From assembly GCF_002941025.1 (NCBI RefSeq), contig NZ_PTJS01000001.1:6729960-6793959 (forward strand): 64,000 nt of DNA, in the 5' to 3' direction. The first letter of the stretch is position 1. Each line of letters starts with the position of its first letter. Position numbers and translations under genes: made by a program. Positions 1-64,000 of the stretch are shown piece after piece. Source of the DNA: Streptomyces sp. QL37 (GTDB lineage Bacteria > Actinomycetota > Actinomycetes > Streptomycetales > Streptomycetaceae). The notes beneath the pieces are model-generated. The model saw only the letters and a program-made list of their open reading frames with translations. It was not told the DNA's origin and searched no databases.

Positions 1-1
1 C

Positions 2-1264
2 GAGCGCGTCGACCTGCACACCGGGCTCCTCCTGGTGAAGCGCCGCTCGCTGGCCCGCGAGCGGATCCGCAGCGTCGACCTCACCGCCCATCCGCTGCTT
101 CGGATCCTGGGGCTGGTCTCGGTCCGCATCGGCACCGGTGAGCACTCGGGCGGCGACTCCACCCTCACGCTGGACCCCGTCTCCCGCCCCGAGGGCGAGC
201 GGCTGCGCCGCGAGCTCCTCGACCGTGCCGTCGCCGGGGCATCCGTGACGCACCCGGACGGCGAACTGGCCACGCTCGACCTCCGCTGGGTCCGCTACGC
301 ACCGGTCTCCTTCGTCGCGCCCATGCTCGGCGGCGCGGCCGCAGGCGGTGTGATGCAGGTCAGTGACTGGGTCGGGGCTCAGGCCGAGGTGATCAACTGG
401 ACAGTCGACCGCTTCCGGGACACGCCGCTGGTCTGGGCGATCGTCACCCTGGTCGTGGCGGCGCTGGTCGCCGGCGTCGTCGGGGCGCTCGGGCTGTGGA
501 TCGAGATGTGGTGGAACTACCGCCTGGAGCGCGAACCGGGCGGCACGCTGCGGGTGCGGCGCGGGCTGTTCACCTCGCGCTCCCTGTCCGTCGAGGAGCG
601 GCGGCTGCGCGGGGTGGACCTGGTGGAACCACTGGGCGTGCGGCTTGCGGGCGCCGCCAGGGTGGACGCGATCACGACGGGTCTGGCCAAGAACGAGGAG
701 GCGCGGAGCGCCGACCACAACACCCTCCTGCCGGCCGTGCCCCGCGCACTGGCCGACTCCATCGCCGCCGAGGTGTTGCGCGAGCCGGTCTCCCCGACGG
801 GCGCCTCCCTGACCGGCCACCCCCTCGCCGCCCGGAACCGCCGGCTCCGCCGTGCCCTGTCCGTCGCCCTGGCACCCGTGCTGGTCCAGGTGGTCCTGGG
901 CGTCCTGCTGACGCCCGTACTGCTGTGGACCGCGCTCGCCTGCGCGGTGGTGTTCGTGCCCGTCGCCGCACTCCTGGCCGTCGACGCGTACCGCTCGCTG
1001 GGGCACACGCTCAGTGGCGGCTACCTGGTGACCCGCTCAGGTACCGTCCGGCGGTCCACAGCTGCTCTTCAGCGGGCGGGCGTGATCGGCTGGACGGTGA
1101 AGCAGTCCTGGTTCCAGCGCCGGGCCGGGCTGCTGAGTGTCACCGCCACGACGGCTGCCGGGGGCGGCGCCTGCACGGCGCACGACACCGACGCGTCCGA
1201 AGGCCTCGCCTTCGCCGCGGCCGCCGTACCGGGGCTGCTGGAGCCCTTCCTGGACCGGGACTGA
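2..1264 (+). CDS. PH-domain (bPH_2, YdbT-like) membrane protein, 5' truncated
   Basis: The reading frame is open from base 2, so the gene begins outside the window; about 420 residues are visible. The first residues (VDLHTGLLLVKRRSLARERI) read as the middle of a bacterial PH domain. The pattern recurs twice: 'RVRRGLFTSRSLSVEERRL' near residue 190 and 'VTRSGTVRRSTAALQRAGV' near residue 350. Hydrophobic membrane segments lie at about residues 140-165 and 285-330. Proteins of this family carry several PH domains between membrane helices; their function is poorly known, with envelope stress or bacteriocin resistance suggested for some. The family is clear, the role unknown. Convergent with the next gene, 27 bp away. 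Confidence 0.8.
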   Translation, partial: ERVDLHTGLLLVKRRSLARERIRSVDLTAHPLLRILGLVSVRIGTGEHSGGDSTLTLDPVSRPEGERLRRELLDRAVAGASVTHPDGELATLDLRWVRYAPVSFVAPMLGGAAAGGVMQVSDWVGAQAEVINWTVDRFRDTPLVWAIVTLVVAALVAGVVGALGLWIEMWWNYRLEREPGGTLRVRRGLFTSRSLSVEERRLRGVDLVEPLGVRLAGAARVDAITTGLAKNEEARSADHNTLLPAVPRALADSIAAEVLREPVSPTGASLTGHPLAARNRRLRRALSVALAPVLVQVVLGVLLTPVLLWTALACAVVFVPVAALLAVDAYRSLGHTLSGGYLVTRSGTVRRSTAALQRAGVIGWTVKQSWFQRRAGLLSVTATTAAGGGACTAHDTDASEGLAFAAAAVPGLLEPFLDRD

Positions 1265-1291
1265 GCCGGAGGCGGCGGCGCCCCCTGGTGG

Positions 1292-2437
1292 TCACGTGTC
1301 GAGCAGGGCGGTGGCGTCGAAGGCGGGGACGCCGGCGGGCGGAGGAGCGTCCCGGGGCGTCGGAGCGGGGTGCCCCGCTGCCAGCACGTACAGCGGGGTG
1401 TGGCCGGTGTTGTCCAGGCCGCAGCGGCCGGCCACCGCGGAGTCCCTGAAGGCACCGGTCTGGGCGGGGCCGAGCCCGAGGGCCGTCGCGGTCAGGGCGA
1501 AGGTCTGTCCCACGTGCCCGGCGTCGAGCAGACAGACCCGGTAGGCGCGGGGCGTGGGGTACTTCACGCTCATCCGCTCCAGCCGCGCGGCGAGTACGAC
1601 GAGGAAGGCGGGGCGCGAGGCCCATGACTGGTCGGCGCAGAGATGGGCGGCCTCCGCGGGCGTGAGGCCCTCGGAGAGCAGTTCGAGCGCGTGCTGCAAG
1701 CCGTTGTAGTGGTACCAGCCCGGGGACAGGCCGCCGACGTCCAGGACACCGACGTAGGCGTCGATCTCCTGCCGGGAGCCGCCCTGCGGACTGGTCCGCC
1801 GGTACAGGGCGCCGCGCCCGCAGTCGATGAAGTCGACCGGGCCGAAGACGACGGCCAGCAAGGCGGCCAGCGTCTCCAGCGACACCGGTGCTCCGGTGAA
1901 GTCGCGGTGGGTGCGGCGGTCGTACAGGACCTGCTCGAACGGGGCGCGGAGCGCGGCAGGCCTGCGGGGCAGCAGGAGCCGGGGAGCCTCCGGATGACCC
2001 GTGAACAGGGGAGGCGACGACTCCCGCGCCGGCTCCTGCCCGGGCCTCGCGTCGCCCGGCTCCCGCGCCTCGCCGGAGGGGGCCAGGGCCTGTGGGGAGT
2101 CGTACACGTCCTGGGTGGCGTAGTGGAAGAACGACGCCTCGGGCATCCACGCGCCCCACTGCCCGGCGATCCGCTCGTCGAGCCGCGCGGCCGCACTGCC
2201 GTGGGCCAGCAGGGCCCCGCCCCGCACCAGCGCCTCGATCCCGTCCTCGACGGTGTCCGGGGTCAGGTGGCCGAGCTGTCCGGCGGCCTCCCCGGGAGTG
2301 CTCCAGTCCTCGAAGGCCGCCAGGATCTCCGCGGCGGCCGGGTGCAGCGCCGTGGGCGTGCCGCCCGGATGAGGGTGGACGACGAAGGCGCTGTCGTGCC
2401 AGTAGCAGGTCAGGCAACGGGAACGGCGTAGACGCAC
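1292..2437 (-). CDS. SagB/ThcOx-type nitroreductase-family dehydrogenase
   Basis: 381 residues from a GTG preceded by AGGAG (reverse strand, 2442-2446); an earlier in-frame start would lie inside the preceding peptide gene and hairpin. The C-terminal two-thirds is a flavin nitroreductase domain: the FMN-binding RRTHRDFTG stretch comes first, then YHYN in the middle, then LLDAGHVGQTFALTATALGLG. SagB relatives oxidise azolines to azoles in RiPP pathways, but others act on other peptide or amino-acid substrates. The N-terminal ~90 residues (VHPHPGG...LHPAAAEILAAF...VRGGALL) look like a small winged-helix or PqqD-like recognition module; this is inference. It lies downstream of the Trp-rich peptide gene on the same strand. 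No YcaO cyclodehydratase is visible nearby, so azole formation cannot be assumed. Confidence 0.8.
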   Translation of the reverse strand: MRLRRSRCLTCYWHDSAFVVHPHPGGTPTALHPAAAEILAAFEDWSTPGEAAGQLGHLTPDTVEDGIEALVRGGALLAHGSAAARLDERIAGQWGAWMPEASFFHYATQDVYDSPQALAPSGEAREPGDARPGQEPARESSPPLFTGHPEAPRLLLPRRPAALRAPFEQVLYDRRTHRDFTGAPVSLETLAALLAVVFGPVDFIDCGRGALYRRTSPQGGSRQEIDAYVGVLDVGGLSPGWYHYNGLQHALELLSEGLTPAEAAHLCADQSWASRPAFLVVLAARLERMSVKYPTPRAYRVCLLDAGHVGQTFALTATALGLGPAQTGAFRDSAVAGRCGLDNTGHTPLYVLAAGHPAPTPRDAPPPAGVPAFDATALLDT

Positions 2438-2484
2438 GGTGACTCCTGCAAGGGGGGGAGCGGTAGGGGAAGGACCGGACATAC

Positions 2485-2520
2485 GCGTGGGGCCGGGCAA
2501 GGGGGTACCCGGCCCCACGC
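2485..2520 (-). terminator. Strong hairpin between peptide gene and SagB gene
   Basis: A perfect 13-bp stem (GCGTGGGGCCGGG / CCCGGCCCCACGC) with a 10-nt loop sits 6 bp after the peptide stop codon and about 48 bp before the SagB start. No T-tract follows, as is usual in Streptomyces. In RiPP operons such hairpins often give partial termination, so that the precursor outnumbers its enzymes. Confidence 0.65.
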
Positions 2521-2526
2521 GCACGG

Positions 2527-2631
2527 TCACGCCTGGCGGTAGGCCCACGTCCAGTTCCAGGTGGAACCCTCACCGGCCCTGGGGCGGTCGGCCCGGATGG
2601 CGATCCGGTGCTTCATCTCGATCCTGCGCAT
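2527..2631 (-). CDS. Trp-rich 34-residue peptide, candidate RiPP precursor
   Basis: ATG at 2631 follows a near-consensus ribosome site (AAGGAGGTGAAC, 6 nt spacing), among the strongest in the window. The peptide has a basic, charged first half (MRRIEMKHRIAIRADRPRAG) and a C-terminal segment rich in aromatics, GSTWNWTWAYRQA, with three Trp and one Tyr. No Cys and little Ser/Thr are present, so lanthionine or Cys-azole chemistry is unlikely. It is followed by a hairpin and a SagB-type oxidoreductase, and divergent from an E1-like enzyme gene cluster; this is the layout of a RiPP precursor gene. Alternatives are a Trp-sensing attenuator leader peptide or a chance small gene. No close match is recognised. 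Confidence 0.6.
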   Translation of the reverse strand: MRRIEMKHRIAIRADRPRAGEGSTWNWTWAYRQA

Positions 2632-3008
2632 TGTTGTTCACCTCCTTCTTCTCTGCTTCGGGGTTACTCCTCTGCGCGTCGCCGCGACGGCATATCCATG
2701 ACGCAGTACGGAATCGTCATGCGCAAGGCCTGATTTCCCTAATCACTCTTTCGTGGTGGGACCCATGGCCCCCGCTTTTCATTCGAGTCGCATTCATGGG
2801 GAGTGTTATCACGCGCTGTCAACTTGTTTCGTATACAGGAGGCAGGGTCCGTTACGGGAGGTCGCCGCAGGTCAGGGCGGTGTGGGGCGGCTGCTTACTC
2901 ATTTCTTTCAGTCTTTTTTCGGCTACCTGTCGATGCGGGTGAAGCTCTCCGGAAGGTGTCATAGCGTGCGGGCATCGGCACTCGAAGAACAGAAGGAGCG
3001 GCCAGGCG
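2632..3008. promoter_or_regulatory. Divergent intergenic region with inverted repeat at 2697-2721
   Basis: This stretch separates the leftward peptide/SagB unit from the rightward SCP2 unit and is visibly AT-richer than the genes. It contains a perfect inverted repeat CATGACG (2697-2703) / CGTCATG (2715-2721) with 11 nt between the arms, suitable for a dimeric regulator such as the cluster's LuxR protein (inference). No convincing -35/-10 pair was found for either direction, and no other gene is seen. Confidence 0.4.
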
Positions 3009-3068
3009 ATGCGTCCATTCATTGCGGGCCGGGTGCCGGATCACCGAAATCGAGAAGGGGAAGCATGA
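3009..3068 (+). CDS. 19-residue upstream reading frame coupled to SCP2 gene
   Basis: ATG at 3009 is preceded by AGAAGGAG; the frame encodes MRPFIAGRVPDHRNREGEA and stops at TGA 3066-3068, which overlaps the SCP2 start codon (ATGA). It may be a short leader peptide for translational coupling, or a chance frame. Nothing in the peptide is recognisable. Confidence 0.3.
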   Translation: MRPFIAGRVPDHRNREGEA

Positions 3069-3457
3069 CCGTTTTTTCGTCCAGTGAAATGGCCTCCGAA
3101 GTGTTCGGCCGGCTTTTCGGTGTGCTGCTGGAGGACGAGCAGTTCGTGGAGAAGGCGCGCAAGGAATCCCTGTCGGTGCAGCTGGTGCACAGCAAGCCCG
3201 ACTGCCGGATCTTCGTCTCGTCCGAGGGCGTGGTCCTCGGGGACGACGTGCCGTTCAAGGCCGCGATCACTCTCAAGATGTCCTGCGACACCGCGCACGC
3301 GCTGTGGTCGGGCCGGCTGCTGGTGCCCGCCGCCATCGCCACCGGCAAGGTCCGGATCCGCGGTCGCATCGCCAAGGTCCTGGAGCTGGTGCCGATGCTT
3401 CAGCCCGCCTTCGACAGCTACCCCACGATCGCCGCGGAGTCGGGCGTCGGCGCCTGA
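3065..3457 (+). CDS. SCP2-like sterol/lipid-carrier domain protein
   Basis: 130 residues from ATG at 3065 with AAGGGG upstream. The sequence fits a stand-alone SCP2 domain: a beta-rich middle (VQLVHSKPDCRIFVSSEGVV), a central 'AAITLKMSCDTAHALWSG' and a C-terminal 'GKVRIRGRIAKVLELVPMLQPAF', the usual 'G+++++GD+...++L..L...F' ending of the family. SCP2 proteins bind acyl chains or other hydrophobic ligands in a cavity. Lying first in an operon with an acyl-CoA dehydrogenase, it may carry or shield a lipid intermediate or the hydrophobic product; this is inference. No signal peptide, so presumably cytoplasmic. Confidence 0.7.
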   Translation: MTVFSSSEMASEVFGRLFGVLLEDEQFVEKARKESLSVQLVHSKPDCRIFVSSEGVVLGDDVPFKAAITLKMSCDTAHALWSGRLLVPAAIATGKVRIRGRIAKVLELVPMLQPAFDSYPTIAAESGVGA

Positions 3458-3519
3458 CCCGCCACCTGCGTCCCCCGACCGCCCCCGATGACACCAGTGA
3501 CCGAGGAGCCACGAAACCC

Positions 3520-4746
3520 ATGACCATCGACGTACCGGCAGAACTCTCCCCAGAGCTCAACTTCGACGTGCTGCCCCCGGATGTGCGGCAACTCAAGGAC
3601 GACGCGAGGCGGTTCGCGCAGGAGACCGTGAAGCCCCTGGTCGGGGCGCTCGACCAGGCGCCGGCGGAGGACTTCGACTGGGACGTGGTGCGCCGCGGCC
3701 ACGAGATCGGTCTGACCCGGGCCGCCGTCCCCACCGACTACGGCGGTCTCGGGCTCGGCATGCTGGGAGTCGCCACCGCCCTGGAGGAAGTGGCCGCCGT
3801 GTGCCCCGGCACCGCGCTCGTCTTCGGCGCCACCATGCTCGGCCAGGCCCCGCTCCTGCTCTCCGGAGACCCCCGCCTCCAGGCGCGCTACCTCCCGCTC
3901 TTCTCCGGTGACGAGCCGGTGCTCGCGTGCAACGCGGTGACGGAGGAGGACGCCGGGTGCGACCTGATCATCCCGGCCAACGCGCAGCACGCACGCAACG
4001 TCATGACCGCGCGGCGGGACGGCGACCAGTACGTGCTCACCGGCAGGAAGCGGTTCATCACCAACGCCCGCTTCGCCGCCTTCGCCTCCGTGTTCGCGAA
4101 CATGGAGGGCAGCCCCGGAGCCACCGGGCTCACCTCCTTCATCGTGCCCCTGAACCTCCCCGGGGTCGTACGCGGCCCGGTCGCCGACAAGATGGGCTAC
4201 CGCGCCTGCCTGGGCAGCGAGTTGGAGTTCAACGAGGTCCGGGTGCCCGCCGAGAACATGATCGGCGGCGAGGGCGAGGGCATGCCCATCAACATGGCGC
4301 AGAGCAACATGGCCCGCGCCGCCGTCGCCGGCATCTCCACCGGTGTGGCCCGCGGCGCCCTGGAACAGGCCGTCGCCTGGGCGGGGGAACGCGTGCAGGG
4401 CGGTCAACTCCTGCACCGGCACCAGTTCACCGCGGCGAAGCTGGCCGGCATGAGCGCCAAGGTGGACGCCGCCCGCCTGCTGTACCTCCACGCGGCGAAC
4501 ACCGTGGACACCCAACTGCCCCCACCCGCCTATGAGCCGGCCGTCGCCAAACTCTTCGCCGACCGGGCCGCCATCGACGTGGCCGACGCCGCTCTCTCGC
4601 TCGTCGGCGCGCGTGGCTACCTGCGCTCGTACGGAGTGGAGAAGATGCTCCGCGACGCCTACGGCACCCGCGTGTACGAGGGCACCCCCGAGGTCCTGGC
4701 GCTCACGATCACCGAGACCCTCTACGCCGAGGACGACGCCGAATGA
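3520..4746 (+). CDS. Acyl-CoA dehydrogenase family flavoprotein
   Basis: 408 residues from ATG at 3520. It has the full ACAD order: helical N-terminus, FAD/acyl-binding 'CNAVTEEDAGCD' near residue 140, 'GRKRFITNA' near 180, 'FNEVRVPAENMIGGEGEGM' near 245, and C-terminal 'YGTRVYEGTPEVLALTITETL'. The last contains the Glu of the YEGT motif that is the catalytic base in many family members. It would oxidise an acyl thioester to the alpha,beta-enoyl form or desaturate an acyl- or aminoacyl-carrier substrate. It sits between the SCP2 gene and a gene it overlaps by 4 bp (ATGA), so co-translation is likely. The true substrate is unknown; a role in tailoring a fatty acyl group or a peptide side chain is inferred from context. 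Confidence 0.85.
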   Translation: MTIDVPAELSPELNFDVLPPDVRQLKDDARRFAQETVKPLVGALDQAPAEDFDWDVVRRGHEIGLTRAAVPTDYGGLGLGMLGVATALEEVAAVCPGTALVFGATMLGQAPLLLSGDPRLQARYLPLFSGDEPVLACNAVTEEDAGCDLIIPANAQHARNVMTARRDGDQYVLTGRKRFITNARFAAFASVFANMEGSPGATGLTSFIVPLNLPGVVRGPVADKMGYRACLGSELEFNEVRVPAENMIGGEGEGMPINMAQSNMARAAVAGISTGVARGALEQAVAWAGERVQGGQLLHRHQFTAAKLAGMSAKVDAARLLYLHAANTVDTQLPPPAYEPAVAKLFADRAAIDVADAALSLVGARGYLRSYGVEKMLRDAYGTRVYEGTPEVLALTITETLYAEDDAE

Positions 4747-5738
4747 ACACCGCCTCCCCCCTCGCCGGCGGTGACGGGCCCGCCCGCACCACCATCCCGA
4801 CCTCCGCGGACCCGGCGGGCTCCCGCGCCCTGCGCTACGTCGCCGACATCATCGAACTCCACGAACGCCTCAGCTACCGGCAGCTTCCGGCCGAGATCGC
4901 CGGAACACCCCTGTACCACGCGGAGGACGTGCACAGCGGGCTGATCACCCTCACCGCACGGGACAGCCAGATCCCCGCCCGGTACCTCAGAGGCATCCTC
5001 GGCTTCCGGCTGGCCCAGTATCTGCGGCTGAGCTGGATCTCGGCCGACCTCGTCTACCGCACGGCGGCGTACCACGAACCGCTGCCCCGCCCGGGCCAGA
5101 TGGAGAGCATCCACACGGTCACCCTCTGCTCGCGCACCGGGAGGATCCGCGGCTACGTCGGGCTGAGCTGCTCGGCGGACCCCGCGAGCCTGCCCCTCGA
5201 CTCGCCGCGGCGCGCCCTGTTCCCGACCGAGGCCGCCCACGGCATCGACCTGCTCGGACAGTACGCGCGCCTGGGCCTGGGGACCCACCAGGTCTTCGAG
5301 CTGAAGCGTTTCCTGCGCGACCAGTCGATGCCGCTCGGCATCCAGCACGACCGGGTGCCGTGGCACCTCATGCTCGGCATGGGCGAGGCGATGATCCAGC
5401 TCGACGACTCGATCCGCCTCGTGCTCGGTGACGCCAAGGAACACGTGGCCCTGCGCCACCTGAGGCTGGCCGGCTTCGACCTGCACGTCGTCGAGGACAC
5501 CTCCCCGAGCCTGCCCTCGTCGGACCCGCTGGCGCCGATCTACCACCAGGGCGTCCTCGCCAAGCCCTTCGTCGCCCCGGTGCCCCAGGACCTGCCCTGG
5601 TACCGCGACGTCGTCCGGTCGTACATGGACGGCAGCAGTGATCTGACCTCGTACCACGAGATGGTCGCCCGGCTCGCCGGACGCAGGCAGGCGGCGGGCG
5701 GCTCCCTGATCCCCCGCCAGCGAGGAGGTGCCGTATGA
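4743..5738 (+). CDS. Putative GNAT-fold acyltransferase (FeeM/N-acyl amino acid synthase-like)
   Basis: 331 residues, overlapping both neighbours by 4 bp (ATGA). It is not recognised with certainty. The central part (about residues 120-260) follows the plan of N-acyl amino acid synthases and LuxI-like enzymes: a beta hairpin 'RGYVGLSCSADPASLPLD', then 'THQVFELKRFLRD' in the position of their 'E.SRF.V' element, then a helix and a strand pair 'LRHLRLAGFDLHVVED' like the 'yr.lGF' end of GNAT folds. Such enzymes move a fatty acyl group from acyl-ACP or acyl-CoA to an amine. If correct, it could N-acylate the small peptide or an amino acid. No other family suggested itself; a structure prediction would settle the fold. 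Confidence 0.4.
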   Translation: MNTASPLAGGDGPARTTIPTSADPAGSRALRYVADIIELHERLSYRQLPAEIAGTPLYHAEDVHSGLITLTARDSQIPARYLRGILGFRLAQYLRLSWISADLVYRTAAYHEPLPRPGQMESIHTVTLCSRTGRIRGYVGLSCSADPASLPLDSPRRALFPTEAAHGIDLLGQYARLGLGTHQVFELKRFLRDQSMPLGIQHDRVPWHLMLGMGEAMIQLDDSIRLVLGDAKEHVALRHLRLAGFDLHVVEDTSPSLPSSDPLAPIYHQGVLAKPFVAPVPQDLPWYRDVVRSYMDGSSDLTSYHEMVARLAGRRQAAGGSLIPRQRGGAV

Positions 5739-6664
5739 CCCCGGAGAGCATGGGCCTGCCGCCGGCGGGCAGCGCGGAGTCGGGACCGCACCGCGTCTTC
5801 TACGAGGAGCTCGTCACCCGCAACGCGGGTGTGGTCTCGGCCGACGAGCAGCAGGCGCTGCGCGACGCCACGATCCTGGTGGCGGGCTGCGGGTCCATCG
5901 GAGGCGCCGCCGTGGAGCCGCTGACCCGGCTCGGGGCGCAGCGCTTCCTGGTGGCGGACCCCGGAACGTTCGAACTGAACAACCTGAACCGGCAGAGCGC
6001 GGTCGCCGCCGACATCGAGCAGAACAAGGCCGCCGGCGCGGCCGAACGCATCATGGCGATCAACCCGCACGCCCGGGTGAGCGTATTCACCGAGGGGGTG
6101 ACCGCGGCGACCGTGCAGCGGCTCACCGCTCCCTGTCAGATCATCATCGACGGGGTGGACGTCACCACCGCCGACGGATGGCACGCGAAGCACCTCCTGC
6201 ACCGCGTGGCGGTCCAGCGGAAGCTCCCCCTCATCACCGGCTGGGACATGGCCGGAACCCAGTACGTGCGCTGCTACGACTACCGGCGCGTCCGGGAGCC
6301 CTTCGCCGGAGCCATCACCCTGGCCGACATCGAGCGCGCGGACACCTGGGAGCTCCTGCGCCGCGCGGTGCCGCTGCACCGGGTGCCGGCCGAGATGCTG
6401 GCCGAGATCCGGGCCAACCACCTGCGTACGGACTACAGCTTCCCCCAGGTCGCCTACACCGCGACGGCGTTCGGGGTGCTGAGCTCCCACATGGCCGTAC
6501 GCGTACTCGCCGGGAAGCGGGTGCGTCAGGAGATCGGCCTGGACGTGCACCAGCTGGCCCGGCCGCTCGGCGAGCGCTGGCTGAACCGCCTGCGACGGCC
6601 GGTCGAAATGGCGGCCCTGGTGCCACCGATGCTCCGCCTCATGCGCCGGTCCGGCGCGCGCTGA
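5735..6664 (+). CDS. ThiF/MoeB/E1-like adenylating enzyme
   Basis: 309 residues, ATG at 5735 with AGGAGG upstream and 4-bp overlap with the previous gene. The Rossmann ATP site is plain: 'ATILVAGCGSIGGAAVEPLTRLG' near residues 48-70, followed by 'VADPGTFELNNLNRQ' and 'IIIDGVDVTT', all standard for the ThiF/E1 superfamily. No paired CxxC zinc motif is evident, unlike MoeB/ThiF. Family members adenylate the C-terminus of small proteins or peptides; MccB does so to the microcin C7 heptapeptide. Here it may activate the C-terminus (Gln-Ala) of the Trp-rich peptide or an acyl/carboxyl group; this is inference. In Mycobacterium the MoeY protein fuses a ThiF and a nitroreductase domain, so the pairing with a SagB-type protein has precedent. 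Confidence 0.8.
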   Translation: MTPESMGLPPAGSAESGPHRVFYEELVTRNAGVVSADEQQALRDATILVAGCGSIGGAAVEPLTRLGAQRFLVADPGTFELNNLNRQSAVAADIEQNKAAGAAERIMAINPHARVSVFTEGVTAATVQRLTAPCQIIIDGVDVTTADGWHAKHLLHRVAVQRKLPLITGWDMAGTQYVRCYDYRRVREPFAGAITLADIERADTWELLRRAVPLHRVPAEMLAEIRANHLRTDYSFPQVAYTATAFGVLSSHMAVRVLAGKRVRQEIGLDVHQLARPLGERWLNRLRRPVEMAALVPPMLRLMRRSGAR

Positions 6665-6683
6665 ACCGCGACCCCGCACGCAC

Positions 6684-6727
6684 CACCGGCGGCGGCCTCG
6701 CGGAAACCCGCGAGACCGCCGCCGGTG
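6684..6727 (+). terminator. Hairpin between ThiF-like and transporter genes
   Basis: Inverted repeat of about 19 bp with single mismatches (CACCGGCGGCGG...CTCGCG / CGCGAG...CCGCCGCCGGTG) around a short loop, 20 bp after the ThiF-like stop. Likely partial terminator or RNA-stability element inside the operon. Confidence 0.55.
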
Positions 6728-6761
6728 TCCGGCCGTCGACACCCTCCAGGAAAAGGCAATC

Positions 6762-8195
6762 ATGCATGTCTCCAAGCGGAGCGTCCTGTGGACGTTCCTC
6801 TGCTGTGGCCTCGGCGTGGCCATGGTCTCCCTCGACAACCTGGTCGTCATCACCGCCCTCCCCGCGATCCGGGAGAGCCTCGGCGGCGACATCCAGCAAC
6901 TCGAGTGGACCGTCAACGCCTACACACTCACCTACGCCGTGCTGATGCTCCCGGGTGCGGCGCTGGGCGACCGGTTCGGGCGGCGGCGGATGTTCGTGGT
7001 CGGTCTGGGCGTCTTCACCGCCGCGTCGGCCGCCGCGGCGCTCGCCCCGGGCATCGGCCCGCTCATCGCGGCCCGAGCCCTGCAGGGCCTCGGTGCCGCC
7101 GCGCTGATGCCGCTCAATCTGACCCTCCTCACGGCGGTCGCTCCGCCCGCCCGCCGTGGCGCCGTCCTCGGGGCGCTGAGCGCCGTCGAGGGCCTGGCCA
7201 TCGCGATGGGGCCGCTTGTCGGCGGGGTGATGGTGGAGCACCTGACCTGGCAGTGGATCTTCTGGATCAACGTGCCCATCGGTCTCGTCCTGCTGCCGCT
7301 CGGCCGGTGGAAGCTCGCCGAGAGCCGCGGCCCCAACTCCCGGCTCGACCTGGTCGGGACCGTACTGGCCGGTGCCGGCCTCTTCGGCATCGTGTTCGGC
7401 CTCATCCAGGGCCCCACGGACGGCTGGACGAGCCCTCACGTCCTGACCGCGCTGGCCGGGGGAGCCCTGGTCGTGGCCGCGTTCGTCGCCTGGGAACTCC
7501 GTACCGACATGCCCATGTTCCCGATGAGGCTGTTCCGCCACCGCACCTTCAGCGGCATGAACGCCGCGGGGCTGCTGATGTTCGCGGGTATGTTCGGCTC
7601 GGTCTTCCTTCTCACCCAGTTCTTCCAAGGCCCGCGCGGCTACTCCCCGATGGAGGCCGGCCTGCGCATCCTGCCCTGGACGGCGGTGCCGATCTTCGTG
7701 GCCCCGCTCGTCGGATTCCTCTCCGACCGGATCGGCAGCCGGTCCATCGTGGCGATCGGACTGACCTTCCAGGCCTGCGGGCTGGGCTGGATCGCCGCCC
7801 GCGTCTCACCGGACGTGGACTACGTCTCCCTGGTACCGGCCCTGGTCCTGTGCGGGCTCGGCATGACCTTCTACTTCTCCCCGACCGCGAACCTGGTGAT
7901 GAGCTCGGTCGACGCCCAGGACCGGGGGATGGCCTCGGGCGCGGTCAACTCGCTGCGCGAGCTGGGCGGGGTCCTCGGAGTCGCCGTGCTGGCCTCCGTG
8001 TTCACCGCGCACGGTGATCTCACCACGGCGGGCGGGTTCACCGACGGCATGATTCCCGCCCTGTGGACCGGCTCCTGCCTCATCGCCGTCGGCGCCGTCG
8101 CGGTCCTCACGACACCGAGGCGCCCGAACGCGAAGCGGACCGCCGGAAGGGACGCGGGCATGAAGATTCCCGGGCCCGAGAGCGCCCAGGCCTGA
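6762..8195 (+). CDS. MFS drug transporter, DHA2 (14-helix) type
   Basis: 477 residues from ATG at 6762 (AGGAAAAGG upstream). It has about 14 hydrophobic segments and the family signatures: 'LDNLVVITALPAI' at the end of helix 1 (motif D1), 'GAALGDRFGRRRMFVVG' between helices 2 and 3 (motif A) and 'GALSAVEGLAIAMGPLVGG' near helix 5 (motif C, antiporter). Such proton antiporters export hydrophobic drugs and antibiotics. Its place in the biosynthetic operon suggests product export and self-protection. Located in the cytoplasmic membrane. Confidence 0.9.
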   Translation: MHVSKRSVLWTFLCCGLGVAMVSLDNLVVITALPAIRESLGGDIQQLEWTVNAYTLTYAVLMLPGAALGDRFGRRRMFVVGLGVFTAASAAAALAPGIGPLIAARALQGLGAAALMPLNLTLLTAVAPPARRGAVLGALSAVEGLAIAMGPLVGGVMVEHLTWQWIFWINVPIGLVLLPLGRWKLAESRGPNSRLDLVGTVLAGAGLFGIVFGLIQGPTDGWTSPHVLTALAGGALVVAAFVAWELRTDMPMFPMRLFRHRTFSGMNAAGLLMFAGMFGSVFLLTQFFQGPRGYSPMEAGLRILPWTAVPIFVAPLVGFLSDRIGSRSIVAIGLTFQACGLGWIAARVSPDVDYVSLVPALVLCGLGMTFYFSPTANLVMSSVDAQDRGMASGAVNSLRELGGVLGVAVLASVFTAHGDLTTAGGFTDGMIPALWTGSCLIAVGAVAVLTTPRRPNAKRTAGRDAGMKIPGPESAQA

Positions 8196-8246
8196 CCCCC
8201 GGACCGTCTTCGGCCGCCCCGGACCGGAGGTCCGGATCACCGCGGA

Positions 8247-8996
8247 GTGTTTCCACGCTCCAGAGGGAAGGAGAGACCGATCACCGCATCCGTCCGCGTC
8301 CTGCTCGTCGACGACCGAGCCATCACCCGGACCGGCATCCGCGCCATCCTCGACCAGGACGGGACCACCGAGGTGGTCGGGGAGGCCTCCGACGCCGCGG
8401 GCGCCGAGCGCGAGGTGCTCCGCCTCAGCCCCGGAGTGGTGCTCGCCGACGCACAGTCACCCGGCCTCGACGTCGTCGGTATGGTCGCCGCGCTGGCCGC
8501 ACGGTACGGGGACGCCATGCCGGCCGTCCTTCTGACCGCCACGGGCACCGACCCCACCGCGCGGGAGGCGTTACGGGCCGGCGCCAAGGGCGTCGTCCTG
8601 AGCAGTGCCACCCCGGGACAGCTGGTCTCCGCCGTCCATATGGTCTCGGCGGGGTACGCCGTCTACGCGGAGGCCGGCTCACGGCACGGCGCGGGCGCCG
8701 GGGGCCCGTGGCCCGTGACCGGCTTCCGCGCGGGGACGGACGCGGACCGCGCACGCGCCGGACTGCTGACGCGCCGGGAGCACGAGGTGCTGCAACTCCT
8801 CGCCCGCGGCCTCAGCAACGCCGAGATGTCCGCCGAACTCGTGGTGAGCGAGAGCACGGTGAAAACACATGTGCAGAACCTGCTCGACAAGCTGCACCTG
8901 CGCAACCGGGTGCACGCAGTGATCTACGCGCACCGGACGGGACTGGCGCCCGCGCTGTGTGCCTGCTCCGGACCGCGGCGGACCGGAGGAGTCTGA
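8247..8996 (+). CDS. Orphan LuxR-family response regulator
   Basis: Up to 249 residues. A receiver domain (about residues 17-135) starts 'VRVLLVDDRAI' with the acidic pair and has a candidate phospho-acceptor in 'VVLADAQSPGLDVV', but the usual conserved Lys is missing ('GAKGVVLSSATP' in place of 'GA.GYLLK'). The LuxR helix-turn-helix is intact: 'LTRREHEVLQLLARGLSNAEMS...ESTVKTHVQNLLDKLHLRNR'. The start is uncertain. GTG at 8247 has a poorly spaced ribosome site, whereas an excellent AAGGAGAG lies 6 nt before ATC at 8280, exactly where homologues would start (TASVRVLLVDD). No histidine kinase is adjacent, so it is an orphan; the degenerate receiver suggests phosphorylation-independent control. 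Probably the cluster regulator. Confidence 0.8.
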   Translation: MFPRSRGKERPITASVRVLLVDDRAITRTGIRAILDQDGTTEVVGEASDAAGAEREVLRLSPGVVLADAQSPGLDVVGMVAALAARYGDAMPAVLLTATGTDPTAREALRAGAKGVVLSSATPGQLVSAVHMVSAGYAVYAEAGSRHGAGAGGPWPVTGFRAGTDADRARAGLLTRREHEVLQLLARGLSNAEMSAELVVSESTVKTHVQNLLDKLHLRNRVHAVIYAHRTGLAPALCACSGPRRTGGV

Positions 8997-9016
8997 GCAC
9001 GGACGCCCTCGCACAC

Positions 9017-9060
9017 CCGCACAGCCCCTGCCGGACCGACGTCCGGCAGGGGCTGTGCGG
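9017..9060. terminator. Bidirectional terminator
   Basis: Perfect 20-bp stem (CCGCACAGCCCCTGCCGGAC and its complement) with a 4-nt loop, placed between the convergent LuxR and winged-helix genes and able to serve both. Confidence 0.85.
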
Positions 9061-9585
9061 TCAGCCCAGCGCCTCCAGCAGATAACCGCGCCGGCTGGCG
9101 GTGCGGACCCGCAGACCCAGCGGCAGGACGCGGCGGCGGATCCTCATCACGTGCAGGTCCAGGGCGTTCCGGCTCGCGGTGCTGCCCCGTGTGCTCAGCA
9201 GCGTGAGCAGCTCCTCGCGGCCCACCAGGCTCCCGAAGCGCTGCACCAGCGGCCGCAGCAGGTACATCTCCGTCGGGGAGACCGGCACGACCCGGCTGCA
9301 GTACCTGAGCAGACCGTCGTGGTCCAGCGCCGGCACATCGTGCGACGAGGCCCTGGCGCGCAGGGCCGAGACGCGTGCGGCGAAGTCCTCCCGGGTGATC
9401 GGCGATCGGACCCAGTCCTCCCGCACGTCCGTCGACACGGGCGGCGTCGCCCCGTTCTCGATCACGAGGAGACGGAGGGCGCCCTTGTGCCGGAAGTGTT
9501 CCAGCTTCGACGCTTCGAGGGGCCAGCGGACTACGTGGACCTGTTCCTCGGCCGAGGACGGTTGAGGCCTTTTGGTGTGCGGCAC
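9061..9585 (-). CDS. Winged-helix (OmpR/PhoB-type) DNA-binding protein without receiver
   Basis: 174 residues from GTG at 9585, chosen because AAGGGAG lies at good spacing; ATG at 9627 or 9678 would add 14 or 31 basic residues. The C-terminal ~90 residues form the winged-helix effector domain of OmpR-like regulators: 'EMYLLRPLVQRFGSLVGREELLTLL', then 'NALDLHVMRIRRRVLPLGLRVRTASRRGYLLEAL' with recognition helix and wing. The N-terminal half lacks receiver motifs and is not recognised. Proteins of this kind act as stand-alone regulators, sometimes of secondary metabolism. It faces the ketosynthase unit across a long AT-rich gap, so it may control that divergent promoter region. Confidence 0.7.
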   Translation of the reverse strand: MPHTKRPQPSSAEEQVHVVRWPLEASKLEHFRHKGALRLLVIENGATPPVSTDVREDWVRSPITREDFAARVSALRARASSHDVPALDHDGLLRYCSRVVPVSPTEMYLLRPLVQRFGSLVGREELLTLLSTRGSTASRNALDLHVMRIRRRVLPLGLRVRTASRRGYLLEALG

Positions 9586-10099
9586 GAATCTCCCTTTCCG
9601 GATTTTGCAGGAGAACGGGAAAGTCATCCTTGAGCTGCCCTTGCCCCTCCTGTGCACTGATTTATTTTTGAAGTGCACCGGAGTCCGAGGTCTCTGTTGG
9701 AAAACTGTTCTCTGCAGCCTCTTTCTTCACTATGCAGCATTCCTGAGTGTTGTGGCAATAAGCAATAATCGAAGGCATTGTACGACAAGTCAGAAAGAAT
9801 TTGATCATGGTGCTGAGCTCGGCATACTGTACGTGCAGAGGAGGTGGGGCGCTTTCTGTGGCCCTCGGTTGCGCCCCCCTGCGCCCCCCTAATGGAGGAG
9901 AATCCGCTGAAAGGGGGAGGCGATAATTCGACAGAATAGCCGAGGTGGACAGGGGGCGGCTGCGCATAGATTGAGTTGCGGTTGCGGGGAGATGAATCCG
10001 CGCCGCTAACTCGTCCGCGTCCCAGTGGCATTCCGTGCGCCCGACCGGCGACTACGGCGTTTTCAAGCCATACGCGGTGGTAAGGAATGGGGAGATGGT
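9586..10099. promoter_or_regulatory. AT-rich divergent intergenic region with candidate promoter
   Basis: About 500 bp without a convincing gene, distinctly AT-rich for this genome between about 9600 and 9830. A plausible rightward promoter is TTGATC (9801-9806), 18-nt spacer, TACTGT (9825-9830). A tandem GCGCCCCCCT repeat lies at 9870-9889. Likely holds control sites for the winged-helix gene and the ketosynthase unit. Confidence 0.4.
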
Positions 10100-10303
10100 A
10101 TGTGTGTGACTGTGGAAACGAATGCATTTCACGACGGGGAGGAGACCGGGCGGCCGGACGCGTACGAAGGCCTGGCGCAGGCGGCCGGGACCCGTGATCT
10201 GATGCTCGCCGTGGTCAGGCTCACCGCGGCCGGGCTGAGTGCGTGCGCGTGGTCGGCCGGCGGTTCCGGCAAGGGGGTCGGCCGTGCGGCGTACGGTCGG
10301 TGA
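10100..10303 (+). CDS. Small protein of 67 residues, unknown
   Basis: ATG at 10100 is preceded by GGGGAGATGGT. The product begins MCVTVETNAFHDGEETGRPD and ends in a Gly/Ala-rich tail with no stable domain recognised; 'DLMLAVVRLTAAGLSACAW' is a moderately hydrophobic stretch. It overlaps the start of the ketosynthase gene by 20 bp, so it may exist to couple translation. Codon use is weakly Streptomyces-like. It could also be a chance frame. Confidence 0.35.
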   Translation: MCVTVETNAFHDGEETGRPDAYEGLAQAAGTRDLMLAVVRLTAAGLSACAWSAGGSGKGVGRAAYGR

Positions 10304-11537
10304 GACCGCGCGGTCCAGCGGCCGCCCGGGGAATGACGTGCTGGTGACCGGCATGGGAGCCACCACCCCGCTCGGCGCCGACGTCCCTGGCACCTGGGAC
10401 GGGCTGCTGGCGGGCCGGTCCGGCATCTCGCCGATCATCGCTCCCTGGGTCACGCGGCTGCCGGTCCACATCGCCGGCGCCATGCACCAGGATCCGTACG
10501 CCGAGGTGGACCCGGTGCAGCGCCGCCGGCTGGACCGGAGTCAGGCGGCGGCGCTGGTCGCGGCCCGGGAGGCGTGGTCCGACGCGGGGCCGCCGGAGGT
10601 CGAGCCCGAACGGCTGGCCGTCGTGGTGGGCACCGGGATCGGGGGCGCGCTGACGATACTGGACCAGCACGACCGCATGGGGGAGCGCGGACAGCGTTCC
10701 GTGTCCCCGTACACGGTCCCGCGGCTGATGCCCAACGGCGCTTCGGCCGTGGTCAGCCTGCTGCTCGGCGCGCGTGCCGGCACCCACGCCCCGACCAGCG
10801 CCTGCGCCTCCGGCGCCGAGGCGATCGCGGTGGCCGCCCTGCTGATCCGGGCAGGCCGCGCCGATGTCGTGGTGGCCGGGGGCACCGACGCCTGCATCCA
10901 TCCGCTCTCACTCGGCGCGTTCGCGCAGATGCGCGCCCTGTCGCTGCGCAACGACGCTCCCGACCGGGCGTCCCGGCCGTTCGACCGGCGGCGGGACGGC
11001 TTCGTGATGTCGGAGGGCGCGGGAATGGTCGTGCTGGAGCGGGGCGACTTCGCGCGTGCGCGGGGTGCGCGCGTCCACGCGGCGCTGGCGGGGGCAGGTG
11101 TCACGTCCGACGCCCACGACATCACGCTTCCCGACGCGGCGGGCCAGGCGCGGGCGATCGACGAGGCGTTGCGCGACGCGGGACTGACCGGTGGCGACAT
11201 CGGCCACGTCAACGCACACGCGACAGGCACACCCCAGGGGGATGTCGCGGAGTCCCGGGCGGTGCGGGCGGCGGTGGGTGACCATCCGGTGGTCACGGCC
11301 CCGAAGTCGGCCACCGGCCACCTGCTGGGCGCCTCGGGCGCGGTGGAGGCGATCCTCACGGTCCTCGCACTCAAGGAATCGATGGTGCCGCCGGTGCGCA
11401 ACCTGGAGGAGATCGGGGACGGCATCGGACTCGACCTCGTGCTCGGCGCGCCACGCAGGACCGACGCCACCGCGGCCCTTTCGACGTCCTTCGGCTTCGG
11501 CGGGCACAACGTGGTGCTGGCCTTCACCCGTGACTGA
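10284..11537 (+). CDS. Beta-ketoacyl-ACP synthase II (FabF-like)
   Basis: 417 residues from GTG at 10284, preceded by AAGGGGGT. The thiolase-fold condensing enzyme is complete: active-site Cys174 in TSACASG, first His in 'NAHATGTPQGD', Lys in 'APKSATGH' with the second His in 'TGHLLGASG', and C-terminal 'STSFGFGGHNVVLAF'. Such enzymes extend acyl-ACP by two carbons from malonyl-ACP. It stands alone, with no paired chain-length factor or ACP beside it, which points to a dedicated fatty-acyl elongation or acyl-transfer step for the adjacent locus rather than a type II PKS. Whether it belongs to the RiPP-like cluster is inferred from position. Confidence 0.9.
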   Translation: MRRTVGETARSSGRPGNDVLVTGMGATTPLGADVPGTWDGLLAGRSGISPIIAPWVTRLPVHIAGAMHQDPYAEVDPVQRRRLDRSQAAALVAAREAWSDAGPPEVEPERLAVVVGTGIGGALTILDQHDRMGERGQRSVSPYTVPRLMPNGASAVVSLLLGARAGTHAPTSACASGAEAIAVAALLIRAGRADVVVAGGTDACIHPLSLGAFAQMRALSLRNDAPDRASRPFDRRRDGFVMSEGAGMVVLERGDFARARGARVHAALAGAGVTSDAHDITLPDAAGQARAIDEALRDAGLTGGDIGHVNAHATGTPQGDVAESRAVRAAVGDHPVVTAPKSATGHLLGASGAVEAILTVLALKESMVPPVRNLEEIGDGIGLDLVLGAPRRTDATAALSTSFGFGGHNVVLAFTRD

Positions 11538-11547
11538 GCACCGGCCG

Positions 11548-13272
11548 CTAGCGGGCCGCTGCCCGCTCCCTCACCGGGACGAGGTGACGGGCGACGTCAT
11601 CAGGGTGGGTGAGCTGGGGGTAGTGGCCGGCCGACGCGATCTCGGTCACGGGCAGGACGCCCGGCTCCTCCAGCGGGTCCTGCGATCCGACGACGAGTTC
11701 CACCGGCACCGTGACGCGGTGCAGGGCGCTCCGGAGCGCACCGCGCTGCCCGTACGCGGAACGCAGGGCGGCCACCACGCGGACCGCCGCCCCTGCCCGG
11801 CGCAGGTCCGCCACCGGCCCCTCCAGGTAACCGTCGTGCGGCAGCCCGAGCGATCCGGCCAGCCGCTCCGCGGACATCCCGCGCAGGACGGGAACGGCGA
11901 GAGGTGAGCGCATCAGCCACGAGGAGGCGGGCTGGAGGAAGGCCGGGGAGACGAGGACCAGCGCGCCCACGCGCTCGGGGTGCCGCAGCGCGTAACGCAG
12001 GGCCGGTCCGCAGGAGTAGGAGTGCGCGACCAGGACCGGCCGGCTACGGACCGGTGCGAGAAGGGCGCTCAGCCAGTCGTCGTGCGACTGCCGGGCGGGC
12101 GCGGACCGCCCGAAGCCCGGCAGGTCGGCCGCGAGGGTGGAGGCGTCCACCCGGTCGGCCACCGGCGACCAGGAGTCGGCATCGACCGGAAGCCCGTGCA
12201 GGAAGACGTAACCCGGCTCCCCCCGGTCGCCCGTCACCCAGGTCCTGTCCTCGCCGACCTGCTGGAAGCCGTACGGCGCGCGCGGTGCCCGGACCCGGCC
12301 GAAGCGGGCGGCGACCAGGTCGTCGGCCCACCCGCGCAGGGCATCGTGCACCGGCGGCATCTCGAGTCCGCAGGACTCGGCGAACTTCCGTGCGGACGAC
12401 GTGTCGTAGCGGTCGGTGGAGAGGAACGACAGCGACTCGGGATCCGCCTTGGTGAGTGCGCGGGGCAACCGCTTCAGAAGACCGAGGGGAACGGACCGGC
12501 GCGGAGCCCGTACGCCCATGTGCTCGGCGAGCAGAGCGACGAGCTGCGGCAGCCGGGGTGTGGCGTCGTCCAGCAGCCAGTAGGTGTTGTCCGCGCTCTC
12601 CTGGCGCTCGGGAAGGGAGGCCAGGAACCGGACGAAGTAGTCGATCGTGACGACCGGCAGGAAGATGTCCGGGCCGCCGGGCAGTGCGGCGAGGCGGCCC
12701 CGCCAGAGCTCCCCGACCAGGTCGGCCAGACCGACGTACTGCCCCTGGCCGATCACCGTGCTGGGATTGGCGACCGTCAGCGGGACGCCCAGTTCCCGAG
12801 CCCGTGCCCGCGTCGCGGCGTCACCCTCACGCTTGGACGCCTCGTAGGCGCCGTCACGCGCGTAGTCGGGCGAGTCCGCGCCGGCCGCGGCCATGCGGTA
12901 GCCGCTGATGTGCACCACCCGGCGCAGATGCGGGCGGGCCGCGGCCCACTCGATCACATGTACGGCGCCGTCCACGTTGACCGCCCTGGCTTCGGCCGGG
13001 TCCATACCGAAGGCGAACCGCGCCGCCGTGTTGTACACGTCACGCACCTCACCCAACTCCTGTTCGGGCAGGCCGAGTCCGGGCCGGGTGATGTCGGCGT
13101 GGACGACGGTGAGCCGGCCGGTGTCCACCCGCTGGTCCGCCAGCCACCGGGTCAGCCGGTCACCGCCGCTGTGCACGGCCGCGGCGACCTCCTGGCCGCG
13201 GCGCAGGAGTTCCGCGACCAGGGAGCGGCCGATGAAGCCACCGGCACCGAAGACAACAGAGTTCGCGGGCAT
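11548..13272 (-). CDS. Fusion: NAD(P)-dependent SDR/epimerase plus alpha/beta hydrolase
   Basis: 574 residues from ATG at 13272 (AAGGAGATGGC). Residues 1 to about 345 form an extended SDR: 'VVFGAGGFIGRSLVAELLRRG' is the nucleotide-binding Gly motif, 'AYEASKREGD' carries a YxxxK-like element (Y-E-A-S-K), and the end resembles NAD-dependent epimerase or thioester-reductase-like proteins. From about residue 350 an alpha/beta hydrolase follows: 'GYVFLHGLPVDADSWSPVAD', nucleophile in 'LVAHSYSCGPALRYAL', acid near 'VVGSQDPLEEP' and His in 'ASAGHYPQLTHPDDV'. It suits joint redox and ester/thioester cleavage of one substrate. Ends 10 bp from the convergent ketosynthase gene, so it may belong to the same cluster. 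Confidence 0.8.
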   Translation of the reverse strand: MPANSVVFGAGGFIGRSLVAELLRRGQEVAAAVHSGGDRLTRWLADQRVDTGRLTVVHADITRPGLGLPEQELGEVRDVYNTAARFAFGMDPAEARAVNVDGAVHVIEWAAARPHLRRVVHISGYRMAAAGADSPDYARDGAYEASKREGDAATRARARELGVPLTVANPSTVIGQGQYVGLADLVGELWRGRLAALPGGPDIFLPVVTIDYFVRFLASLPERQESADNTYWLLDDATPRLPQLVALLAEHMGVRAPRRSVPLGLLKRLPRALTKADPESLSFLSTDRYDTSSARKFAESCGLEMPPVHDALRGWADDLVAARFGRVRAPRAPYGFQQVGEDRTWVTGDRGEPGYVFLHGLPVDADSWSPVADRVDASTLAADLPGFGRSAPARQSHDDWLSALLAPVRSRPVLVAHSYSCGPALRYALRHPERVGALVLVSPAFLQPASSWLMRSPLAVPVLRGMSAERLAGSLGLPHDGYLEGPVADLRRAGAAVRVVAALRSAYGQRGALRSALHRVTVPVELVVGSQDPLEEPGVLPVTEIASAGHYPQLTHPDDVARHLVPVRERAAAR

Positions 13273-13492
13273 GCCATCTCCTTGCGGCCGGGCACGAGGT
13301 GACGTGTTGCGTCGGGGGACGGAGCGGGCGCACCGGCCCGCACACGACGCCTCCCACCGTACCGGCAGTCTCACTCTCCGTGAACAGCACACGGCGTGAC
13401 GTCACCCGAAAGCGCACCGGCGTGGGCCGGCGGACACCCCACCGATTCGCGTCCCTGAACAGACCCTGAGAACCCATCCGGGAGGCACCTCC

Positions 13493-14545
13493 ATGCAGGT
13501 CCCGCATCTCCGCACCACCGAGCCCGACCTCCCCGCCGGCCGAAGGCCCCGCAGCGGCCGCGTGTTCCGCCGGCCGGCCGTGCTGACGGCCCTCGGCCTC
13601 CTGCTCGCCCTCGTCGTCGCGTCGGCTCCGGACGGCCGCTCCCCGCTCACCGCCGGCTCCGCGGGCGGTCCGGACACCGGGCATCCGCGCTGGAAGCGCG
13701 CGTTCCTCGCCTCGGTCGACCACCCCGACGCCCCGCCGCCACGGGCCAACGACTGGAACTGCGAACCCGCCGCCCGGCACCCCAGGCCGGTCGTCCTCGT
13801 CCACGGCACCTACGAGAACGCCTCCAGCAACTGGAACGCGCTCTCGCCCCGTCTCAGGGCGGAGGGCTACTGCGTCTTCGCCGGCAACTTCGGTGCCCCG
13901 CGAGGCGACGTCGTCAAGGGCAGGGCCGCGATCCCCGACTCCGCGGAGGAGGTCGCCCGCTTCGTGGACCGGGTCCTCGACCGGACGGGAGCCCGCCAGG
14001 TCGACCTGGTGGGCCACTCGCAGGGTGGCGGAATCCTGCCGCGCTACTACCTGAAGTTCGCGGGCGGCGCGGACCAGGACGAACCCGCCCGAAACAAGGT
14101 GCACCACTTGATCGGCATCTCCCCGGCCAACCACGGCAGCACCGTGTCCGGCCTGGCCACCCTCGCCCAGCGGCTGCACATCCTCGCCCCGGTCGCCGAA
14201 TTCGGCGGGCAGGCACTGGCCGACCAGACGATCGGCTCGGCCGTCAACCGCCGGCTGGACGCGGGCGGCGACACCGTGCGCGGCGTGCGGTACACCACCC
14301 TCGTCACCCGGTGGGACAGGATCGTCACCCCGTACGAGCGCCAGTACCTCCGCCCCGGCCCCTCCGCGGGCCAGGTCGCCAACATCACCGTCCAGGACGT
14401 GTGCCCGCAGGACCGCACGGGGCACATGGGCAGCCCCTACGACCCCGTGGTCCTGCGCCTGGTGAGCAATGCCCTCGACCCCGCGACGGCACGGCGCCCC
14501 GACTGCGGCCCCACCGAAGCAGCCCCCGGCCGAGACCCCTCGTAG
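13493..14545 (+). CDS. Secreted lipase/alpha-beta hydrolase (triacylglycerol lipase-like)
   Basis: 350 residues, ATG at 13493 with GGAGG upstream. An N-terminal basic stretch followed by 'AVLTALGLLLALVVASA' is a signal peptide or anchor. The lipase core shows 'RPVVLVHGTYENASSNWNAL' (oxyanion region), nucleophile in 'VDLVGHSQGGGILPRYYLKFAGG', the acid in 'VTRWDRIVTPYERQYL' and the His in 'DRTGHMGSPYDPVV'. This is the plan of Streptomyces and Propionibacterium secreted lipases. Likely hydrolyses extracellular lipids or esters. Stand-alone gene. Confidence 0.85.
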   Translation: MQVPHLRTTEPDLPAGRRPRSGRVFRRPAVLTALGLLLALVVASAPDGRSPLTAGSAGGPDTGHPRWKRAFLASVDHPDAPPPRANDWNCEPAARHPRPVVLVHGTYENASSNWNALSPRLRAEGYCVFAGNFGAPRGDVVKGRAAIPDSAEEVARFVDRVLDRTGARQVDLVGHSQGGGILPRYYLKFAGGADQDEPARNKVHHLIGISPANHGSTVSGLATLAQRLHILAPVAEFGGQALADQTIGSAVNRRLDAGGDTVRGVRYTTLVTRWDRIVTPYERQYLRPGPSAGQVANITVQDVCPQDRTGHMGSPYDPVVLRLVSNALDPATARRPDCGPTEAAPGRDPS

Positions 14546-14567
14546 GGGACACGGGCGGTCCACGCGC

Positions 14568-14605
14568 GAAGGCCCGGCCCGCTCCTGGGAGCGGGCCGGG
14601 CCTTC
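14568..14605. terminator. Bidirectional terminator
   Basis: Perfect 17-bp stem (GAAGGCCCGGCCCGCTC and complement) with CTGG loop between the convergent lipase and pgl genes. Confidence 0.9.
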
Positions 14606-14621
14606 GGGACGGAGTGATCCG

Positions 14622-15404
14622 TTACGCCGAGGCGGGCGGATACAACGCGCGCGGCAGCTTCGAGGCCGCCGCCGCGTCCAGCAGCCACAGCGTGCGGCTG
14701 CGGCCGTAGGCCCCGGCCGCCGGTGCCTGGATCTCCCCGGCGCCGGACAGCGCGATCTCGGCCGCCTCCGCCTTGTCCTCGCCGGCGGCCAGCAGCCACA
14801 CCTCACGCGCCGCCCGGATGGCGGGCAGCGTGAGCGAGACGCGGGTGGGCGGCGGCTTCGGAGCGCCGTGCACACCGACGACGGTGCGCTCGGTCTCCCG
14901 CACCGCGGGCAGCTCCGGGAAGAGCGACGCGACATGGGTGTCCGGGCCGACACCCAGCATCAGCACGTCGAACGTCGGCACGGGCCCGTGGTCCTCCGGG
15001 CCCGCCGCGGCGGCGAGTTCCGCCGCGTACCCCGCGGCCGCGGAGTCGGCGTCGCCGCCGTACGGCCCGTCGGACGCGGGCATCGCGTGGACCCGGGAGG
15101 GGTCCAGCTCCACCTTGTCCAGCAGGGCCTCACGGGCCTGCGTGACATTGCGCTCCGGATCACCCTCCGGCAGGAACCGCTCGTCGCCCCACCACAGGTC
15201 GAGCCGCGACCAGTCGACCGCGTCCCGGGCGGGCGAGTCGGCGAGCGCGGCCAGCAGGCCGTTGCCGTTGCGCCCGCCGGTGAGGACCACCGAGGCGGTA
15301 CCACGAGCGGCCTGGGCGTCCACGATCTTCGTGATCAGCCTGGCCGCCGCGGCCTGGGCCATCAGCTCCTTGTCGCGGTGCACGACGAGCTGCGGAGCAC
15401 TCAC
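14622..15404 (-). CDS. pgl: 6-phosphogluconolactonase
   Basis: 260 residues, GTG at 15404 overlapping the opcA stop. Motifs of the DevB/glucosamine-6-phosphate isomerase fold are present: 'SVVLTGGRNGNGLLAAL' near residue 40, 'WGDERFLPEGDPERN' near 75 and 'VLMLGVGPDTHVASLFP' near 155. The enzyme hydrolyses 6-phosphogluconolactone to 6-phosphogluconate in the oxidative pentose phosphate pathway, in the cytoplasm. It is the last gene of the leftward tkt-tal-zwf-opcA-pgl operon. Confidence 0.95.
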   Translation of the reverse strand: MSAPQLVVHRDKELMAQAAAARLITKIVDAQAARGTASVVLTGGRNGNGLLAALADSPARDAVDWSRLDLWWGDERFLPEGDPERNVTQAREALLDKVELDPSRVHAMPASDGPYGGDADSAAAGYAAELAAAAGPEDHGPVPTFDVLMLGVGPDTHVASLFPELPAVRETERTVVGVHGAPKPPPTRVSLTLPAIRAAREVWLLAAGEDKAEAAEIALSGAGEIQAPAAGAYGRSRTLWLLDAAAASKLPRALYPPASA

Positions 15405-16432
15405 TTCGACGCCGCCTTCTTGGCCGCCGCCTTCTTCGCGGCAGGAGCGGCGGAACCCGCGGGCTCCGGCCGCTTCTGACCCGCACCGACGGACGACGCC
15501 TCCGTGGGCCCGCCGAGGCGCTCCACGCCGAACTTCACCGTGGCCTCGTAGATGTTGTCCGGGTCCAGACGGCGCAGCTCCTCCGCGAGGAGCTCGGCGG
15601 TCTCCCGCCGCTTCAGCGCGACCGCACGGTCCGGCTGCCCGGCCATGCAGAGCGTCGCCAGCGAACCGTCGGGACGGTCCAGGACGATCACGCCGTTCTT
15701 GGTCTCCAGCCGCACGGCCGTCAGGCCGGGACCACCGGAGAGGGTGCGTTCCACCGGAACCCCGAGGCGGTCCGCGAGCCACATGGCCAGCAGCTCGCAG
15801 CTCGGGTTGTCGGATTCGCCCTCGACCGTCGCCGAGACGACCTTCGCCGGCTGCTGGTCGAGCGCCGCAGCCAGCATCGAGCGCCACGGCGTGATGCGTG
15901 TCCAGGCCAGGTCGGTGTCCCCGGGCCGGTACGTCGCCGCGCGCACCGACAGCTCGTCGAGCGGGTGCTCGGCGGAGTACGTGTCGGTGATGCGGCGCTG
16001 GGCGAGAGCGCCCAGCGGGTCCTTCGCCGGATCAGCCGGAGCGTCCTCGGGCCACCACGCCACCACCGGGGCGTCCGGCAGCAGCAGCGGCAGGACGACG
16101 GACTGGGCGTGGTTGGCCAGCTCGCCGTGCAGACGCAGGACGACGGTCTCGCCCGAGCCGGCGTCGGAGCCGACCCGGATCTCGGCGTCGAGCCGGGCGT
16201 CGCGCCGCGCACGCGGCGAACGGCTGACCCTCTTGATCACCACGATGATTCGCGAGGGGTGCTCGCGCGAGGAGTCGCTCGCCGCCTTGAGCGAGTCGTA
16301 GGCGTTCTCCTCGTCCGTGACGATGACGAGGGTGAGGACCATGCCGACGGCGGGGGAGCCGATCGACCGGCGGGCCGAGATGAGGGCCTGGTTGATCTTG
16401 CTGGACGTGGTTTCCGTGAGATCGATCTTCAT
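15401..16432 (-). CDS. opcA: Glucose-6-phosphate dehydrogenase assembly protein OpcA
   Basis: 343 residues from ATG at 16432, overlapping the zwf stop (ATGA). The N-terminus 'MKIDLTETTSSKINQALISAR' and 'LPLLLPDAPVVAWWPEDAP' near residue 110 are typical of actinobacterial OpcA, which is needed for activity of the actinobacterial G6PDH (redox activation in cyanobacteria and Streptomyces). The last ~30 residues are a Lys/Ala-rich tail (AAKKAAAKKAASK) of unknown role. Placement between zwf and pgl is standard. Confidence 0.95.
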   Translation of the reverse strand: MKIDLTETTSSKINQALISARRSIGSPAVGMVLTLVIVTDEENAYDSLKAASDSSREHPSRIIVVIKRVSRSPRARRDARLDAEIRVGSDAGSGETVVLRLHGELANHAQSVVLPLLLPDAPVVAWWPEDAPADPAKDPLGALAQRRITDTYSAEHPLDELSVRAATYRPGDTDLAWTRITPWRSMLAAALDQQPAKVVSATVEGESDNPSCELLAMWLADRLGVPVERTLSGGPGLTAVRLETKNGVIVLDRPDGSLATLCMAGQPDRAVALKRRETAELLAEELRRLDPDNIYEATVKFGVERLGGPTEASSVGAGQKRPEPAGSAAPAAKKAAAKKAASK

Positions 16433-17961
16433 GGCCGGCGCCAGCTCCGTCCGTCGCGTGCGAGCATGTCGTCGGCCTCGGCCGGACCCCATGTGCCGGC
16501 CGCGTACTGGGCGGGCTTGCCGTGCTTGTCCCAGTACTCCTCGATCGGGTCGAGGATGTTCCAGGAGAGCTCGACCTCCTGGTGCCGCGGGAAGAGGTTG
16601 GCGTCACCGAGCAGGACGTCGAGGATGAGCCGCTCGTACGCCTCCGGGCTGGACTCCGTGAAGGACTCGCCGTAGGCGAAGTCCATCGTGACGTCCCGCA
16701 CCTCCATGGAGGTGCCGGGCACCTTGGAGCCGAACCGGACCGTGACCCCCTCGTCGGGCTGCACCCGGATGACCAGGGCGTTGCCGCCGAGCTCCTCCGT
16801 GGCACCGGACTCGAAGGGGAGATACGGGGCGCGCTTGAAGACGACCGCGATCTCGGTGACCCGGCGGCCGAGGCGCTTGCCGGTACGGAGATAGAACGGA
16901 ACGCCCGCCCAGCGGCGGTTGTTGATCGTCAGCTTGATCGCGGCGAAGGTGTCGGTCTTCGACTTGGGGTCGATACCGTCCTCCTCCAGATAGCCGGGCA
17001 CCTCCTGGCCGCCCTGCCACGCGTGCGTGTACTGCCCGCGCACCGTGTGCTTGCCCAGGTCCTCGGGCAGCTCCACCGCCGTGAGCACCTTCAGCTTCTC
17101 GGCGACCAGGGCCTTGGGGTGGAAGGAGCCGGGCTCCTCCATCGCCGTGAGCGCCAGCAACTGGAGCAGGTGGTTCTGGATGACGTCGCGGGCCGCGCCG
17201 ATGCCGTCGTAGTAGCCGGCCCGGCCGCCGATGCCGATGTCCTCGGCCATCGTGATCTGGACGTGGTCGACGTACGACCTGTTCCAGATCGGCTCCCACA
17301 TCGTGTTGGCGAAGCGCAGCGCCAGGATGTTCTGGACCGTCTCCTTGCCGAGGTAGTGGTCGATACGGAAGACCTCGTTCGGCGGGAAGACGTCGTGCAC
17401 GAGGTGGTTGAGCTCCTGCGCGCTCTCCAGGTCGTGACCGAACGGCTTCTCGATGACGGCCCGTCGCCAGCTGCCTTCCTTCTGGTCGGCCAGCCCGTGC
17501 TTCTTGAGCTGCTGGACGACCTTGGGGAAGAACTTCGGCGGCACGGAGAGGTAGAAGGCGAAGTTGCCGCCCGTACCCTGCGCCTTGTCGAGCTCCTCGA
17601 TCGTCGCCCTGAGGGTCTCGAAGGCCTCGTCGTCGTCGAAGTTGCCCTGGACGAAGCGCATGCCCTGGCTGAGCTGCTGCCAGACCTCTTCGCGGAACGG
17701 GGTCCGGGAATGCTCCTTCACGGCGTCATGGACGACCTGGGCGAAGTCTTCGTCCTCCCAGTCGCGGCGCGCGAAGCCGATGAGCGAGAAGCCCGGTGGC
17801 AGCAGGCCGCGATTGGCCAGGTCGTAGACGGCGGGCATCAGCTTTTTACGGGACAAATCGCCCGTGACGCCAAAGATCACCAGGCCCGACGGCCCCGCGA
17901 TACGCGGGAGCCGTCGGTCCTGTGCGTCACGGAGCGGGTTGGCTCCGGGAACACCAGACAA
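16429..17961 (-). CDS. zwf: Glucose-6-phosphate 1-dehydrogenase
   Basis: 510 residues. The start is placed at TTG 17961, just after the tal stop with GGAGG upstream, because the frame between the stops and the conserved 'NPLRDAQDRRLPRIAGP' offers no ATG/GTG. NADP site 'VIFGVTGDLSRKKLMPA' near residue 27 and active site 'RIDHYLGKETVQNI' near 195 are intact. It oxidises glucose-6-phosphate to 6-phosphogluconolactone, making NADPH. Translationally coupled to opcA. Confidence 0.95.
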   Translation of the reverse strand: MSGVPGANPLRDAQDRRLPRIAGPSGLVIFGVTGDLSRKKLMPAVYDLANRGLLPPGFSLIGFARRDWEDEDFAQVVHDAVKEHSRTPFREEVWQQLSQGMRFVQGNFDDDEAFETLRATIEELDKAQGTGGNFAFYLSVPPKFFPKVVQQLKKHGLADQKEGSWRRAVIEKPFGHDLESAQELNHLVHDVFPPNEVFRIDHYLGKETVQNILALRFANTMWEPIWNRSYVDHVQITMAEDIGIGGRAGYYDGIGAARDVIQNHLLQLLALTAMEEPGSFHPKALVAEKLKVLTAVELPEDLGKHTVRGQYTHAWQGGQEVPGYLEEDGIDPKSKTDTFAAIKLTINNRRWAGVPFYLRTGKRLGRRVTEIAVVFKRAPYLPFESGATEELGGNALVIRVQPDEGVTVRFGSKVPGTSMEVRDVTMDFAYGESFTESSPEAYERLILDVLLGDANLFPRHQEVELSWNILDPIEEYWDKHGKPAQYAAGTWGPAEADDMLARDGRSWRRP

Positions 17962-17966
17962 GGTGG

Positions 17967-19085
17967 TCAGCCCTCCGAAGGAGCGAGGCGCTTGAGCTCG
18001 GCCTCGGTGGAGTTGAGCAGGTCGTTCCAGGCGGACTCGAACTTCTCGACGCCCTCGTCCTCCAGCAGCTGGACGACGTCGTCGTAGCTGACCCCGAGCT
18101 TCTTGATCGCGTCGAGGTCGGCGCGCGCCTGGTCGTAGCCACCGGCGACGGTGTTGCCGGTGATCTCGCCGTGGTCGGCCACGGCTTCCAGCGTCGCCTC
18201 CGGCATGGTGTTCACCGTGTTGGGGGCGACGAGGTCGTCGACGTACAGGGTGTCCTTGAGGGACGGGTCCTTGACGCCGGTGGAGGCCCACAGCGGACGC
18301 TGCTTGTTCGCGTGCGCCTTGTCGAGGGCGGCCCAGCGGTCGCCCGCGAAGACCTCCTCGTACGCCTCGTAGGCCAGACGGGCGTTGGCGAGGGCGGACT
18401 TGCCCTTCGCGGCCTTCGCCTCGTCGCTGCCGATCGCGTCCAGGCGCTTGTCGATCTCGGTGTCCACGCGGGACACGAAGAAGGAGGCGACCGAGTGGAT
18501 CTTGGAGAGGTCCAGGCCGGCGGCCTTCGCCTTCTCCAGGCCCGCCAGGTAGGCGTCCATGACCTCGCGGTAGCGCTCCAGCGAGAAGATCAGCGTCACG
18601 TTGACGCTGATGCCCCGACCGATGGTCTCCGTGATCGCCGGCAGGCCCGCCTTGGTCGCCGGGATCTTGATCAGGGTGTTCGGCCGGTCCACCAGCCAGG
18701 CCAGCTGCTTGGCCTCGGCGACCGTGGCCAGGGTGTTGTGGGCCAGGCGCGGGTCGACCTCGATGGAGACCCGGCCGTCCTGGCCGTCCGTCGCGTCGAA
18801 GACCGGACGCAGGATGTCGGCGGCGTCACGGACGTCCGCGGTCGTGATCATGCGGATCGCCTCCTCGACCGTCACCTTGCGGGCGGCGAGGTCGGTGAGC
18901 TGCTGGTCGTAACCGTCGCCCTGGGAGATCGCCTTCTGGAAGATCGACGGGTTGGTCGTGACACCAACGACGTGGCTCTGGTCGATCAGCTCGGCGAGGT
19001 TGCCGGACGTGATCCGCTTGCGCGACAGGTCGTCCAGCCAGATCGCCACGCCCTCGTCGGAGAGGCGCTTGAGTGCGTCTGTCAT
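17967..19085 (-). CDS. tal: Transaldolase
   Basis: 372 residues from ATG at 19085. The Schiff-base Lys is in '[16 protein letters not shown]' near residue 140; '[14 protein letters not shown]' near 40 and '[14 protein letters not shown]' near 165 are family signatures. It transfers a dihydroxyacetone unit in the non-oxidative pentose phosphate branch. The zwf start follows its stop codon directly, so the two are one transcription unit. Confidence 0.97.
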
Positions 19086-19119
19086 GAGAATTGCATCTCC
19101 TACTAGTCGTATGTCCGCG

Positions 19120-21207
19120 TCAGCGCGCGGCGGCGGCGAGAGATTCCCGGGCGGCTTCCGCCACGTGCGCGGCGGTGAAGCCGAACTCGCGGAAGAGGAC
19201 CTTGGCGTCCGCCGACGCACCGAAGTGCTCCAGCGAGACGATCCGGCCGGCGTCGCCCACGTACCGGTGCCAGGTGAGGCCGATGCCCGCCTCGACGGCG
19301 ACCCTGGCCTTCACGGACGGCGGCAGCACGCTGTCCTTGTACGCCTGGTCCTGCTCCTCGAACCACTCGACACACGGCATCGAGACCACCCGGGTCGGCA
19401 CACCGGCCGCCTGGAGCTCGTCGCGGGCCTCGACGGCCAGCTGGACCTCGGAACCGGTGGCGATGAGAACGGCCTGCGCCTCGCCGCCCTCGGCGTCGAG
19501 GAGCACGTAACCGCCCTTGGCGGCGTTCTCGTTCGCCGCGTAGGTGGGCAGCCCCTGGCGGGACAGTGCCAGACCGTGCGGGGCGCTCGTGCCGAAGTCC
19601 TTCTTGCCGCGCTTGAGGATCTCGCGCCAGGCGATGACCGTCTCGTTCGCGTCGGCCGGGCGGACGACGTTGAGGCCCGGGATGGCGCGCAGCGAGGCGA
19701 GGTGCTCGACCGGCTGGTGGGTCGGACCGTCCTCACCGAGACCGATCGAGTCGTGCGTCCACACGTACGTCACCGGGAGGTGCATCAGCGCGGAGAGGCG
19801 AACGGCGTTGCGCATGTAGTCGGAGAACACCAGGAAGGTGCCGCCGTAGACGCGGGTGTTGCCGTGCAGCGCGATGCCGTTCATGGCCGCGGCCATGGAG
19901 TGCTCGCGGATGCCGAAGTGGATCGTGCGGCCGTACGGGTCGGCCTCGGGCAGCGGGTTGCCGGCCGGGAGGAACGACGACGTCTTGTCGATCGTGGTGT
20001 TGTTCGAGCCGGCGAGGTCGGCGGAGCCGCCCCACAGCTCGGGGATGACACCGCCGAGCGCCTGGAGGACCTTGCCGGAGGCCGCGCGCGTGGCGACCCC
20101 GTGGCCGGCCTCGAAGACCGGGAGGTGCTCCTCCCAGCCCGCGGGCAGCTCGCCCGCCGCGATCCGGTCGAAGGCGGCGGCGCGCTCCGGGTTGGCGGTG
20201 CGCCAGGCGGCGAAGGACTTCTCCCACTCGGCCTTGGCCTCGCGGCCGCGGTCCAGCGCCTCACGGGTGTGCGCGATGACCTCGTCGGAGACCTCGAAGG
20301 TCTTCTCCGGGTCGAAGCCGAGCACCCGCTTCGTGGCCGCGATCTCGTCGTCGCCGAGCGCCGAGCCGTGCGCGGCCTCGGTGTTCTGGGCGTTCGGGGC
20401 GGGCCAGGCGATGATCGAGCGGGCCGCGATGAACGACGGGCGCTCCGTCTCGGCCTTGGCGGCCTGCAGCGCGCGGTACAGACCCTCGGGGTCCAGGTCG
20501 CCGCTGGGCGACTGGTCCACACGCTGGACGTGCCAGCCGTAGGACTCGTAGCGCTTCAGGGTGTCCTCGGAGACCGCGGTCTCCGTGTCGCCCTCGATCG
20601 AGATGTGGTTGTCGTCCCACAGCAGCACCAGGTTGCCGAGCTTCTGGTGGCCGGCCAGCGAGGACGCCTCGGCCGAGATGCCCTCCTGGAGGCAGCCGTC
20701 ACCGGCGACGACCCAGATGGTGTGGTCGAACGGGGAGGTGCCGGGGGCCGCCTGCGGGTCGAAGAGACCGCGCTCGTAGCGGGAGGCCATCGCCATGCCC
20801 ACGGCGTTGGCGACACCCTGGCCCAGCGGGCCCGTGGTCGTCTCGACACCGGTCGTGTGCCCGTACTCCGGGTGGCCCGGCGTCCTGGAGCCCCAGGTGC
20901 GGAAAGCCTTGAGGTCGTCCAGCTCCAGGCCGTATCCGGCGAGGTAGAGCTGGATGTACAGCGTCAGGCTGGAGTGGCCCGCGGACAGTACGAACCGGTC
21001 ACGTCCGGTCCAGTCCGCGTCAGCCGGGTCGTGGCGCATCACCTTCTGGAAGAGGGTGTACGCGGCAGGAGCGAGGCTCATCGCCGTACCCGGGTGGCCG
21101 TTTCCGACCTTCTGTACGGCGTCCGCGGCGAGGACGCGGACGGTGTCCACGGCCCGCTGGTCCAATTCGGTCCACTGGAGGTCTGTGGTGGTCGGCTTGG
21201 TGCTCAC
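19120..21207 (-). CDS. tkt: Transketolase
   Basis: 695 residues, GTG at 21207. Thiamine-diphosphate motif '[21 protein letters not shown]' near residue 165, '[20 protein letters not shown]' near 430 and '[20 protein letters not shown]' near 485 are complete. Moves two-carbon units between sugar phosphates. First gene of the pentose phosphate operon, divergent from ctaB across 292 bp that must hold both promoters; none could be assigned with confidence. Confidence 0.97.
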
Positions 21208-21499
21208 CCTGAGTCAGGGCTCCTCTCCACTGTTCGTAAACCGGTGACTGGTTACCGCACCGGGCATTGTCGAGCCTACCCCCGTCGGAAGGCCGCACTT
21301 CTGCCCTTTCCACAGTGCGGGCGACCTGCGGAGTTCGCCTCCCGTATGAGCGCTCCCGTTCACTTCTGCGCCACCCCAACACGACCCCACCCCCGCGAAG
21401 AGTGGCGTATGCCCAACGTCTACAGTGGTCTGGTTCGCGCAAGTCTTTACCGGGCCTTCCTGCCCGGAGCTTGCTGGGATTTCTCTGTCAGGGGTGTGC

Positions 21500-22447
21500 G
21501 TGACGGCCGTCGAGTCCCGACCCGCAGGGGTCGCCTTGACTCCGAGCCCAGGGGGCCATCGCCCGTTCGGGGCCCGCATCAAGGCATTCGTGGCTCTTAC
21601 CAAGCCGCGCATCATCGAGCTGCTGTTGATCACCACCGTTCCGGTGATGTTCCTCGCCGCTCAGGGAGTGCCCGATCTTTGGCTCGTAGTTACCACCACC
21701 ATCGGCGGATATCTCTCCGCGGGCGGTGCCAATGCGCTCAACATGTATATCGACCGCGACATCGACGCGCTGATGGACCGTACGTCCCAGCGCCCGCTGG
21801 TCACGGGCATGGTGAGCCCCCGTGAGTGCCTCGCCTTCGGAATCGCGCTCGCGGTGATTTCCACGGTCTGGTTCGGGCTGCTCGTCAACTGGCTCTCCGC
21901 GGCCCTCTCACTCGGCGCACTTCTGTTCTATGTCGTCGTCTACACGATGCTGCTGAAGCGCCGTACCTCGCAGAACATCGTGTGGGGTGGAATCGCCGGG
22001 TGCATGCCCGTGCTCATCGGCTGGTCCGCCGTGACCAATTCGATGTCCTGGGCAGCGGTGATCCTTTTCGCCGTCATCTTCTTCTGGACGCCGCCGCACT
22101 ACTGGCCGCTGTCGATGAAGGTGAAGGAGGACTACGCCCGGGTCGGCGTCCCGATGCTCCCGGTCGTCGCTTCCAACCGCGTGGTGGCCCGCCAGATCGT
22201 CGTCTACAGCTGGGTCATGGTCGGGGTCTCGCTGCTGCTCACCCCGCTGGGCTACACCGGCTGGTTCTACACGGCTGTGGCCCTGCTGACCGGCGGCTTC
22301 TGGCTCTGGGAGGCGCACGGCCTGCAGAACCGTGCGAAGTCCGGCGTGACGGGCGCCAAGCTCAAGGAGATGCGGCTGTTCCACTGGTCCATCACCTATG
22401 TCTCGCTCCTCTTCGTCGCCGTCGCGGTGGACCCCTTCCTGAGGTAG
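21500..22447 (+). CDS. ctaB: Protohaem IX farnesyltransferase (haem O synthase)
   Basis: 315 residues from GTG at 21500 (AGGGGTG upstream), the start that gives the usual N-terminus TAVESRPAG. UbiA-type prenyltransferase: about nine membrane segments and the Asp-rich '[23 protein letters not shown]' near residue 80 for farnesyl diphosphate and magnesium. Makes haem O for cytochrome c oxidase; its partner ctaA lies 650 bp downstream on the other strand. Confidence 0.95.
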
Positions 22448-22470
22448 CCCCGCACGCACCGAAGCTCCGC

Positions 22471-22514
22471 CGACGGGCGGGGGACGTGGCCGATGCCACG
22501 CCCCCCGCCCGTCG
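22471..22514 (+). terminator. Terminator after ctaB
   Basis: 20-bp inverted repeat with one mismatch (CGACGGGCGGGGGACGTGGC / GCCACGCCCCCCGCCCGTCG) and a CGAT loop. Confidence 0.85.
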
Positions 22515-22547
22515 CCAGTTGATCTACCCGTCGGTAGCATCCTGTTC

Positions 22548-22913
22548 ATGGCAGAGACGGCAGAGCCTCAGACGCAGCAGACGGACGACAGCAAGCACGC
22601 GGCCCGCGCGGAGCGCAGGGCTGCGAAGCTCGCCAAGCAGATCGGCGCCTTCGTCAAGGCGCACGGCGGCGCCGAGGGGCAGCTGGCCCACCTCGGCCGG
22701 ATGGGTACCCGCATCGTGCTGGTCGGCGAGGACGGCGGCTGGGGCGACCTGGTCGCGCCCTCCTACGCCGTCGCCGAGAGCGCCGCGCAGAAGGCGGGCA
22801 TCACGGTCCACGAGGCCTTCGACGGCGAGTTCGCGGCCAAGGTCCGCACGGGCCCGTACGAGTGGTCCCGGATGGCGGGCATCCAGGTGGGCGGTCCGTC
22901 CAACGACAGCTGA
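22548..22913 (+). CDS. Conserved actinobacterial hypothetical protein
   Basis: 121 residues. A charged, Lys/Arg/Ala-rich helix (residues 15-40, 'AARAERRAAKLAKQIGAFV') precedes a compact region 'RMGTRIVLVGEDGGWGDLVAPSYAVAES' and an end 'TGPYEWSRMAGIQVGG'. No signal peptide or membrane segment. I recall similar proteins beside ctaB in Streptomyces but know of no function. Confidence 0.75.
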   Translation: MAETAEPQTQQTDDSKHAARAERRAAKLAKQIGAFVKAHGGAEGQLAHLGRMGTRIVLVGEDGGWGDLVAPSYAVAESAAQKAGITVHEAFDGEFAAKVRTGPYEWSRMAGIQVGGPSNDS

Positions 22914-22920
22914 AGCCTGT

Positions 22921-22969
22921 GAGGGGCCCTGGTGGCCCGGACCAGCGGTCCGGGCCACCAGGGCCCCTC
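22921..22969. terminator. Bidirectional terminator
   Basis: Perfect 21-bp inverted repeat (GAGGGGCCCTGGTGGCCCGGA and complement) with a 7-nt loop, between the convergent hypothetical gene and ctaA. A 136-bp gap to ctaA follows with nothing recognised. Confidence 0.9.
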
Positions 22970-23105
22970 TGCGTGCCGCGTCGGCTCGGCGTGACTCGAC
23001 CGGGCGTCGCTCGTTGGTCTTTGCGCCACGTACGTGCGGGGATGGTCCCTGCTGGACGTACCCGATGCCGCCTTGCGCGGCATGCTCCCCGGTGCGTGGC
23101 GGCCC

Positions 23106-24152
23106 TCAGGCCAGGGACAGCGTTTCGCTATCGGGGGCCGATGCCGGTGTACTCGGCACAGGGCGTTCCCGCTGCGCCAGCAGCACCCGCAGCACGGCAA
23201 TCCAGACGAGGCATGAGCCGAGCATGTGTACACCGACCAGCACTTCCGGAGTGTCGGTGAAATATTGGACGTAGCCGACCAGCCCCTGGGCGAGCAATAT
23301 CACGAAGAGCTCACCGGCCCGGCGCCTGGGCCCGGCAGGTGCGTCCACGGCCTTCAGTACGAACCAGAGCGCGATCGCGAGTGCCACCACGACCCAGGCC
23401 AGGTCGGCGTGGACCTGGGTGATCAGCTTCCAGTCGAGCGGAATGCGGTGCACGTCGCTGGAGTCGCCGGCGTGACGCCCGGACCCGGTGACGACCGTGC
23501 CGACCGCGATCAGCAAACCGGCGGCGACCACCAGGATCCAGGTGAGCTGCGAGACTGCTCGGCCCACCAATGGCTTGGGTGCGCCATCACCTTCGCCCAA
23601 CCGGTTCCACATCAGCATCGCGAGCGTGAGCAGCGCGGTCGAGAGCAGGAAGTGCGCCGCGACGGTGTATGGATTGAGGCCCACCAGGACGACGATCCCG
23701 CCAAGCACCGCGTTGCCCATGACCACCCAGAACTGCGCCCAGCCGAGCTGGGTGAGGCTACGTCGCAGAGGGTCGGCCGAACGTACGGCGATGATCGCCC
23801 AGCCGACCGCCGCGCACAGCACGTAGGTCAGCATCCGGTTGCCGAACTCGATGACGCCGTGCAGGCCCATTTCGCTGGTCGTCGTCAGGCTGTCGTCGGT
23901 GCACTTGGGCCAGGTGGGGCAGCCGAGGCCGGAGCCTGTCAGCCGTACGGCTCCGCCGGTCACGACGATGAGTACAGCCATGACGACCGAGGACATGACC
24001 GCCCTGCGCACGGTCTCCGGCGTCGGCGTCCATCGCTCGGCGATGTACTGGAGCGGGTTGCGGGCGGCTTGAGCGACTTCGGCTCGGGTCAGCTTGGGCA
24101 CGCGCACTATCGTAAGCGGCGGCTTGTGCATGTTTTCACGAGGGGTGGGCAT
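23106..24152 (-). CDS. ctaA: Haem A synthase (COX15/CtaA)
   Basis: 348 residues from ATG at 24152. Eight hydrophobic segments; 'TGGAVRLTGSGLGCPTWPKCTD' near residue 65 holds the conserved motif and the Cys pair of the first extracellular loop, with haem-ligand His in 'GLHGVIEFGNRMLTY', 'TVAAHFLLST', 'ITQVHADLAW' and 'LVGVHMLGS'. Oxidises haem O to haem A in the membrane. Works with ctaB. Confidence 0.95.
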   Translation of the reverse strand: MPTPRENMHKPPLTIVRVPKLTRAEVAQAARNPLQYIAERWTPTPETVRRAVMSSVVMAVLIVVTGGAVRLTGSGLGCPTWPKCTDDSLTTTSEMGLHGVIEFGNRMLTYVLCAAVGWAIIAVRSADPLRRSLTQLGWAQFWVVMGNAVLGGIVVLVGLNPYTVAAHFLLSTALLTLAMLMWNRLGEGDGAPKPLVGRAVSQLTWILVVAAGLLIAVGTVVTGSGRHAGDSSDVHRIPLDWKLITQVHADLAWVVVALAIALWFVLKAVDAPAGPRRRAGELFVILLAQGLVGYVQYFTDTPEVLVGVHMLGSCLVWIAVLRVLLAQRERPVPSTPASAPDSETLSLA

Positions 24153-24191
24153 TACCGGCTGAGCCCGGACATCCCGGCGGGAACCCGCCGC

Positions 24192-24955
24192 TCACTCCCA
24201 GCGGAAGAACCTGGCGGCCGCGCCCAGCCCCAGGACCGACCAGACGGCCAGGACCGCCGCGTCGCCCCAGGGCATCGCCGCGCCGTGCTGGAGGACGTCC
24301 CTGAGCCCGTCGGAGAGCGCCGAGATCGGCAGCAGACCCAGCACCGACCGCGCCGCGTCCGGGAACCTGTCCAGCGGCACGATGACCCCGCCGCCGACCA
24401 GCAGCAGCAGGAAGACCAGGTTGGCCGCCGCCAGGGTCGCCTCGGCCTTCAGCGTCCCCGCCATGAGCAGCCCCAGTCCGGAGAAGGCCACGGTGCCCAG
24501 TGCCAGGAGCAGCAGCACGGCGAACGGACTGCCCTCGGGCGACCAGCCCAGAGCGAAGGCGATCACCGTCAGCAGGACGATCTGCAGCACCTCCGTGACC
24601 AGCACCGAGACGGTCTTCGCCGCCATCAGGCCCCAGCGGGGCAGAGGTGAGGCGCCCAGTCGCTTCAGCACCCCGTAGCGGCGTTCGAATCCGGTCGCGA
24701 TGGCCTGGCCGGTGAAGGCCGTGGACATCACCGCGAGCGCGAGGACGCCGGGTGCCAGGAAGTCGACCGGCTCGCCCGTGCCCGTGTCGACGATGTCGAC
24801 CGCGCTGAACAGTACGAGCAGCAGTGTCGGGATGACCACGGTGAGCAGCAGCTGTTCGCCGTTGCGCAGGAGCATCCGAGTCTCCAGCGCGGCCTGTGCG
24901 GCGATCATGCGGGGCAGCGGGGCGGCGCCGGGGCGCGGGGTGTACGTACCGGCGC

Positions 24956-24959
<4 letters not shown>
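24192..24959 (-). CDS. ABC-2 type transporter permease
   Basis: 255 residues, ATG at 24959 overlapping the ATPase stop. Six hydrophobic segments, with ABC-2 permease features 'FLAPGVLALAVMSTAFTGQAIATGFERRYGVLKRLGASPL' near residues 68-105. Pairs with the upstream ATPase as an exporter. Drug or lipid export is usual for the family; its constant place between ctaA and the suf operon in streptomycetes hints at a housekeeping role, which is inference. Confidence 0.9.
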
Positions 24960-25882
<923 letters not shown>

Positions 25883-26030
25883 GGCGGGCAAGTCTAGGCT
25901 GGCAGGTGAGGGGTCCGGCGCGCCGGGTTCCCCCAGGTCCCGGGAGCCTTTCCGGCGGTCCGGCCACCGGCCGGCCGGGAGAGCGCCCACCTGCGACGGC
26001 CTGCTGTGATCGCCTGTTTTCGCAGGTCAA

Positions 26031-26046
26031 CTTAGGTTTGCCTAAG
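26031..26046. promoter_or_regulatory. Candidate iron box (DmdR/IdeR-type)
   Basis: CTTAGGTTTGCCTAAG is a 16-bp inverted repeat. Placed against the 19-bp DmdR1/IdeR consensus (TTAGGTTAGSCTAACCTAA) the stretch from 26032 matches 14 of 19 positions, nearly all on the left side. It lies between the divergent ABC ATPase gene and sufR, so iron could govern either. Confidence 0.5.
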
Positions 26047-26080
26047 TGATGAAGGGCACCGCACCCGGCCGGGAGGTGGG

Positions 26081-26110
26081 TTGTCAGGCCCGGAGGAATT
26101 ACGCAACAAT
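26081..26110 (+). promoter_or_regulatory. sufR: Candidate sufR promoter giving a leaderless transcript
   Basis: TTGTCA (26081-26086), 18-nt spacer, AACAAT (26105-26110). The expected start point, 7 nt further on, falls on the GTG start codon of sufR at 26117, which lacks a ribosome site at normal spacing. Confidence 0.5.
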
Positions 26111-26116
26111 GGCGTT

Positions 26117-26866
26117 GTGAAATACGTTGGCGAGGCTCCTCAGGAGGAACTCGCGACCGGTGAGCGTTCGACGCGCAACCGGGTCGCGCGCTCCATCCTG
26201 GACCACGGCCCGTCCACCGTCGCCGATCTGGCGAAGCGCGTCGGTCTGACCCAGGCCGCCGTCCGTCGCCATCTGGACGCACTCGGCTCCGACGATGTGG
26301 TCGAGGCCCGCGAGCAGCGGGTCTACGGAGCGCGGACCCGCGGCCGTCCGGCCAAGGTCTTCGCCCTCACCGACTGCGGCCGGGACGCGTTCGACCAGTC
26401 CTACGACAAGCTCGCCGCCGACGCCCTGCGCTGGATCGCCGAGACGGCGGGGGACGAGGCGCTCGTCGCCTTCGCCCGCGCCAGGATGGCCTCCCAGTCC
26501 GAGAAGTACCGGGCCGTGATCGAGGCCGCGGACCCCGAGGCCCGCACCGAGGCCTTGGCCAAGGCCTTGTCGGCCGACGGGTACGCTGCTACGGCGCGCA
26601 GCGCCCCGGGCCGTCAACAGGGCGAGCAACTGTGCCAGCACCACTGCCCGGTCGCGCACGTAGCCGAGCAGTTCCCGCAGCTGTGCGAGGCGGAGACGGA
26701 GTTCTTCTCCAGCCTGCTCGGGACCCATGTGCAGCGTCTTGCCACCCTCGCCCACGGTGACGGTGTGTGCACGACGTTCGTTCCGCGCAGCAGCCCCACG
26801 GCACCACAGACTTCACAGACCACTCATTCAGCATCTGCAAGTACGGCCGGGAGGAACCCCGCATGA
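26117..26866 (+). CDS. sufR: SUF operon regulator, Fe-S winged-helix protein
   Basis: 249 residues. GTG at 26117 is chosen because it coincides with the predicted transcript start. N-terminal winged helix '[26 protein letters not shown]' near residue 30, then '[21 protein letters not shown]'. The C-terminal part has cysteines for a cluster: '[22 protein letters not shown]' and 'GDGVCTTF'. SufR proteins repress suf genes when holding a Fe-S cluster and release on cluster loss. Overlaps sufB by 4 bp (ATGA), so it heads the operon it controls. Confidence 0.92.
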
Positions 26867-28284
26867 CGCTCCCTACGGAGACTGCCCACCCTGAGCTCGA
26901 GGGCCTGGGCACGTACGAATTCGGCTGGGCCGACTCCGACGCGGCAGGCGCGGCGGCGAAGCGCGGCCTGTCCGAAGCTGTCGTCCGCGACATCTCGGAG
27001 AAGAAGAACGAACCGGAGTGGATGCTGAAGCTCCGGCTCAAGGGCCTGAAGCTGTTCGACAAGAAGCCCATGCCGAACTGGGGCTCGGACCTGTCGGGCA
27101 TCGACTTCGACAACATCAAGTACTTCGTGCGGTCCACGGAGAAGCAGGCGGAGTCCTGGGAGGACCTGCCCGAGGACATCAAGAACACGTACGACAAGCT
27201 CGGCATCCCGGAGGCGGAGAAGCAGCGCCTGGTCGCCGGTGTCGCCGCGCAGTACGAGTCCGAGGTGGTCTACCACCAGATCAACGAGGAGCTCGAGTCG
27301 CAGGGTGTCATCTTCATGGACACCGACACCGCGCTGAAGGAGCACCCGGAGCTCTTCAAGGAGTACTTCGGCACCGTCATCCCCGTCGGTGACAACAAGT
27401 TCGCCTCGCTGAACTCCGCCGTGTGGTCCGGCGGCTCCTTCATCTACGTGCCGAAGGGCGTGCACGTCGAGATCCCGCTCCAGGCCTACTTCCGTATCAA
27501 CACGGAGAACATGGGCCAGTTCGAGCGGACGCTGATCATCGTCGACGAGGACGCCTACGTCCACTACGTCGAGGGCTGCACCGCGCCGATCTACTCCTCG
27601 GACTCGCTGCACTCCGCGGTCGTCGAGATCATCGTGAAGAAGGGCGGCCGCTGCCGCTACACGACCATCCAGAACTGGTCGAACAACGTCTACAACCTGG
27701 TCACCAAGCGCGCCGTGGCGTACGAGGGCGCGACCATGGAGTGGGTCGACGGCAACATCGGCTCCAAGGTCACCATGAAGTACCCGGCCGTCTACCTGAT
27801 GGGCGAGCACGCCAAGGGCGAGACCCTGTCCATCGCCTTCGCGGGCGAGGGCCAGCACCAGGACGCCGGCGCCAAGATGGTCCACATGGCTCCGAACACC
27901 TCCTCCAACATCGTCTCCAAGTCGGTGGCGCGAGGCGGTGGCCGCACCTCCTACCGCGGTCTCATCGAGATCGGCGAGGGCGCGCCGGGCGCCAAGTCCA
28001 ACGTGCTGTGCGACGCGCTGCTCGTGGACACCATCTCCCGCTCCGACACCTACCCCTACGTCGACGTCCGCGAGGACGACGTGTCGATGGGTCACGAGGC
28101 GACCGTCTCCAAGGTCTCCGAGGACCAGCTCTTCTACCTGATGAGCCGCGGCATGACCGAGTTCGAGGCCATGGCGATGATCGTGCGCGGCTTCGTCGAG
28201 CCGATCGCCAAGGAGCTGCCCATGGAGTACGCCCTGGAGCTCAACCGGCTGATCGAGCTGCAGATGGAGGGTTCGGTCGGCTAG
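26863..28284 (+). CDS. sufB: Fe-S cluster assembly protein SufB
   Basis: 473 residues from ATG at 26863 (GGAGG upstream). SufB/SufD beta-helix core with '[23 protein letters not shown]' near residue 195, '[21 protein letters not shown]' with the conserved Cys near 245, and C-terminal '[40 protein letters not shown]'. Scaffold of the SufBC2D complex in the cytoplasm. Confidence 0.97.
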
Positions 28285-28344
28285 TACGCCCGCCGACCGA
28301 ATCCCGAAGAGTTCTTGACTGAGAAAGCGAGCACTACGACAGCC

Positions 28345-29526
28345 ATGGCTGAGGCTCAGAACATCCCTGCGGGCTCCACCACCGCCGGGTCCATCGCGGT
28401 GGCGGCCGAGTCCACCGTCGCCACGCGCATGAGCGCGCCCCCGTCCTTCGACGTCGCGGACTTCCCGGTCCCGCACGGCCGCGAGGAGGAGTGGCGGTTC
28501 ACGCCGCTGGACCGGCTGCGCGGCCTGCACGACGGCACCGCCGTCGCCACCGGTGACGGTGTCAAGGTCGTCGTCGAGGCGCCCTCGGGCGTCACGGTCG
28601 AGACCGTCGGCCGCGACGACGCGCGGCTCGGCAAGGCCGGGACGCCGGTGGACCGGGTCGCCGCCCAGGCGTACTCGTCCTTCCAGCACGCCTCGGTCGT
28701 CACGGTCGCCAAGGAGGCCGTGCTCAGCGAGCCGGTCCGGATCACCGTGCACGGTGAGGGCGGTGTGGCCTACGGCCACCAGGTCATCGAGCTGGGCGCC
28801 TTCGCCGAGGCCGTCGTCGTCATCGACCACACCGGTGACGCCGTGCTCGCGGCCAACGTCGAATACGTCCTGGGCGACGGTGCCAAGCTGACCGTCGTCT
28901 CCGTCCAGGACTGGGACGACACGGCCGTCCACGTCGGCCAGCACAACGCGCTGGTCGGCCGCGACGCCTCCTTCAAGTCGATCATCGTGACGTTCGGCGG
29001 GGACCTCGTCCGTCTCCACCCGCGCGTCGCGTACGCGGCCCCGGGCGGCGAGGCCGAGCTCTTCGGCCTGTACTTCACCGACAAGGGCCAGCACCAGGAG
29101 CACCGTCTCCTGGTCGACCACAACACGCCGCACTGCAAGTCCAACGCGGTGTACAAGGGCGCGCTCCAGGGCGACGACGCCCACGCCGTCTGGATCGGTG
29201 ACGTGCTCATCCAGGCCGCGGCCGAGGGCACCGACACCTACGAGATGAACCGCAACCTGGTTCTCACCGACGGTGCCCGGGTCGACTCCGTACCGAACCT
29301 GGAGATCGAGACCGGCGAGATCGTCGGCGCCGGCCACGCCTCGGCGACCGGCCGCTTCGACGACGAGCAGCTGTTCTACCTGCAGTCCCGCGGTATCCCG
29401 GCCGAGGAGGCCCGCCGGCTCGTCGTGCGCGGCTTCTTCGCCGAGCTGGTCCAGCAGATCGGTCTGCCCGACGTCGAAGCCCGTCTCCTCGACAAGATCG
29501 AGACCGAGCTGAAGGCGTCGGTCTGA
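28345..29526 (+). CDS. sufD: Fe-S cluster assembly protein SufD
   Basis: 393 residues from ATG at 28345; a TTG at 28315 with GAAGAG upstream would add ten residues and cannot be excluded. 'HGREEEWRFTPLDRLRGL' near residue 45 and the C-terminal 'HASATGRFDDEQLFYLQSRGIPAEEARRLVVRGFF' are SufD signatures. Partners SufB and SufC. Confidence 0.95.
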   Translation: MAEAQNIPAGSTTAGSIAVAAESTVATRMSAPPSFDVADFPVPHGREEEWRFTPLDRLRGLHDGTAVATGDGVKVVVEAPSGVTVETVGRDDARLGKAGTPVDRVAAQAYSSFQHASVVTVAKEAVLSEPVRITVHGEGGVAYGHQVIELGAFAEAVVVIDHTGDAVLAANVEYVLGDGAKLTVVSVQDWDDTAVHVGQHNALVGRDASFKSIIVTFGGDLVRLHPRVAYAAPGGEAELFGLYFTDKGQHQEHRLLVDHNTPHCKSNAVYKGALQGDDAHAVWIGDVLIQAAAEGTDTYEMNRNLVLTDGARVDSVPNLEIETGEIVGAGHASATGRFDDEQLFYLQSRGIPAEEARRLVVRGFFAELVQQIGLPDVEARLLDKIETELKASV

Positions 29527-29843
29527 TGGCCTTCGTCAAAGCCTGTGCGCTGAGCGAGCTGGAGGACGACACCCCGAAGAGGGTGGAGCTCGACGGCACG
29601 CCGGTCTCCGTCGTCCGCACCGAGGGCGAGGTGTTCGCGATCAACGACATCTGCTCGCACGCGAACGTCTCGCTGTCGGAGGGCGAGGTGGAGGACTGCG
29701 CGATCGAGTGCTGGCTGCACGGATCGAGCTTCGACCTCCGCACCGGCAAGCCGTCCGGTCTTCCCGCGACGCGCCCCGTCCCCGTATACCCCGTAAAGAT
29801 CGAAGGGGACGATGTGCTCGTCTCCGTCACCCAGGAGTCCTGA
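29526..29843 (+). CDS. Rieske-type [2Fe-2S] ferredoxin
   Basis: 105 residues, overlapping the sufD stop by one base. Rieske ligands are complete: 'CSHANVSLSEGEVEDCAIECWLHGSSFD' gives C-x-H near residue 43 and C-x2-H near 62, one residue set for a [2Fe-2S] cluster with two Cys and two His. Non-haem-oxygenase ferredoxin type. Constantly found in actinobacterial suf operons; probably an electron donor for assembly or a test substrate, which is inference. Confidence 0.93.
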   Translation: MAFVKACALSELEDDTPKRVELDGTPVSVVRTEGEVFAINDICSHANVSLSEGEVEDCAIECWLHGSSFDLRTGKPSGLPATRPVPVYPVKIEGDDVLVSVTQES

Positions 29844-29850
29844 GTCACCC

Positions 29851-30642
29851 ATGGCAACGCTTGAAATCCGCGACCTGCACGTCTCCGTCGAGGCCGACAA
29901 CGCCACGAAGGAGATCCTCAAGGGCGTCGACCTGACCGTGAAGCAGGGCGAGACCCACGCCATCATGGGCCCGAACGGGTCCGGCAAGTCCACCCTCGCG
30001 TACTCGCTCGCGGGTCACCCCAAGTACACGATCACGAGTGGCACGGTGACCCTGGACGGCGAGGACGTCCTGGAGATGTCCGTGGACGAGCGGGCCCGCG
30101 CCGGCCTGTTCCTCGCCATGCAGTACCCGGTCGAGATCCCCGGTGTCTCGGTCTCCAACTTCCTGCGCACCTCCGCCACCGCCGTCCGCGGTGAGGCCCC
30201 CAAGCTGCGGACGTGGGTGAAGGAGGTCAAGGAGACGATGGCCCAGCTCCAGATGGACCCGGCCTTCGCCGAGCGCAACGTCAACGAGGGCTTCTCCGGT
30301 GGTGAGAAGAAGCGCCACGAGATCCTTCAGCTGGAGCTCCTCAAGCCGAAGGTCGCGATCCTCGACGAGACCGACTCCGGTCTGGACGTCGACGCGCTGA
30401 AGACGGTCTCCGAGGGCGTCAACCGCGTGCGCGAGACCGGCGAGGTCGGCACCCTGCTGATCACGCACTACACACGCATCCTCAAGTACATCAAGCCCGA
30501 CTACGTGCATGTCTTCGCCAACGGCCGGATCGCCGCCTCCGGCGGTGCCGAGCTGGCCGACCAGCTGGAGAACGAGGGCTACGAGGCCTACACGAAGGGT
30601 GGCCCCGTGAGCGGAGCGAACTCAGGAGGTACGGTCGCGTGA
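29851..30642 (+). CDS. sufC: Fe-S cluster assembly ATPase SufC
   Basis: 263 residues from ATG at 29851. Walker A 'IMGPNGSGKSTLAYSLAGH' near residue 38, SufC-specific signature 'NEGFSGGEKKRHEILQLE' near 150, Walker B 'VAILDETDSGLDVDAL' near 170 and 'LLITHYTRIL' near 205. ATPase of the SufBC2D complex. Confidence 0.97.
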   Translation: MATLEIRDLHVSVEADNATKEILKGVDLTVKQGETHAIMGPNGSGKSTLAYSLAGHPKYTITSGTVTLDGEDVLEMSVDERARAGLFLAMQYPVEIPGVSVSNFLRTSATAVRGEAPKLRTWVKEVKETMAQLQMDPAFAERNVNEGFSGGEKKRHEILQLELLKPKVAILDETDSGLDVDALKTVSEGVNRVRETGEVGTLLITHYTRILKYIKPDYVHVFANGRIAASGGAELADQLENEGYEAYTKGGPVSGANSGGTVA

Positions 30643-31907
30643 CTGACGCCCGACAGGGGCTCTCCGGCCTCCTCGACACCGAGGCGATCCGCAAGGACTT
30701 CCCGATCCTGGACCGCACGGTCCACGACGGCAAGAAGATCGTTTACCTGGACAGTGCGGCGACCTCGCAGAAGCCGCGCCAGGTGCTCGACGCGCTCAGC
30801 GAGTACTACGAGCGGCACAACGCCAACGTCCACCGCGGTGTGTACACCATCGCCGAGGAGGCCACCGCGCTGTACGAGGGCGCTCGCGACAAGGTCGCGG
30901 CCTTCATCAACGCACCCAGCCGCAACGAGGTGATCTTCACCAAGAACGCCTCGGAGTCGCTGAACCTCGTCGCCAACATGCTCGGCTGGGCGGACGAGCC
31001 CTACCGGGTCGACAGCGACACCGAGATCGTCACCACCGAGATGGAGCACCACTCCAACATCGTGCCGTGGCAGCTGCTCTCGCAGCGCACCGGCGCGAAG
31101 CTCAAGTGGTTCGGCATCACGGACGACGGTCGGCTGGACCTGTCCAACATCGACGAGATCATCACGGAGAAGACGAAGATCGTCTCCTTCACGCTCGTCT
31201 CCAACATCATGGGCACGATCAACCCGGTCGAGAAGATCATCCGCCGCGCCCAGCAGGTCGGCGCGCTGGTCTGCATCGACGCCTCGCAGGCCGCCCCGCA
31301 CATGGTGCTCGACGTGCAGGCGCTGCAGGCCGACTTCGTGGCCTTCACCGGCCACAAGATGGTCGGCCCGACCGGCATCGGCGTGCTCTGGGGGCGGCAG
31401 GAGCTCCTGGAGGACCTGCCGCCGTTCCTCGGTGGCGGCGAGATGATCGAGACCGTGTCGATGCACTCCTCGACGTACGCCCCCGCCCCGCACAAGTTCG
31501 AGGCGGGTACGCCCCCGATCGCGCAGGCCGTCGGCCTCGGAGCGGCCGTGGACTACCTCTCCTCGATCGGCATGGAGAACATCCACCGCCATGAGCAGGC
31601 CATCACCGAGTACGCGGTGAGGCGGCTCCTGGAGGTTCCGGACCTCCGGATCATCGGCCCGGCGACGGCCGAGGACCGGGGCGCGACGATCTCGTTCACG
31701 CTCGGCGACATCCACCCGCACGACGTGGGGCAGGTGCTCGACGAGCAGGGCATCGCGGTGCGGGTCGGACACCACTGCGCACGCCCGGTGTGCCTGAGGT
31801 ACGGAATTCCTGCGACGACGCGAGCGTCGTTCTATCTGTACTCCACGCCCGCCGAGGTCGACGCCCTGGTGGACGGGCTCGAACACGTGCGGAACTTTTT
31901 CGGTTAG
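30639..31907 (+). CDS. sufS: Cysteine desulfurase SufS
   Basis: 422 residues, GTG at 30639 overlapping the sufC stop, AGGAGGT upstream. PLP Lys in 'VAFTGHKMVGPTGIGVLWG' near residue 240, His in 'EMEHHSNIVPW' and the catalytic Cys in 'VRVGHHCARPVCLRYG' near 380. Removes sulphur from cysteine as a persulphide for SufU and then SufB. Confidence 0.97.
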   Translation: MTDARQGLSGLLDTEAIRKDFPILDRTVHDGKKIVYLDSAATSQKPRQVLDALSEYYERHNANVHRGVYTIAEEATALYEGARDKVAAFINAPSRNEVIFTKNASESLNLVANMLGWADEPYRVDSDTEIVTTEMEHHSNIVPWQLLSQRTGAKLKWFGITDDGRLDLSNIDEIITEKTKIVSFTLVSNIMGTINPVEKIIRRAQQVGALVCIDASQAAPHMVLDVQALQADFVAFTGHKMVGPTGIGVLWGRQELLEDLPPFLGGGEMIETVSMHSSTYAPAPHKFEAGTPPIAQAVGLGAAVDYLSSIGMENIHRHEQAITEYAVRRLLEVPDLRIIGPATAEDRGATISFTLGDIHPHDVGQVLDEQGIAVRVGHHCARPVCLRYGIPATTRASFYLYSTPAEVDALVDGLEHVRNFFG

Positions 31908-31933
31908 ATGGCAGAGCGGCTGAGGGTTGACTG

Positions 31934-32389
31934 GTGAAGCTTGATTCCATGTACCAGGAAGTGATCCTGGACCACTACAAGCACCCCCACGGGCGTGGCC
32001 TGCGGGACGGCGACGCCGAGGTGCACCACGTCAACCCGACGTGCGGCGACGAGATCACGCTCCGCGTGAAGTACGACGGCGACACCATCGCCGACGTCAG
32101 TTACGAGGGTCAGGGCTGCTCCATCAGCCAGGCCAGCGCCTCCGTGCTCAACGAGCTGCTGGTGGGCAAGCAGCTCGGCGAGGCGCAGAAGATCCAGGAG
32201 ACCTTCCTGGAACTGATGCAGTCCAAGGGTCAGCTGGAGCCGGACGACGCGATGGAGGAGGTGCTGGAGGACGCGGTCGCGTTCGCCGGCGTCTCCAAGT
32301 ATCCGGCCCGGGTCAAGTGCGCGCTGCTGAGCTGGATGGCGTGGAAGGACGCGACGGCGCAGGCGCTGTCCGAAGGGAAGACGGCATGA
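31934..32389 (+). CDS. sufU: SufU, zinc-dependent sulphurtransferase/scaffold (intact copy)
   Basis: 151 residues, GTG at 31934. The three ligand cysteines are in 'VNPTCGDEITLR', 'YEGQGCSISQASASV' and 'ARVKCALLSW'. SufU takes persulphide sulphur from SufS in Gram-positive bacteria. This is the only complete copy: fragments lacking the N-terminal 90 residues lie at 33326-33522 (reverse) and 33516-33700 (forward). Its codons 91-93 contain TCCAGGA-N5-TCCTGGA, the site of one rearrangement junction. Confidence 0.95.
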   Translation: MKLDSMYQEVILDHYKHPHGRGLRDGDAEVHHVNPTCGDEITLRVKYDGDTIADVSYEGQGCSISQASASVLNELLVGKQLGEAQKIQETFLELMQSKGQLEPDDAMEEVLEDAVAFAGVSKYPARVKCALLSWMAWKDATAQALSEGKTA

Positions 32390-32724
32390 GCGACAACGAG
32401 ACTCTTACGACCAAGCCGGCCTCCGAGGAGGAGGTCCGCGAGGCCCTGTACGACGTGGTCGACCCCGAGCTGGGGATCGACGTGGTCAACCTGGGCCTGA
32501 TCTACGGCATCCACATCGACGACGCCAACATCGCCACCCTCGACATGACCTTGACGTCGGCGGCCTGTCCGCTGACCGATGTCATCGAGGACCAGGCGAA
32601 GTCCGCCACGGACGGCATCGTCAACGAGCTCCGGATCAACTGGGTCTGGATGCCGCCGTGGGGCCCCGACAAGATCACCGATGACGGTCGCGAGCAGCTT
32701 CGCGCGCTCGGTTTCAACGTCTGA
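32386..32724 (+). CDS. sufT: SufT-like MIP18/DUF59 metal-sulphur assembly factor, copy 1
   Basis: 112 residues, ATG at 32386 overlapping the sufU stop (ATGA). DUF59 signature 'LYDVVDPELGIDVVNLGLIY' near residue 22 and the conserved Cys in 'LTSAACPLTDVIEDQ' near 68. Members help transfer or mature Fe-S clusters. This copy is in the native place at the end of the suf operon; two identical complete copies follow at 32991-33329 (reverse) and 33697-34035 (forward). Confidence 0.95.
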   Translation: MSDNETLTTKPASEEEVREALYDVVDPELGIDVVNLGLIYGIHIDDANIATLDMTLTSAACPLTDVIEDQAKSATDGIVNELRINWVWMPPWGPDKITDDGREQLRALGFNV

Positions 32725-32737
32725 GCCACGACGTCCT

Positions 32738-32770
32738 GGAAGGCCCCCGGCACTGTGCCGGGGGCCTTCC
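32738..32770 (+). terminator. suf operon terminator (copy 1)
   Basis: Perfect 16-bp inverted repeat GGAAGGCCCCCGGCAC-T-GTGCCGGGGGCCTTCC. Repeated inverted at 32945-32977 and forward at 34049-34081. Confidence 0.9.
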
Positions 32771-32944
32771 TCCGTCTGTGTAGCCGCTCGCGCCCGGACC
32801 GGGGGCTCCTGCCGGTGCGTCGACCTCCCGCGGGCGGTGACCCGGCGCGGCCGGGGGCTCCTGCCCCGGCCCGTTCACCACTGCGGGGCGCCACCCCCGT
32901 ACGGCGGAGGCACCGGGCCGGGCGCGAGCGGCTACACAGACGGA

Positions 32945-32977
32945 GGAAGGCCCCCGGCACAGTGCCGGGGGCCTTCC
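32945..32977 (-). terminator. suf terminator, inverted copy 2
   Basis: Same 16-bp stem as 32738-32770, in inverted orientation downstream of the reverse-strand sufT. Confidence 0.85.
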
Positions 32978-32990
32978 AGGACGTCGTGGC

Positions 32991-33329
32991 TCAGACGTTG
33001 AAACCGAGCGCGCGAAGCTGCTCGCGACCGTCATCGGTGATCTTGTCGGGGCCCCACGGCGGCATCCAGACCCAGTTGATCCGGAGCTCGTTGACGATGC
33101 CGTCCGTGGCGGACTTCGCCTGGTCCTCGATGACATCGGTCAGCGGACAGGCCGCCGACGTCAAGGTCATGTCGAGGGTGGCGATGTTGGCGTCGTCGAT
33201 GTGGATGCCGTAGATCAGGCCCAGGTTGACCACGTCGATCCCCAGCTCGGGGTCGACCACGTCGTACAGGGCCTCGCGGACCTCCTCCTCGGAGGCCGGC
33301 TTGGTCGTAAGAGTCTCGTTGTCGCTCAT
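32991..33329 (-). CDS. sufT: SufT-like assembly factor, copy 2 (inverted)
   Basis: 112 residues, identical to copy 1 at base level because it lies within the inverted unit. It keeps its ribosome context and terminator, but only a sufU fragment lies upstream. Expression would need read-through from copy C side or a new promoter, since no suf promoter faces this way. Its transcript would be antisense-complementary to copies 1 and 3. Confidence 0.85.
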   Translation of the reverse strand: MSDNETLTTKPASEEEVREALYDVVDPELGIDVVNLGLIYGIHIDDANIATLDMTLTSAACPLTDVIEDQAKSATDGIVNELRINWVWMPPWGPDKITDDGREQLRALGFNV

Positions 33330-33522
33330 GCCGTCTTCCCTTCGGACAGCGCCTGCGCCGTCGCGTCCTTCCACGCCATCCAGCTCAGCAGCGCGCACTT
33401 GACCCGGGCCGGATACTTGGAGACGCCGGCGAACGCGACCGCGTCCTCCAGCACCTCCTCCATCGCGTCGTCCGGCTCCAGCTGACCCTTGGACTGCATC
33501 AGTTCCAGGAAGGTCTCCTGGA
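33326..33522 (-). pseudogene. sufU: sufU 3' fragment (inverted)
   Basis: Last 65 codons of sufU in reverse orientation; missing the N-terminal 86 residues with two of the three ligand Cys. Keeps 'RVKCALLSW'. Produced by the rearrangement, not by decay. Confidence 0.9.
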
Positions 33523-33700
33523 ACTGATGCAGTCCAAGGGTCAGCTGGAGCCGGACGACGCGATGGAGGAGGTGCTGGAGGACGCGGTCGCGTTCGCCGG
33601 CGTCTCCAAGTATCCGGCCCGGGTCAAGTGCGCGCTGCTGAGCTGGATGGCGTGGAAGGACGCGACGGCGCAGGCGCTGTCCGAAGGGAAGACGGCATGA
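33516..33700 (+). pseudogene. sufU: sufU 3' fragment (forward)
   Basis: Last 61 codons of sufU without its start. An in-frame ATG at 33528 could give a 57-codon C-terminal piece, but it has only one of three Cys and no ribosome site. Confidence 0.9.
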
Positions 33701-34035
33701 GCGACAACGAGACTCTTACGACCAAGCCGGCCTCCGAGGAGGAGGTCCGCGAGGCCCTGTACGACGTGGTCGACCCCGAGCTGGGGATCGACGTGGTCAA
33801 CCTGGGCCTGATCTACGGCATCCACATCGACGACGCCAACATCGCCACCCTCGACATGACCTTGACGTCGGCGGCCTGTCCGCTGACCGATGTCATCGAG
33901 GACCAGGCGAAGTCCGCCACGGACGGCATCGTCAACGAGCTCCGGATCAACTGGGTCTGGATGCCGCCGTGGGGCCCCGACAAGATCACCGATGACGGTC
34001 GCGAGCAGCTTCGCGCGCTCGGTTTCAACGTCTGA
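33697..34035 (+). CDS. sufT: SufT-like assembly factor, copy 3
   Basis: 112 residues, identical to copies 1 and 2, ATG at 33697 with the same overlap to the sufU fragment stop. Lies after copy 1's terminator, so its transcription from the suf promoter would need read-through of two hairpins. Retains its own terminator at 34049-34081. Confidence 0.85.
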   Translation: MSDNETLTTKPASEEEVREALYDVVDPELGIDVVNLGLIYGIHIDDANIATLDMTLTSAACPLTDVIEDQAKSATDGIVNELRINWVWMPPWGPDKITDDGREQLRALGFNV

Positions 34036-34048
34036 GCCACGACGTCCT

Positions 34049-34081
34049 GGAAGGCCCCCGGCACTGTGCCGGGGGCCTTCC
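34049..34081 (+). terminator. suf terminator, copy 3
   Basis: Same 16-bp perfect stem as 32738-32770, between sufT copy 3 and the convergent membrane-protein gene. Confidence 0.85.
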
Positions 34082-34185
34082 TCCGTCTGTGTAGCCGCTC
34101 GCGCCCGGACCGGGGGCTCCTGCCGGTGCGTCGACCTCCCGCGGGCGGTGACCCGGCGCGGCCGGGGGCTCCTGCCCCGGCCCGT

Positions 34186-35337
34186 TCACCACTGCGGGGC
34201 GCCACCCCCGTACGGCGGAGGCACCGGGCCCTGTGCGGGGACGCCGGCGGCCTCGGCCAGGACGGGGCCCAGGTTCTCCGTCCGCATCCGGCGGTCGACG
34301 TAGAGCAGGCCGGTCACCAGCTGGGGGAATGTCGTCGAGATGATCTGGCTCACGAGCTGCCCCAGCAGGGTCGCGACCAGATAGCCGCTCATCGCGACCA
34401 TCACGGCCGTGGGGCTCGGATCGTCCTCCAGCGACGCTGTTCCGATCATGCCGGGGAAGAGCCCGAGGATCGAGAACGGCATCTGGATGACATAGCCGGC
34501 CGCTCCCGCTATCACGCCGGCCAGCAGGGTGATGCCGAAGATCCGCCACCAGTCACCGCGCACCAGCTGGGACGAGCGGCGCAGCGCGGCGACGGGCCCC
34601 TGGCCCTCGAAGACCACGGCCGCCGGTGCCAGGCTCACCTTTATCCAGATCCAGGCCGCCAGCGGCCCGGTGATCAGGACGCCGACGACGCCCAGGGTGA
34701 TGGCGGTGGCGGCGCCACCACCGCTGTCCATCGTGACGAGGCTGATGATCGCCCCGATGAAGACCGCCATGACCAGCAGCACGGGCACCATCGCGACCAG
34801 GGCGGTGAGGATGAGGGCGCCGATCACGGGGGCGACATGGGCCCAGGCCTTCCGCCACACCGTCGAGAAGGCCACGGGCCTGCCCAGGACCGCATCCTGC
34901 AGCACGGCCGGGACCGCCGCGTACATCAGGCCGGAGACGATGGCCATGGTGACGATGCCCAGCAGGGCGAGGAGGCAGCCCGCGGTCACGAGCGGAACGA
35001 TGTCCGAGGACGAGGCTCCCTCGTCGTAGTCGAGGGAGACCACCCGGTCCAGGTGGTCGGAGACGGCGGAGTAGGCGATGGCGACCGCCGCCGCCATCAG
35101 GAGCGCGGCCCCGCCGTACAGCGCGCCGGCCATGCCGAACAGCTGCTTCCAGTACCTTCCCATCGTCGAGAACGCCCCGCCCAGCACGTCCCCCAGCTTC
35201 AGCGGGGCGAGCGGTATCACCCCCGGCTTCGGCGGCGGCGCCCAGCCGCCCCATCCGGGCGGCCCCCCGTAGGGACTTCCGCCGTACGCCGCGCCCCCGT
35301 AGGCGCCCCCGCCCCACCCTGCGTCCTGCGCCACCAC
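34186..35337 (-). CDS. Integral membrane protein with Gly/Pro/Tyr-rich N-terminus
   Basis: 383 residues from GTG at 35337. The first 40 residues are a low-complexity GGAYGGAAYGGSPYGG-like tail, then 'LAPLKLGDVLGGAFSTMGRYWKQL', then six or so membrane segments. The pattern resembles actinobacterial proteins annotated as glycerophosphoryl diester phosphodiesterase membrane-domain-like; no catalytic motif is seen. The C-terminus 'PVPPPYGGGAPQW' repeats the N-terminal style. Its last 45 bp are copied at 32875-32919. Function unknown. Confidence 0.8.
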   Translation of the reverse strand: MVAQDAGWGGGAYGGAAYGGSPYGGPPGWGGWAPPPKPGVIPLAPLKLGDVLGGAFSTMGRYWKQLFGMAGALYGGAALLMAAAVAIAYSAVSDHLDRVVSLDYDEGASSSDIVPLVTAGCLLALLGIVTMAIVSGLMYAAVPAVLQDAVLGRPVAFSTVWRKAWAHVAPVIGALILTALVAMVPVLLVMAVFIGAIISLVTMDSGGGAATAITLGVVGVLITGPLAAWIWIKVSLAPAAVVFEGQGPVAALRRSSQLVRGDWWRIFGITLLAGVIAGAAGYVIQMPFSILGLFPGMIGTASLEDDPSPTAVMVAMSGYLVATLLGQLVSQIISTTFPQLVTGLLYVDRRMRTENLGPVLAEAAGVPAQGPVPPPYGGGAPQW

Positions 35338-35454
35338 TGCTCCGTCGCTCGTATCGTCCGGTTGTCATCCGGTCCTACCGGTGCGGACACCGTAGCGCTC
35401 CGGGGTGCCCCCGAATCCCCTCCTGGCCGGTGACGATGCGGGTGCAGCGTTTTT

Positions 35455-35492
35455 GTGTACGCCCGTACACAGTGTTGTGTACGCTTGTACGC
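35455..35492 (+). promoter_or_regulatory. Two tandem TetR-type operators before the SMR gene
   Basis: GTGTACGCCCGTACAC (35455-35470, perfect 7-bp arms) and GTGTACGCTTGTACGC (35477-35492, near-perfect), 22 bp apart and ending at the ATG. They share GTGTACG and probably bind the TetR protein encoded two genes on. The ATG directly after lacks a ribosome site, hinting at a leaderless message. Confidence 0.75.
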
Positions 35493-35813
35493 ATGGGATA
35501 CGGAATGCTGGCCGCGGCGATAGCGGCGGAGGTGGCCGGGACCACGGCCATGAAGTACAGCGAGGGGTTCACCAGGCTGTGGCCCTCGCTCATCACCGTC
35601 GTCGGCTACGTCCTCGCCTTCGCGCTGCTGGCCCAGACCCTCAAGACGCTGTCGATCGGTACCGCCTATGCGATCTGGGCGGGAACGGGCACCGCGGCCG
35701 TCGCCGCCATCGGCATCCTCTGGATGGGCGAGTCCGCGAGCCTCGTCAAGCTGGCGGGCATCGCCCTGGTCGTCGCGGGGGTCGTCGTCCTCAATGTCGG
35801 AGGGGCCCACTGA
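35493..35813 (+). CDS. Small multidrug resistance (SMR/EmrE-like) transporter
   Basis: 106 residues, four membrane helices. The key membrane Glu is in 'AAAIAAEVAGTTAMKYSEGF' near residue 13, and 'IGTAYAIWAGTGTAAVAAIGILWMGE' near 55-80 is the family signature. Exports cationic drugs by proton exchange. Overlaps the TetR gene by one base; operators sit immediately upstream, so it should be induced by the regulator's ligand. Confidence 0.93.
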   Translation: MGYGMLAAAIAAEVAGTTAMKYSEGFTRLWPSLITVVGYVLAFALLAQTLKTLSIGTAYAIWAGTGTAAVAAIGILWMGESASLVKLAGIALVVAGVVVLNVGGAH

Positions 35814-36361
35814 TGGTCCGGCGGTACGACCCCGAGCGGCGTGAGCGCATCATCGACGCGGCCATCCGCGTCGTCGCGGACCGGGGTATCGGCGGGCTCA
35901 GCCACCGGACCGTGGCCGCCGAGGCCGACGTGCCGCTCGGCTCGACGACGTATCACTTCGGCTCGCTGGACGAACTGCTGGTCGCCGCCCTGCGCCGGTG
36001 CAACGAGAGCTTCGCGCGGACGGTGCGGGAGAGCCCGTACTTCTCCGACCCCGAGGTCCCGCTGGCCGATGAGCTGACCCGGCTGCTGGGGGAGTGGTTC
36101 TCCGCGGGGCGTGGTCCGCTGGCCCTGGAGTACGAGCTGTACCTCGCGGCCCTCCGCCGCCCCGCTCTGCGGCCGGTCGCCGCCGAGTGGGCCGACGCCC
36201 TGGCCGTCCTGATCGCCGACCGCACGGACCGGGCCACCGCGCGGGCGCTCACGGCCCTGCTGGACGGGATCAGTCTCCAGGTGCTGCTCACCGGCGGGGA
36301 CTTCGACCCGGAGTACACCAGGGAGATGCTGGCCAGGGTCGCGGACGGGGCGGGCCGCTGA
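35813..36361 (+). CDS. TetR-family repressor
   Basis: 182 residues. N-terminal helix-turn-helix 'ERIIDAAIRVVADRGIGGLSHRTVAAEADVPLGSTTYHFGSLDELLVAAL' has the standard TetR recognition helix ending. The C-terminal half is the variable ligand domain. Co-transcribed with the SMR pump, and likely autorepressing through the two operators at 35455-35492. Confidence 0.92.
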   Translation: MVRRYDPERRERIIDAAIRVVADRGIGGLSHRTVAAEADVPLGSTTYHFGSLDELLVAALRRCNESFARTVRESPYFSDPEVPLADELTRLLGEWFSAGRGPLALEYELYLAALRRPALRPVAAEWADALAVLIADRTDRATARALTALLDGISLQVLLTGGDFDPEYTREMLARVADGAGR

Positions 36362-36470
36362 GACCGGTCGGGCGGTGGTTCCCCGCGGCCCGCACGCTCG
36401 ACTCGGTGTCCGTGACGAGGTGCGGGCCCCGACGACCGCGCGGTTCCGGCCCGCTGTCGGCGCCGGTCGC

Positions 36471-36822
36471 AGGGCCGGGGCCCTGTTCGCCGTCTCGATG
36501 ACGGTGTCGCCGACTCCGGGCGAGATCCTCCACGGGACGACGGCCACCGCCTATGCCGCCGACCAGGCGCCGCTCCACGCGCAGGGCCGGTTCCAGAGCC
36601 TGTAGGCGGGCGCTGCGATCAGTGGCCTGGTCTTCGCCCCACCCCTGGGCGGCACGCCGCACCCGCGCTTCTGCGGCCCCTCTGCGCGACGCTCGCATGC
36701 GGCGCGGGCGTGGCCGTCCTGGCGGCGCGGCGGCTGCGCGAACCCTCGTCCGGGCCTCGGGTGGCGAGCGGTGCGGGGCCCGGCCGCCCCGTCCTCCCGG
36801 GCGGACACGCTCCGGCAACTGA
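36471..36822 (+). pseudogene. Decayed MFS transporter, C-terminal remnant
   Basis: One frame reads 'AGALFAVSMTVSPTPGEILHGTTATAYAADQAPLHAQGRFQSL', stops at TAG 36603-36605, then continues 'AGAAISGLVFAPPLGG'. A +1 shift later, 'APALLRPLCATLACGAGVAVLAARRLREP' follows as the last membrane helix and tail. This is the C-terminal quarter of an MFS efflux protein ('TATAYAADQAP..AQGRFQSLYAGAA') with a nonsense codon and a frameshift. The N-terminal part is not seen. The 36362-36470 stretch before it is featureless. Borders approximate. Confidence 0.7.
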
Positions 36823-36865
36823 GACCGGTTCGCCCGCGCGGGGTTCGGACGGTTAGGTTCTGTTC

Positions 36866-37864
36866 ATGACCGACACGACTTCCCAGGGCTCCGCCCGCAA
36901 CACCGGCGCCGTCGCCGCCGGCCTCGCCACCATCGCCGGTGACGGCACCGTCCTCGACACCTGGTTCCCCGCCCCCGAGCTCGCCGCCGAACCCGGCCCG
37001 GCCGGGACGCAGCGGCTGAGCCCCGAGGAGGCGGTGAACCGTCTCGGTGACGGCGCGGCCAAGGCCATCGGCGTGGACGCGCGCCGCGGCGTGGAGATCG
37101 TCGCCGTGTCCACGGTCATCTCCTCGCTGGACGACAAGCCGCTCGACGCGCACGACACCTACCTGCGCCTGCACCTGCTCTCGCACCGTCTCGTGCAGCC
37201 CCACGGGCAGAACCTCGACGGCATCTTCGGCTTCCTCGCCAACGTCGCCTGGACCTCGCTGGGTCCGGTCGCCGTCGACGACCTGGAGAAGGTCCGGCTC
37301 AACGCCCGCGCCGAGGGCCTGCACCTCCAGGTCACCTCGGTGGACAAGTTCCCCCGGATGACGGACTACGTCGCGCCCAAGGGCGTGCGCATCGCCGACG
37401 CCGACCGGGTGCGGCTCGGCGCCCATCTGGCATCCGGCACGACCGTGATGCACGAGGGCTTCGTCAACTTCAACGCGGGCACCCTCGGCACCTCCATGGT
37501 CGAGGGCCGCATCTCCGCGGGCGTCGTCGTCGGTGACGGCTCCGACATCGGCGGTGGCGCGTCCACCATGGGCACGCTGTCCGGCGGCGGCAAGGAGCGC
37601 ATCGCCATCGGGCAGCGCTGCCTGATCGGCGCCGAGGCGGGCATCGGGATCGCGCTCGGCGACGAGTGCGTCGTCGAGGCCGGTCTCTACGTCACGGCCG
37701 GCACCCGGGTCACGATGCCCGACGGCCAGGTCGTCAAGGCCCGCGAGCTCTCCGGCGCCTCGAACATCCTCTTCCGCCGCAACTCGGTGACCGGCGCCGT
37801 CGAGGCCCGCCCGAACAACGCGGTCTGGGACGGGCTCAACGACGTACTGCACAGCAACGACTAG
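36866..37864 (+). CDS. dapD: Tetrahydrodipicolinate N-succinyltransferase
   Basis: 332 residues. Left-handed beta-helix hexapeptide repeats occupy residues 180-290, with '[43 protein letters not shown]' and '[26 protein letters not shown]' typical of the actinobacterial DapD. Succinylates tetrahydrodipicolinate in lysine/DAP synthesis. Its stop overlaps that of the convergent dapA by 4 bp. Confidence 0.95.
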
Positions 37865-38748
37865 TCGGTAGCGGCGAGGAGTTCCTCGTACACCCCGCGC
37901 AGCCCGTCGACCGCCTCGCGGCCGGCGGGCTGCAGCGGTTCGCGGACCGGGCCCGCGTCCAGCAGCGCCTTCGCCGTGACCGTGCCGGGCAGGCCGGCGG
38001 CCATCATGGCCTCGATCAGCGGGGCGATGAGCCCGTTGAGACGGGCCGCCTCCGCGGTGTCGCCGGCGTCGAACGCGTCCAGCACGGCCCGCATCTGACG
38101 CGGGGCCGCGTTGGCGACCGTACTCACATAGCCGGCGCCGCCGAGCGCGTACAGCGGAAGGTTCAGCTCCTCGCATCCCGAGTAGTAGGCCAGCGAGGTC
38201 CGCGCCATCACCCTGGCGGCCGCGAGCATGTCGTACGAACAGTCCTTCACCGCCACGACGCGCGGGTGCCCGGCCAGCCGGAGCAGTGTCGCCGGTTCGA
38301 TCCTGGTGCCGGTGCGGCCCGGAATGTCGTACAGCATCAGCCCGATGCCCGTGGCCTCCGCGACCCGCAGGAAGTGCGCCTCGACGGCGGCCTGCGGAGG
38401 ACGGCTGTAGTACGGCGTCACCACCAGCAGCCCGTCGGCGCCCGCGGCCTCGGCCTCCCGAGCGAGCCGGACCGTGTGCCGGGTGTCGGAACTGCCCACG
38501 CCCGCGACGAGCGTCACGGAGTCGCCGACCGCCTCCCGGACGGCCCGCAGGAGCGCTGTCTTCTCCTCGTCCGTCGTGGTCGGGGACTCGCCGGTGGTGC
38601 CGCTGAGCACGAGGCCGTCGCAGCCGTCGGCGACGAGATCGGAGGCGTGACGGCGGGCGGCGTCCAGGTCCAGGTCACCTGCGGCGGTGAACGGGGTGAT
38701 CATGGCGCAGAGGGCGCGGCCGAAGGGCCTGGCCGTGTGGGATGTCAT
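37861..38748 (-). CDS. dapA: 4-Hydroxy-tetrahydrodipicolinate synthase
   Basis: 295 residues from ATG at 38748; a GTG at 38784 would add 12 residues and neither has a good ribosome site. DapA-family features: '[14 protein letters not shown]' near residue 42, Schiff-base Lys in '[11 protein letters not shown]' near 165 and catalytic Tyr in '[13 protein letters not shown]' near 138. Condenses pyruvate with aspartate semialdehyde. Next to dapD, so lysine/DAP synthesis is the likely role, though Streptomyces carries several paralogues. Confidence 0.85.
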
Positions 38749-38889
38749 GTCCGCAGTCTCGGCTTCCGGTGCCTGCGGGTCCACTTAGTTCTGCTTGGGA
38801 TGACGGGCAAGAGACGCTGAACGGTGGAGGCGGCGTCTGGCATGATCGAACGCGGTTGCGACAAACCGTTCCGGGGGTGGGTTCACGGC

Positions 38890-39567
38890 ATGCGCGTACG
38901 GAGAACGATCACGGCCGCCCTGCTCACGGCAGCCACGCTGACGTCGTCCGGCTGCGCCGGCTTCCTCGTCCCCGCGGGCGAGGGGGAGCCCGGCCCGTCG
39001 ACGGGTCCCACCCGCACGACGCGGCCGGTGGACGCCGTGCCCGCCCCGGACGCCGGGGCGACGACGGGTGCCGGGGCCCCGACGGGCCCCGGGGCGACGG
39101 CGGAGGCCCCCGCGCAGGGAGTGCCCACGCCCGCCGCGCCGGCCGACGGCTGCCCCGCCTCCGGTGCGGTGGTGGAGATGGGTCCCGTGCAGACGGCGAT
39201 GTTCCACCGCGCCGTCACCCTCACACTCACCAACTGCGGGAAGCGGCCCTACCGCGTCCACGGCTACCCCTCCGTCCGCGCCCTGGACGACGAGGGCGAA
39301 CGCATCCCCGTGCCTGTGAACGCGGGCGGGTCGATGTTCGGCAACGACGAGGGGCCCGAGGAGGTCATGCTGAAGCCCGGCGCGAGCGTCACATCGACCC
39401 TGGCCTGGGTCTCCACCGAGGAGGGCGGCGACCTCATCGAGGGCGACGCCCTGGAGATCGCCGCCGCCCCGGACACGGGCGCCCGTGTCTTTCCCCTGGA
39501 AGGCCACGACATACGTCTCATGGACGAGCTGAACACGACGGCCTGGCGTGCGGGGGAGGCCGGATGA
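38890..39567 (+). CDS. Secreted lipoprotein, DUF4232-like
   Basis: 225 residues from ATG at 38890. Signal peptide 'MRVRRTITAALLTAATL' with lipobox 'TSSGCAG', the Cys becoming residue 22 or so. Residues 25-80 are a Pro/Ala/Gly/Thr-rich linker. The rest follows the DUF4232 plan: a pair of Cys ('DGCPASGAV' and 'LTLTNCGKRPYRVHGYPSV') and beta strands ending 'EIAAAPDTGARVFPLEGHDIRL'. Surface protein of unknown role. Confidence 0.8.
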   Translation: MRVRRTITAALLTAATLTSSGCAGFLVPAGEGEPGPSTGPTRTTRPVDAVPAPDAGATTGAGAPTGPGATAEAPAQGVPTPAAPADGCPASGAVVEMGPVQTAMFHRAVTLTLTNCGKRPYRVHGYPSVRALDDEGERIPVPVNAGGSMFGNDEGPEEVMLKPGASVTSTLAWVSTEEGGDLIEGDALEIAAAPDTGARVFPLEGHDIRLMDELNTTAWRAGEAG

Positions 39568-39651
39568 CAGGCCTTGACCTCAAGCGCACTTGACGTACGA
39601 GGGTGGTGGTCGCCAGGCGCACCGCGAGGGTGCGCCGGAGAGGATCACGCC

Positions 39652-40359
39652 ATGCCCGCCGTGCAGTTCAACTCCCGTCCCGAGCTGACCCGTTCCGACG
39701 TGGGGATCGTCAAGGTCAGTACCTGGGACGTCGGCACCCCCGAACGGCAGCGCCGGACGGTCGAGGCCGTCCGTGCCGCCTGGGCGACCCGCGAGTGGCC
39801 GCACCCCGGGCCCCTCTCGTACACCGTGCACGTCGGGGAGGACGGGAAGACTCTGCTCCACTACTCGCAGTGGGCCGACGAATCCGTCTACCGCGAATTC
39901 GTCCGCACGGGCCGTGGCGAGCGTGTCACCGAGGTCGACGCGGCGGTTCCCGGCATCGAGCGGCTCGGGCTGCACACGTTCGAGCTGTACCGCTCGGGGC
40001 TCCTGGGAGGCGACGCCCGTGAGCCGGGGTGCGTGGTGATCGTGGACGTCGAGTTCGCGGGGCCGGACCCCGCCCGCCAACGGGACTGGGTGGACGGCGT
40101 GTTCGAGGCCCTGCAAACCGATCCGGAGCCGGCGCCCGGCGGCATCTCCGCCCACTTCCACGTCGGTACGGCGGGGGACCGGGTGCTCAACTACGCCGAG
40201 TGGGAGACCGCGCAGGCGCACATCGACGCGCTCGCGTCGGGCGGTAAAGGCGTCGGAACCCTTACGCCGCAGTGGAAGCGGGTCCAGAACTATCCGGGCG
40301 TGACCGGTGGCGGCGTCCACCGCTACACACCCGCGCTCAGTCTCGCGTCCGGCCTGTAG
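39652..40359 (+). CDS. Tandem antibiotic-biosynthesis-monooxygenase (ABM) domain protein
   Basis: 235 residues from ATG at 39652. Two related halves: 'GIVKVSTWDVGTPERQRRTVEAVRAAW...LSYTVHVGEDGKTLLHYSQWADESVYREFV' and 'CVVIVDVEFAGPDPARQRDWVDGVFEAL...ISAHFHVGTAGDRVLNYAEWETAQAHIDAL'. Each has the ABM/Dabb ferredoxin-like fold with the 'hY.eW' element. Such proteins are small oxygenases or haem-degrading enzymes; many have no known role. No metabolic context here. Confidence 0.75.
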   Translation: MPAVQFNSRPELTRSDVGIVKVSTWDVGTPERQRRTVEAVRAAWATREWPHPGPLSYTVHVGEDGKTLLHYSQWADESVYREFVRTGRGERVTEVDAAVPGIERLGLHTFELYRSGLLGGDAREPGCVVIVDVEFAGPDPARQRDWVDGVFEALQTDPEPAPGGISAHFHVGTAGDRVLNYAEWETAQAHIDALASGGKGVGTLTPQWKRVQNYPGVTGGGVHRYTPALSLASGL

Positions 40360-40474
40360 GAGAACCGGGCGGCTCGGGACGAAATGCGTCTACGCTGGGG
40401 GGCGGCCGAGGCCCCGTACGCACCGGGCCGGCCCCTCGCACACAGCCCGCGCACGCCCCGAGGAGAACCCCCTG

Positions 40475-41947
40475 ATGTCCGCAGAGCGCCCCTCCCTGCC
40501 GCCGGTGCGGCTGCACACCGAGGCCGAGCTGGCACGGGACGCGCTGGCCGCTCCGCTGCTCGCCCGTGCCGTCCGCCTCGCCCGCTGGGCGGGGCCCACG
40601 ACCCGGGTCGGCGCCGGTGGTGAGCTCGTCGAGGCGCAGCTGCCCGATGCCGCACGGCACCTGGGGCTCGGCGACGACGAGGACGGCGCCGCGTACGCCA
40701 GCGAGGCGTGGCGCCTCGCCGTCGACACCGGGCTCGTCGACTTCGAGGACCCGCAGGACGCCGACGGGACCGGGGAGGGCGACGGGGAGGGCACCGTCAC
40801 GGTTGGCGAGAACCTCGCGCTGCTGACCTCCGGATCCCCGCAGGACGTCCTCGCCATCTGGCTCGACGGGCTGGAGGCCGTGCACGCGGACGCCACCGCC
40901 CCGGCCTTCGACGACTTCGCCGACCTCATCGGTGAGGACGGCAGCGTCGACTTCGACGCCCTGGACTGGGACCCGGAGGAGGAGGCCGACTTCCTCGACG
41001 GGGTGCTCGGCAACCTCTACCTGCTGACCCTCTCGGAGGCCGGTCCCGCCGACGGCCCCGTGCCGCTGCCCGCCCTCGCCGCCTCCGTGGTGGTGCCCGA
41101 CGACATGGGGGAGCCCACCGACGACGTCCTGGAGCAGGTGTCCGAGGCCATGATGCGGCTGGACGACCAGTTCCGGGTCCTCGAACCCATCGGCATCGTC
41201 GAGTACCGGCCGGTGGACGAGACGTTGCTGACCGAGGAGGGCGAGGAGGCGACCCCGCCCGCCGACGACGAGGACGTCACCCGCTACGGCATGGTGAAGC
41301 TGACCCCGCTCGGCCTCTACGGCATCCGGGAGCGGATGCTGGAGGCCGGCGTGGACGCCCCCGCCGTCGGCGACCTCGCCGACAAGGGGGCCGACGCCCT
41401 CCTCGACGGCATCGCGTACTACCCCGAGGAGGCCGCGCGCACCGAGGTCGGCCTCTGGCTCGGCCGACGCGGGGCGGAGGGGGCGGAGGCCGCCGCGGTG
41501 GAGCTCCTGGACGCGGCGCGCGGCGCCGACCGGCGGGCACCCCTGCGCAGGCTCCACTGCCAGCAGGCCCTCGCCCTGGTCGGCCCGGAGGCCGAGCCGG
41601 CGGTACGCGCGGTGCTCGGTGATCCCGAGCTCGGCGGTCTGGCACGGGTCTGGCTCGCCGAGCGCGGCGCGGCGGACGTGCCCGCGCCCCCGGAGTCGAT
41701 GATCTTCTGGCTGGCCGTGGACACGATCGCCGCCCAACTGGACGCCGACGGCGACCTGGACGAGCTCCAGGAGCTGGTCGAGGGGCTCTCCGGCCAGCAC
41801 AGCGGCTTCTTCGACGAGGCCTGGCGGGTGGAGCACCCGGCGACCGCCGAGGTCCTGGAGGCGATGGGCCGCCTCCACAGTGACCGCGGCGCCGCGAAGG
41901 CCGCCCGCAAGGCGGCGTACAAGGCGCGGTCGCGGCACCAGAGCTGA
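40475..41947 (+). CDS. Large acidic conserved hypothetical protein
   Basis: 490 residues, ATG at 40475 with AGGAGAA upstream. Strongly acidic in residues 65-240. 'LLARAVRLARWAGP' near 25 and 'YGMVKLTPLGLYGIRERMLEAGVDAP' near 275 look like helical or winged-helix pieces; the end 'AAKAARKAAYKARSRHQS' is basic. Streptomycetes carry multiple paralogues of this kind, as I recall, without known function. No signal peptide or catalytic motif. Confidence 0.75.
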   Translation: MSAERPSLPPVRLHTEAELARDALAAPLLARAVRLARWAGPTTRVGAGGELVEAQLPDAARHLGLGDDEDGAAYASEAWRLAVDTGLVDFEDPQDADGTGEGDGEGTVTVGENLALLTSGSPQDVLAIWLDGLEAVHADATAPAFDDFADLIGEDGSVDFDALDWDPEEEADFLDGVLGNLYLLTLSEAGPADGPVPLPALAASVVVPDDMGEPTDDVLEQVSEAMMRLDDQFRVLEPIGIVEYRPVDETLLTEEGEEATPPADDEDVTRYGMVKLTPLGLYGIRERMLEAGVDAPAVGDLADKGADALLDGIAYYPEEAARTEVGLWLGRRGAEGAEAAAVELLDAARGADRRAPLRRLHCQQALALVGPEAEPAVRAVLGDPELGGLARVWLAERGAADVPAPPESMIFWLAVDTIAAQLDADGDLDELQELVEGLSGQHSGFFDEAWRVEHPATAEVLEAMGRLHSDRGAAKAARKAAYKARSRHQS

Positions 41948-41962
41948 CGCACGGGCCGGCAG

Positions 41963-41989
41963 CGGCCGCGGCAGGGTCCGCCGCGGCCG
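41963..41989 (+). terminator. Terminator
   Basis: Perfect 10-bp stem CGGCCGCGGC / GCCGCGGCCG with 7-nt loop, 16 bp after the hypothetical gene. Confidence 0.75.
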
Positions 41990-42100
41990 TCGGTCTCCGG
42001 CGGTGTTCCTGATCTTCGCCGTCCGTTCACCGAGCCGCCCACCGGTCATGGTCCAGCGCTGCGAGCATCCGGTTCCTCAGCGGACCGAACCGGAGGAACG

Positions 42101-44419
42101 ATGCTCCCGAAGAGAACCTGTGCCGCACTCGCGGTCCTGGCCGTGACCGCGGGCACCCTGGCGGGCGCAGGTACGGTGAACGCGGGTCAGACGCACGGCG
42201 GCGACCGCGGACGGAAGCCGGTGGCCTTCGAACGCGCCGCCACCTACCCCGTCTTCCAGAACCGGCCCGCCGGTGAGGACGCCGCGGCGCAGACGGTCGC
42301 CGAGATCTCCGCGACCAGCGAGGACGGCCGCACCCTGATCTACACGGACGCCGCCGCCAAGCGGATCGGCTTCCTCGACATCAGTGACGCCGGCCGGCCC
42401 GAGGGGCTCGGGACGCTCTCCCTGGCCGAACTGGGCGACGCCGAGGACGAGCCGACCTCGGTGTCGGTGGTCGGCCGGTACGTCCTGGTCGTCGTGAACA
42501 CCAGCGCGAGCTACAGCCGGCCGTCCGGACGCCTCGACGTCATATCGCTGGCCACCCGTGAGCGGGTGGCCAGCCACGACCTGGGCGGTCAGCCGGACTC
42601 GATCGCGATCAGCAAGGACAAGCGGTACGCCGCCGTCGCCATCGAGAACGAGCGTGACGAGGAGGCCACCCCGGCCGGCGGCGAGGAGGGCGACCTCCCG
42701 CAGGCACCCGCCGGGTTCGTGCGGATCGTCGACCTCAAGGGCACCTCGCCCGCCCGCTGGACCACCCGCGCGGTGCCCCTGACCCGGGCGGACGGCTCCG
42801 CGCTGCCCGTCCTCACGGCCGCCGGTATCACCGAACCCACGGACCCGGAGCCGGAGTACGTCTCCGTCAACAGCCGCGGCCAGCTCGCGGTGACGCTCCA
42901 GGAGAACAACGGCGTCGTCGTGATCGACCTCGCGTCGGGGCGCCTCACCAAGGCGTTCGGCGCGGGCACGGCCTCCGTCGACGGCATCGACACCGTCGAG
43001 GACGGCGTCATCGACCAGACCGGGTCCATCACCGACGTGCCGCGCGAACCGGACGCCCTCGGCTGGATCGACGACCGCTACCTGGCCACAGCCAACGAGG
43101 GCGACTGGAAGGGCGGCACCCGCGGCTGGAGCGTCTTCGACAGCCGTACCGGCGAGGTGGTCTGGGACGCCGGCAACAGCTTCGAGCACATCGCGGCGCG
43201 CCACGGCCTGCTGAACGAGGACCGCTCCGAGAACAAGGGCACCGAGCCCGAAGGGCTGGCGATCGCCACGTACGACGGTGTGCGCTATGCCTTCGTGGGC
43301 TCCGAGCGCGGCAACTTCGTCGCCGTCTACGACGTCAGCAAGCCCACCCGCCCGGTCTTCCGGCAGGTGCTGCCGGCCACCAACGGACCCGAGGGGCTGC
43401 TGCCGATCCCCTCACGCGGACTGCTCGCGGTCTCCAGCGAGGAGGACGACGCCGAGGCCGGGGTGCGCGCCTCGGTGAGCCTGTTCGAGCTGGGCAGGGG
43501 CACGCCCTCCCACCCCTCGCTCGTCTCGGGCCCCGACGCCACGGGCACCCCCATCGGCTGGGGCGCGCTCGGAGCGCTGTCGGCCGTGCCGGGCCGCGCC
43601 GACGAGCTGTACACGGTCACCGACGCCGCGTACTCCACCACCCGCGTCCTCACGATCGACGCGGACCGCGAACCGGCCGTCATCACCCGCGAGCTGACCG
43701 TCAAGGACGCCGCGGGCAAGCCCGTCGGTTACGACGCCGAAGGCATCCACGCCCGCCCGCAGGGAGGCTTCTGGCTGGCCGTCGAGGGCAGGACGGGCGC
43801 CGGCAACCAGCTGGTGCGCCTGGACCGCCACGGTGTCACCCAGCAGGTCGTCCCGCTCCCGTCCGACGTCGCTCCGGGCCTCGGCTCGCAGGGCTTCGAA
43901 GGCGTCACCGCCACCACCGACCGCGACGGCCGCGAGATCGTCTGGGCGGCCCTCCAGCGCCAGGCCTCGACCGACCCGGCCGGTGTGGTCCGGCTCGGCC
44001 GCTACGACGTCCGGGCGGGCACCTGGAGCTGGTACGGCTACCGGCTCGGCACCACCACCACGGCCGGCGACTGGATCGGCCTCTCCGAGATCACCGTGGT
44101 GGGGAACAGGCTCGCCGTCGTCGAACGCGACAAGCTGAACGGCCCCGCCGCCCGGGTCAAGCGGATCTACACGGTCGCCCTGCCGGGGACCGCGGCCCCG
44201 GAGGGCACGCTCGCCGTCCTGCCCAAGACTCTCGCCCACGACGTGCTGCCCGACCTGCGGGCCACGAAGGGCTGGACGCAGGAGAAGCTCGAAGGACTCA
44301 CCGTGGCGGGCAACGGCCACGTCTACGCCGTCACCGACAACGACGGCCTGAGCGACTCCACGGGGGAGACGGCCTTCCTCGACCTCGGAACCGCCCGCAA
44401 GGCCCTCGGCCGGGGCTGA
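42101..44419 (+). CDS. Secreted esterase-like/phytase-family protein
   Basis: 772 residues, ATG at 42101 (GGAGGAACG upstream). Signal peptide 'MLPKRTCAALAVLAVTAGTLAGAGTVNAG'. The first half is a repeat-rich beta-propeller-like region ('QTVAEISATSEDGRTLIYTDAAAKRIGFLDIS...GQPDSIAISKDKRYAAVAI'). The second half, from about residue 490, is the 'esterase-like activity of phytase' domain ('GWGALGALSAVPGRADELYTVTDAAY', 'GYDAEGIHARPQGGFWLAVEG', 'GFEGVTATTDRDG'). Probably an extracellular phosphoesterase; neighbour of another secreted phosphatase-like gene. Confidence 0.85.
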   Translation: MLPKRTCAALAVLAVTAGTLAGAGTVNAGQTHGGDRGRKPVAFERAATYPVFQNRPAGEDAAAQTVAEISATSEDGRTLIYTDAAAKRIGFLDISDAGRPEGLGTLSLAELGDAEDEPTSVSVVGRYVLVVVNTSASYSRPSGRLDVISLATRERVASHDLGGQPDSIAISKDKRYAAVAIENERDEEATPAGGEEGDLPQAPAGFVRIVDLKGTSPARWTTRAVPLTRADGSALPVLTAAGITEPTDPEPEYVSVNSRGQLAVTLQENNGVVVIDLASGRLTKAFGAGTASVDGIDTVEDGVIDQTGSITDVPREPDALGWIDDRYLATANEGDWKGGTRGWSVFDSRTGEVVWDAGNSFEHIAARHGLLNEDRSENKGTEPEGLAIATYDGVRYAFVGSERGNFVAVYDVSKPTRPVFRQVLPATNGPEGLLPIPSRGLLAVSSEEDDAEAGVRASVSLFELGRGTPSHPSLVSGPDATGTPIGWGALGALSAVPGRADELYTVTDAAYSTTRVLTIDADREPAVITRELTVKDAAGKPVGYDAEGIHARPQGGFWLAVEGRTGAGNQLVRLDRHGVTQQVVPLPSDVAPGLGSQGFEGVTATTDRDGREIVWAALQRQASTDPAGVVRLGRYDVRAGTWSWYGYRLGTTTTAGDWIGLSEITVVGNRLAVVERDKLNGPAARVKRIYTVALPGTAAPEGTLAVLPKTLAHDVLPDLRATKGWTQEKLEGLTVAGNGHVYAVTDNDGLSDSTGETAFLDLGTARKALGRG

Positions 44420-44428
44420 CCACCCGCA

Positions 44429-44461
44429 GGCCGCCTTCACCGCCCCGCGGCGGAGGCGGCC
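44429..44461 (+). terminator. Terminator-like hairpin
   Basis: 8-bp stem GGCCGCCT / AGGCGGCC around a GC-rich 17-nt loop, 10 bp after the phytase-like gene. Confidence 0.5.
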
Positions 44462-44659
44462 GGTGGACCGGCGTGTTCCGGCCAGGTGCGACCGGTCGCG
44501 ACCGGTCACGGCCGCACCGATGGGCGGGTTTGTCCCGGGACGGGAACCGGGTTGGCACACAGGACCCCGGTGCGCCGGGTGGCGTTCAGCTGGAGTTGGT
44601 GCGGGGGAGGGAACGTGATCGCGCCAACCCACCCGGCCACGCAGCACCAGGAGCACACC

Positions 44660-46153
44660 ATGTCGATCACCCGCAGGGAATTCAGCAGACAGTCCGCCCT
44701 CACCGGTGCGGGGATAGCCCTGACCGGTGCCGTCGGCGCCCTGGCCACGGCACCCGGCGCCCTGGCCGCCGAGGACTCGCGCCACGGCCACGGGCACGGG
44801 GACGACGGCAAGGGCCACGGGCACGGGGACGACGGCAAGGGCCACGGGCACGGCAAGGAGCTGGGTTACGGGCCGCTGATCGACGACCCGAAGGGCATCC
44901 TCGCGCTGCCCGCCGGATTCTCGTACCGCGTCATCACCCACAGCGGGGTCACCAAGCTGGAGACCGGCGAGCCGACCCCCTCCAACCACGACGGCACCGC
45001 CGCCTTCGAAGGCGCCCGCGGTGTCACGCTCCTGGTCAACAACCACGAGCTGTCCGGCACCCGGGCCGGCTGGGAGTACCCCGTCCCGCTCACCGAGGGC
45101 CTCGTCTACGACCCGGTCGCGGCCGGCGGCTGCACCGTCGTCGAGACCCGTCGCGACGGCCGCACCGCCGAGTGGGTCGGCATCGCGGGCACGTCGACCA
45201 ACTGTGCCGGCGGCAGCACCGCGTGGGGCACCTGGCTCACCTGCGAGGAGACCGAGGACAAGGCCGGAAAGAACGGACTGCTCAAGGACCACGGCTACGT
45301 CTTCGAGGTCGACCCGTACGACAAGCGGGCCAACCGGGACCCGCGCCCCATCAAGGCGTTCGGCCGGTACGCCCACGAGGCGGTCGTCATCGACCCGAAG
45401 CGGGGGCACGCCTACCTGACCGAGGACGCGTCCGGCCCCAACGGCCTGCTCTACCGGTGGGTCCCGCCGCACGGCTTCAAGCACGGCCGCGGGAAGCTGC
45501 GCACCCTCGCCGACGACGCCGGCGTCCTCCAGGCCACCAAGTGCTACGACAGGAGGGGCAAGTTCGTCGACGACCTGTCCCGCGCCACGGAGATCGGCAC
45601 CGTCTACGGCGTGGACTGGGTCGACGTGCCCGACCGGGACGCGAGGACCGTCTCCGTGCGCAAGCAGTTCACCGACACCCAGGTGACCCGGGCCCGCAAG
45701 CTCGAGGGCATGTGGTGGGGCGACGGCGGCGCCTACTTCGTCTCCTCGTTCGCCCGGGACGAGAGCCCCGTGGCCCACGACGGCCAGGTCTGGTTCTACG
45801 ACCCCAAGCGCCGCACGGTCACCCTCAAGGTCCTTCTCGGCGTCAACGCCGACCCGTCGGTGGACGGCGCCTTCGACGGCCCGGACAACATCACCGTGTC
45901 CCCGTACGGCGGCATCGTCATCTCCGAGGACGGCAACGGGATCCAGCACCTCTTCGGCGCGACCGACAGCGGCCGCACCTACCCGATCGCACGCAACGAC
46001 CTCAACGCCGGCACGGAGGAGGACCCCTCCTACAGCGAGATCGCCGGGGTCACCTTCTCCCCGGACGGAAAGACGCTGTTCGCCAACATCCAGACCCCCG
46101 GCATCATGCTCGCCATCACGGGTCCGTGGAAGCGTCAGCCGGACAAGCACTGA
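44660..46153 (+). CDS. Tat-exported DUF839/PhoX-like phosphatase
   Basis: 497 residues from ATG at 44660. Twin-arginine signal 'SITRREFSRQSALTGAGIALTGAVGALATAPGALAA'. A His/Gly/Asp repeat (GHGHGDDGKGHGHGDDGKGHGHG, residues 43-66) may bind metal. The DUF839 body has 'LLVNNHELSGTRAGWEYP', 'GTSTNCAGGSTAWGTWLTCEET' with paired Cys, 'KAFGRYAHEAVVIDPKRGHAYLTEDAS', 'KLEGMWWGDGGAYFVSSF' and 'GPDNITVSPYGGIVISEDG'. These are the ligand-bearing motifs of PhoX-type enzymes, which use calcium and iron cofactors. Likely releases phosphate from organic esters outside the cell. Confidence 0.85.
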   Translation: MSITRREFSRQSALTGAGIALTGAVGALATAPGALAAEDSRHGHGHGDDGKGHGHGDDGKGHGHGKELGYGPLIDDPKGILALPAGFSYRVITHSGVTKLETGEPTPSNHDGTAAFEGARGVTLLVNNHELSGTRAGWEYPVPLTEGLVYDPVAAGGCTVVETRRDGRTAEWVGIAGTSTNCAGGSTAWGTWLTCEETEDKAGKNGLLKDHGYVFEVDPYDKRANRDPRPIKAFGRYAHEAVVIDPKRGHAYLTEDASGPNGLLYRWVPPHGFKHGRGKLRTLADDAGVLQATKCYDRRGKFVDDLSRATEIGTVYGVDWVDVPDRDARTVSVRKQFTDTQVTRARKLEGMWWGDGGAYFVSSFARDESPVAHDGQVWFYDPKRRTVTLKVLLGVNADPSVDGAFDGPDNITVSPYGGIVISEDGNGIQHLFGATDSGRTYPIARNDLNAGTEEDPSYSEIAGVTFSPDGKTLFANIQTPGIMLAITGPWKRQPDKH

Positions 46154-46227
46154 CACCCGACTGCGCGGCGCGTGGGCGAAATCCTCTCGCGCGCCGCACA
46201 GTTGTTCTCCTAGAGTCGGGGCACGCA

Positions 46228-46297
46228 CCTCCCGGTGCGAAGGCAGCGGCTACTTCCTTTCCAGAAATCACGCCGCGGCCGACCTGATCTCGGGAGG
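46228..46297 (+). ncRNA. Compact Y-RNA-like ncRNA (Ro-binding module only)
   Basis: Folds as outer stem CCTCCCG (46228-46234) / CGGGAGG (46291-46297), an internal loop GTGCGAA on one side and GACCTGATCT on the other, an inner stem GGCAGCGGC / GCCGCGGCC with one mismatch, and a 21-nt apical loop. The internal-loop sequences are nearly those of the RNA 11 bp downstream (GTGCGCA / GACTCCTGATCT), while both stems differ in sequence but keep pairing; this is covariation supporting an RNA. A -10-like TAGAGT (46211-46216) lies upstream. No tRNA-like part. Probably bound by the adjacent Ro60 protein. Confidence 0.65.
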
Positions 46298-46307
46298 CAC
46301 GAGCGCC

Positions 46308-46447
46308 GGGGTGCCCGGTGCGCAGGCGACGGATACTTCTTCGGATCCGATGGTTGCGGGTTCGAGTCCCGCCCGGCCACGGCCGGTAGCTCAATCGGAC
46401 AGAGCATCGGACCAGCACCGTCGCCGACTCCTGATCTCGGGCACCCC
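46308..46447 (+). ncRNA. YrlA-type Y RNA with permuted tRNA-like domain
   Basis: 140 nt. Outer stem GGGGTGCCCG (46308-46317) / CGGGCACCCC (46438-46447), Ro-type internal loop, inner stem GGCGACGG / CCGTCGCC. Then a tRNA-like domain in permuted order: anticodon-like arm GGATCCGATG / CATCGGACC, a T arm GCGGG-TTCGAGT-CCCGC (46356-46372), an acceptor-like stem CCGGCC/GGCCGG closed by a tiny loop, and a D arm GCTC-AATCGGACA-GAGC. This is the architecture reported for YrlA RNAs, which mimic tRNA and tether Ro to partners such as PNPase. It lies 41 bp before a Ro60/TROVE gene. Confidence 0.8.
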
Positions 46448-46488
46448 TACTTCGCTGTGTCCTCCTCCATGAATTCGGGGGAATTCAC

Positions 46489-48069
46489 ATGGCACGCTTC
46501 AACACCCGCTCCGCCCGGCCCCGCGTCACCTCGCCCGTGAAGTCCACCGGGCGTACCGCGCGCAACCACCAGGGCGCCCTCGGACATCTCCGCGACAGCC
46601 GGTCCGAACTCTTCCTGCTCGCGGTCGCCGACTTCGTCTCGCAGGAGACCTTCCACGAGGGCGGCGAAGAGCGCGACACCCGTTTCGCCACGCTGGTGCG
46701 GACGCTCGCCGTCGAGGACCCGGAGTGGACGGCGGGGCTGCTGCGCTGGCTGCGCACCGAGGCACAGATGCGTACGGCCTCGGTCGTCGGCGCCGCCGAG
46801 TACGTGAAGGCGCGGCTCGAAGCCGGCGCGCAGGACGGCCCGTCCAACCGGCGGGTCGTCGACTCCGTGCTGCTGCGCCCGGACGAGCCCGGTGAGCTGC
46901 TCGGATACTGGACCTCGCGCTACGGCCGGGCCGTGCCCAAGCCGGTCAAGCGCGGGATCGCCGACGCCGTGCGCCGGCTCTACAGCGGCAGGACGCTGCT
47001 GAAGTACGACACGGCGTCCAAGGGCTACCGCTTCGGCGACGTACTCAACCTGGTCCACGCCGCGCCCGACCCCGAAAAGCCCTGGCAGGGGGATCTGTTC
47101 CGGTACGCCCTGGACCGCAGGCACCACCCCGAGGACGCCGTGGCGCCCGCGTCGGACCGCACGCTGACCGCCCACCGGGCGCTGACGGCGCTGCCCGTCG
47201 CCGAGCGCCGTTCCGTGATCACCGGGCCCGGTGGTGCGGACCGGCTGGCCGAGGCGGGCATGACCTGGGAGGCGCTGGCGGGCTGGCTCCAGGGGCCGAT
47301 GGACGCCGCGGCCTGGGAGGCCGTGATCCCGTCCATGGGCGCGATGGCGCTCGTCCGCAACCTTCGCAACTTCGACGAGGCGGGCGTGTCGGACGAGGTC
47401 GCGGCCGGGGTGGCGGCGAGGATCAGCGACCCGGAGGCGGTCGCCGCCTCGCGGCAGTTCCCCTTCCGCTACCTCGCGGCGTACCAGCACGCGCCGTCGC
47501 TGCGGTGGTCCTACCCGCTGGAGCGGGCCCTCGCGCACTCGCTGGGCAACGTCCCCGCGCTGCCCGGCCGCACCCTGGTCCTCGTCGACCGGTCCGGCTC
47601 GATGTGGTCGCCGCTCTCCGACCGCTCGCTCCTGAACCGGGCCGACGCCGCGGCGGTCTTCGGCGCGGCGCTGGCGCTGCGGGCCGCGGACGCCGATCTG
47701 GTGCAGTTCGGCACGGGCAGCGGGCAGGTGGAGTGCCGCAGGGGCGAGTCCGTACTGAAGATCCTGGAACGCTTCGGCAACCTGGGCGGCACCAATACGG
47801 TGCAGGCGGTACGCAAGCACTACCGCGGGCACGACCGGGTGCTGATCGTCACCGACGAGCAGGCGTCGTTCACGCACTACGGGGACGCCACCGAGGGCAT
47901 CCCGCCGACCGTGCCCGTGTACACCTGGAACCTGGCCGGGTACCGGGTCGGGCACGGGCCGTCGGGAAGCGAGAACCGCCACACCTTCGGGGGTCTTTCC
48001 GACGCGGCGTTCCGCATGGTGCCCCTGCTGGAAGCGGGCAGGAGCGCGGACTGGCCCTGGAACCGCTGA
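46489..48069 (+). CDS. Ro60/TROVE-domain RNA-binding protein (Rsr)
   Basis: 526 residues from ATG at 46489. The N-terminal two-thirds is the TROVE HEAT-repeat ring ('SRSELFLLAVADFVSQETFHEGGEERDTRFATLVRTLA', 'RLYSGRTLLKYDTASKGYRFGDVLNLVHAAP'). The C-terminal part is a von Willebrand A domain with the MIDAS motif 'LVLVDRSGSMWSPLSDRS' near residue 365 and 'GNLGGTNTVQAVRKHY' near 430. Ro60 binds Y RNAs and the ends of misfolded RNAs, and in bacteria acts in RNA decay and stress survival. The two Y RNAs just upstream are its probable partners. Confidence 0.95.
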   Translation: MARFNTRSARPRVTSPVKSTGRTARNHQGALGHLRDSRSELFLLAVADFVSQETFHEGGEERDTRFATLVRTLAVEDPEWTAGLLRWLRTEAQMRTASVVGAAEYVKARLEAGAQDGPSNRRVVDSVLLRPDEPGELLGYWTSRYGRAVPKPVKRGIADAVRRLYSGRTLLKYDTASKGYRFGDVLNLVHAAPDPEKPWQGDLFRYALDRRHHPEDAVAPASDRTLTAHRALTALPVAERRSVITGPGGADRLAEAGMTWEALAGWLQGPMDAAAWEAVIPSMGAMALVRNLRNFDEAGVSDEVAAGVAARISDPEAVAASRQFPFRYLAAYQHAPSLRWSYPLERALAHSLGNVPALPGRTLVLVDRSGSMWSPLSDRSLLNRADAAAVFGAALALRAADADLVQFGTGSGQVECRRGESVLKILERFGNLGGTNTVQAVRKHYRGHDRVLIVTDEQASFTHYGDATEGIPPTVPVYTWNLAGYRVGHGPSGSENRHTFGGLSDAAFRMVPLLEAGRSADWPWNR

Positions 48070-48148
48070 TTACGAATCCGGCACTACTGCCCGCTCCGGA
48101 GCGGTCGGGCATGGCGTCGGGCGCTTACAGGGCGCATACTCGACCGTA

Positions 48149-48379
48149 ATGAAACAGTCAGCCGGTTCCCGGCGTCACCTGCCTTCCAGTCCCTTCAACC
48201 GCCCGGCCCAGGCGGCCCCACCGGTCGAATGCTTCGATGTGGGCGACAGGGTGTCGCACGACCAGTTCGGACTCGGCCGAGTCCTCGCTGTCGAGGGCGA
48301 CAACGACGCAGTGCTCATCGACTTCTCGGGGCGACAGGGGAGGATCCTGAGCCCGTACTCCAAGCTGACCAAGCTCTGA
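48149..48379 (+). CDS. Small protein with PcrA/UvrD C-terminal (Tudor-like) domain
   Basis: 76 residues. 'FDVGDRVSHDQFGLGRVLAVEGDNDAVLIDFSG' followed by 'RILSPYSKLTKL' matches the Tudor-like domain that ends PcrA/UvrD helicases and contacts RNA polymerase. The first 28 residues are a basic, Pro/Ser-rich tail. May bind RNA polymerase or nucleic acid; inference only. Confidence 0.75.
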   Translation: MKQSAGSRRHLPSSPFNRPAQAAPPVECFDVGDRVSHDQFGLGRVLAVEGDNDAVLIDFSGRQGRILSPYSKLTKL

Positions 48380-48424
48380 GGGAGCGAACGAGCACGCACC
48401 GCGTCCCACCGGAAACTCTCCGGA

Positions 48425-48464
48425 TCCGGGGCACCTGAGGGGAGAACCCCGCGGGTGCCCCGGA
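48425..48464. terminator. Bidirectional terminator
   Basis: 11-bp stem TCCGGGGCACC / GGTGCCCCGGA with an inner GGGG/CCCC pairing, between convergent genes. Confidence 0.75.
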
Positions 48465-48488
48465 AGCCGTTTCCGGGGGACGGCGGTG

Positions 48489-49721
48489 CTACAGGGCCTT
48501 CGCGGCGGGCTTGACCATGCCGCGGACGGTCCGGGACTTCACGAACTCGCCCATTCCGGTCATCTCCCACTCGCCGGAGAACTGCTTGATCAGCTTGGCC
48601 ATCATCACGCCGGTCTGCGGCTCCGCGCCGGTCAGGTCGAAGCGGACCAGCTCCTCGCCGGTGCCCGCGTCGATCAGCCGGCAGTAGGCCTTGGCGACCT
48701 CGGTGAACTTCTGCCCGGTGAACGAGTTGACCGTGAAGACCAGGCCGGTCGCGTCCGCGGGGATCCGGCCCAGATCGACGACGATCACCTCGTCGTCGCC
48801 CGCGCCCTCGCCCGTGAGGTTGTCGCCGGAGTGCTTGATGGCGCCGTTCAGGATGGAGAGCTTGCCGAAGTAGCAGCTGTCCAGGTGATTGCGGTTGGGG
48901 CCGAAGGCGATCACCGAGGCGTCGAGGTCGATGTCCTTGCCACGGAACGCGGGCTCCCAGCCGAGGCCCATCTTGACCTGCGAGAGCAGCGGCTTGCCGC
49001 CCTTGACCAGGGACACGGTCTGGTTCTTCTGGAGGCTGATCCGGCCCTTGTCGAGGTTGATCTTGCCGGAGCCGGCGGGCGCCGGCGGTGCGGGCGGCGC
49101 CGCGGGGGCCGGCGGCGCGATCCGCGGGTCGACGGGTGCGGCGGCCGGGGGAGCCATCGGCGGAGCGGCGGGCGGTGCGACGGGTGCGGCGGCAGGGGCG
49201 GGTGCCGCCGCCGGGGCGGGCTCCTCCACCGAGACGCCGAAGTCCGTGGCGATGCCCGCCAGTCCGTTCGCATAGCCCTGGCCGACCGCGCGGGCCTTCC
49301 AGGCGCCGTTGCGCAGGTAGATCTCGATGACCACCAGCGCCGTCTCGCCGCCCAGCTGCGGCGGAGTGAACGTGGCGAGCGCGCTGCCGTCGTCCGCGTT
49401 GCGCACGGTGGCGGTGGGCTCCACACCGCGGAAGGTCTGGCCCGCGGCGTCGGGGCTCGCCGTGACCACGATCTTCTCGATGCCCGGGGGGACCGCGGTG
49501 GTGTCCACCACGATCGCGTCGGGCGCCGACCCGCCGCCCGAGCGGTAGGTCACGCCGGGGCCCGAGGGCTGGTTGTAGAAGATGAAGTCGTCGTCGGAGC
49601 GCACCTTGCCGTCGGCGGTGAGCAGCAGGCCCGAGACGTCGAGCCGCACCGGGGCGGCGACGTCCACCGCCACGCGGGCGGCGGAGAGAGGGATGTTCGA
49701 GCCGGGGGTCATTGCGGTCAT
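48489..49721 (-). CDS. TerD-TerD fusion, tellurium-resistance family
   Basis: 410 residues. Two TerD domains: residues 10-165 ('SGLLLTADGKVRSDDDFIFYNQPSGPGVTYRSG' ... 'ALVVIEIYLRNGAWKARAVGQGYANGLAGIATDFGV') and 230-405 ('INLDKGRISLQKNQTVSLVKGG' ... 'GDNLTGEGAGDDEVIVVDL'). About 60 residues of Ala/Pro linker separate them. The Asp-rich calcium-binding stretches (DDDF; GDDE) are kept. TerD proteins bind calcium and act in stress, phage and tellurite defence. Start ATG at 49721 has no clear ribosome site; ATG 49712 is an alternative. No other ter genes are near. Confidence 0.9.
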   Translation of the reverse strand: MTAMTPGSNIPLSAARVAVDVAAPVRLDVSGLLLTADGKVRSDDDFIFYNQPSGPGVTYRSGGGSAPDAIVVDTTAVPPGIEKIVVTASPDAAGQTFRGVEPTATVRNADDGSALATFTPPQLGGETALVVIEIYLRNGAWKARAVGQGYANGLAGIATDFGVSVEEPAPAAAPAPAAAPVAPPAAPPMAPPAAAPVDPRIAPPAPAAPPAPPAPAGSGKINLDKGRISLQKNQTVSLVKGGKPLLSQVKMGLGWEPAFRGKDIDLDASVIAFGPNRNHLDSCYFGKLSILNGAIKHSGDNLTGEGAGDDEVIVVDLGRIPADATGLVFTVNSFTGQKFTEVAKAYCRLIDAGTGEELVRFDLTGAEPQTGVMMAKLIKQFSGEWEMTGMGEFVKSRTVRGMVKPAAKAL

Positions 49722-49785
49722 GCACGGGGTAACGAACGACCCGGCTTTGCCGTTCCCTTACCTTCGCGGACTTGCTCCGTACGGC

Positions 49786-50019
49786 TCAGCGCCCGCCGCG
49801 CCCCCGGTTTCGGGGGTGCTCGCGGGCGGTGCGCTCGTTGCCGTGGCGGTACGCGCCCGTCCAGCGGGCCATGACGAGCTGGGCGTCGACGGACGCCACC
49901 TCCGAGAGGAACTTCTCCGCCCGGCCGCCGCGCAGGGTGCCCGCGGGGCGGCCGTGGTGGGTGATGGTGACGCTCGCGTCGCCGTGCTGCTCGTACTGGA
50001 ATCCGGAAGGTCTCGGCAT
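49786..50019 (-). CDS. Small conserved Streptomyces protein, unknown
   Basis: 77 residues from ATG at 50019. 'MPRPSGFQYEQHGDASVTITHHGRPAGTLRGGRAEKFLSEV' is a beta-rich start followed by a helix, ending in basic residues (NRGRGGR). Similar short proteins starting 'MPRPSGF.YE' recur in streptomycetes, as I recall; function unknown. Confidence 0.7.
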   Translation of the reverse strand: MPRPSGFQYEQHGDASVTITHHGRPAGTLRGGRAEKFLSEVASVDAQLVMARWTGAYRHGNERTAREHPRNRGRGGR

Positions 50020-50099
50020 GCCCGGATCGTGCCCGATCCGCGGTGCCGCGTCGCGTGAGTTTCCGTCGCGTGAGCTTCCGGAGGCCCCGCGCTCCGGTC

Positions 50100-50909
50100 C
50101 TAGTAGGGCCAGATCGGCGGGTTCGTGACGAAGTGGCCGCCGATGTGCGCGTGCTCGGGGTTCTCCGGGTCCAGCTCCCCGTGCTCGGCGACGAGCTTGT
50201 CCGCGTACTGCTCGGAGTCGTCCTGCGGCTCGTAGCCGAGGGAGCGGGCCGTCGTCAGGTCCCACCAGAGCCGGGTGTTGTCGGAGGAGCCGTAGACCAC
50301 CGTGTGCCCCACGTCCCCGGCGGTGAGGGCCGCGTGGAACAGGCGCGCCCCGTCGCCGGGGCTCATCCAGACGGACAGCATCCGCACCGACGTCGGCTCC
50401 ATGAAGCAGGAGCCGATCCGCACGGAGACGGTCTCGATGCCGTGCTTGTCCCAGTAGAACTGCGCGAGGTCCTCGCCGAAGGACTTCGACAGGCCGTAGA
50501 AGGTGTCGGGCCGGCGCGGGGTCCCGACCGGGATCAGCGGGTCACCTGCGGCCGGGCGCGGGGTGTAGCCGATGGCGTGGTTCGAGGAGGCGAAGACGAT
50601 GCGCCGGACGCCCTCCTCGCGCGCCGCCTCGTAGAGGTTGTAGGTGCCCTCGATGTTGGAGCGCAGGATCTTGTCGAACGAGGCCTCGAGGGAGATGCCG
50701 GCGAGGTGGACGACCGCGTCGACGCCCCGCACCGCCTCCCGCAGCGCGGCCTTGTCGCCGAGGTCGGCGGTGACGGCGTCCGGTTCGCCCTCGATGGGGG
50801 TGAGGTCGAAGAGCCGGAGGTCGTAGCCGTACGCGGGAAGCAGTCCCCGCATGAGGGTGCCGAGGCCGCCGGCGGCGCCGGTGAGAAGGACGGTGCGCGG
50901 AGCTGGCAT
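50100..50909 (-). CDS. udh: Uronate dehydrogenase-like NAD-dependent epimerase family enzyme
   Basis: 269 residues from ATG at 50909. Short SDR: 'VLLTGAAGGLGTLMRGLLP' binds NAD, 'VVHLAGISLEASFDKILRSNIEGTYNLYEAAR' and the active-site 'ASSNH' and 'YGLSKSFGEDLAQFYW' (YxxxK) follow. The last matches uronate dehydrogenases, which oxidise galacturonate or glucuronate to aldaric lactones. Divergent kdgD encodes the next pathway type, supporting a uronate-to-2-oxoglutarate route. Other short SDR activities are possible. Confidence 0.8.
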   Translation of the reverse strand: MPAPRTVLLTGAAGGLGTLMRGLLPAYGYDLRLFDLTPIEGEPDAVTADLGDKAALREAVRGVDAVVHLAGISLEASFDKILRSNIEGTYNLYEAAREEGVRRIVFASSNHAIGYTPRPAAGDPLIPVGTPRRPDTFYGLSKSFGEDLAQFYWDKHGIETVSVRIGSCFMEPTSVRMLSVWMSPGDGARLFHAALTAGDVGHTVVYGSSDNTRLWWDLTTARSLGYEPQDDSEQYADKLVAEHGELDPENPEHAHIGGHFVTNPPIWPY

Positions 50910-51077
50910 TCGGGGATCTCCTCGGTGCGGGCGCAGGGCGCGGGCGCGGCGTGCGCGGACGGGGCGATGCGGTGCTGCGCGGGGCGGGCGTGCGGACAGC
51001 GGGGCGCGCGAGGCACGCCGAAGTCACGCGACCGCCCGATGCGTCAAATCCATGGGCAGCATTCACATGCGTGGACA

Positions 51078-51106
51078 CGCTAAGAACTCGCGGCGGACCG
51101 CGTCAA
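51078..51106 (-). promoter_or_regulatory. Candidate udh promoter
   Basis: On the reverse strand: TTGACG (51106-51101), 17-nt spacer, TTAGCG (51083-51078). Same boxes and spacing as the divergent kdgD promoter. A CGCGG/CCGCG repeat sits in the spacer. Confidence 0.55.
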
Positions 51107-51154
51107 GTGTCGCTCGGTTCGGGTGGGTTCGTCTCGGGGTTGGGTGTTCCTGTC

Positions 51155-51183
51155 TTGACCGCCGCCACGCGGCTGCCTTAGCG
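51155..51183 (+). promoter_or_regulatory. Candidate kdgD promoter with overlapping operator
   Basis: TTGACC (51155-51160), 17-nt spacer, TTAGCG (51178-51183). A perfect 10-bp inverted repeat GCCGCCACGC / GCGTGGCGGC (51161-51190) covers spacer and -10, a good place for a repressor. The remainder of the 341-bp udh-kdgD gap shows no gene. Confidence 0.55.
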
Positions 51184-51250
51184 TGGCGGCGTTCAGAGAT
51201 ATGGACACCGATCATAATTGTGCACGACTGAATCTGCACAGGGAGCGCCC

Positions 51251-52210
51251 GTGACCTCAGCCCCTCTTGCCGCCCGCCTCACCGAAGTCGCCGGGCCGCT
51301 CTTCTTCCCCGTCACCGCCTACGGGCCGGACGGCGCCGTCGACCTCGACGCCTTCCGCGCGCACGTGCGCCAGGGGGTGGACGCCGGTGCCGCGGCCGTC
51401 TTCGCCTGCTGCGGCACCGGCGAGTTCCACGCACTGGCCCCGGAGGAGTTCCGGCTCGTCGTCAGGGCGGCCGTCGAGGAGACCGCGGGACAGGTGCCCG
51501 TGGTCGCCGGTGCCGGCTACGGCACGGCGCTCGCGATCCAGTACGCGAAGCTCGCCGAGGAGGCGGGCGCGGACGGACTCCTCGCCATGCCGCCCTACCT
51601 CGTCGTCGCCGGCCAGGAAGGGCTGCTGGCCCACTACACCGCCCTCGCCGCCGCCACCTCGCTGGAGACGGTCGTCTACCAGCGGGACAACGCTCTCTTC
51701 ACCCCGGAGACCGTCGTCGCCCTGGCCCGCACCCCCGGGATCATCGGCCTCAAGGACGGCTACGGCGACCTCGACCTGATGCAGCGCATCGTCAGCGCCG
51801 TGCGCACCGAGCTGCCCGGCGAGGAGTTCCTGTACTTCAACGGGCTGCCCACCGCCGAGCTCACCGGGCTCGCCTACCGGGGCATCGGCGTCACGCTCTA
51901 CTCCTCCGCCGTCTTCGCCTTCGCCCCCGACATCGCCCTGGCCTTCTACCGGGCGCTGGACTCCGGTGACGACGACCTGGTCAACGCGCTGCTCGACCAC
52001 TTCTACCGCCCGCTCGTCGAACTCCGGGCCAAGGGCCACGGTTACGCGGTGTCGCTGGTGAAGGCGGCCGTCCGGCTCGAAGGCCTGGCCGTCGGGACGG
52101 TGCGCACCCCGCTCACCGAGCCCCCGGCCGCGCACATCGAGGAGCTGACCTCGGTCATCGCCAACGGCCGCGCGGTCCTGGAGAAGTACCGCGCGGGTGA
52201 GGCGAAGTGA
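51251..52210 (+). CDS. kdgD: 5-Dehydro-4-deoxyglucarate dehydratase
   Basis: 319 residues from GTG at 51251. DapA superfamily with the KdgD-type start 'GPLFFPVTAYGPDGAVDLDAF', 'CCGTGEFHALAPEE' near residue 55, catalytic Tyr in 'LETVVYQRDNALF' near 145 and Schiff-base Lys in 'GIIGLKDGYGDLD' near 170. Converts 5-keto-4-deoxyglucarate to 2-oxoglutarate semialdehyde with CO2 loss, the step after glucarate/galactarate dehydratase. Overlaps the next gene by 4 bp (GTGA). Confidence 0.85.
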   Translation: MTSAPLAARLTEVAGPLFFPVTAYGPDGAVDLDAFRAHVRQGVDAGAAAVFACCGTGEFHALAPEEFRLVVRAAVEETAGQVPVVAGAGYGTALAIQYAKLAEEAGADGLLAMPPYLVVAGQEGLLAHYTALAAATSLETVVYQRDNALFTPETVVALARTPGIIGLKDGYGDLDLMQRIVSAVRTELPGEEFLYFNGLPTAELTGLAYRGIGVTLYSSAVFAFAPDIALAFYRALDSGDDDLVNALLDHFYRPLVELRAKGHGYAVSLVKAAVRLEGLAVGTVRTPLTEPPAAHIEELTSVIANGRAVLEKYRAGEAK

Positions 52211-53388
52211 GGGCCTCGGCATTCCTGTACCCCTGGGACGTCGTGGGGGACCCGGACGCCCCCGACCGGCTCGCCGGCCTCGGCGTCCAGCAGGTGACGC
52301 TCGCCTCCGCCTATCACTCCACCCGGGCCCTCACCCCGCGCCACCCCGGCCGCCGGATCGTGACCGCCGAACACGCGGCCGTGCTCTACCCGCCGGACGC
52401 GCGCTGGGCGGGGCGTGAGCTGCGCCCCTACGCCCAGTCCTGGGTGGCGGGGGAGGACCCGTACGCCGAGGCGGCCGAGGCACTCGCGGGCGCCGGCCTC
52501 CAGGTGCACTCCTGGGTGGTCCTCGCGCACAACTCGCGCCTGGGCGCGGAGCATCCGGACACCTCCGTGGTCAACGCCTACGGTGACCGCTACCCCTGGG
52601 CGCCGTGCATCGCGCAGCCGGCCGTCCGGGCCTATCTGGTGGAGCTCGCGGCGGAGGCGGCCGTACGCCCGGGGGCGGCGGGCACCGAGCTGGAATCGTG
52701 CGGCTGGTACGGCTTCGCCCATCTGCACGCCCACGACAAGACCTCGGGGGTCGGGCTGGGGGACGCGGCGCAGTATCTGATGTCCCTCTGCTTCTGCGCC
52801 GACTGCCGGGCGGGCTACGCCTCCGTGGGGCAGGACGCCGAGGAGCTGCGCACCGCGGTGCGCCACGCCCTGGAACCGGTCTGGGCCGGATCCGGCTCCG
52901 GTGAGCAGGGCTGGGCCGGGGTGGAGGAGCTGCTCGGTGCCGGCCTCGCCGACGCCACCCGGCGGTGGCGTGGCCCTGTCGCCAGAGGGCTCCAGGAGGC
53001 CGCTGTCGCCGCCGTACGGGGAGCGGCGCCGGAGCCCGGCTTCCAGGTCCTCCTCCACGCGGACCCCGCCTCCCACCGCACCGGGGCCAACGTGGGGGTC
53101 GAGCCCGCGCACGTCCTCTCCACGGCGGACGGCGTCGTGCTGCCCTGCACCGGCGGCGAAGCGGCGCGGGAGGCCGTTCTCGGGCCGTTCGCTGGGCTGT
53201 CCGGGGTGCTGGCCGCGAACTTCAACGTGGTGAGCGGCATGGGCGGCAGCCCCGGCACGCTGGAACAGGACGCCGCGCACGCGGCCTCGCTCGGCGCGAA
53301 CGAACTGCGCCTCTACCACGCGGGCCTGGCCTCCGGGCCGGACCTGAGCGCCGTAGCGACCGCCCTCTCCGCCGTCCGCGGCGGCTGA
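52207..53388 (+). CDS. Putative TIM-barrel glycoside-hydrolase-like protein with CxC-x2-C motif
   Basis: 393 residues from GTG at 52207. Not firmly recognised. 'FLYPWDVVGDPDAPDRLAGLGVQQVTLASAYHSTRALTP' at the start, 'LQVHSWVVLAHNSRLG' near 100, 'ESCGWYGFAHLHAHDKT' near 160 and 'SLCFCADCRAGYASVG' near 195 resemble large uncharacterised barrel proteins in which a CFC..C element follows the catalytic-like strands. No signal peptide. Coupled to kdgD, so probably cytoplasmic hydrolysis or isomerisation of a uronate-containing sugar; inference. Confidence 0.5.
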   Translation: MRASAFLYPWDVVGDPDAPDRLAGLGVQQVTLASAYHSTRALTPRHPGRRIVTAEHAAVLYPPDARWAGRELRPYAQSWVAGEDPYAEAAEALAGAGLQVHSWVVLAHNSRLGAEHPDTSVVNAYGDRYPWAPCIAQPAVRAYLVELAAEAAVRPGAAGTELESCGWYGFAHLHAHDKTSGVGLGDAAQYLMSLCFCADCRAGYASVGQDAEELRTAVRHALEPVWAGSGSGEQGWAGVEELLGAGLADATRRWRGPVARGLQEAAVAAVRGAAPEPGFQVLLHADPASHRTGANVGVEPAHVLSTADGVVLPCTGGEAAREAVLGPFAGLSGVLAANFNVVSGMGGSPGTLEQDAAHAASLGANELRLYHAGLASGPDLSAVATALSAVRGG

Positions 53389-53527
53389 TCGCGGAGCGCT
53401 CCCCACCCTCGCAGGACGCAGGTCCCCGGCGTGCAGCCGGGGACCTGAGCCATGTCCGCACGGGGGTGTCGGGCCGGCCCCGCAGGGTGCGGATTCCACG
53501 TTCGCGGAACTTCTTTTGCCAGAAGCG

Positions 53528-53556
53528 TTGACGAAACATTCCCACCGCTCTAGCTT
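53528..53556 (+). promoter_or_regulatory. Promoter of the GntR-headed operon
   Basis: TTGACG (53528-53533), 17-nt spacer, TAGCTT (53551-53556), 66 bp before the regulator start. The best sigma-70-like promoter seen in this part of the window. Confidence 0.7.
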
Positions 53557-53559
53557 CAT

Positions 53560-53593
53560 CGCGTCGTACTTCGTACGTCATATATGAGACGCG
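53560..53593 (+). promoter_or_regulatory. Candidate GntR operator
   Basis: CGCGTC (53560-53565) and GACGCG (53588-53593) bracket GTACTTCGTAC and a perfect palindrome TCATATATGA (53578-53587). Its position just past the promoter suits autoregulation by the FCD-type GntR protein. Confidence 0.6.
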
Positions 53594-53621
53594 ATACGCG
53601 AGATGTGAGAGCTCTTCACCC

Positions 53622-54278
53622 ATGACCTTTGCGCCTGCCCCGATTCCTTCCAGGACCCAGTACGTGCTGGAGGCGATCAAGCACGCGATCCTCACCGCGC
53701 AGCTGAAGCCAGGGCAAGCGCTCGTGGAGACCGAACTCGCCGCGCAGTTCGGGGTGTCGAAGACGCCCGTACGCGAGGCACTGAAGACGCTCGCCGGCAC
53801 CGGACTGGTCGTCATGAGCCAGTACAAGGGTGCCACCGTGCGGCTCGTCGACGCGGCCATGGCCCGGGAGGTGTACGACGTACGCCTGCTCCTGGAGCCG
53901 GAGGCGCTGCGCCGCTCCATGACCCGCAAGGCCTCGCTGGAAGCGGCCCAGGAGGCCCTGGAGCGCGCCGACTCGGCGATCGACAAGGCGGGCAGGTCGC
54001 TCGCCAACCGGGACTTCCACCGGGCCCTCTACCTGCCCTGCGGGAACCCGCTGCTGGCCCGGATGCTCGACGAGATCCGCGACCAGGCCGCACTCGTGTC
54101 GACCGTGGCCTGGTCGGCGAACCCGTCCTGGGAGCGCGAGGCGGCCGAGCACCGGGAGATCCTGCGGCTCGCCCTCTCCGACGACGCGACGGCCGCCGTG
54201 GGGGCCCTGCACGACCACATCGCATCCTTCGTACGCCGTGCCTTCCCCGACGACGAAGACGGGGGTGACACCGCGTGA
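53622..54278 (+). CDS. GntR-family regulator, FCD (FadR) subfamily
   Basis: 218 residues. Winged helix 'TQYVLEAIKHAILTAQLKPGQALVETELAAQFGVSKTPVREALKTLAGTGLV' is textbook GntR. The all-helical FCD ligand domain follows with 'YDVRLLLEPEALR' (Asp ligand), 'DFHRALYLPCGNPLL' (His) and 'EHREILRLAL' (His), a metal site that senses small carboxylates. Overlaps the next gene by 4 bp (GTGA), so it probably controls its own aldonate pathway. Confidence 0.93.
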   Translation: MTFAPAPIPSRTQYVLEAIKHAILTAQLKPGQALVETELAAQFGVSKTPVREALKTLAGTGLVVMSQYKGATVRLVDAAMAREVYDVRLLLEPEALRRSMTRKASLEAAQEALERADSAIDKAGRSLANRDFHRALYLPCGNPLLARMLDEIRDQAALVSTVAWSANPSWEREAAEHREILRLALSDDATAAVGALHDHIASFVRRAFPDDEDGGDTA

Positions 54279-55231
54279 ACCACCAGCTGGACGTGTATCA
54301 CCAGCACCTCGACGAAAGGCCAGTCCGCATGGACCTCTCCCCGCTGAAGGCGGCCCTCGCTGACGTTGTGGCGATCCCGGTGACCCCGTTCGCCGAGGAC
54401 GGGAGCATCGACGTCCCCGCGCACCGCGCGCTGCTGCGACGGCTGCTCGACGGCGGCGTCCGCATCGTCACCCCGAACGGCAACACCGGTGAGTTCTACG
54501 CACTCACCCCCGACGAGCGGCGCACCGTCACCGAGCTGACCATCGAGGAGGCCCGCGGCCGTGCCACCGTCCTGGTGGGTGTCGGCCACGACGTGCCGAC
54601 CGCCGTGGCCGCCGCCGAGCACGCCAGGGACGCCGGAGCCGAGATGGTGATGGTGCATCAGCCTGTGCACCCCTACGTCTCGCAGGACGGCTGGATCGAC
54701 TACCACCGGGCCATCGCCGAGGCCGTTCCCGGGCTCGGGGTCGTCCCGTACATCCGCAACCCGCTGCTCGCCGGCGAGCGTCTCGCCGAGCTCGCGGACA
54801 GCTGCCCCAACGTCATCGGCGTGAAGTACGCCGTCCCGGACGCCGCCCGCTTCGGCGCGTTCGCCCGGGACGCGGGCCTGGACCGGTTCGTATGGGTCGC
54901 CGGACTCGCCGAGCTGTACGCCCCCTCCTACTTCGCGACCGGCGCCAGCGGTTTCACCTCCGGGCTCGTCAACGTCGCCCCCGGTGTCTCGCTCGCCATG
55001 CTGGAGGCGCTGCGTGCGGGTGACTACCTCGCGGCGATGAAGGTCTGGGAGCAGATCCGCCGCTTCGAGGACCTGCGCGCCGACAGCCAGTCCGCCAACA
55101 ACGTGACGGTCGTCAAGGAGGCCCTGGCCTCGCTCGGGCTCTGCCGCCGCGACGTACGCGCACCGAGCCGGGCGCTGCCCGAGGACCAGCGCGCCGAGGT
55201 CGCCGGTCTGGTCGCCGGGTGGTCGGTATGA
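54275..55231 (+). CDS. DapA-superfamily 2-keto-3-deoxy-aldonate dehydratase/aldolase
   Basis: 318 residues from GTG at 54275; ATG at 54329 ('MDLSPLKAAL') is an alternative, closer to homologues. Superfamily core: 'VTPNGNTGEFYALTPDERR' near residue 68, catalytic Tyr in 'GVVPYIRNPLLAGE' near 160 and Schiff-base Lys in 'NVIGVKYAVPD' near 188. Next to an IlvD/Edd dehydratase, the natural substrate is a 2-keto-3-deoxy sugar acid, for example L-2-keto-3-deoxyarabonate. Substrate inferred from context. Confidence 0.8.
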   Translation: MNHQLDVYHQHLDERPVRMDLSPLKAALADVVAIPVTPFAEDGSIDVPAHRALLRRLLDGGVRIVTPNGNTGEFYALTPDERRTVTELTIEEARGRATVLVGVGHDVPTAVAAAEHARDAGAEMVMVHQPVHPYVSQDGWIDYHRAIAEAVPGLGVVPYIRNPLLAGERLAELADSCPNVIGVKYAVPDAARFGAFARDAGLDRFVWVAGLAELYAPSYFATGASGFTSGLVNVAPGVSLAMLEALRAGDYLAAMKVWEQIRRFEDLRADSQSANNVTVVKEALASLGLCRRDVRAPSRALPEDQRAEVAGLVAGWSV

Positions 55232-56967
55232 CGGACGACGGCACGGGCCGCATCGCCCCCGAGGAGCTGCGCAGCCACCAGTGGTGGGGCACGGACGGGC
55301 TCCGCTCGTTCAGCCACCGCGCCCGCACCCGGCAGCTCGGCTACCTCCCCGAGGAGCACCTGGGCAAGCCGGTCATCGCGATCCTCAACACCTGGTCCGA
55401 CATCAACCCGTGCCACGTCCATCTGCGCGACCGTGCGCAGGCGGTCAAGCGGGGCGTCTGGCAGGCGGGCGGCTTCCCCCTCGAATTCCCGGTCTCCACG
55501 CTCTCGGAGACCTTCCAGAAGCCGACCCCGATGCTCTACCGCAACATGCTGGCGATGGAGACGGAGGAGCTGCTGCGCTCCTACCCCGTCGACGGCGCCG
55601 TGCTGCTGGGCGGCTGCGACAAGTCCACGCCCGCGCTGCTGATGGGTGCCGCGTCCGTCGACCTGCCGACCGTCTTCGTGCCCGCCGGGCCGATGCTGCC
55701 GGGGCACTGGCGCAACGAGGTCCTGGGCTCCGGCACGGACATGTGGAAGTACTGGGACGACAAGCGGGCCGGCCTGATCGGCGACTGCGAGATGGCCGAG
55801 CTGGAGAACGGGCTCGCCCGCTCACCGGGCCACTGCATGACGATGGGCACCGCCTCGACCCTGACGGCGGCCGCCGAGGCGCTGGGCGTCACCGTGCCGG
55901 GCGCCTCCTCCATCCCGGCCGTGGACTCCGGTCACGACCGGATGGCGGCAGAGTCAGGGATCCGGATCGTCGAACTGGTGTGGCAGCAGCTGAAGCTGTC
56001 GCGGCTCCTCACGGCGGACGCCTACGAGGACGCGGTCGCCACCGTCCTCGCCCTCGGCGGGTCCACCAACGCCGTGATCCACCTGATCGCGATGGCGGGC
56101 CGCTCCGGGGTGAAGCTCACCCTGGACGACTTCGACCGCATCGCCCGCACCGTGCCCGTCCTGGCCAACCTCCGCCCCGGCGGGAAGTACCTGATGGAGG
56201 ACTTCCACTTCGCCGGAGGACTGCCCGGGTTCCTGGCGCGGCTCACCGACGTGCTCCACCTGGACCGGCCCACCGTCGCGCACGCCACCATGCGCGAGCA
56301 GCTCGACGGGGCGCTCGTCCACAACGCCGAGGTCATCAGGGAGCGGGACAACCCCCTGGCGGAGGAGGGCGGTGTCGCGGTCCTGCGCGGCAACCTCTGC
56401 CCCGACGGCGCGGTCATCAAGCACATCGCCGCCGAGCCGCACCTGCTGCGCCACACCGGTCCCGCGGTCGTCTTCGACGACTACAAGGAGATGCAGCGCA
56501 CCATCAACGACCCGGCCCTGGCCCTCACCGCCGACCATGTGCTCGTGCTCCGCAACGCCGGCCCCAAGGGCGGCCCCGGCATGCCCGAGTACGGCATGCT
56601 GCCGATTCCGGACTACCTGCTGAAGCAGGGCGTGCGCGACATGGTGCGGATCTCCGACGCCCGGATGAGCGGCACCAGTTACGGGGCCTGCGTCCTGCAC
56701 GTCGCGCCCGAGTCCTTCGTCGGCGGACCGCTCGCCCTGGTCCGCACCGGTGACAGCATCACGCTGGACGTCGAGGCGCGGCTGCTCCACCTCGACGTGA
56801 GCGACGAGGAGCTGGAACTCCGCAGGTCCCGGTGGACCGAGCCGCCCGCCCGCTACGGGCGCGGTTACGGCGCGCTCTACCAGGACCAGATCACCCAGGC
56901 CGACACCGGATGCGACTTCGCGTTCCTGGCACGGCAGGGAGAAGTGCCCGACCCGTACGCGGGCTGA
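55228..56967 (+). CDS. IlvD/Edd-family aldonate (arabonate/xylonate-type) dehydratase
   Basis: 579 residues, ATG at 55228 with 4-bp overlap. [2Fe-2S] ligand cysteines appear in 'NTWSDINPCHVHLRDRAQAVKRGVW', 'AVLLGGCDKSTPALLMGA' and 'GHCMTMGTASTLTAAAEALG', the set typical of sugar-acid dehydratases. 'PLEFPVSTLSETF' and 'LALGGSTNAVIHLIAMAGR' are also family signatures. Dehydrates an aldonate to the 2-keto-3-deoxy acid used by the preceding enzyme. Confidence 0.88.
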   Translation: MTDDGTGRIAPEELRSHQWWGTDGLRSFSHRARTRQLGYLPEEHLGKPVIAILNTWSDINPCHVHLRDRAQAVKRGVWQAGGFPLEFPVSTLSETFQKPTPMLYRNMLAMETEELLRSYPVDGAVLLGGCDKSTPALLMGAASVDLPTVFVPAGPMLPGHWRNEVLGSGTDMWKYWDDKRAGLIGDCEMAELENGLARSPGHCMTMGTASTLTAAAEALGVTVPGASSIPAVDSGHDRMAAESGIRIVELVWQQLKLSRLLTADAYEDAVATVLALGGSTNAVIHLIAMAGRSGVKLTLDDFDRIARTVPVLANLRPGGKYLMEDFHFAGGLPGFLARLTDVLHLDRPTVAHATMREQLDGALVHNAEVIRERDNPLAEEGGVAVLRGNLCPDGAVIKHIAAEPHLLRHTGPAVVFDDYKEMQRTINDPALALTADHVLVLRNAGPKGGPGMPEYGMLPIPDYLLKQGVRDMVRISDARMSGTSYGACVLHVAPESFVGGPLALVRTGDSITLDVEARLLHLDVSDEELELRRSRWTEPPARYGRGYGALYQDQITQADTGCDFAFLARQGEVPDPYAG

Positions 56968-57020
56968 AGCCGGGCGAAGAGAATTCCGCGCACCGCCCCG
57001 TCCGGGATCTCGAACGGTAT

Positions 57021-57038
57021 GCGGTAAGCGCTTGCACC
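57021..57038 (+). promoter_or_regulatory. Candidate LacI-family operator
   Basis: GCGGTAAGCGCTTGCACC is centred on AAGCGCTT with partly symmetric flanks, the look of LacI/CcpA-type sites. It is 53 bp before the permease gene and splits the aldonate genes from the transporter genes. No LacI gene is in the window. Confidence 0.5.
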
Positions 57039-57090
57039 ATGCACCGAAAGAACGGCACATCCAGCACTTTCCAGAGATCGGAGACGCGTC

Positions 57091-58029
57091 ATGGCCCAAT
57101 CCGCAGCCGTGGCCACACCGCCCCCCAAGGGGAAGGCGTCCAAGCGCCGCTCGGCCACCCCCCGCCGCCTGCCGTATCTGCTGATCGCGCCCGCGGGCCT
57201 GCTGATGCTGGGCTTCATCGCCTATCCGGTGGTCAGCGTCTTCTACTACAGCCTGCAGAACTACAACGTCACCAAGCCGTGGCGGAACGGCTTCGCCGGC
57301 TTCGACAACTTCACCAAGATCTTCACCGAGGACGAGCAGTTCTGGCCGACGCTCGGCTTCAGCGCCCAGTGGGTCTTCACCCAGGTGACCCTGCAGCTCG
57401 CGCTCGGTCTCGCCCTCGCGCTGATCGTCAACCAGACCTTCATAGGCCGCGGCATATCCCGCGCCATGGTCTTCTCGCCCTGGGCCGTCTCCGGGGTGCT
57501 GACCAGCACCATCTGGATCCTGCTCTACAACTCCTCGACCGGCTTCAGCCGCTACCTCGCGGACGCCGGGATCGGTGAGTACGGCACGTCGGTCCTCTCC
57601 GACACGGGCACCGTCTTCTGGGCGGCGACCATCTCCGAACTCTGGCGCGGAGTCCCCTTCTTCGCCATCCTCATCCTCGCCGACCTGCAGTCCGTCTCCA
57701 AGGAGCTGTACGAGGCGGCGTCGGTGGACGGCGCGGGCCGGCTGCGGCAGTTCTTCCACATCACGCTCCCGCACCTGCGTGACGCGATCATCCTGGCCAC
57801 CCTGCTGCGCGGGGTCTGGGAGTTCAACAACGTCGACCTGCTCTACACCCTCACCGGCGGCGGACCGGCGGGCGAGACCACCACCTTGCCCCTCTACGTC
57901 GCCAATACAGGCATCGAGGGCCACGACTTCGGATACGCCTCCGCGCTCACCACCGTCGCCTTCGTGATCCTCCTCTTCTGCTCGATCGTCTATCTGCGCC
58001 TGAGCAAGTTCGGAGGCGACAACAAGTGA
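57091..58029 (+). CDS. Sugar ABC transporter permease (MalF/UgpA-like)
   Basis: 312 residues. A basic N-terminal tail (to residue 28), then six membrane segments. The inner-membrane coupling motif is 'LYEAASVDGAGRLRQFFHITLPHL' near residue 210 (EAA...G). CUT1-family importer subunit. Pairs with the next gene. No substrate-binding protein or ATPase gene lies beside it; many streptomycete CUT1 systems share the MsiK ATPase. Confidence 0.93.
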   Translation: MAQSAAVATPPPKGKASKRRSATPRRLPYLLIAPAGLLMLGFIAYPVVSVFYYSLQNYNVTKPWRNGFAGFDNFTKIFTEDEQFWPTLGFSAQWVFTQVTLQLALGLALALIVNQTFIGRGISRAMVFSPWAVSGVLTSTIWILLYNSSTGFSRYLADAGIGEYGTSVLSDTGTVFWAATISELWRGVPFFAILILADLQSVSKELYEAASVDGAGRLRQFFHITLPHLRDAIILATLLRGVWEFNNVDLLYTLTGGGPAGETTTLPLYVANTGIEGHDFGYASALTTVAFVILLFCSIVYLRLSKFGGDNK

Positions 58030-58943
58030 CTGCCGCACTCGTGGAGAAGAAGGACGCCCGCACGCCGGGACCGTCCGGGGGCAACGACCTCCCGCCGCCC
58101 TCCTCGCACCGCCGCACCAAGCGTGAGCGTGCCTTCGACGACGTACCGCGCTGGCAGATCTACGTGCCGCTCGGCATCTATCTGCTCTTCACCCTCATCC
58201 CGTTCTACTGGATGTTCCTCTTCGCCGTACGGCCGGCCGGATCCACCTCGCTGGTGCCCTGGCCCATGACGGGGGACCACTTCTCCAAGGTCTGGAACGA
58301 GCGCAGCTTCGCCCTCTTCTTCCAGAACAGCATGATCGTCGGCGTCGCGACCCTGATCGCCACGACCCTGGTCGCACTGGCCGGCGGCTACGCCCTGGCC
58401 CGCTTCGACTTCAAGATCAAGGGCGCTTTCATGCTGGCGCTGCTCTGCTCGCAGTTCATCCCGGGCGCCCTGATGCTCGTGCCGCTCTTCGAGATCTTCA
58501 AGAACCTCCAGATGATCAACTCCCTGGGGAGTGTCGTCATCGCGGAGACCGTCTTCCAGCTCCCCCTGTCGATCATCCTGATCAGCGGCTTCATCAAGAA
58601 CGTGCCGGTCTCCCTGGAGGAGGCCGCCTGGGTGGACGGCTGCTCGCGCTTCAAGGCCTTCTGCGCCGTCGTCCTGCCGCTGCTGCGCCCCGGACTCATC
58701 GCGGTCGGCTCGTTCGCCTTCGTCCACAGCTGGAACCACTTCCTGTTCGCCCTGATGTTCCTCAGCGAACAGGACAAGCAGACGATCCCGGTCGGCCTCA
58801 ACACCCTCATCGGCGCCGACAGCGTCGACCTGGGGGCGCTGGCCGCGGGCGGTGTCATCGCCGCGGTGCCCGTGGTGATCGTCTTCGCCTTCATCCAGAA
58901 GTGGCTCATCACCGGCTTCAGCGCCGGCGCCGTGAAGGGATGA
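58026..58943 (+). CDS. Sugar ABC transporter permease (MalG/UgpE-like)
   Basis: 305 residues from GTG at 58026, overlapping the first permease. About 35 charged residues precede six membrane segments, with the EAA motif 'LEEAAWVDGCSRFKAFCAVVLPLL' near residue 198 and the MalG-type ending 'FIQKWLITGFSAGAVKG'. Completes the membrane domain of a CUT1 importer, probably for pectin- or arabinan-derived oligosaccharides given the neighbours. Confidence 0.93.
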   Translation: MTAALVEKKDARTPGPSGGNDLPPPSSHRRTKRERAFDDVPRWQIYVPLGIYLLFTLIPFYWMFLFAVRPAGSTSLVPWPMTGDHFSKVWNERSFALFFQNSMIVGVATLIATTLVALAGGYALARFDFKIKGAFMLALLCSQFIPGALMLVPLFEIFKNLQMINSLGSVVIAETVFQLPLSIILISGFIKNVPVSLEEAAWVDGCSRFKAFCAVVLPLLRPGLIAVGSFAFVHSWNHFLFALMFLSEQDKQTIPVGLNTLIGADSVDLGALAAGGVIAAVPVVIVFAFIQKWLITGFSAGAVKG

Positions 58944-60304
58944 CGCACATGACCTGGAAGCTCCGCCCCCGTACCGCGCGCCGCGCCGGTGCCGCGCTCG
59001 CCCTCCTGCTGGGCAGCACGGTGCTCCAGCCGGGTGCCCAGGCGGCCACCGCGTCGCCGGACACGGCCGCGACGGCACCCGGCCGGGACCTCGGCCGGGA
59101 GGTGCTCGCCGACAACGACGGCTGGGCCGCGGAAGGCACGGGAACCACCGGAGGCTCCGCGGCCGACGAGGACCACGTCCTCACCGTGCGCAACCGGGCC
59201 CAGCTCGTCGCGGCGCTCGACGGCGGCAGCCCCGTCCCCAAGATCATCCGGGTGGCCGGCACGATCGACGCCAACACCGACGACCGGGGACGGCGGCTGG
59301 ACTGCGCCGACTACGCCACCGACGGCTACCGCCTCGACGCGTACCTGGCCGCCTACGACCCCCGTACATGGGGCGGCGCCAAGCCCGCCGGGCCGCAGGA
59401 GGACGCCCGCAAGGCGTCCGCCGCCCGCCAGGCCGAACGCGTCGAGATGCTCGTCGGGTCGAACACCACGATCGTCGGTCTCGGTGCGGGCGCCGTGCTC
59501 AAGGGCGCGAGCCTCCAGGTCAAGGACGCCGACAACGTCATCATCCGCAATCTCGAACTCCGCGACGCCTACGACTGCTTCCCCGCCTGGCAGCCCAACA
59601 CCGGTGGTCTCGGCGACTGGAAGACCGCGTACGACACGCTGTGGCTGCGCGGCGCCACCCACGTCTGGGTCGACCACGTCACCGCCAGCGACAAGGGCCA
59701 CCCCGACGACCGGGAGCCCACCTATTTCGGGCGGAACTACCTGCGCCACGACGGGCTCCTCGACATCACCAACGGCTCCGACCTCGTCACCGTCTCCTGG
59801 AGCCGGTTCGCCGACCACGACAAGGCGATGCTCATCGGCAACGGCGACGGCGTGACCACCGACCGGGGCAGGCTCCGCGTCACCCTGCACCACAACGAGT
59901 TCCACTCCGTCGTGCAGCGTGCCCCCCGGGTCCGCTTCGGCCAGGTCCACCTCTACAACAACCGGTACGTCGTCCCCGAGGACGGCGACTACCGCTACTC
60001 ACTCGGCATCTCCACAGAGTCCCGGATCGTCGCGGAGAACAACGCGTTCGAGACCCCCGGCCACGTCGAGGTCGCCGACCTGCTGAAGAGCTGGAACGGC
60101 AGCGCCCTCACCCAGCGGGGCACCGTGTTCAACGGCTTCCCCGTCGACCTGGTCTCCATCTACAACGCCTACAACTCCGGCAGCGAGACCGATCTCGCCC
60201 CCGACACCGGCTGGACACCCACCCTGCACGGCCCCGTCGACAGCGCCGAGGACGCCGCCGCCGACGTGGCCCGCGAGGCCGGAGCGGGGAGGGCCGCCCG
60301 ATGA
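58940..60304 (+). CDS. Secreted pectate lyase, family PL1-like
   Basis: 454 residues, ATG at 58940 overlapping the permease stop (ATGA). Signal peptide 'RRAGAALALLLGSTVLQPGAQAA'. Parallel beta-helix with PL1 motifs: 'THVWVDHVTASD' (vWiDH), 'YLRHDGLLDITNGSDLVTVSWSRFADHDKAMLIG' with calcium-binding Asp, and 'VVQRAPRVRFGQVHLYNN' with the catalytic Arg in RxPxxR. Cleaves polygalacturonate by beta-elimination outside the cell. Confidence 0.92.
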   Translation: MTHMTWKLRPRTARRAGAALALLLGSTVLQPGAQAATASPDTAATAPGRDLGREVLADNDGWAAEGTGTTGGSAADEDHVLTVRNRAQLVAALDGGSPVPKIIRVAGTIDANTDDRGRRLDCADYATDGYRLDAYLAAYDPRTWGGAKPAGPQEDARKASAARQAERVEMLVGSNTTIVGLGAGAVLKGASLQVKDADNVIIRNLELRDAYDCFPAWQPNTGGLGDWKTAYDTLWLRGATHVWVDHVTASDKGHPDDREPTYFGRNYLRHDGLLDITNGSDLVTVSWSRFADHDKAMLIGNGDGVTTDRGRLRVTLHHNEFHSVVQRAPRVRFGQVHLYNNRYVVPEDGDYRYSLGISTESRIVAENNAFETPGHVEVADLLKSWNGSALTQRGTVFNGFPVDLVSIYNAYNSGSETDLAPDTGWTPTLHGPVDSAEDAAADVAREAGAGRAAR

Positions 60305-61473
60305 GTACGACCACGCCGCTCCCCGTCGTCCTGGCCGGAGCCCGCGGCCACGGCCGCTGGCACCTCGCCAACATCCGCCGCCTCCAGCACCAGGGCCTGG
60401 TCAGACTGGCCGGCGTCTGCGAACTGAACCCGCTGACCGACGCCGAACTCGACATGTTCGCCGACGAGATGCCCGAGCAGTCCGCCGACTTCGGGGCCCT
60501 CCTGGACTCCACCGGTGCGCGGGCCGCCATCGTCTGCACCCCCATCCCGACCCACACCACGCTGGCCCTGACCGCGGCGGCCCGGGGCGTCCACCTCCTC
60601 CTGGAGAAACCGCCCGCCGCGACCTGGGACGACTACGCCCGCATGGCCGACGGAGTACGGGAGGCGGGCATCGCCTGCCAGGTCGGCTTCCAGTCCTTCG
60701 GCTCGCACGCCGTGACGGCCGTCAAGGACCTCGTACGCACCGGAGCGATCGGCACCGTCCGGGGCATCGGCGCCGCCGGTGCCTGGGTCCGCGACGACGC
60801 CTACTTCCGGCGCGCCCCCTGGGCCGGGCGCCGCAGGATGGGCGGGACCGACGTGGTCGACGGGGTGCTCACCAACCCGCTGGCGCACGCCGTCGCCACC
60901 GCGCTCGAACTCGCGGACCGGGGGACGGCCGAGGACGTCGCGTCCATCGAGACCGAGCTCTTCCGGGCCCACGACATCGAGTCCGACGACACCAGCTGCG
61001 TCCGTGTCACCACCACCGACGGACTGCCGGTGACCGTCGCGGTCACCCTCTGCGCGGAGGAGGCCGGCGAACCGTACGTGATCGTCCACGGCGACCGCGG
61101 CCGCATCACGTTCTGGTACAAGCAGGACCGGGTCCTCGTCCAGCGCGCCGGACACGGCCCGGAGGAGACCGTCCACGGGCGGACCGACCTCCTGGAGAAC
61201 CTCGTCGACCACCTGGAGCACGGCACCGCGCTCCTCGTACCGCCGGAGCGCACCGGCGCGTTCATGCGGGTCCTCGACCACGTACGCACCGCCCCCGAGC
61301 CCACCGCGCTGCCCGCCACCGCCTGGCACACCCGGCCCGCCGACACGGGCGACGGCGTACGGCGCATCGTGAGCGGCATCGACGGCACCGTCGCCGCCGC
61401 CGCCGACACCCTCACCCTCTTCTCCGAACTCGGCGCCTTCTGGGCGCGACCCAGCGAGGTGAGCACCCCATGA
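60301..61473 (+). CDS. Gfo/Idh/MocA-family oxidoreductase
   Basis: 390 residues, ATG at 60301 with 4-bp overlaps on both sides. N-terminal Rossmann fold: 'VVLAGARGHGRWHLANIRRL', 'AAIVCTPIPTHTTLALTAAARGVHLLLEKPPAAT' with the family EKP motif. The C-terminal substrate domain has 'GGTDVVDGVLTNPLAHAVATAL', in place of the common 'GG...D.G.H..D'. Acts on a sugar or sugar acid in the cytoplasm; exact substrate unknown. Confidence 0.9.
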   Translation: MSTTTPLPVVLAGARGHGRWHLANIRRLQHQGLVRLAGVCELNPLTDAELDMFADEMPEQSADFGALLDSTGARAAIVCTPIPTHTTLALTAAARGVHLLLEKPPAATWDDYARMADGVREAGIACQVGFQSFGSHAVTAVKDLVRTGAIGTVRGIGAAGAWVRDDAYFRRAPWAGRRRMGGTDVVDGVLTNPLAHAVATALELADRGTAEDVASIETELFRAHDIESDDTSCVRVTTTDGLPVTVAVTLCAEEAGEPYVIVHGDRGRITFWYKQDRVLVQRAGHGPEETVHGRTDLLENLVDHLEHGTALLVPPERTGAFMRVLDHVRTAPEPTALPATAWHTRPADTGDGVRRIVSGIDGTVAAAADTLTLFSELGAFWARPSEVSTP

Positions 61474-62294
61474 CCACCGCACTCCTCAGCTGCGCCGGAC
61501 GCCCCGTCGGCCGCTACGGCTACGGCCCCGAGACGGGCAGCAGGCCCTATCTGCACCCCGTCACCACGCTCGCCGGCACCCCCGTCACCGAGGAGCGCCC
61601 GGCCGACCACATCCACCACCTGGGCGCCTCCGTCGCGGTGCCCGACGTGGCCGGACACAACTTCTGGGGCGGGCGCACCTTCGTCCGCGACCAGGGCCCC
61701 ACCGAGCTCGACAACCACGGGACGCAGCGCCACCTCGGCTGGAAGCTGCGCGACCCGGACGGCTTCGTGGAGGAGCTCGGCTGGGAGGCCGACGGCGCCG
61801 AGCTGCTGCGCGAGCACCGCACGGTCGCCGTCGCCGAGATCTCCGACACCGCCTGGGCGCTGGACTTCTCCTTCTCCCTCTCCAACCGCGGCTCCACGGA
61901 CCTCTCCATCGGCAGCCCCGCCACCAACGGCCGACCCGGCGCCGGTTACGGCGGCTTCTTCTGGCGCGCCCCCAAGGAGGCCGTGGCACCCGCCGTGTTC
62001 AGCGGAACGCTCGACGGCGAGGAAGCCGTGCACGGCAGGGCCGCCGACTGGCTGGCCCTCGCCGGGGACGGCTGGACGCTGGTCTTCGCCGGCGCGACCG
62101 ACGAGACCCGGCGCGACCCGTGGTTCGTACGCACCACCGAATACCCGGGGGTCGGCTCCTCCCTCGCCGCCGACCGCCGGCTTCCCGTCCCCGCCGGGGC
62201 CACCGTCGTGCGCCGCGTCGTCACCGTCGTCGCGGACGGACGCCTCGACCGGGACGCCGCGGCAGCCCACGTCCGTAAGGCGGTCTCCGGATGA
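61470..62294 (+). CDS. DUF6807 (PmoA-like) protein
   Basis: 274 residues. 'SRPYLHPVTTLAGTPVTEERPADHIHHLGASVAVPDVAGHNFWGGRTF' at residues 25-75 is the hallmark of the DUF6807/'PmoA' family, a conserved HxHH motif with possible metal binding. 'RPGAGYGGFFWRAPKEA' near 150 is also typical. These genes follow Gfo/Idh oxidoreductases in polysaccharide loci; the reaction is not known to me. Confidence 0.8.
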   Translation: MTTALLSCAGRPVGRYGYGPETGSRPYLHPVTTLAGTPVTEERPADHIHHLGASVAVPDVAGHNFWGGRTFVRDQGPTELDNHGTQRHLGWKLRDPDGFVEELGWEADGAELLREHRTVAVAEISDTAWALDFSFSLSNRGSTDLSIGSPATNGRPGAGYGGFFWRAPKEAVAPAVFSGTLDGEEAVHGRAADWLALAGDGWTLVFAGATDETRRDPWFVRTTEYPGVGSSLAADRRLPVPAGATVVRRVVTVVADGRLDRDAAAAHVRKAVSG

Positions 62295-63853
62295 CGATGC
62301 CCTGGACGGCGGACCTCGGGGACGGCACCTACCGCAACCCGGTCCTGAACGCCGACTGGTCCGACCCCGACGTCGTGCGCGTCGGCGACGACTACTACCT
62401 GACCGCGTCCAGTTTCGGCCGGGTCCCCGGACTGCCCCTGCTGCACTCCCGCGACCTCGTCAACTGGACCCTGGTCGGCCACGCCCTCGACCGGCTGGGA
62501 CCGGACGCCGACTTCGCCGTGCCCCGCCACGACTGCGGGGTGTGGGCGCCCTCGCTGCGCCACCACGCGGGACGCTTCTGGATCTTCTGGGGCGACCCCG
62601 ACCACGGTATCCAGCAGATCAACGCCGAGGACATCCGCGGCCCCTGGAGCGCCCCACACCTCGTCAAGTCCGGCAAGGGCCTGATCGACGCGTGCCCCCT
62701 GTGGGACGAGGAGACCGGCGAGGCCTACCTGGTGCACGCCTGGGCGAAGTCCCGCTCCGGCATCAAGAACAGGCTCACCGGTCACCGGATGAGCCCCGAC
62801 GGACGGGAGCTGCTCGACGAGGGCACGACCATCGTCGACGCCGACACGATCCCGGGCTGGTTCACGCTGGAGGGCCCCAAGCTCTACCGGCACGACGGCT
62901 GGTTCCATATCTTCGCCCCGGCCGGGGGAGTGGAGACCGGCTGGCAGGGCGCCTTCCGCTCACGGACGTTCGACGGGCCCTACGAGGAGCGGGTCGTCCT
63001 CGCGCAGGGCACGACCGAGGTCAACGGCCCGCACCAGGGCGGCTGGGTCAGGACCGCCGCCGGTGAGGACTGGTTCCTGCACTTCCAGCACCGCGGAGCG
63101 TACGGCCGTGTGGTGCACCTCCAGCCGATGCGCTGGGAGGACGGCTGGCCGGTCATCGGCGACGAGGGCGAACCCGTCCTCGTGCACCGCCGCCCCGACG
63201 CCCCCGAGCAGCCCGTCGAAGCACCGCCCTCCAGCGACGACTTCCCCGGTGGCCGCTACGGCCGCCAGTGGCAGTGGACGGCCAACCCGCGGCCCGGGTG
63301 GACGGTCGGGCACGGCGGTGACGGGCTGCGCCTCAGCTGCGTACGGACCGCGTACGCCCATGATCTGCGCGCCCTGCCCAACGTCCTGGTGCAGCGGCTG
63401 CCCGCCGAGGAGTTCACCGTCGAGACCGGCATCACGCTGGACGCCGCCGAGCCGGGGGCCAAGGCCGGCCTCGCCGTGCTCGGGGACGCCTTCTCGTGGA
63501 TCGGCCTGGAGGCCGGAGCCGACGGGACGGCACGGCTCGTGCACCGGTACGCCGAAACCGTCGCCGAGCACGAGAGGGACGCGGAACACCCCCGCCCCGC
63601 ACCCGGGGCAGCCGTCCGCGTCCGCATCGAGGTCACCCGGGGCGCCCGCTGCCGCTTCTACGCCGACACCGGCGACGGGGCCGGCTTCCAGGCGTCCGGC
63701 CAGGTCTTCGCGGCCGCCCCCTGGCGTTGGGTGGGAGCGCTCCTAGGCCTCTTCGCCACCGCGCCGGCCGGGACGGGGCCGTCCGGAACAGCCGGCTTCA
63801 CCGCATTCCGCACCACCGCTCACCGCACCCCCGAGAGACCTCGCACCACCTGA
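62291..63853 (+). CDS. Glycoside hydrolase family 43 (beta-xylosidase/arabinofuranosidase-like)
   Basis: 520 residues. Five-bladed propeller with catalytic Asp in 'YRNPVLNADWSDPDVVRVGDDYY' near residue 18, 'HDCGVWAPSLRHHAGRFWIFWGDP' near 80 and the acid Glu in 'GWFTLEGPKLYRHDGWFHIFAPAGG' near 200. The C-terminal ~200 residues form the beta-sandwich seen in GH43 xylosidases. No signal peptide, so it trims imported oligosaccharides in the cytoplasm. Confidence 0.92.
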   Translation: MTMPWTADLGDGTYRNPVLNADWSDPDVVRVGDDYYLTASSFGRVPGLPLLHSRDLVNWTLVGHALDRLGPDADFAVPRHDCGVWAPSLRHHAGRFWIFWGDPDHGIQQINAEDIRGPWSAPHLVKSGKGLIDACPLWDEETGEAYLVHAWAKSRSGIKNRLTGHRMSPDGRELLDEGTTIVDADTIPGWFTLEGPKLYRHDGWFHIFAPAGGVETGWQGAFRSRTFDGPYEERVVLAQGTTEVNGPHQGGWVRTAAGEDWFLHFQHRGAYGRVVHLQPMRWEDGWPVIGDEGEPVLVHRRPDAPEQPVEAPPSSDDFPGGRYGRQWQWTANPRPGWTVGHGGDGLRLSCVRTAYAHDLRALPNVLVQRLPAEEFTVETGITLDAAEPGAKAGLAVLGDAFSWIGLEAGADGTARLVHRYAETVAEHERDAEHPRPAPGAAVRVRIEVTRGARCRFYADTGDGAGFQASGQVFAAAPWRWVGALLGLFATAPAGTGPSGTAGFTAFRTTAHRTPERPRTT

Positions 63854-63878
63854 CCCCGCACCGCTGTAGGGAGCCGCA

Positions 63879-64000
63879 ATGACGCACCTCCGTACCGAGC
63901 GCACCAGAGCGAGAACGCTGTTCACCGCCTTCGCCCTGGCCGCCGCCCTATCGCTGCCCACCGCCCCGGGCTGGGCGTCGGCCGCCACCGGGGCGCGGCC
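63879..64000 (+). CDS. Start of a secreted protein (3' end outside window)
   Basis: ATG at 63879 with AGGGAG upstream. The 40 visible residues are a signal peptide (basic start, 'LFTAFALAAALSLPTAPGWASAA'), without a lipobox, so it is probably a secreted enzyme rather than the missing substrate-binding lipoprotein. Incomplete at the window edge. Confidence 0.75.
   Translation, partial: MTHLRTERTRARTLFTAFALAAALSLPTAPGWASAATGAR

Follow-up and report, generated by a model that had tools for sequence, protein, structure and literature searches.

Two tandem Y RNAs upstream of a Ro60/Rsr gene in Streptomyces sp. QL37, one with a permuted tRNA module

Introduction

The genome of Streptomyces sp. QL37 encodes a TROVE-domain protein, an orthologue of Ro60/Rsr, directly behind two short structured elements on the same strand. 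Are these elements bacterial Y RNAs, and what might the tRNA-like part of the second one do? The roles of Y RNAs, Rsr, YrlA and PNPase have been described in the available portions of PMC8394870 and PMC7790460. YrlA is an established circularly permuted tRNA mimic, according to the available portions of PMC7790460 and PMC11472068. The locus lies in a window of 64,000 nucleotides (contig NZ_PTJS01000001.1, positions 6,729,960 to 6,793,959), which is the whole stretch of DNA that was analysed; coordinates below are those of the window.

The two elements, here called RNA B and RNA C, are very probably the Y RNAs of the adjacent TROVE/Rsr protein, the best explanation of the locus as a whole. Direct support comes from their positions, their structure as seen by covariation, their co-occurrence with TROVE genes and a promoter-like signal.

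The window locus

The descriptor used to find these RNAs combines a closing stem of at least five pairs, GTGYG, NNNCT before the returning strand and a TACTTC-like motif. On both strands of the 64 kb it has only two matches, 46228-46297 (B) and 46308-46447 (C). The tandem pair upstream of Ro60 that the initial annotation proposed is present, and it precedes the TROVE gene. The features of the locus are as follows.

46211-46216, + strand: -10-like hexamer TAGAGT before RNA B, candidate promoter
46228-46297, + strand: RNA B, compact Y RNA, 70 nt (descriptor, R1 model, covariation)
46228-46234 and 46291-46297, + strand: B outer stem, CCTCCCG / CGGGAGG
46235-46241 and 46281-46290, + strand: B internal loop, GTGCGAA opposite GACCTGATCT
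46242-46250 and 46272-46280, + strand: B inner stem, GGCAGCGGC / GCCGCGGCC, one mismatch
46251-46256, + strand: B motif TACTTC
46308-46447, + strand: RNA C, Y RNA on the YrlA plan, 140 nt (Rfam RF02553, R2 model, covariation)
46308-46317, + strand: C outer stem, 5' strand, followed by GTGCG of the internal loop (46318-46322)
46325-46332 and 46418-46425, + strand: C inner stem, GGCGACGG / CCGTCGCC
46334-46339, + strand: C motif TACTTC
46346-46350, + strand: C anticodon-like stem, tRNA 3' strand, paired with 46407-46411
46356-46372, + strand: C T arm, GCGGG-TTCGAGT-CCCGC
46373-46386, + strand: C acceptor-like hairpin, CCGGCC-AC-GGCCGG, linking the tRNA 3' end to the 5' end
46389-46405, + strand: C D arm, GCTC-AATCGGACA-GAGC
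46407-46411, + strand: C anticodon-like stem, tRNA 5' strand
46433-46437, + strand: GATCT of the C internal loop, in which GTGCGCA lies opposite GACTCCTGATCT
46438-46447, + strand: C outer stem, 3' strand
46471-46486, + strand: palindrome GAATTC-GGGG-GAATTC (GAATTCGGGGGAATTC), overlapping the ribosome-binding region of the TROVE gene
46489-48069, + strand: TROVE-domain protein, 526 aa, Ro60/Rsr orthologue (PF05731, solved TROVE proteins)

The GTGCG / GATCT internal loop is common to B and C, in agreement with the asymmetric shared loop described initially. RNA B scores 87.7 bits with the compact model R1, whose training set includes B. Its apical loop has neither T arm nor tRNA module, so it is a compact Y RNA and not a YrlA. 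It has the stem-loop signature of its YrlA-plan neighbour, adjacency to rsr and covariation, as expected of a compact Y RNA.

RNA C is a circularly permuted tRNA module within a Y RNA. It scores 150.2 bits with model R2 (training set including C), and the Rfam YrlA model RF02553 matches it at 46326-46427 (E 2.7e-14, 63.2 bits). Together with the order of the arms, this match bears out the earlier assignment to the YrlA plan. C lies beside the TROVE gene and combines a long, interrupted terminal stem with a permuted tRNA-like domain. Both halves of its module are nearest to tRNA-Lys (48 vs 38 for the next isotype).

The Rfam cut-off for YrlA is 69 bits, and a default Rfam scan is therefore empty at C. 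At the gathering threshold no Rfam family matches in the window; no RNA of 20 named streptomycete TROVE loci passes the YrlA cut-off, and none does in the 296 genomes of the phylum sample under stricter filters. C is for this reason called a Y RNA on the YrlA plan rather than a member of the Rfam family by Rfam's own standard. Routine annotation would accordingly miss such RNAs in a heavily sequenced genus, as had been predicted. No vertebrate Y RNA family is among the Rfam matches listed for the window.

Other readings of the interval were rejected. True tRNA genes at B and C were dismissed, ARAGORN finding none in the window. Protein-coding overlap (ORFs at 46235-46540 on the + strand and 46116-46418 on the - strand) was set aside, conservation tracking RNA structure. 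Chance hairpins were rejected in view of the covariation, the co-occurrence and the specificity of the descriptor.

Folding and covariation

Folding of single sequences is weak, with z -1.04 for a piece of B and z -2.24 for a piece of C. The YrlA-type fold of C (-61.8 kcal/mol) lies 7.7 kcal/mol above the computed minimum of -69.5 kcal/mol. The structure was examined by covariation in alignments of homologues, including those of RNA A, the first RNA of many arrays in relatives. Alignment A1 holds 60 of the 124 distinct compact RNAs, picked for diversity. The 38-sequence alignments A2 (38 of 85) and A3 (38 of 78) were picked for diversity and then trimmed by eye.

Among 60 compact homologues of B, 92.6% of cells are paired, 11 of 16 pairs show two-sided change, and the covariation score is 0.191 against 0.073 in shuffled alignments. 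The 38 class I homologues of C have 93.0% of cells paired, two-sided change in 18 of 30 pairs, and a score of 0.243 against 0.107. RNA A (38 sequences) is paired in 97.4% of cells, with two-sided change in 18 of 35 pairs. None of 500 shuffles reaches the observed values in the B, C or A set, and the paired fraction falls to 35-51% in slid controls. The initial annotation held that the stems differ in sequence and keep their pairing, and named a lack of stem covariation in other streptomycetes as the result that would speak against it. Covariation was found in both sets, and the claim stands.

The helices of C are unequally kept. Helices 1 and 2 are paired in 97.7% and 92.4% of cells of the 38 homologues. 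The anticodon-like stem (helix 3) is the worst kept, with 76.6%, and its pair adjoining the D arm is mostly broken. Without an imposed structure, RNAalifold recovers the Y stems in the B, C and A sets. In the C set it also predicts the T and D arms unprompted, and it finds neither the anticodon-like stem nor the acceptor, whose columns are misaligned there. In the RNA A set it recovers the entire cloverleaf, with all four arms (anticodon, T, acceptor, D).

Co-occurrence with TROVE genes and array layouts

A TROVE match is present in 39 of 61 Streptomyces genomes, leaving 22 without. Y RNAs of the B/C type occur in all 39 TROVE-positive genomes and in none of the 22 TROVE-negative ones. Model R1, in which one base pair is shifted by one column, matches in 37 genomes, all TROVE-positive; in G038 and G041 the R1 match (~50 bits) lies only beside a divergent TROVE paralogue. 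G044 and G059, TROVE-positive and without an R1 match, have full-length R2 matches. In the 22 TROVE-negative genomes R1 has no match under Infernal's stricter filters. There R2 gives a single partial match in 16 genomes, covering model positions 18-115 or 29-110 with no more than 49 bits, and none in six. Some of these genomes also contributed to the training of R1 and R2. The presence of matches in TROVE-positive genomes is thus in part guaranteed by the models, and only their absence from TROVE-negative genomes counts as independent.

Partial R2 matches were checked in one TROVE-negative genome (L287) and two TROVE-positive ones (L288, L095), and all span two tandem tRNA-Asn genes. YrlA-type models read the junction of such genes as a permuted tRNA, which produces false matches at these three loci. 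These lower-scoring matches favor the idea that C is itself a decayed tandem tRNA gene pair whose junction reads as a permuted tRNA, as do sub-threshold Rfam YrlA matches in controls without a TROVE match, e.g., E. coli. C, however, is closed by Y stems, contains internal loops and covaries. Its score is 150 bits, that of the partial matches at most 49, and it has neither an anticodon loop nor mature tRNA ends. This makes the decayed pair a highly improbable account of C. It may explain the origin of the module rather than its present role, and a tandem tRNA-Asn junction is a plausible evolutionary origin.

At the 80 named TROVE loci, at least one such RNA is found every time, and the matches listed there at E <= 0.01 precede TROVE and share its strand. 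Layouts were assigned from the descriptor and the models combined. They are A-B-C in 45 loci, B-C in 22, a YrlA-type followed by a compact RNA in 6, a YrlA-type RNA alone in 2 and a compact RNA alone in 5. B precedes C in 67 of the 80, and the available portion of PMC7790460 describes a comparable pair in Salmonella rsr-yrlBA, so the initial view that it is unusual for a compact RNA to neighbour a YrlA-type one is not upheld. The window strain has the B-C layout without RNA A. No A-type RNA was found elsewhere in its genome, where R2 matches nothing besides C and one junction of tandem tRNA genes. The window pair would correspond to the last two members of the A-B-C array found in most named relatives.

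Arrays of four RNAs were found with the descriptor in five loci (L164-L168) of another family of the class scan, f19, in which 10 genomes have TROVE. The TROVE protein of L167 is identical, over the aligned part, to the TROVE protein of Microbispora catharanthi (Streptosporangiaceae). By eye, the third RNAs of L164, L165, L167 and L168, as well as L273 and L053, carry modules of T arm and acceptor; L271 and L132 carry the T arm only.

Variants of the TROVE gene itself were also observed. Several Streptomyces have second TROVE paralogues (L125-L129), each with a single compact RNA in which GATGCG replaces GGTGCG. Two actinobacterial TROVE proteins (P0128, P0181) contain Pfam domains of LAGLIDADG homing endonucleases.

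The TROVE gene and the promoter-like site

The TROVE protein matches PF05731 over residues 272-332 only (E 5.8e-13, 49.2 bits, cut-off 23). It also matches the solved TROVE proteins 9l5y/9kop in two stretches, the best over residues 250-518 (E 1.5e-28). No NCBIfam model matches this protein. Downstream are a small CarD/PcrA-tudor-like ORF and a TerD-family gene (48149-48379 and 48489-49721, - strand).

The TAGAGT hexamer before RNA B has counterparts in relatives. In 40 of 77 named loci a TANAGT hexamer lies no more than 40 nt from the first RNA; the corresponding count for background stretches from the same loci is 7 of 1360. In 41 of the 77, a TANNNT hexamer starts 19 nt ahead of GTG, a position 13 nt ahead of GTCCAG in RNA A. 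B and C would most likely be transcribed from this promoter-like site, perhaps as the leader of the rsr transcript. Further upstream, a very stable hairpin at 46158-46205 (z -4.44) follows a PhoX-family gene and is probably its terminator.

The two RNAs could instead be nothing more than a structured 5' leader of the rsr mRNA, one that regulates the gene in cis by responding to Rsr or tRNA-binding factors and yields no stable RNAs of its own. Their place directly before rsr on its strand fits such a leader. So does the palindrome over the ribosome-binding region, a possible regulatory hairpin of which 56 of 80 named loci have an identical or nearly identical copy. Against it, copy number and order vary between loci, and related RNAs lie far from TROVE genes, e.g., at metK-priA, in TROVE-positive genomes. 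A role confined to the leader is therefore quite unlikely, and the Y RNA reading is retained.

RNA A of relatives

RNA A appears to be a permuted cloverleaf that is complete, its anticodon-type loop 7 nt long, and as such looks new. Of 81 A-type RNAs, 73 have an arm of 4-5 pairs that closes a 7-nt loop between TACTTC and the T arm; a 5-nt variable region comes next in 70 of them. The same search matches 42 of 125 other YrlA-type RNAs, mostly with unrelated loops; by eye, 11 of these 42 have CTNNNAA loops. The anticodon-type stem of RNA A covaries (CCA/TGG, CGA/TCG, CCG/CGG).

The loop letters of the 73 RNAs are C32 in 72, U33 in 71, U36 in 68, A37 in 59 and A38 in 71, counted by a looser search than that of the isotype comparison below. 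The commonest triplets are CAU (22), CUU (16), GUU (11) and GAU (9), mostly those of tRNAs that read ANN codons. ANN-decoding tRNAs carry t6A37.

On the TROVE tree, built with FastTree only, positions 34, 35 and 37 of the loop require 23, 29 and 13 changes. Positions 33, 36 and 38 require 0, 4 and 1, and the median column requires 2. Free columns of the D loop and acceptor loop change as fast as 34 and 35, so the pattern indicates constraint on a tRNA-like context with freedom at 34-35 rather than positive selection. Hypervariability of the anticodon was for the same reason rejected as proof of an arms race.

The triplet matches the isotype nearest to the D-arm half in only 4 of 75 RNA A, in a comparison whose search pattern prescribed positions 32, 33 (T or A) and 39-41 of the loop, so that only 34-38 are unbiased. 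RNA A was rejected as a functional permuted tRNA gene, given the freely changing triplet and, by eye, no consistent CCA after the acceptor.

Body switching in RNA C

The tRNA-like body of RNA C differs between relatives. Of 130 TROVE rows, 79 have a class I body, 15 one of leucine type, 8 one of initiator type and 6 some other body; in the remaining 22, C is absent or was not found. Outside the named loci the types were assigned with the descriptor alone; within them, four C positions were filled in by hand from covariance-model matches, and L210 was counted as class I.

The 5' half of the leucine type is nearest to tRNA-Leu in 15 of 15 (mean margin 8.8) and that of the initiator type to fMet in 8 of 8 (mean margin 3.2), calls that are partly built in because the types are defined by D-arm motifs. 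With both halves together, the leucine type is nearest to tRNA-Leu in 15 of 15, and with the 3' half alone in 6 of 15. Both halves of the initiator type give fMet in 5 and Asp in 3, and this type is tentative. Leave-one-out on real tRNA halves recovers the isotype in 34 of 56, and since the types are also D-arm-defined, isotype calls for class I, Glu and Ser/Tyr bodies are likewise tentative.

The leucine type is accompanied by a longer segment before the T arm, with a median of 26 vs 16 nt (p 9e-8, relatedness not controlled). This segment can form a hairpin of at least 4 pairs in 13 of 15 and of at least 6 pairs in 9 of 15. Over 300 rounds of shuffling, the means are 7.2 and 0.9 and the maxima 11 and 4. 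Variable-loop lengths of class I are unreliable and were left out. One leucine-type RNA C (L193, 1253-1446) has an acceptor loop enlarged by repeats resembling GTGTCAGAATTC.

The D arm and variable arm flank the T/acceptor hairpin on opposite sides. In the relatives L057, L059 and L150 this hairpin differs at one base and both flanks are replaced; it differs more in other pairs of relatives. The leucine type is confined to one set of 48 rows, yet it requires 10 changes on the tree, 8 of these forced by well-supported branches. The initiator type requires 7 (3 forced), and its clustering is unclear, 68 of 500 shuffled labelings being as low. Repeated conversion and allele exchange between species both fit this switching. 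A single tRNA as the source of class I modules was rejected: among last-position modules, 26 of 89 have halves of matching isotype (shuffled mean 13.5), and among first-position modules only 6 of 76 do (shuffled 8.6), relatedness not being controlled.

Y RNAs away from TROVE genes

One or two Y RNAs lie beside priA in 6 of 39 TROVE-positive genomes (L279-L283, L286), and between priA and metK where both genes are seen. Pfam identifies PriA in L280, L282 and L283 and S-adenosylmethionine synthetase in L280, L283 and L286. Other priA and metK assignments rest on motifs, and the metK ORF of L282 is itself not listed.

Ser/Tyr-like D arms occur in L279-L281 and Glu-like bodies, at other places, in L274, L275 and L277. 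The unlinked Y RNAs of L280 and L281 have a strong variable-arm hairpin. By eye, those of L279 and L281 appear to hold a short local anticodon hairpin after the D arm, which is a different breakpoint. A DNA search with the metK-priA RNAs of L279 found matches in 14 of 61 genomes; except in G040, G024, G013 and G049, these are mostly TROVE arrays.

Proposed function

By analogy with known Y RNAs, each RNA may bind the Rsr ring through its closed outer stem and the conserved GTGCG/GATCT loop. The permuted module of C would fold like a tRNA elbow and be seen by tRNA-modifying enzymes. As for YrlA, it may contribute to tethering or gating a partner, for example the exonuclease PNPase. B has no such module and would serve simply as a ligand of Rsr or as a gate.

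If the elements are Y RNAs, their modules may instead be decoys that titrate tRNA-specific enzymes or anticodon nucleases. Modules change tRNA type between close relatives and RNA A has an anticodon-type loop, as decoys might, and a competitive-inhibitor idea is voiced for Salmonella YrlA in the available portion of PMC7790460. Loop positions 34/35, which anticodon-specific nucleases would read, change however like other free positions, and neutral drift explains this. The C of the window has no anticodon loop at all, and according to the available portion of PMC7790460 no YrlA fragments were found after tRNA cleavage. Decoys are thus unlikely, and PNPase tethering is kept as the suggested role of the module in C.

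A joint reading of the relatives, for which the evidence is evenly balanced, is that the Y RNA arrays of actinobacterial Ro60 loci carry an exchangeable permuted tRNA domain, with mimicry in RNA A, switching in RNA C and selection on tRNA architecture. The modules would form a series from none (B) through T arm and T arm plus acceptor to the full cloverleaf. RNA A would mimic a whole tRNA, with a 5-bp anticodon arm, a 7-nt loop and the U36-A37-A38 context of the ANN/t6A type. RNA C would be of class I, of leucine type with a matching class II variable arm, or of initiator type, and additional copies at other genomic places would be Ser/Tyr- and Glu-like. If true, these Y RNAs would be substrates or decoys of tRNA-handling enzymes. 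Streptomycete arrays offer a natural series, often side by side, of no, minimal, open-anticodon, complete and class II modules. Such a series could separate the needs for Rsr binding, RNA modification, PNPase and tRNA-cleavage effects.

Comparison with known systems

In the open subset of the literature searched, no Y RNA was found described with a complete anticodon arm or a class II body. A search of the same kind for Ro60 Y RNAs in Streptomyces, for YrlA with permuted tRNA or actinobacteria, and for the vertebrate Ro60-binding motif found nothing relevant. In 2014, Chen et al. reportedly had such RNAs from more than 250 species, so streptomycete members may already be listed there. The cloverleaf of RNA A, the body switching of RNA C and the Y RNAs elsewhere, e.g., at metK-priA, look new.

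Like YrlA (RF02553; structure 6CU1), C lies beside a Ro60/Rsr orthologue and has a closed terminal stem. Its T arm is likewise followed by the acceptor and then the D arm, and its anticodon-like stem opens out into the Y stem. Unlike YrlA, C falls below the Rfam cut-off, as do all RNAs of the 20 named loci. RNA A of relatives differs from the RF02553 consensus structure by its closed anticodon-type arm, and RNA C of relatives can differ from YrlA in being of leucine or, tentatively, initiator type.

Vertebrate Y RNAs also have a Ro60-like partner. The GGTGCGA / TTGATC loop resembles the vertebrate Ro60-binding motif, GGUCCGA / UUGACC. Vertebrate Y RNAs are without the tRNA module of C.

The proposed working mode resembles the Deinococcus radiodurans complex of Rsr, Y RNA and PNPase (RYPER), as given in the available portions of PMC8394870 and PMC7790460. 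Here, tethering by the tRNA-like domain is suggested by analogy. In Salmonella, YrlB and YrlA stand in tandem with rsr in an rsr-yrlBA-rtcBA operon (PMC7790460, available portion). Unlike there, both RNAs of the window precede rsr, and the next gene families found after it are a CarD/PcrA-tudor-like ORF and TerD. The window pair is of a known kind, two tandem bacterial Y RNAs with rsr as in Salmonella rsr-yrlBA.
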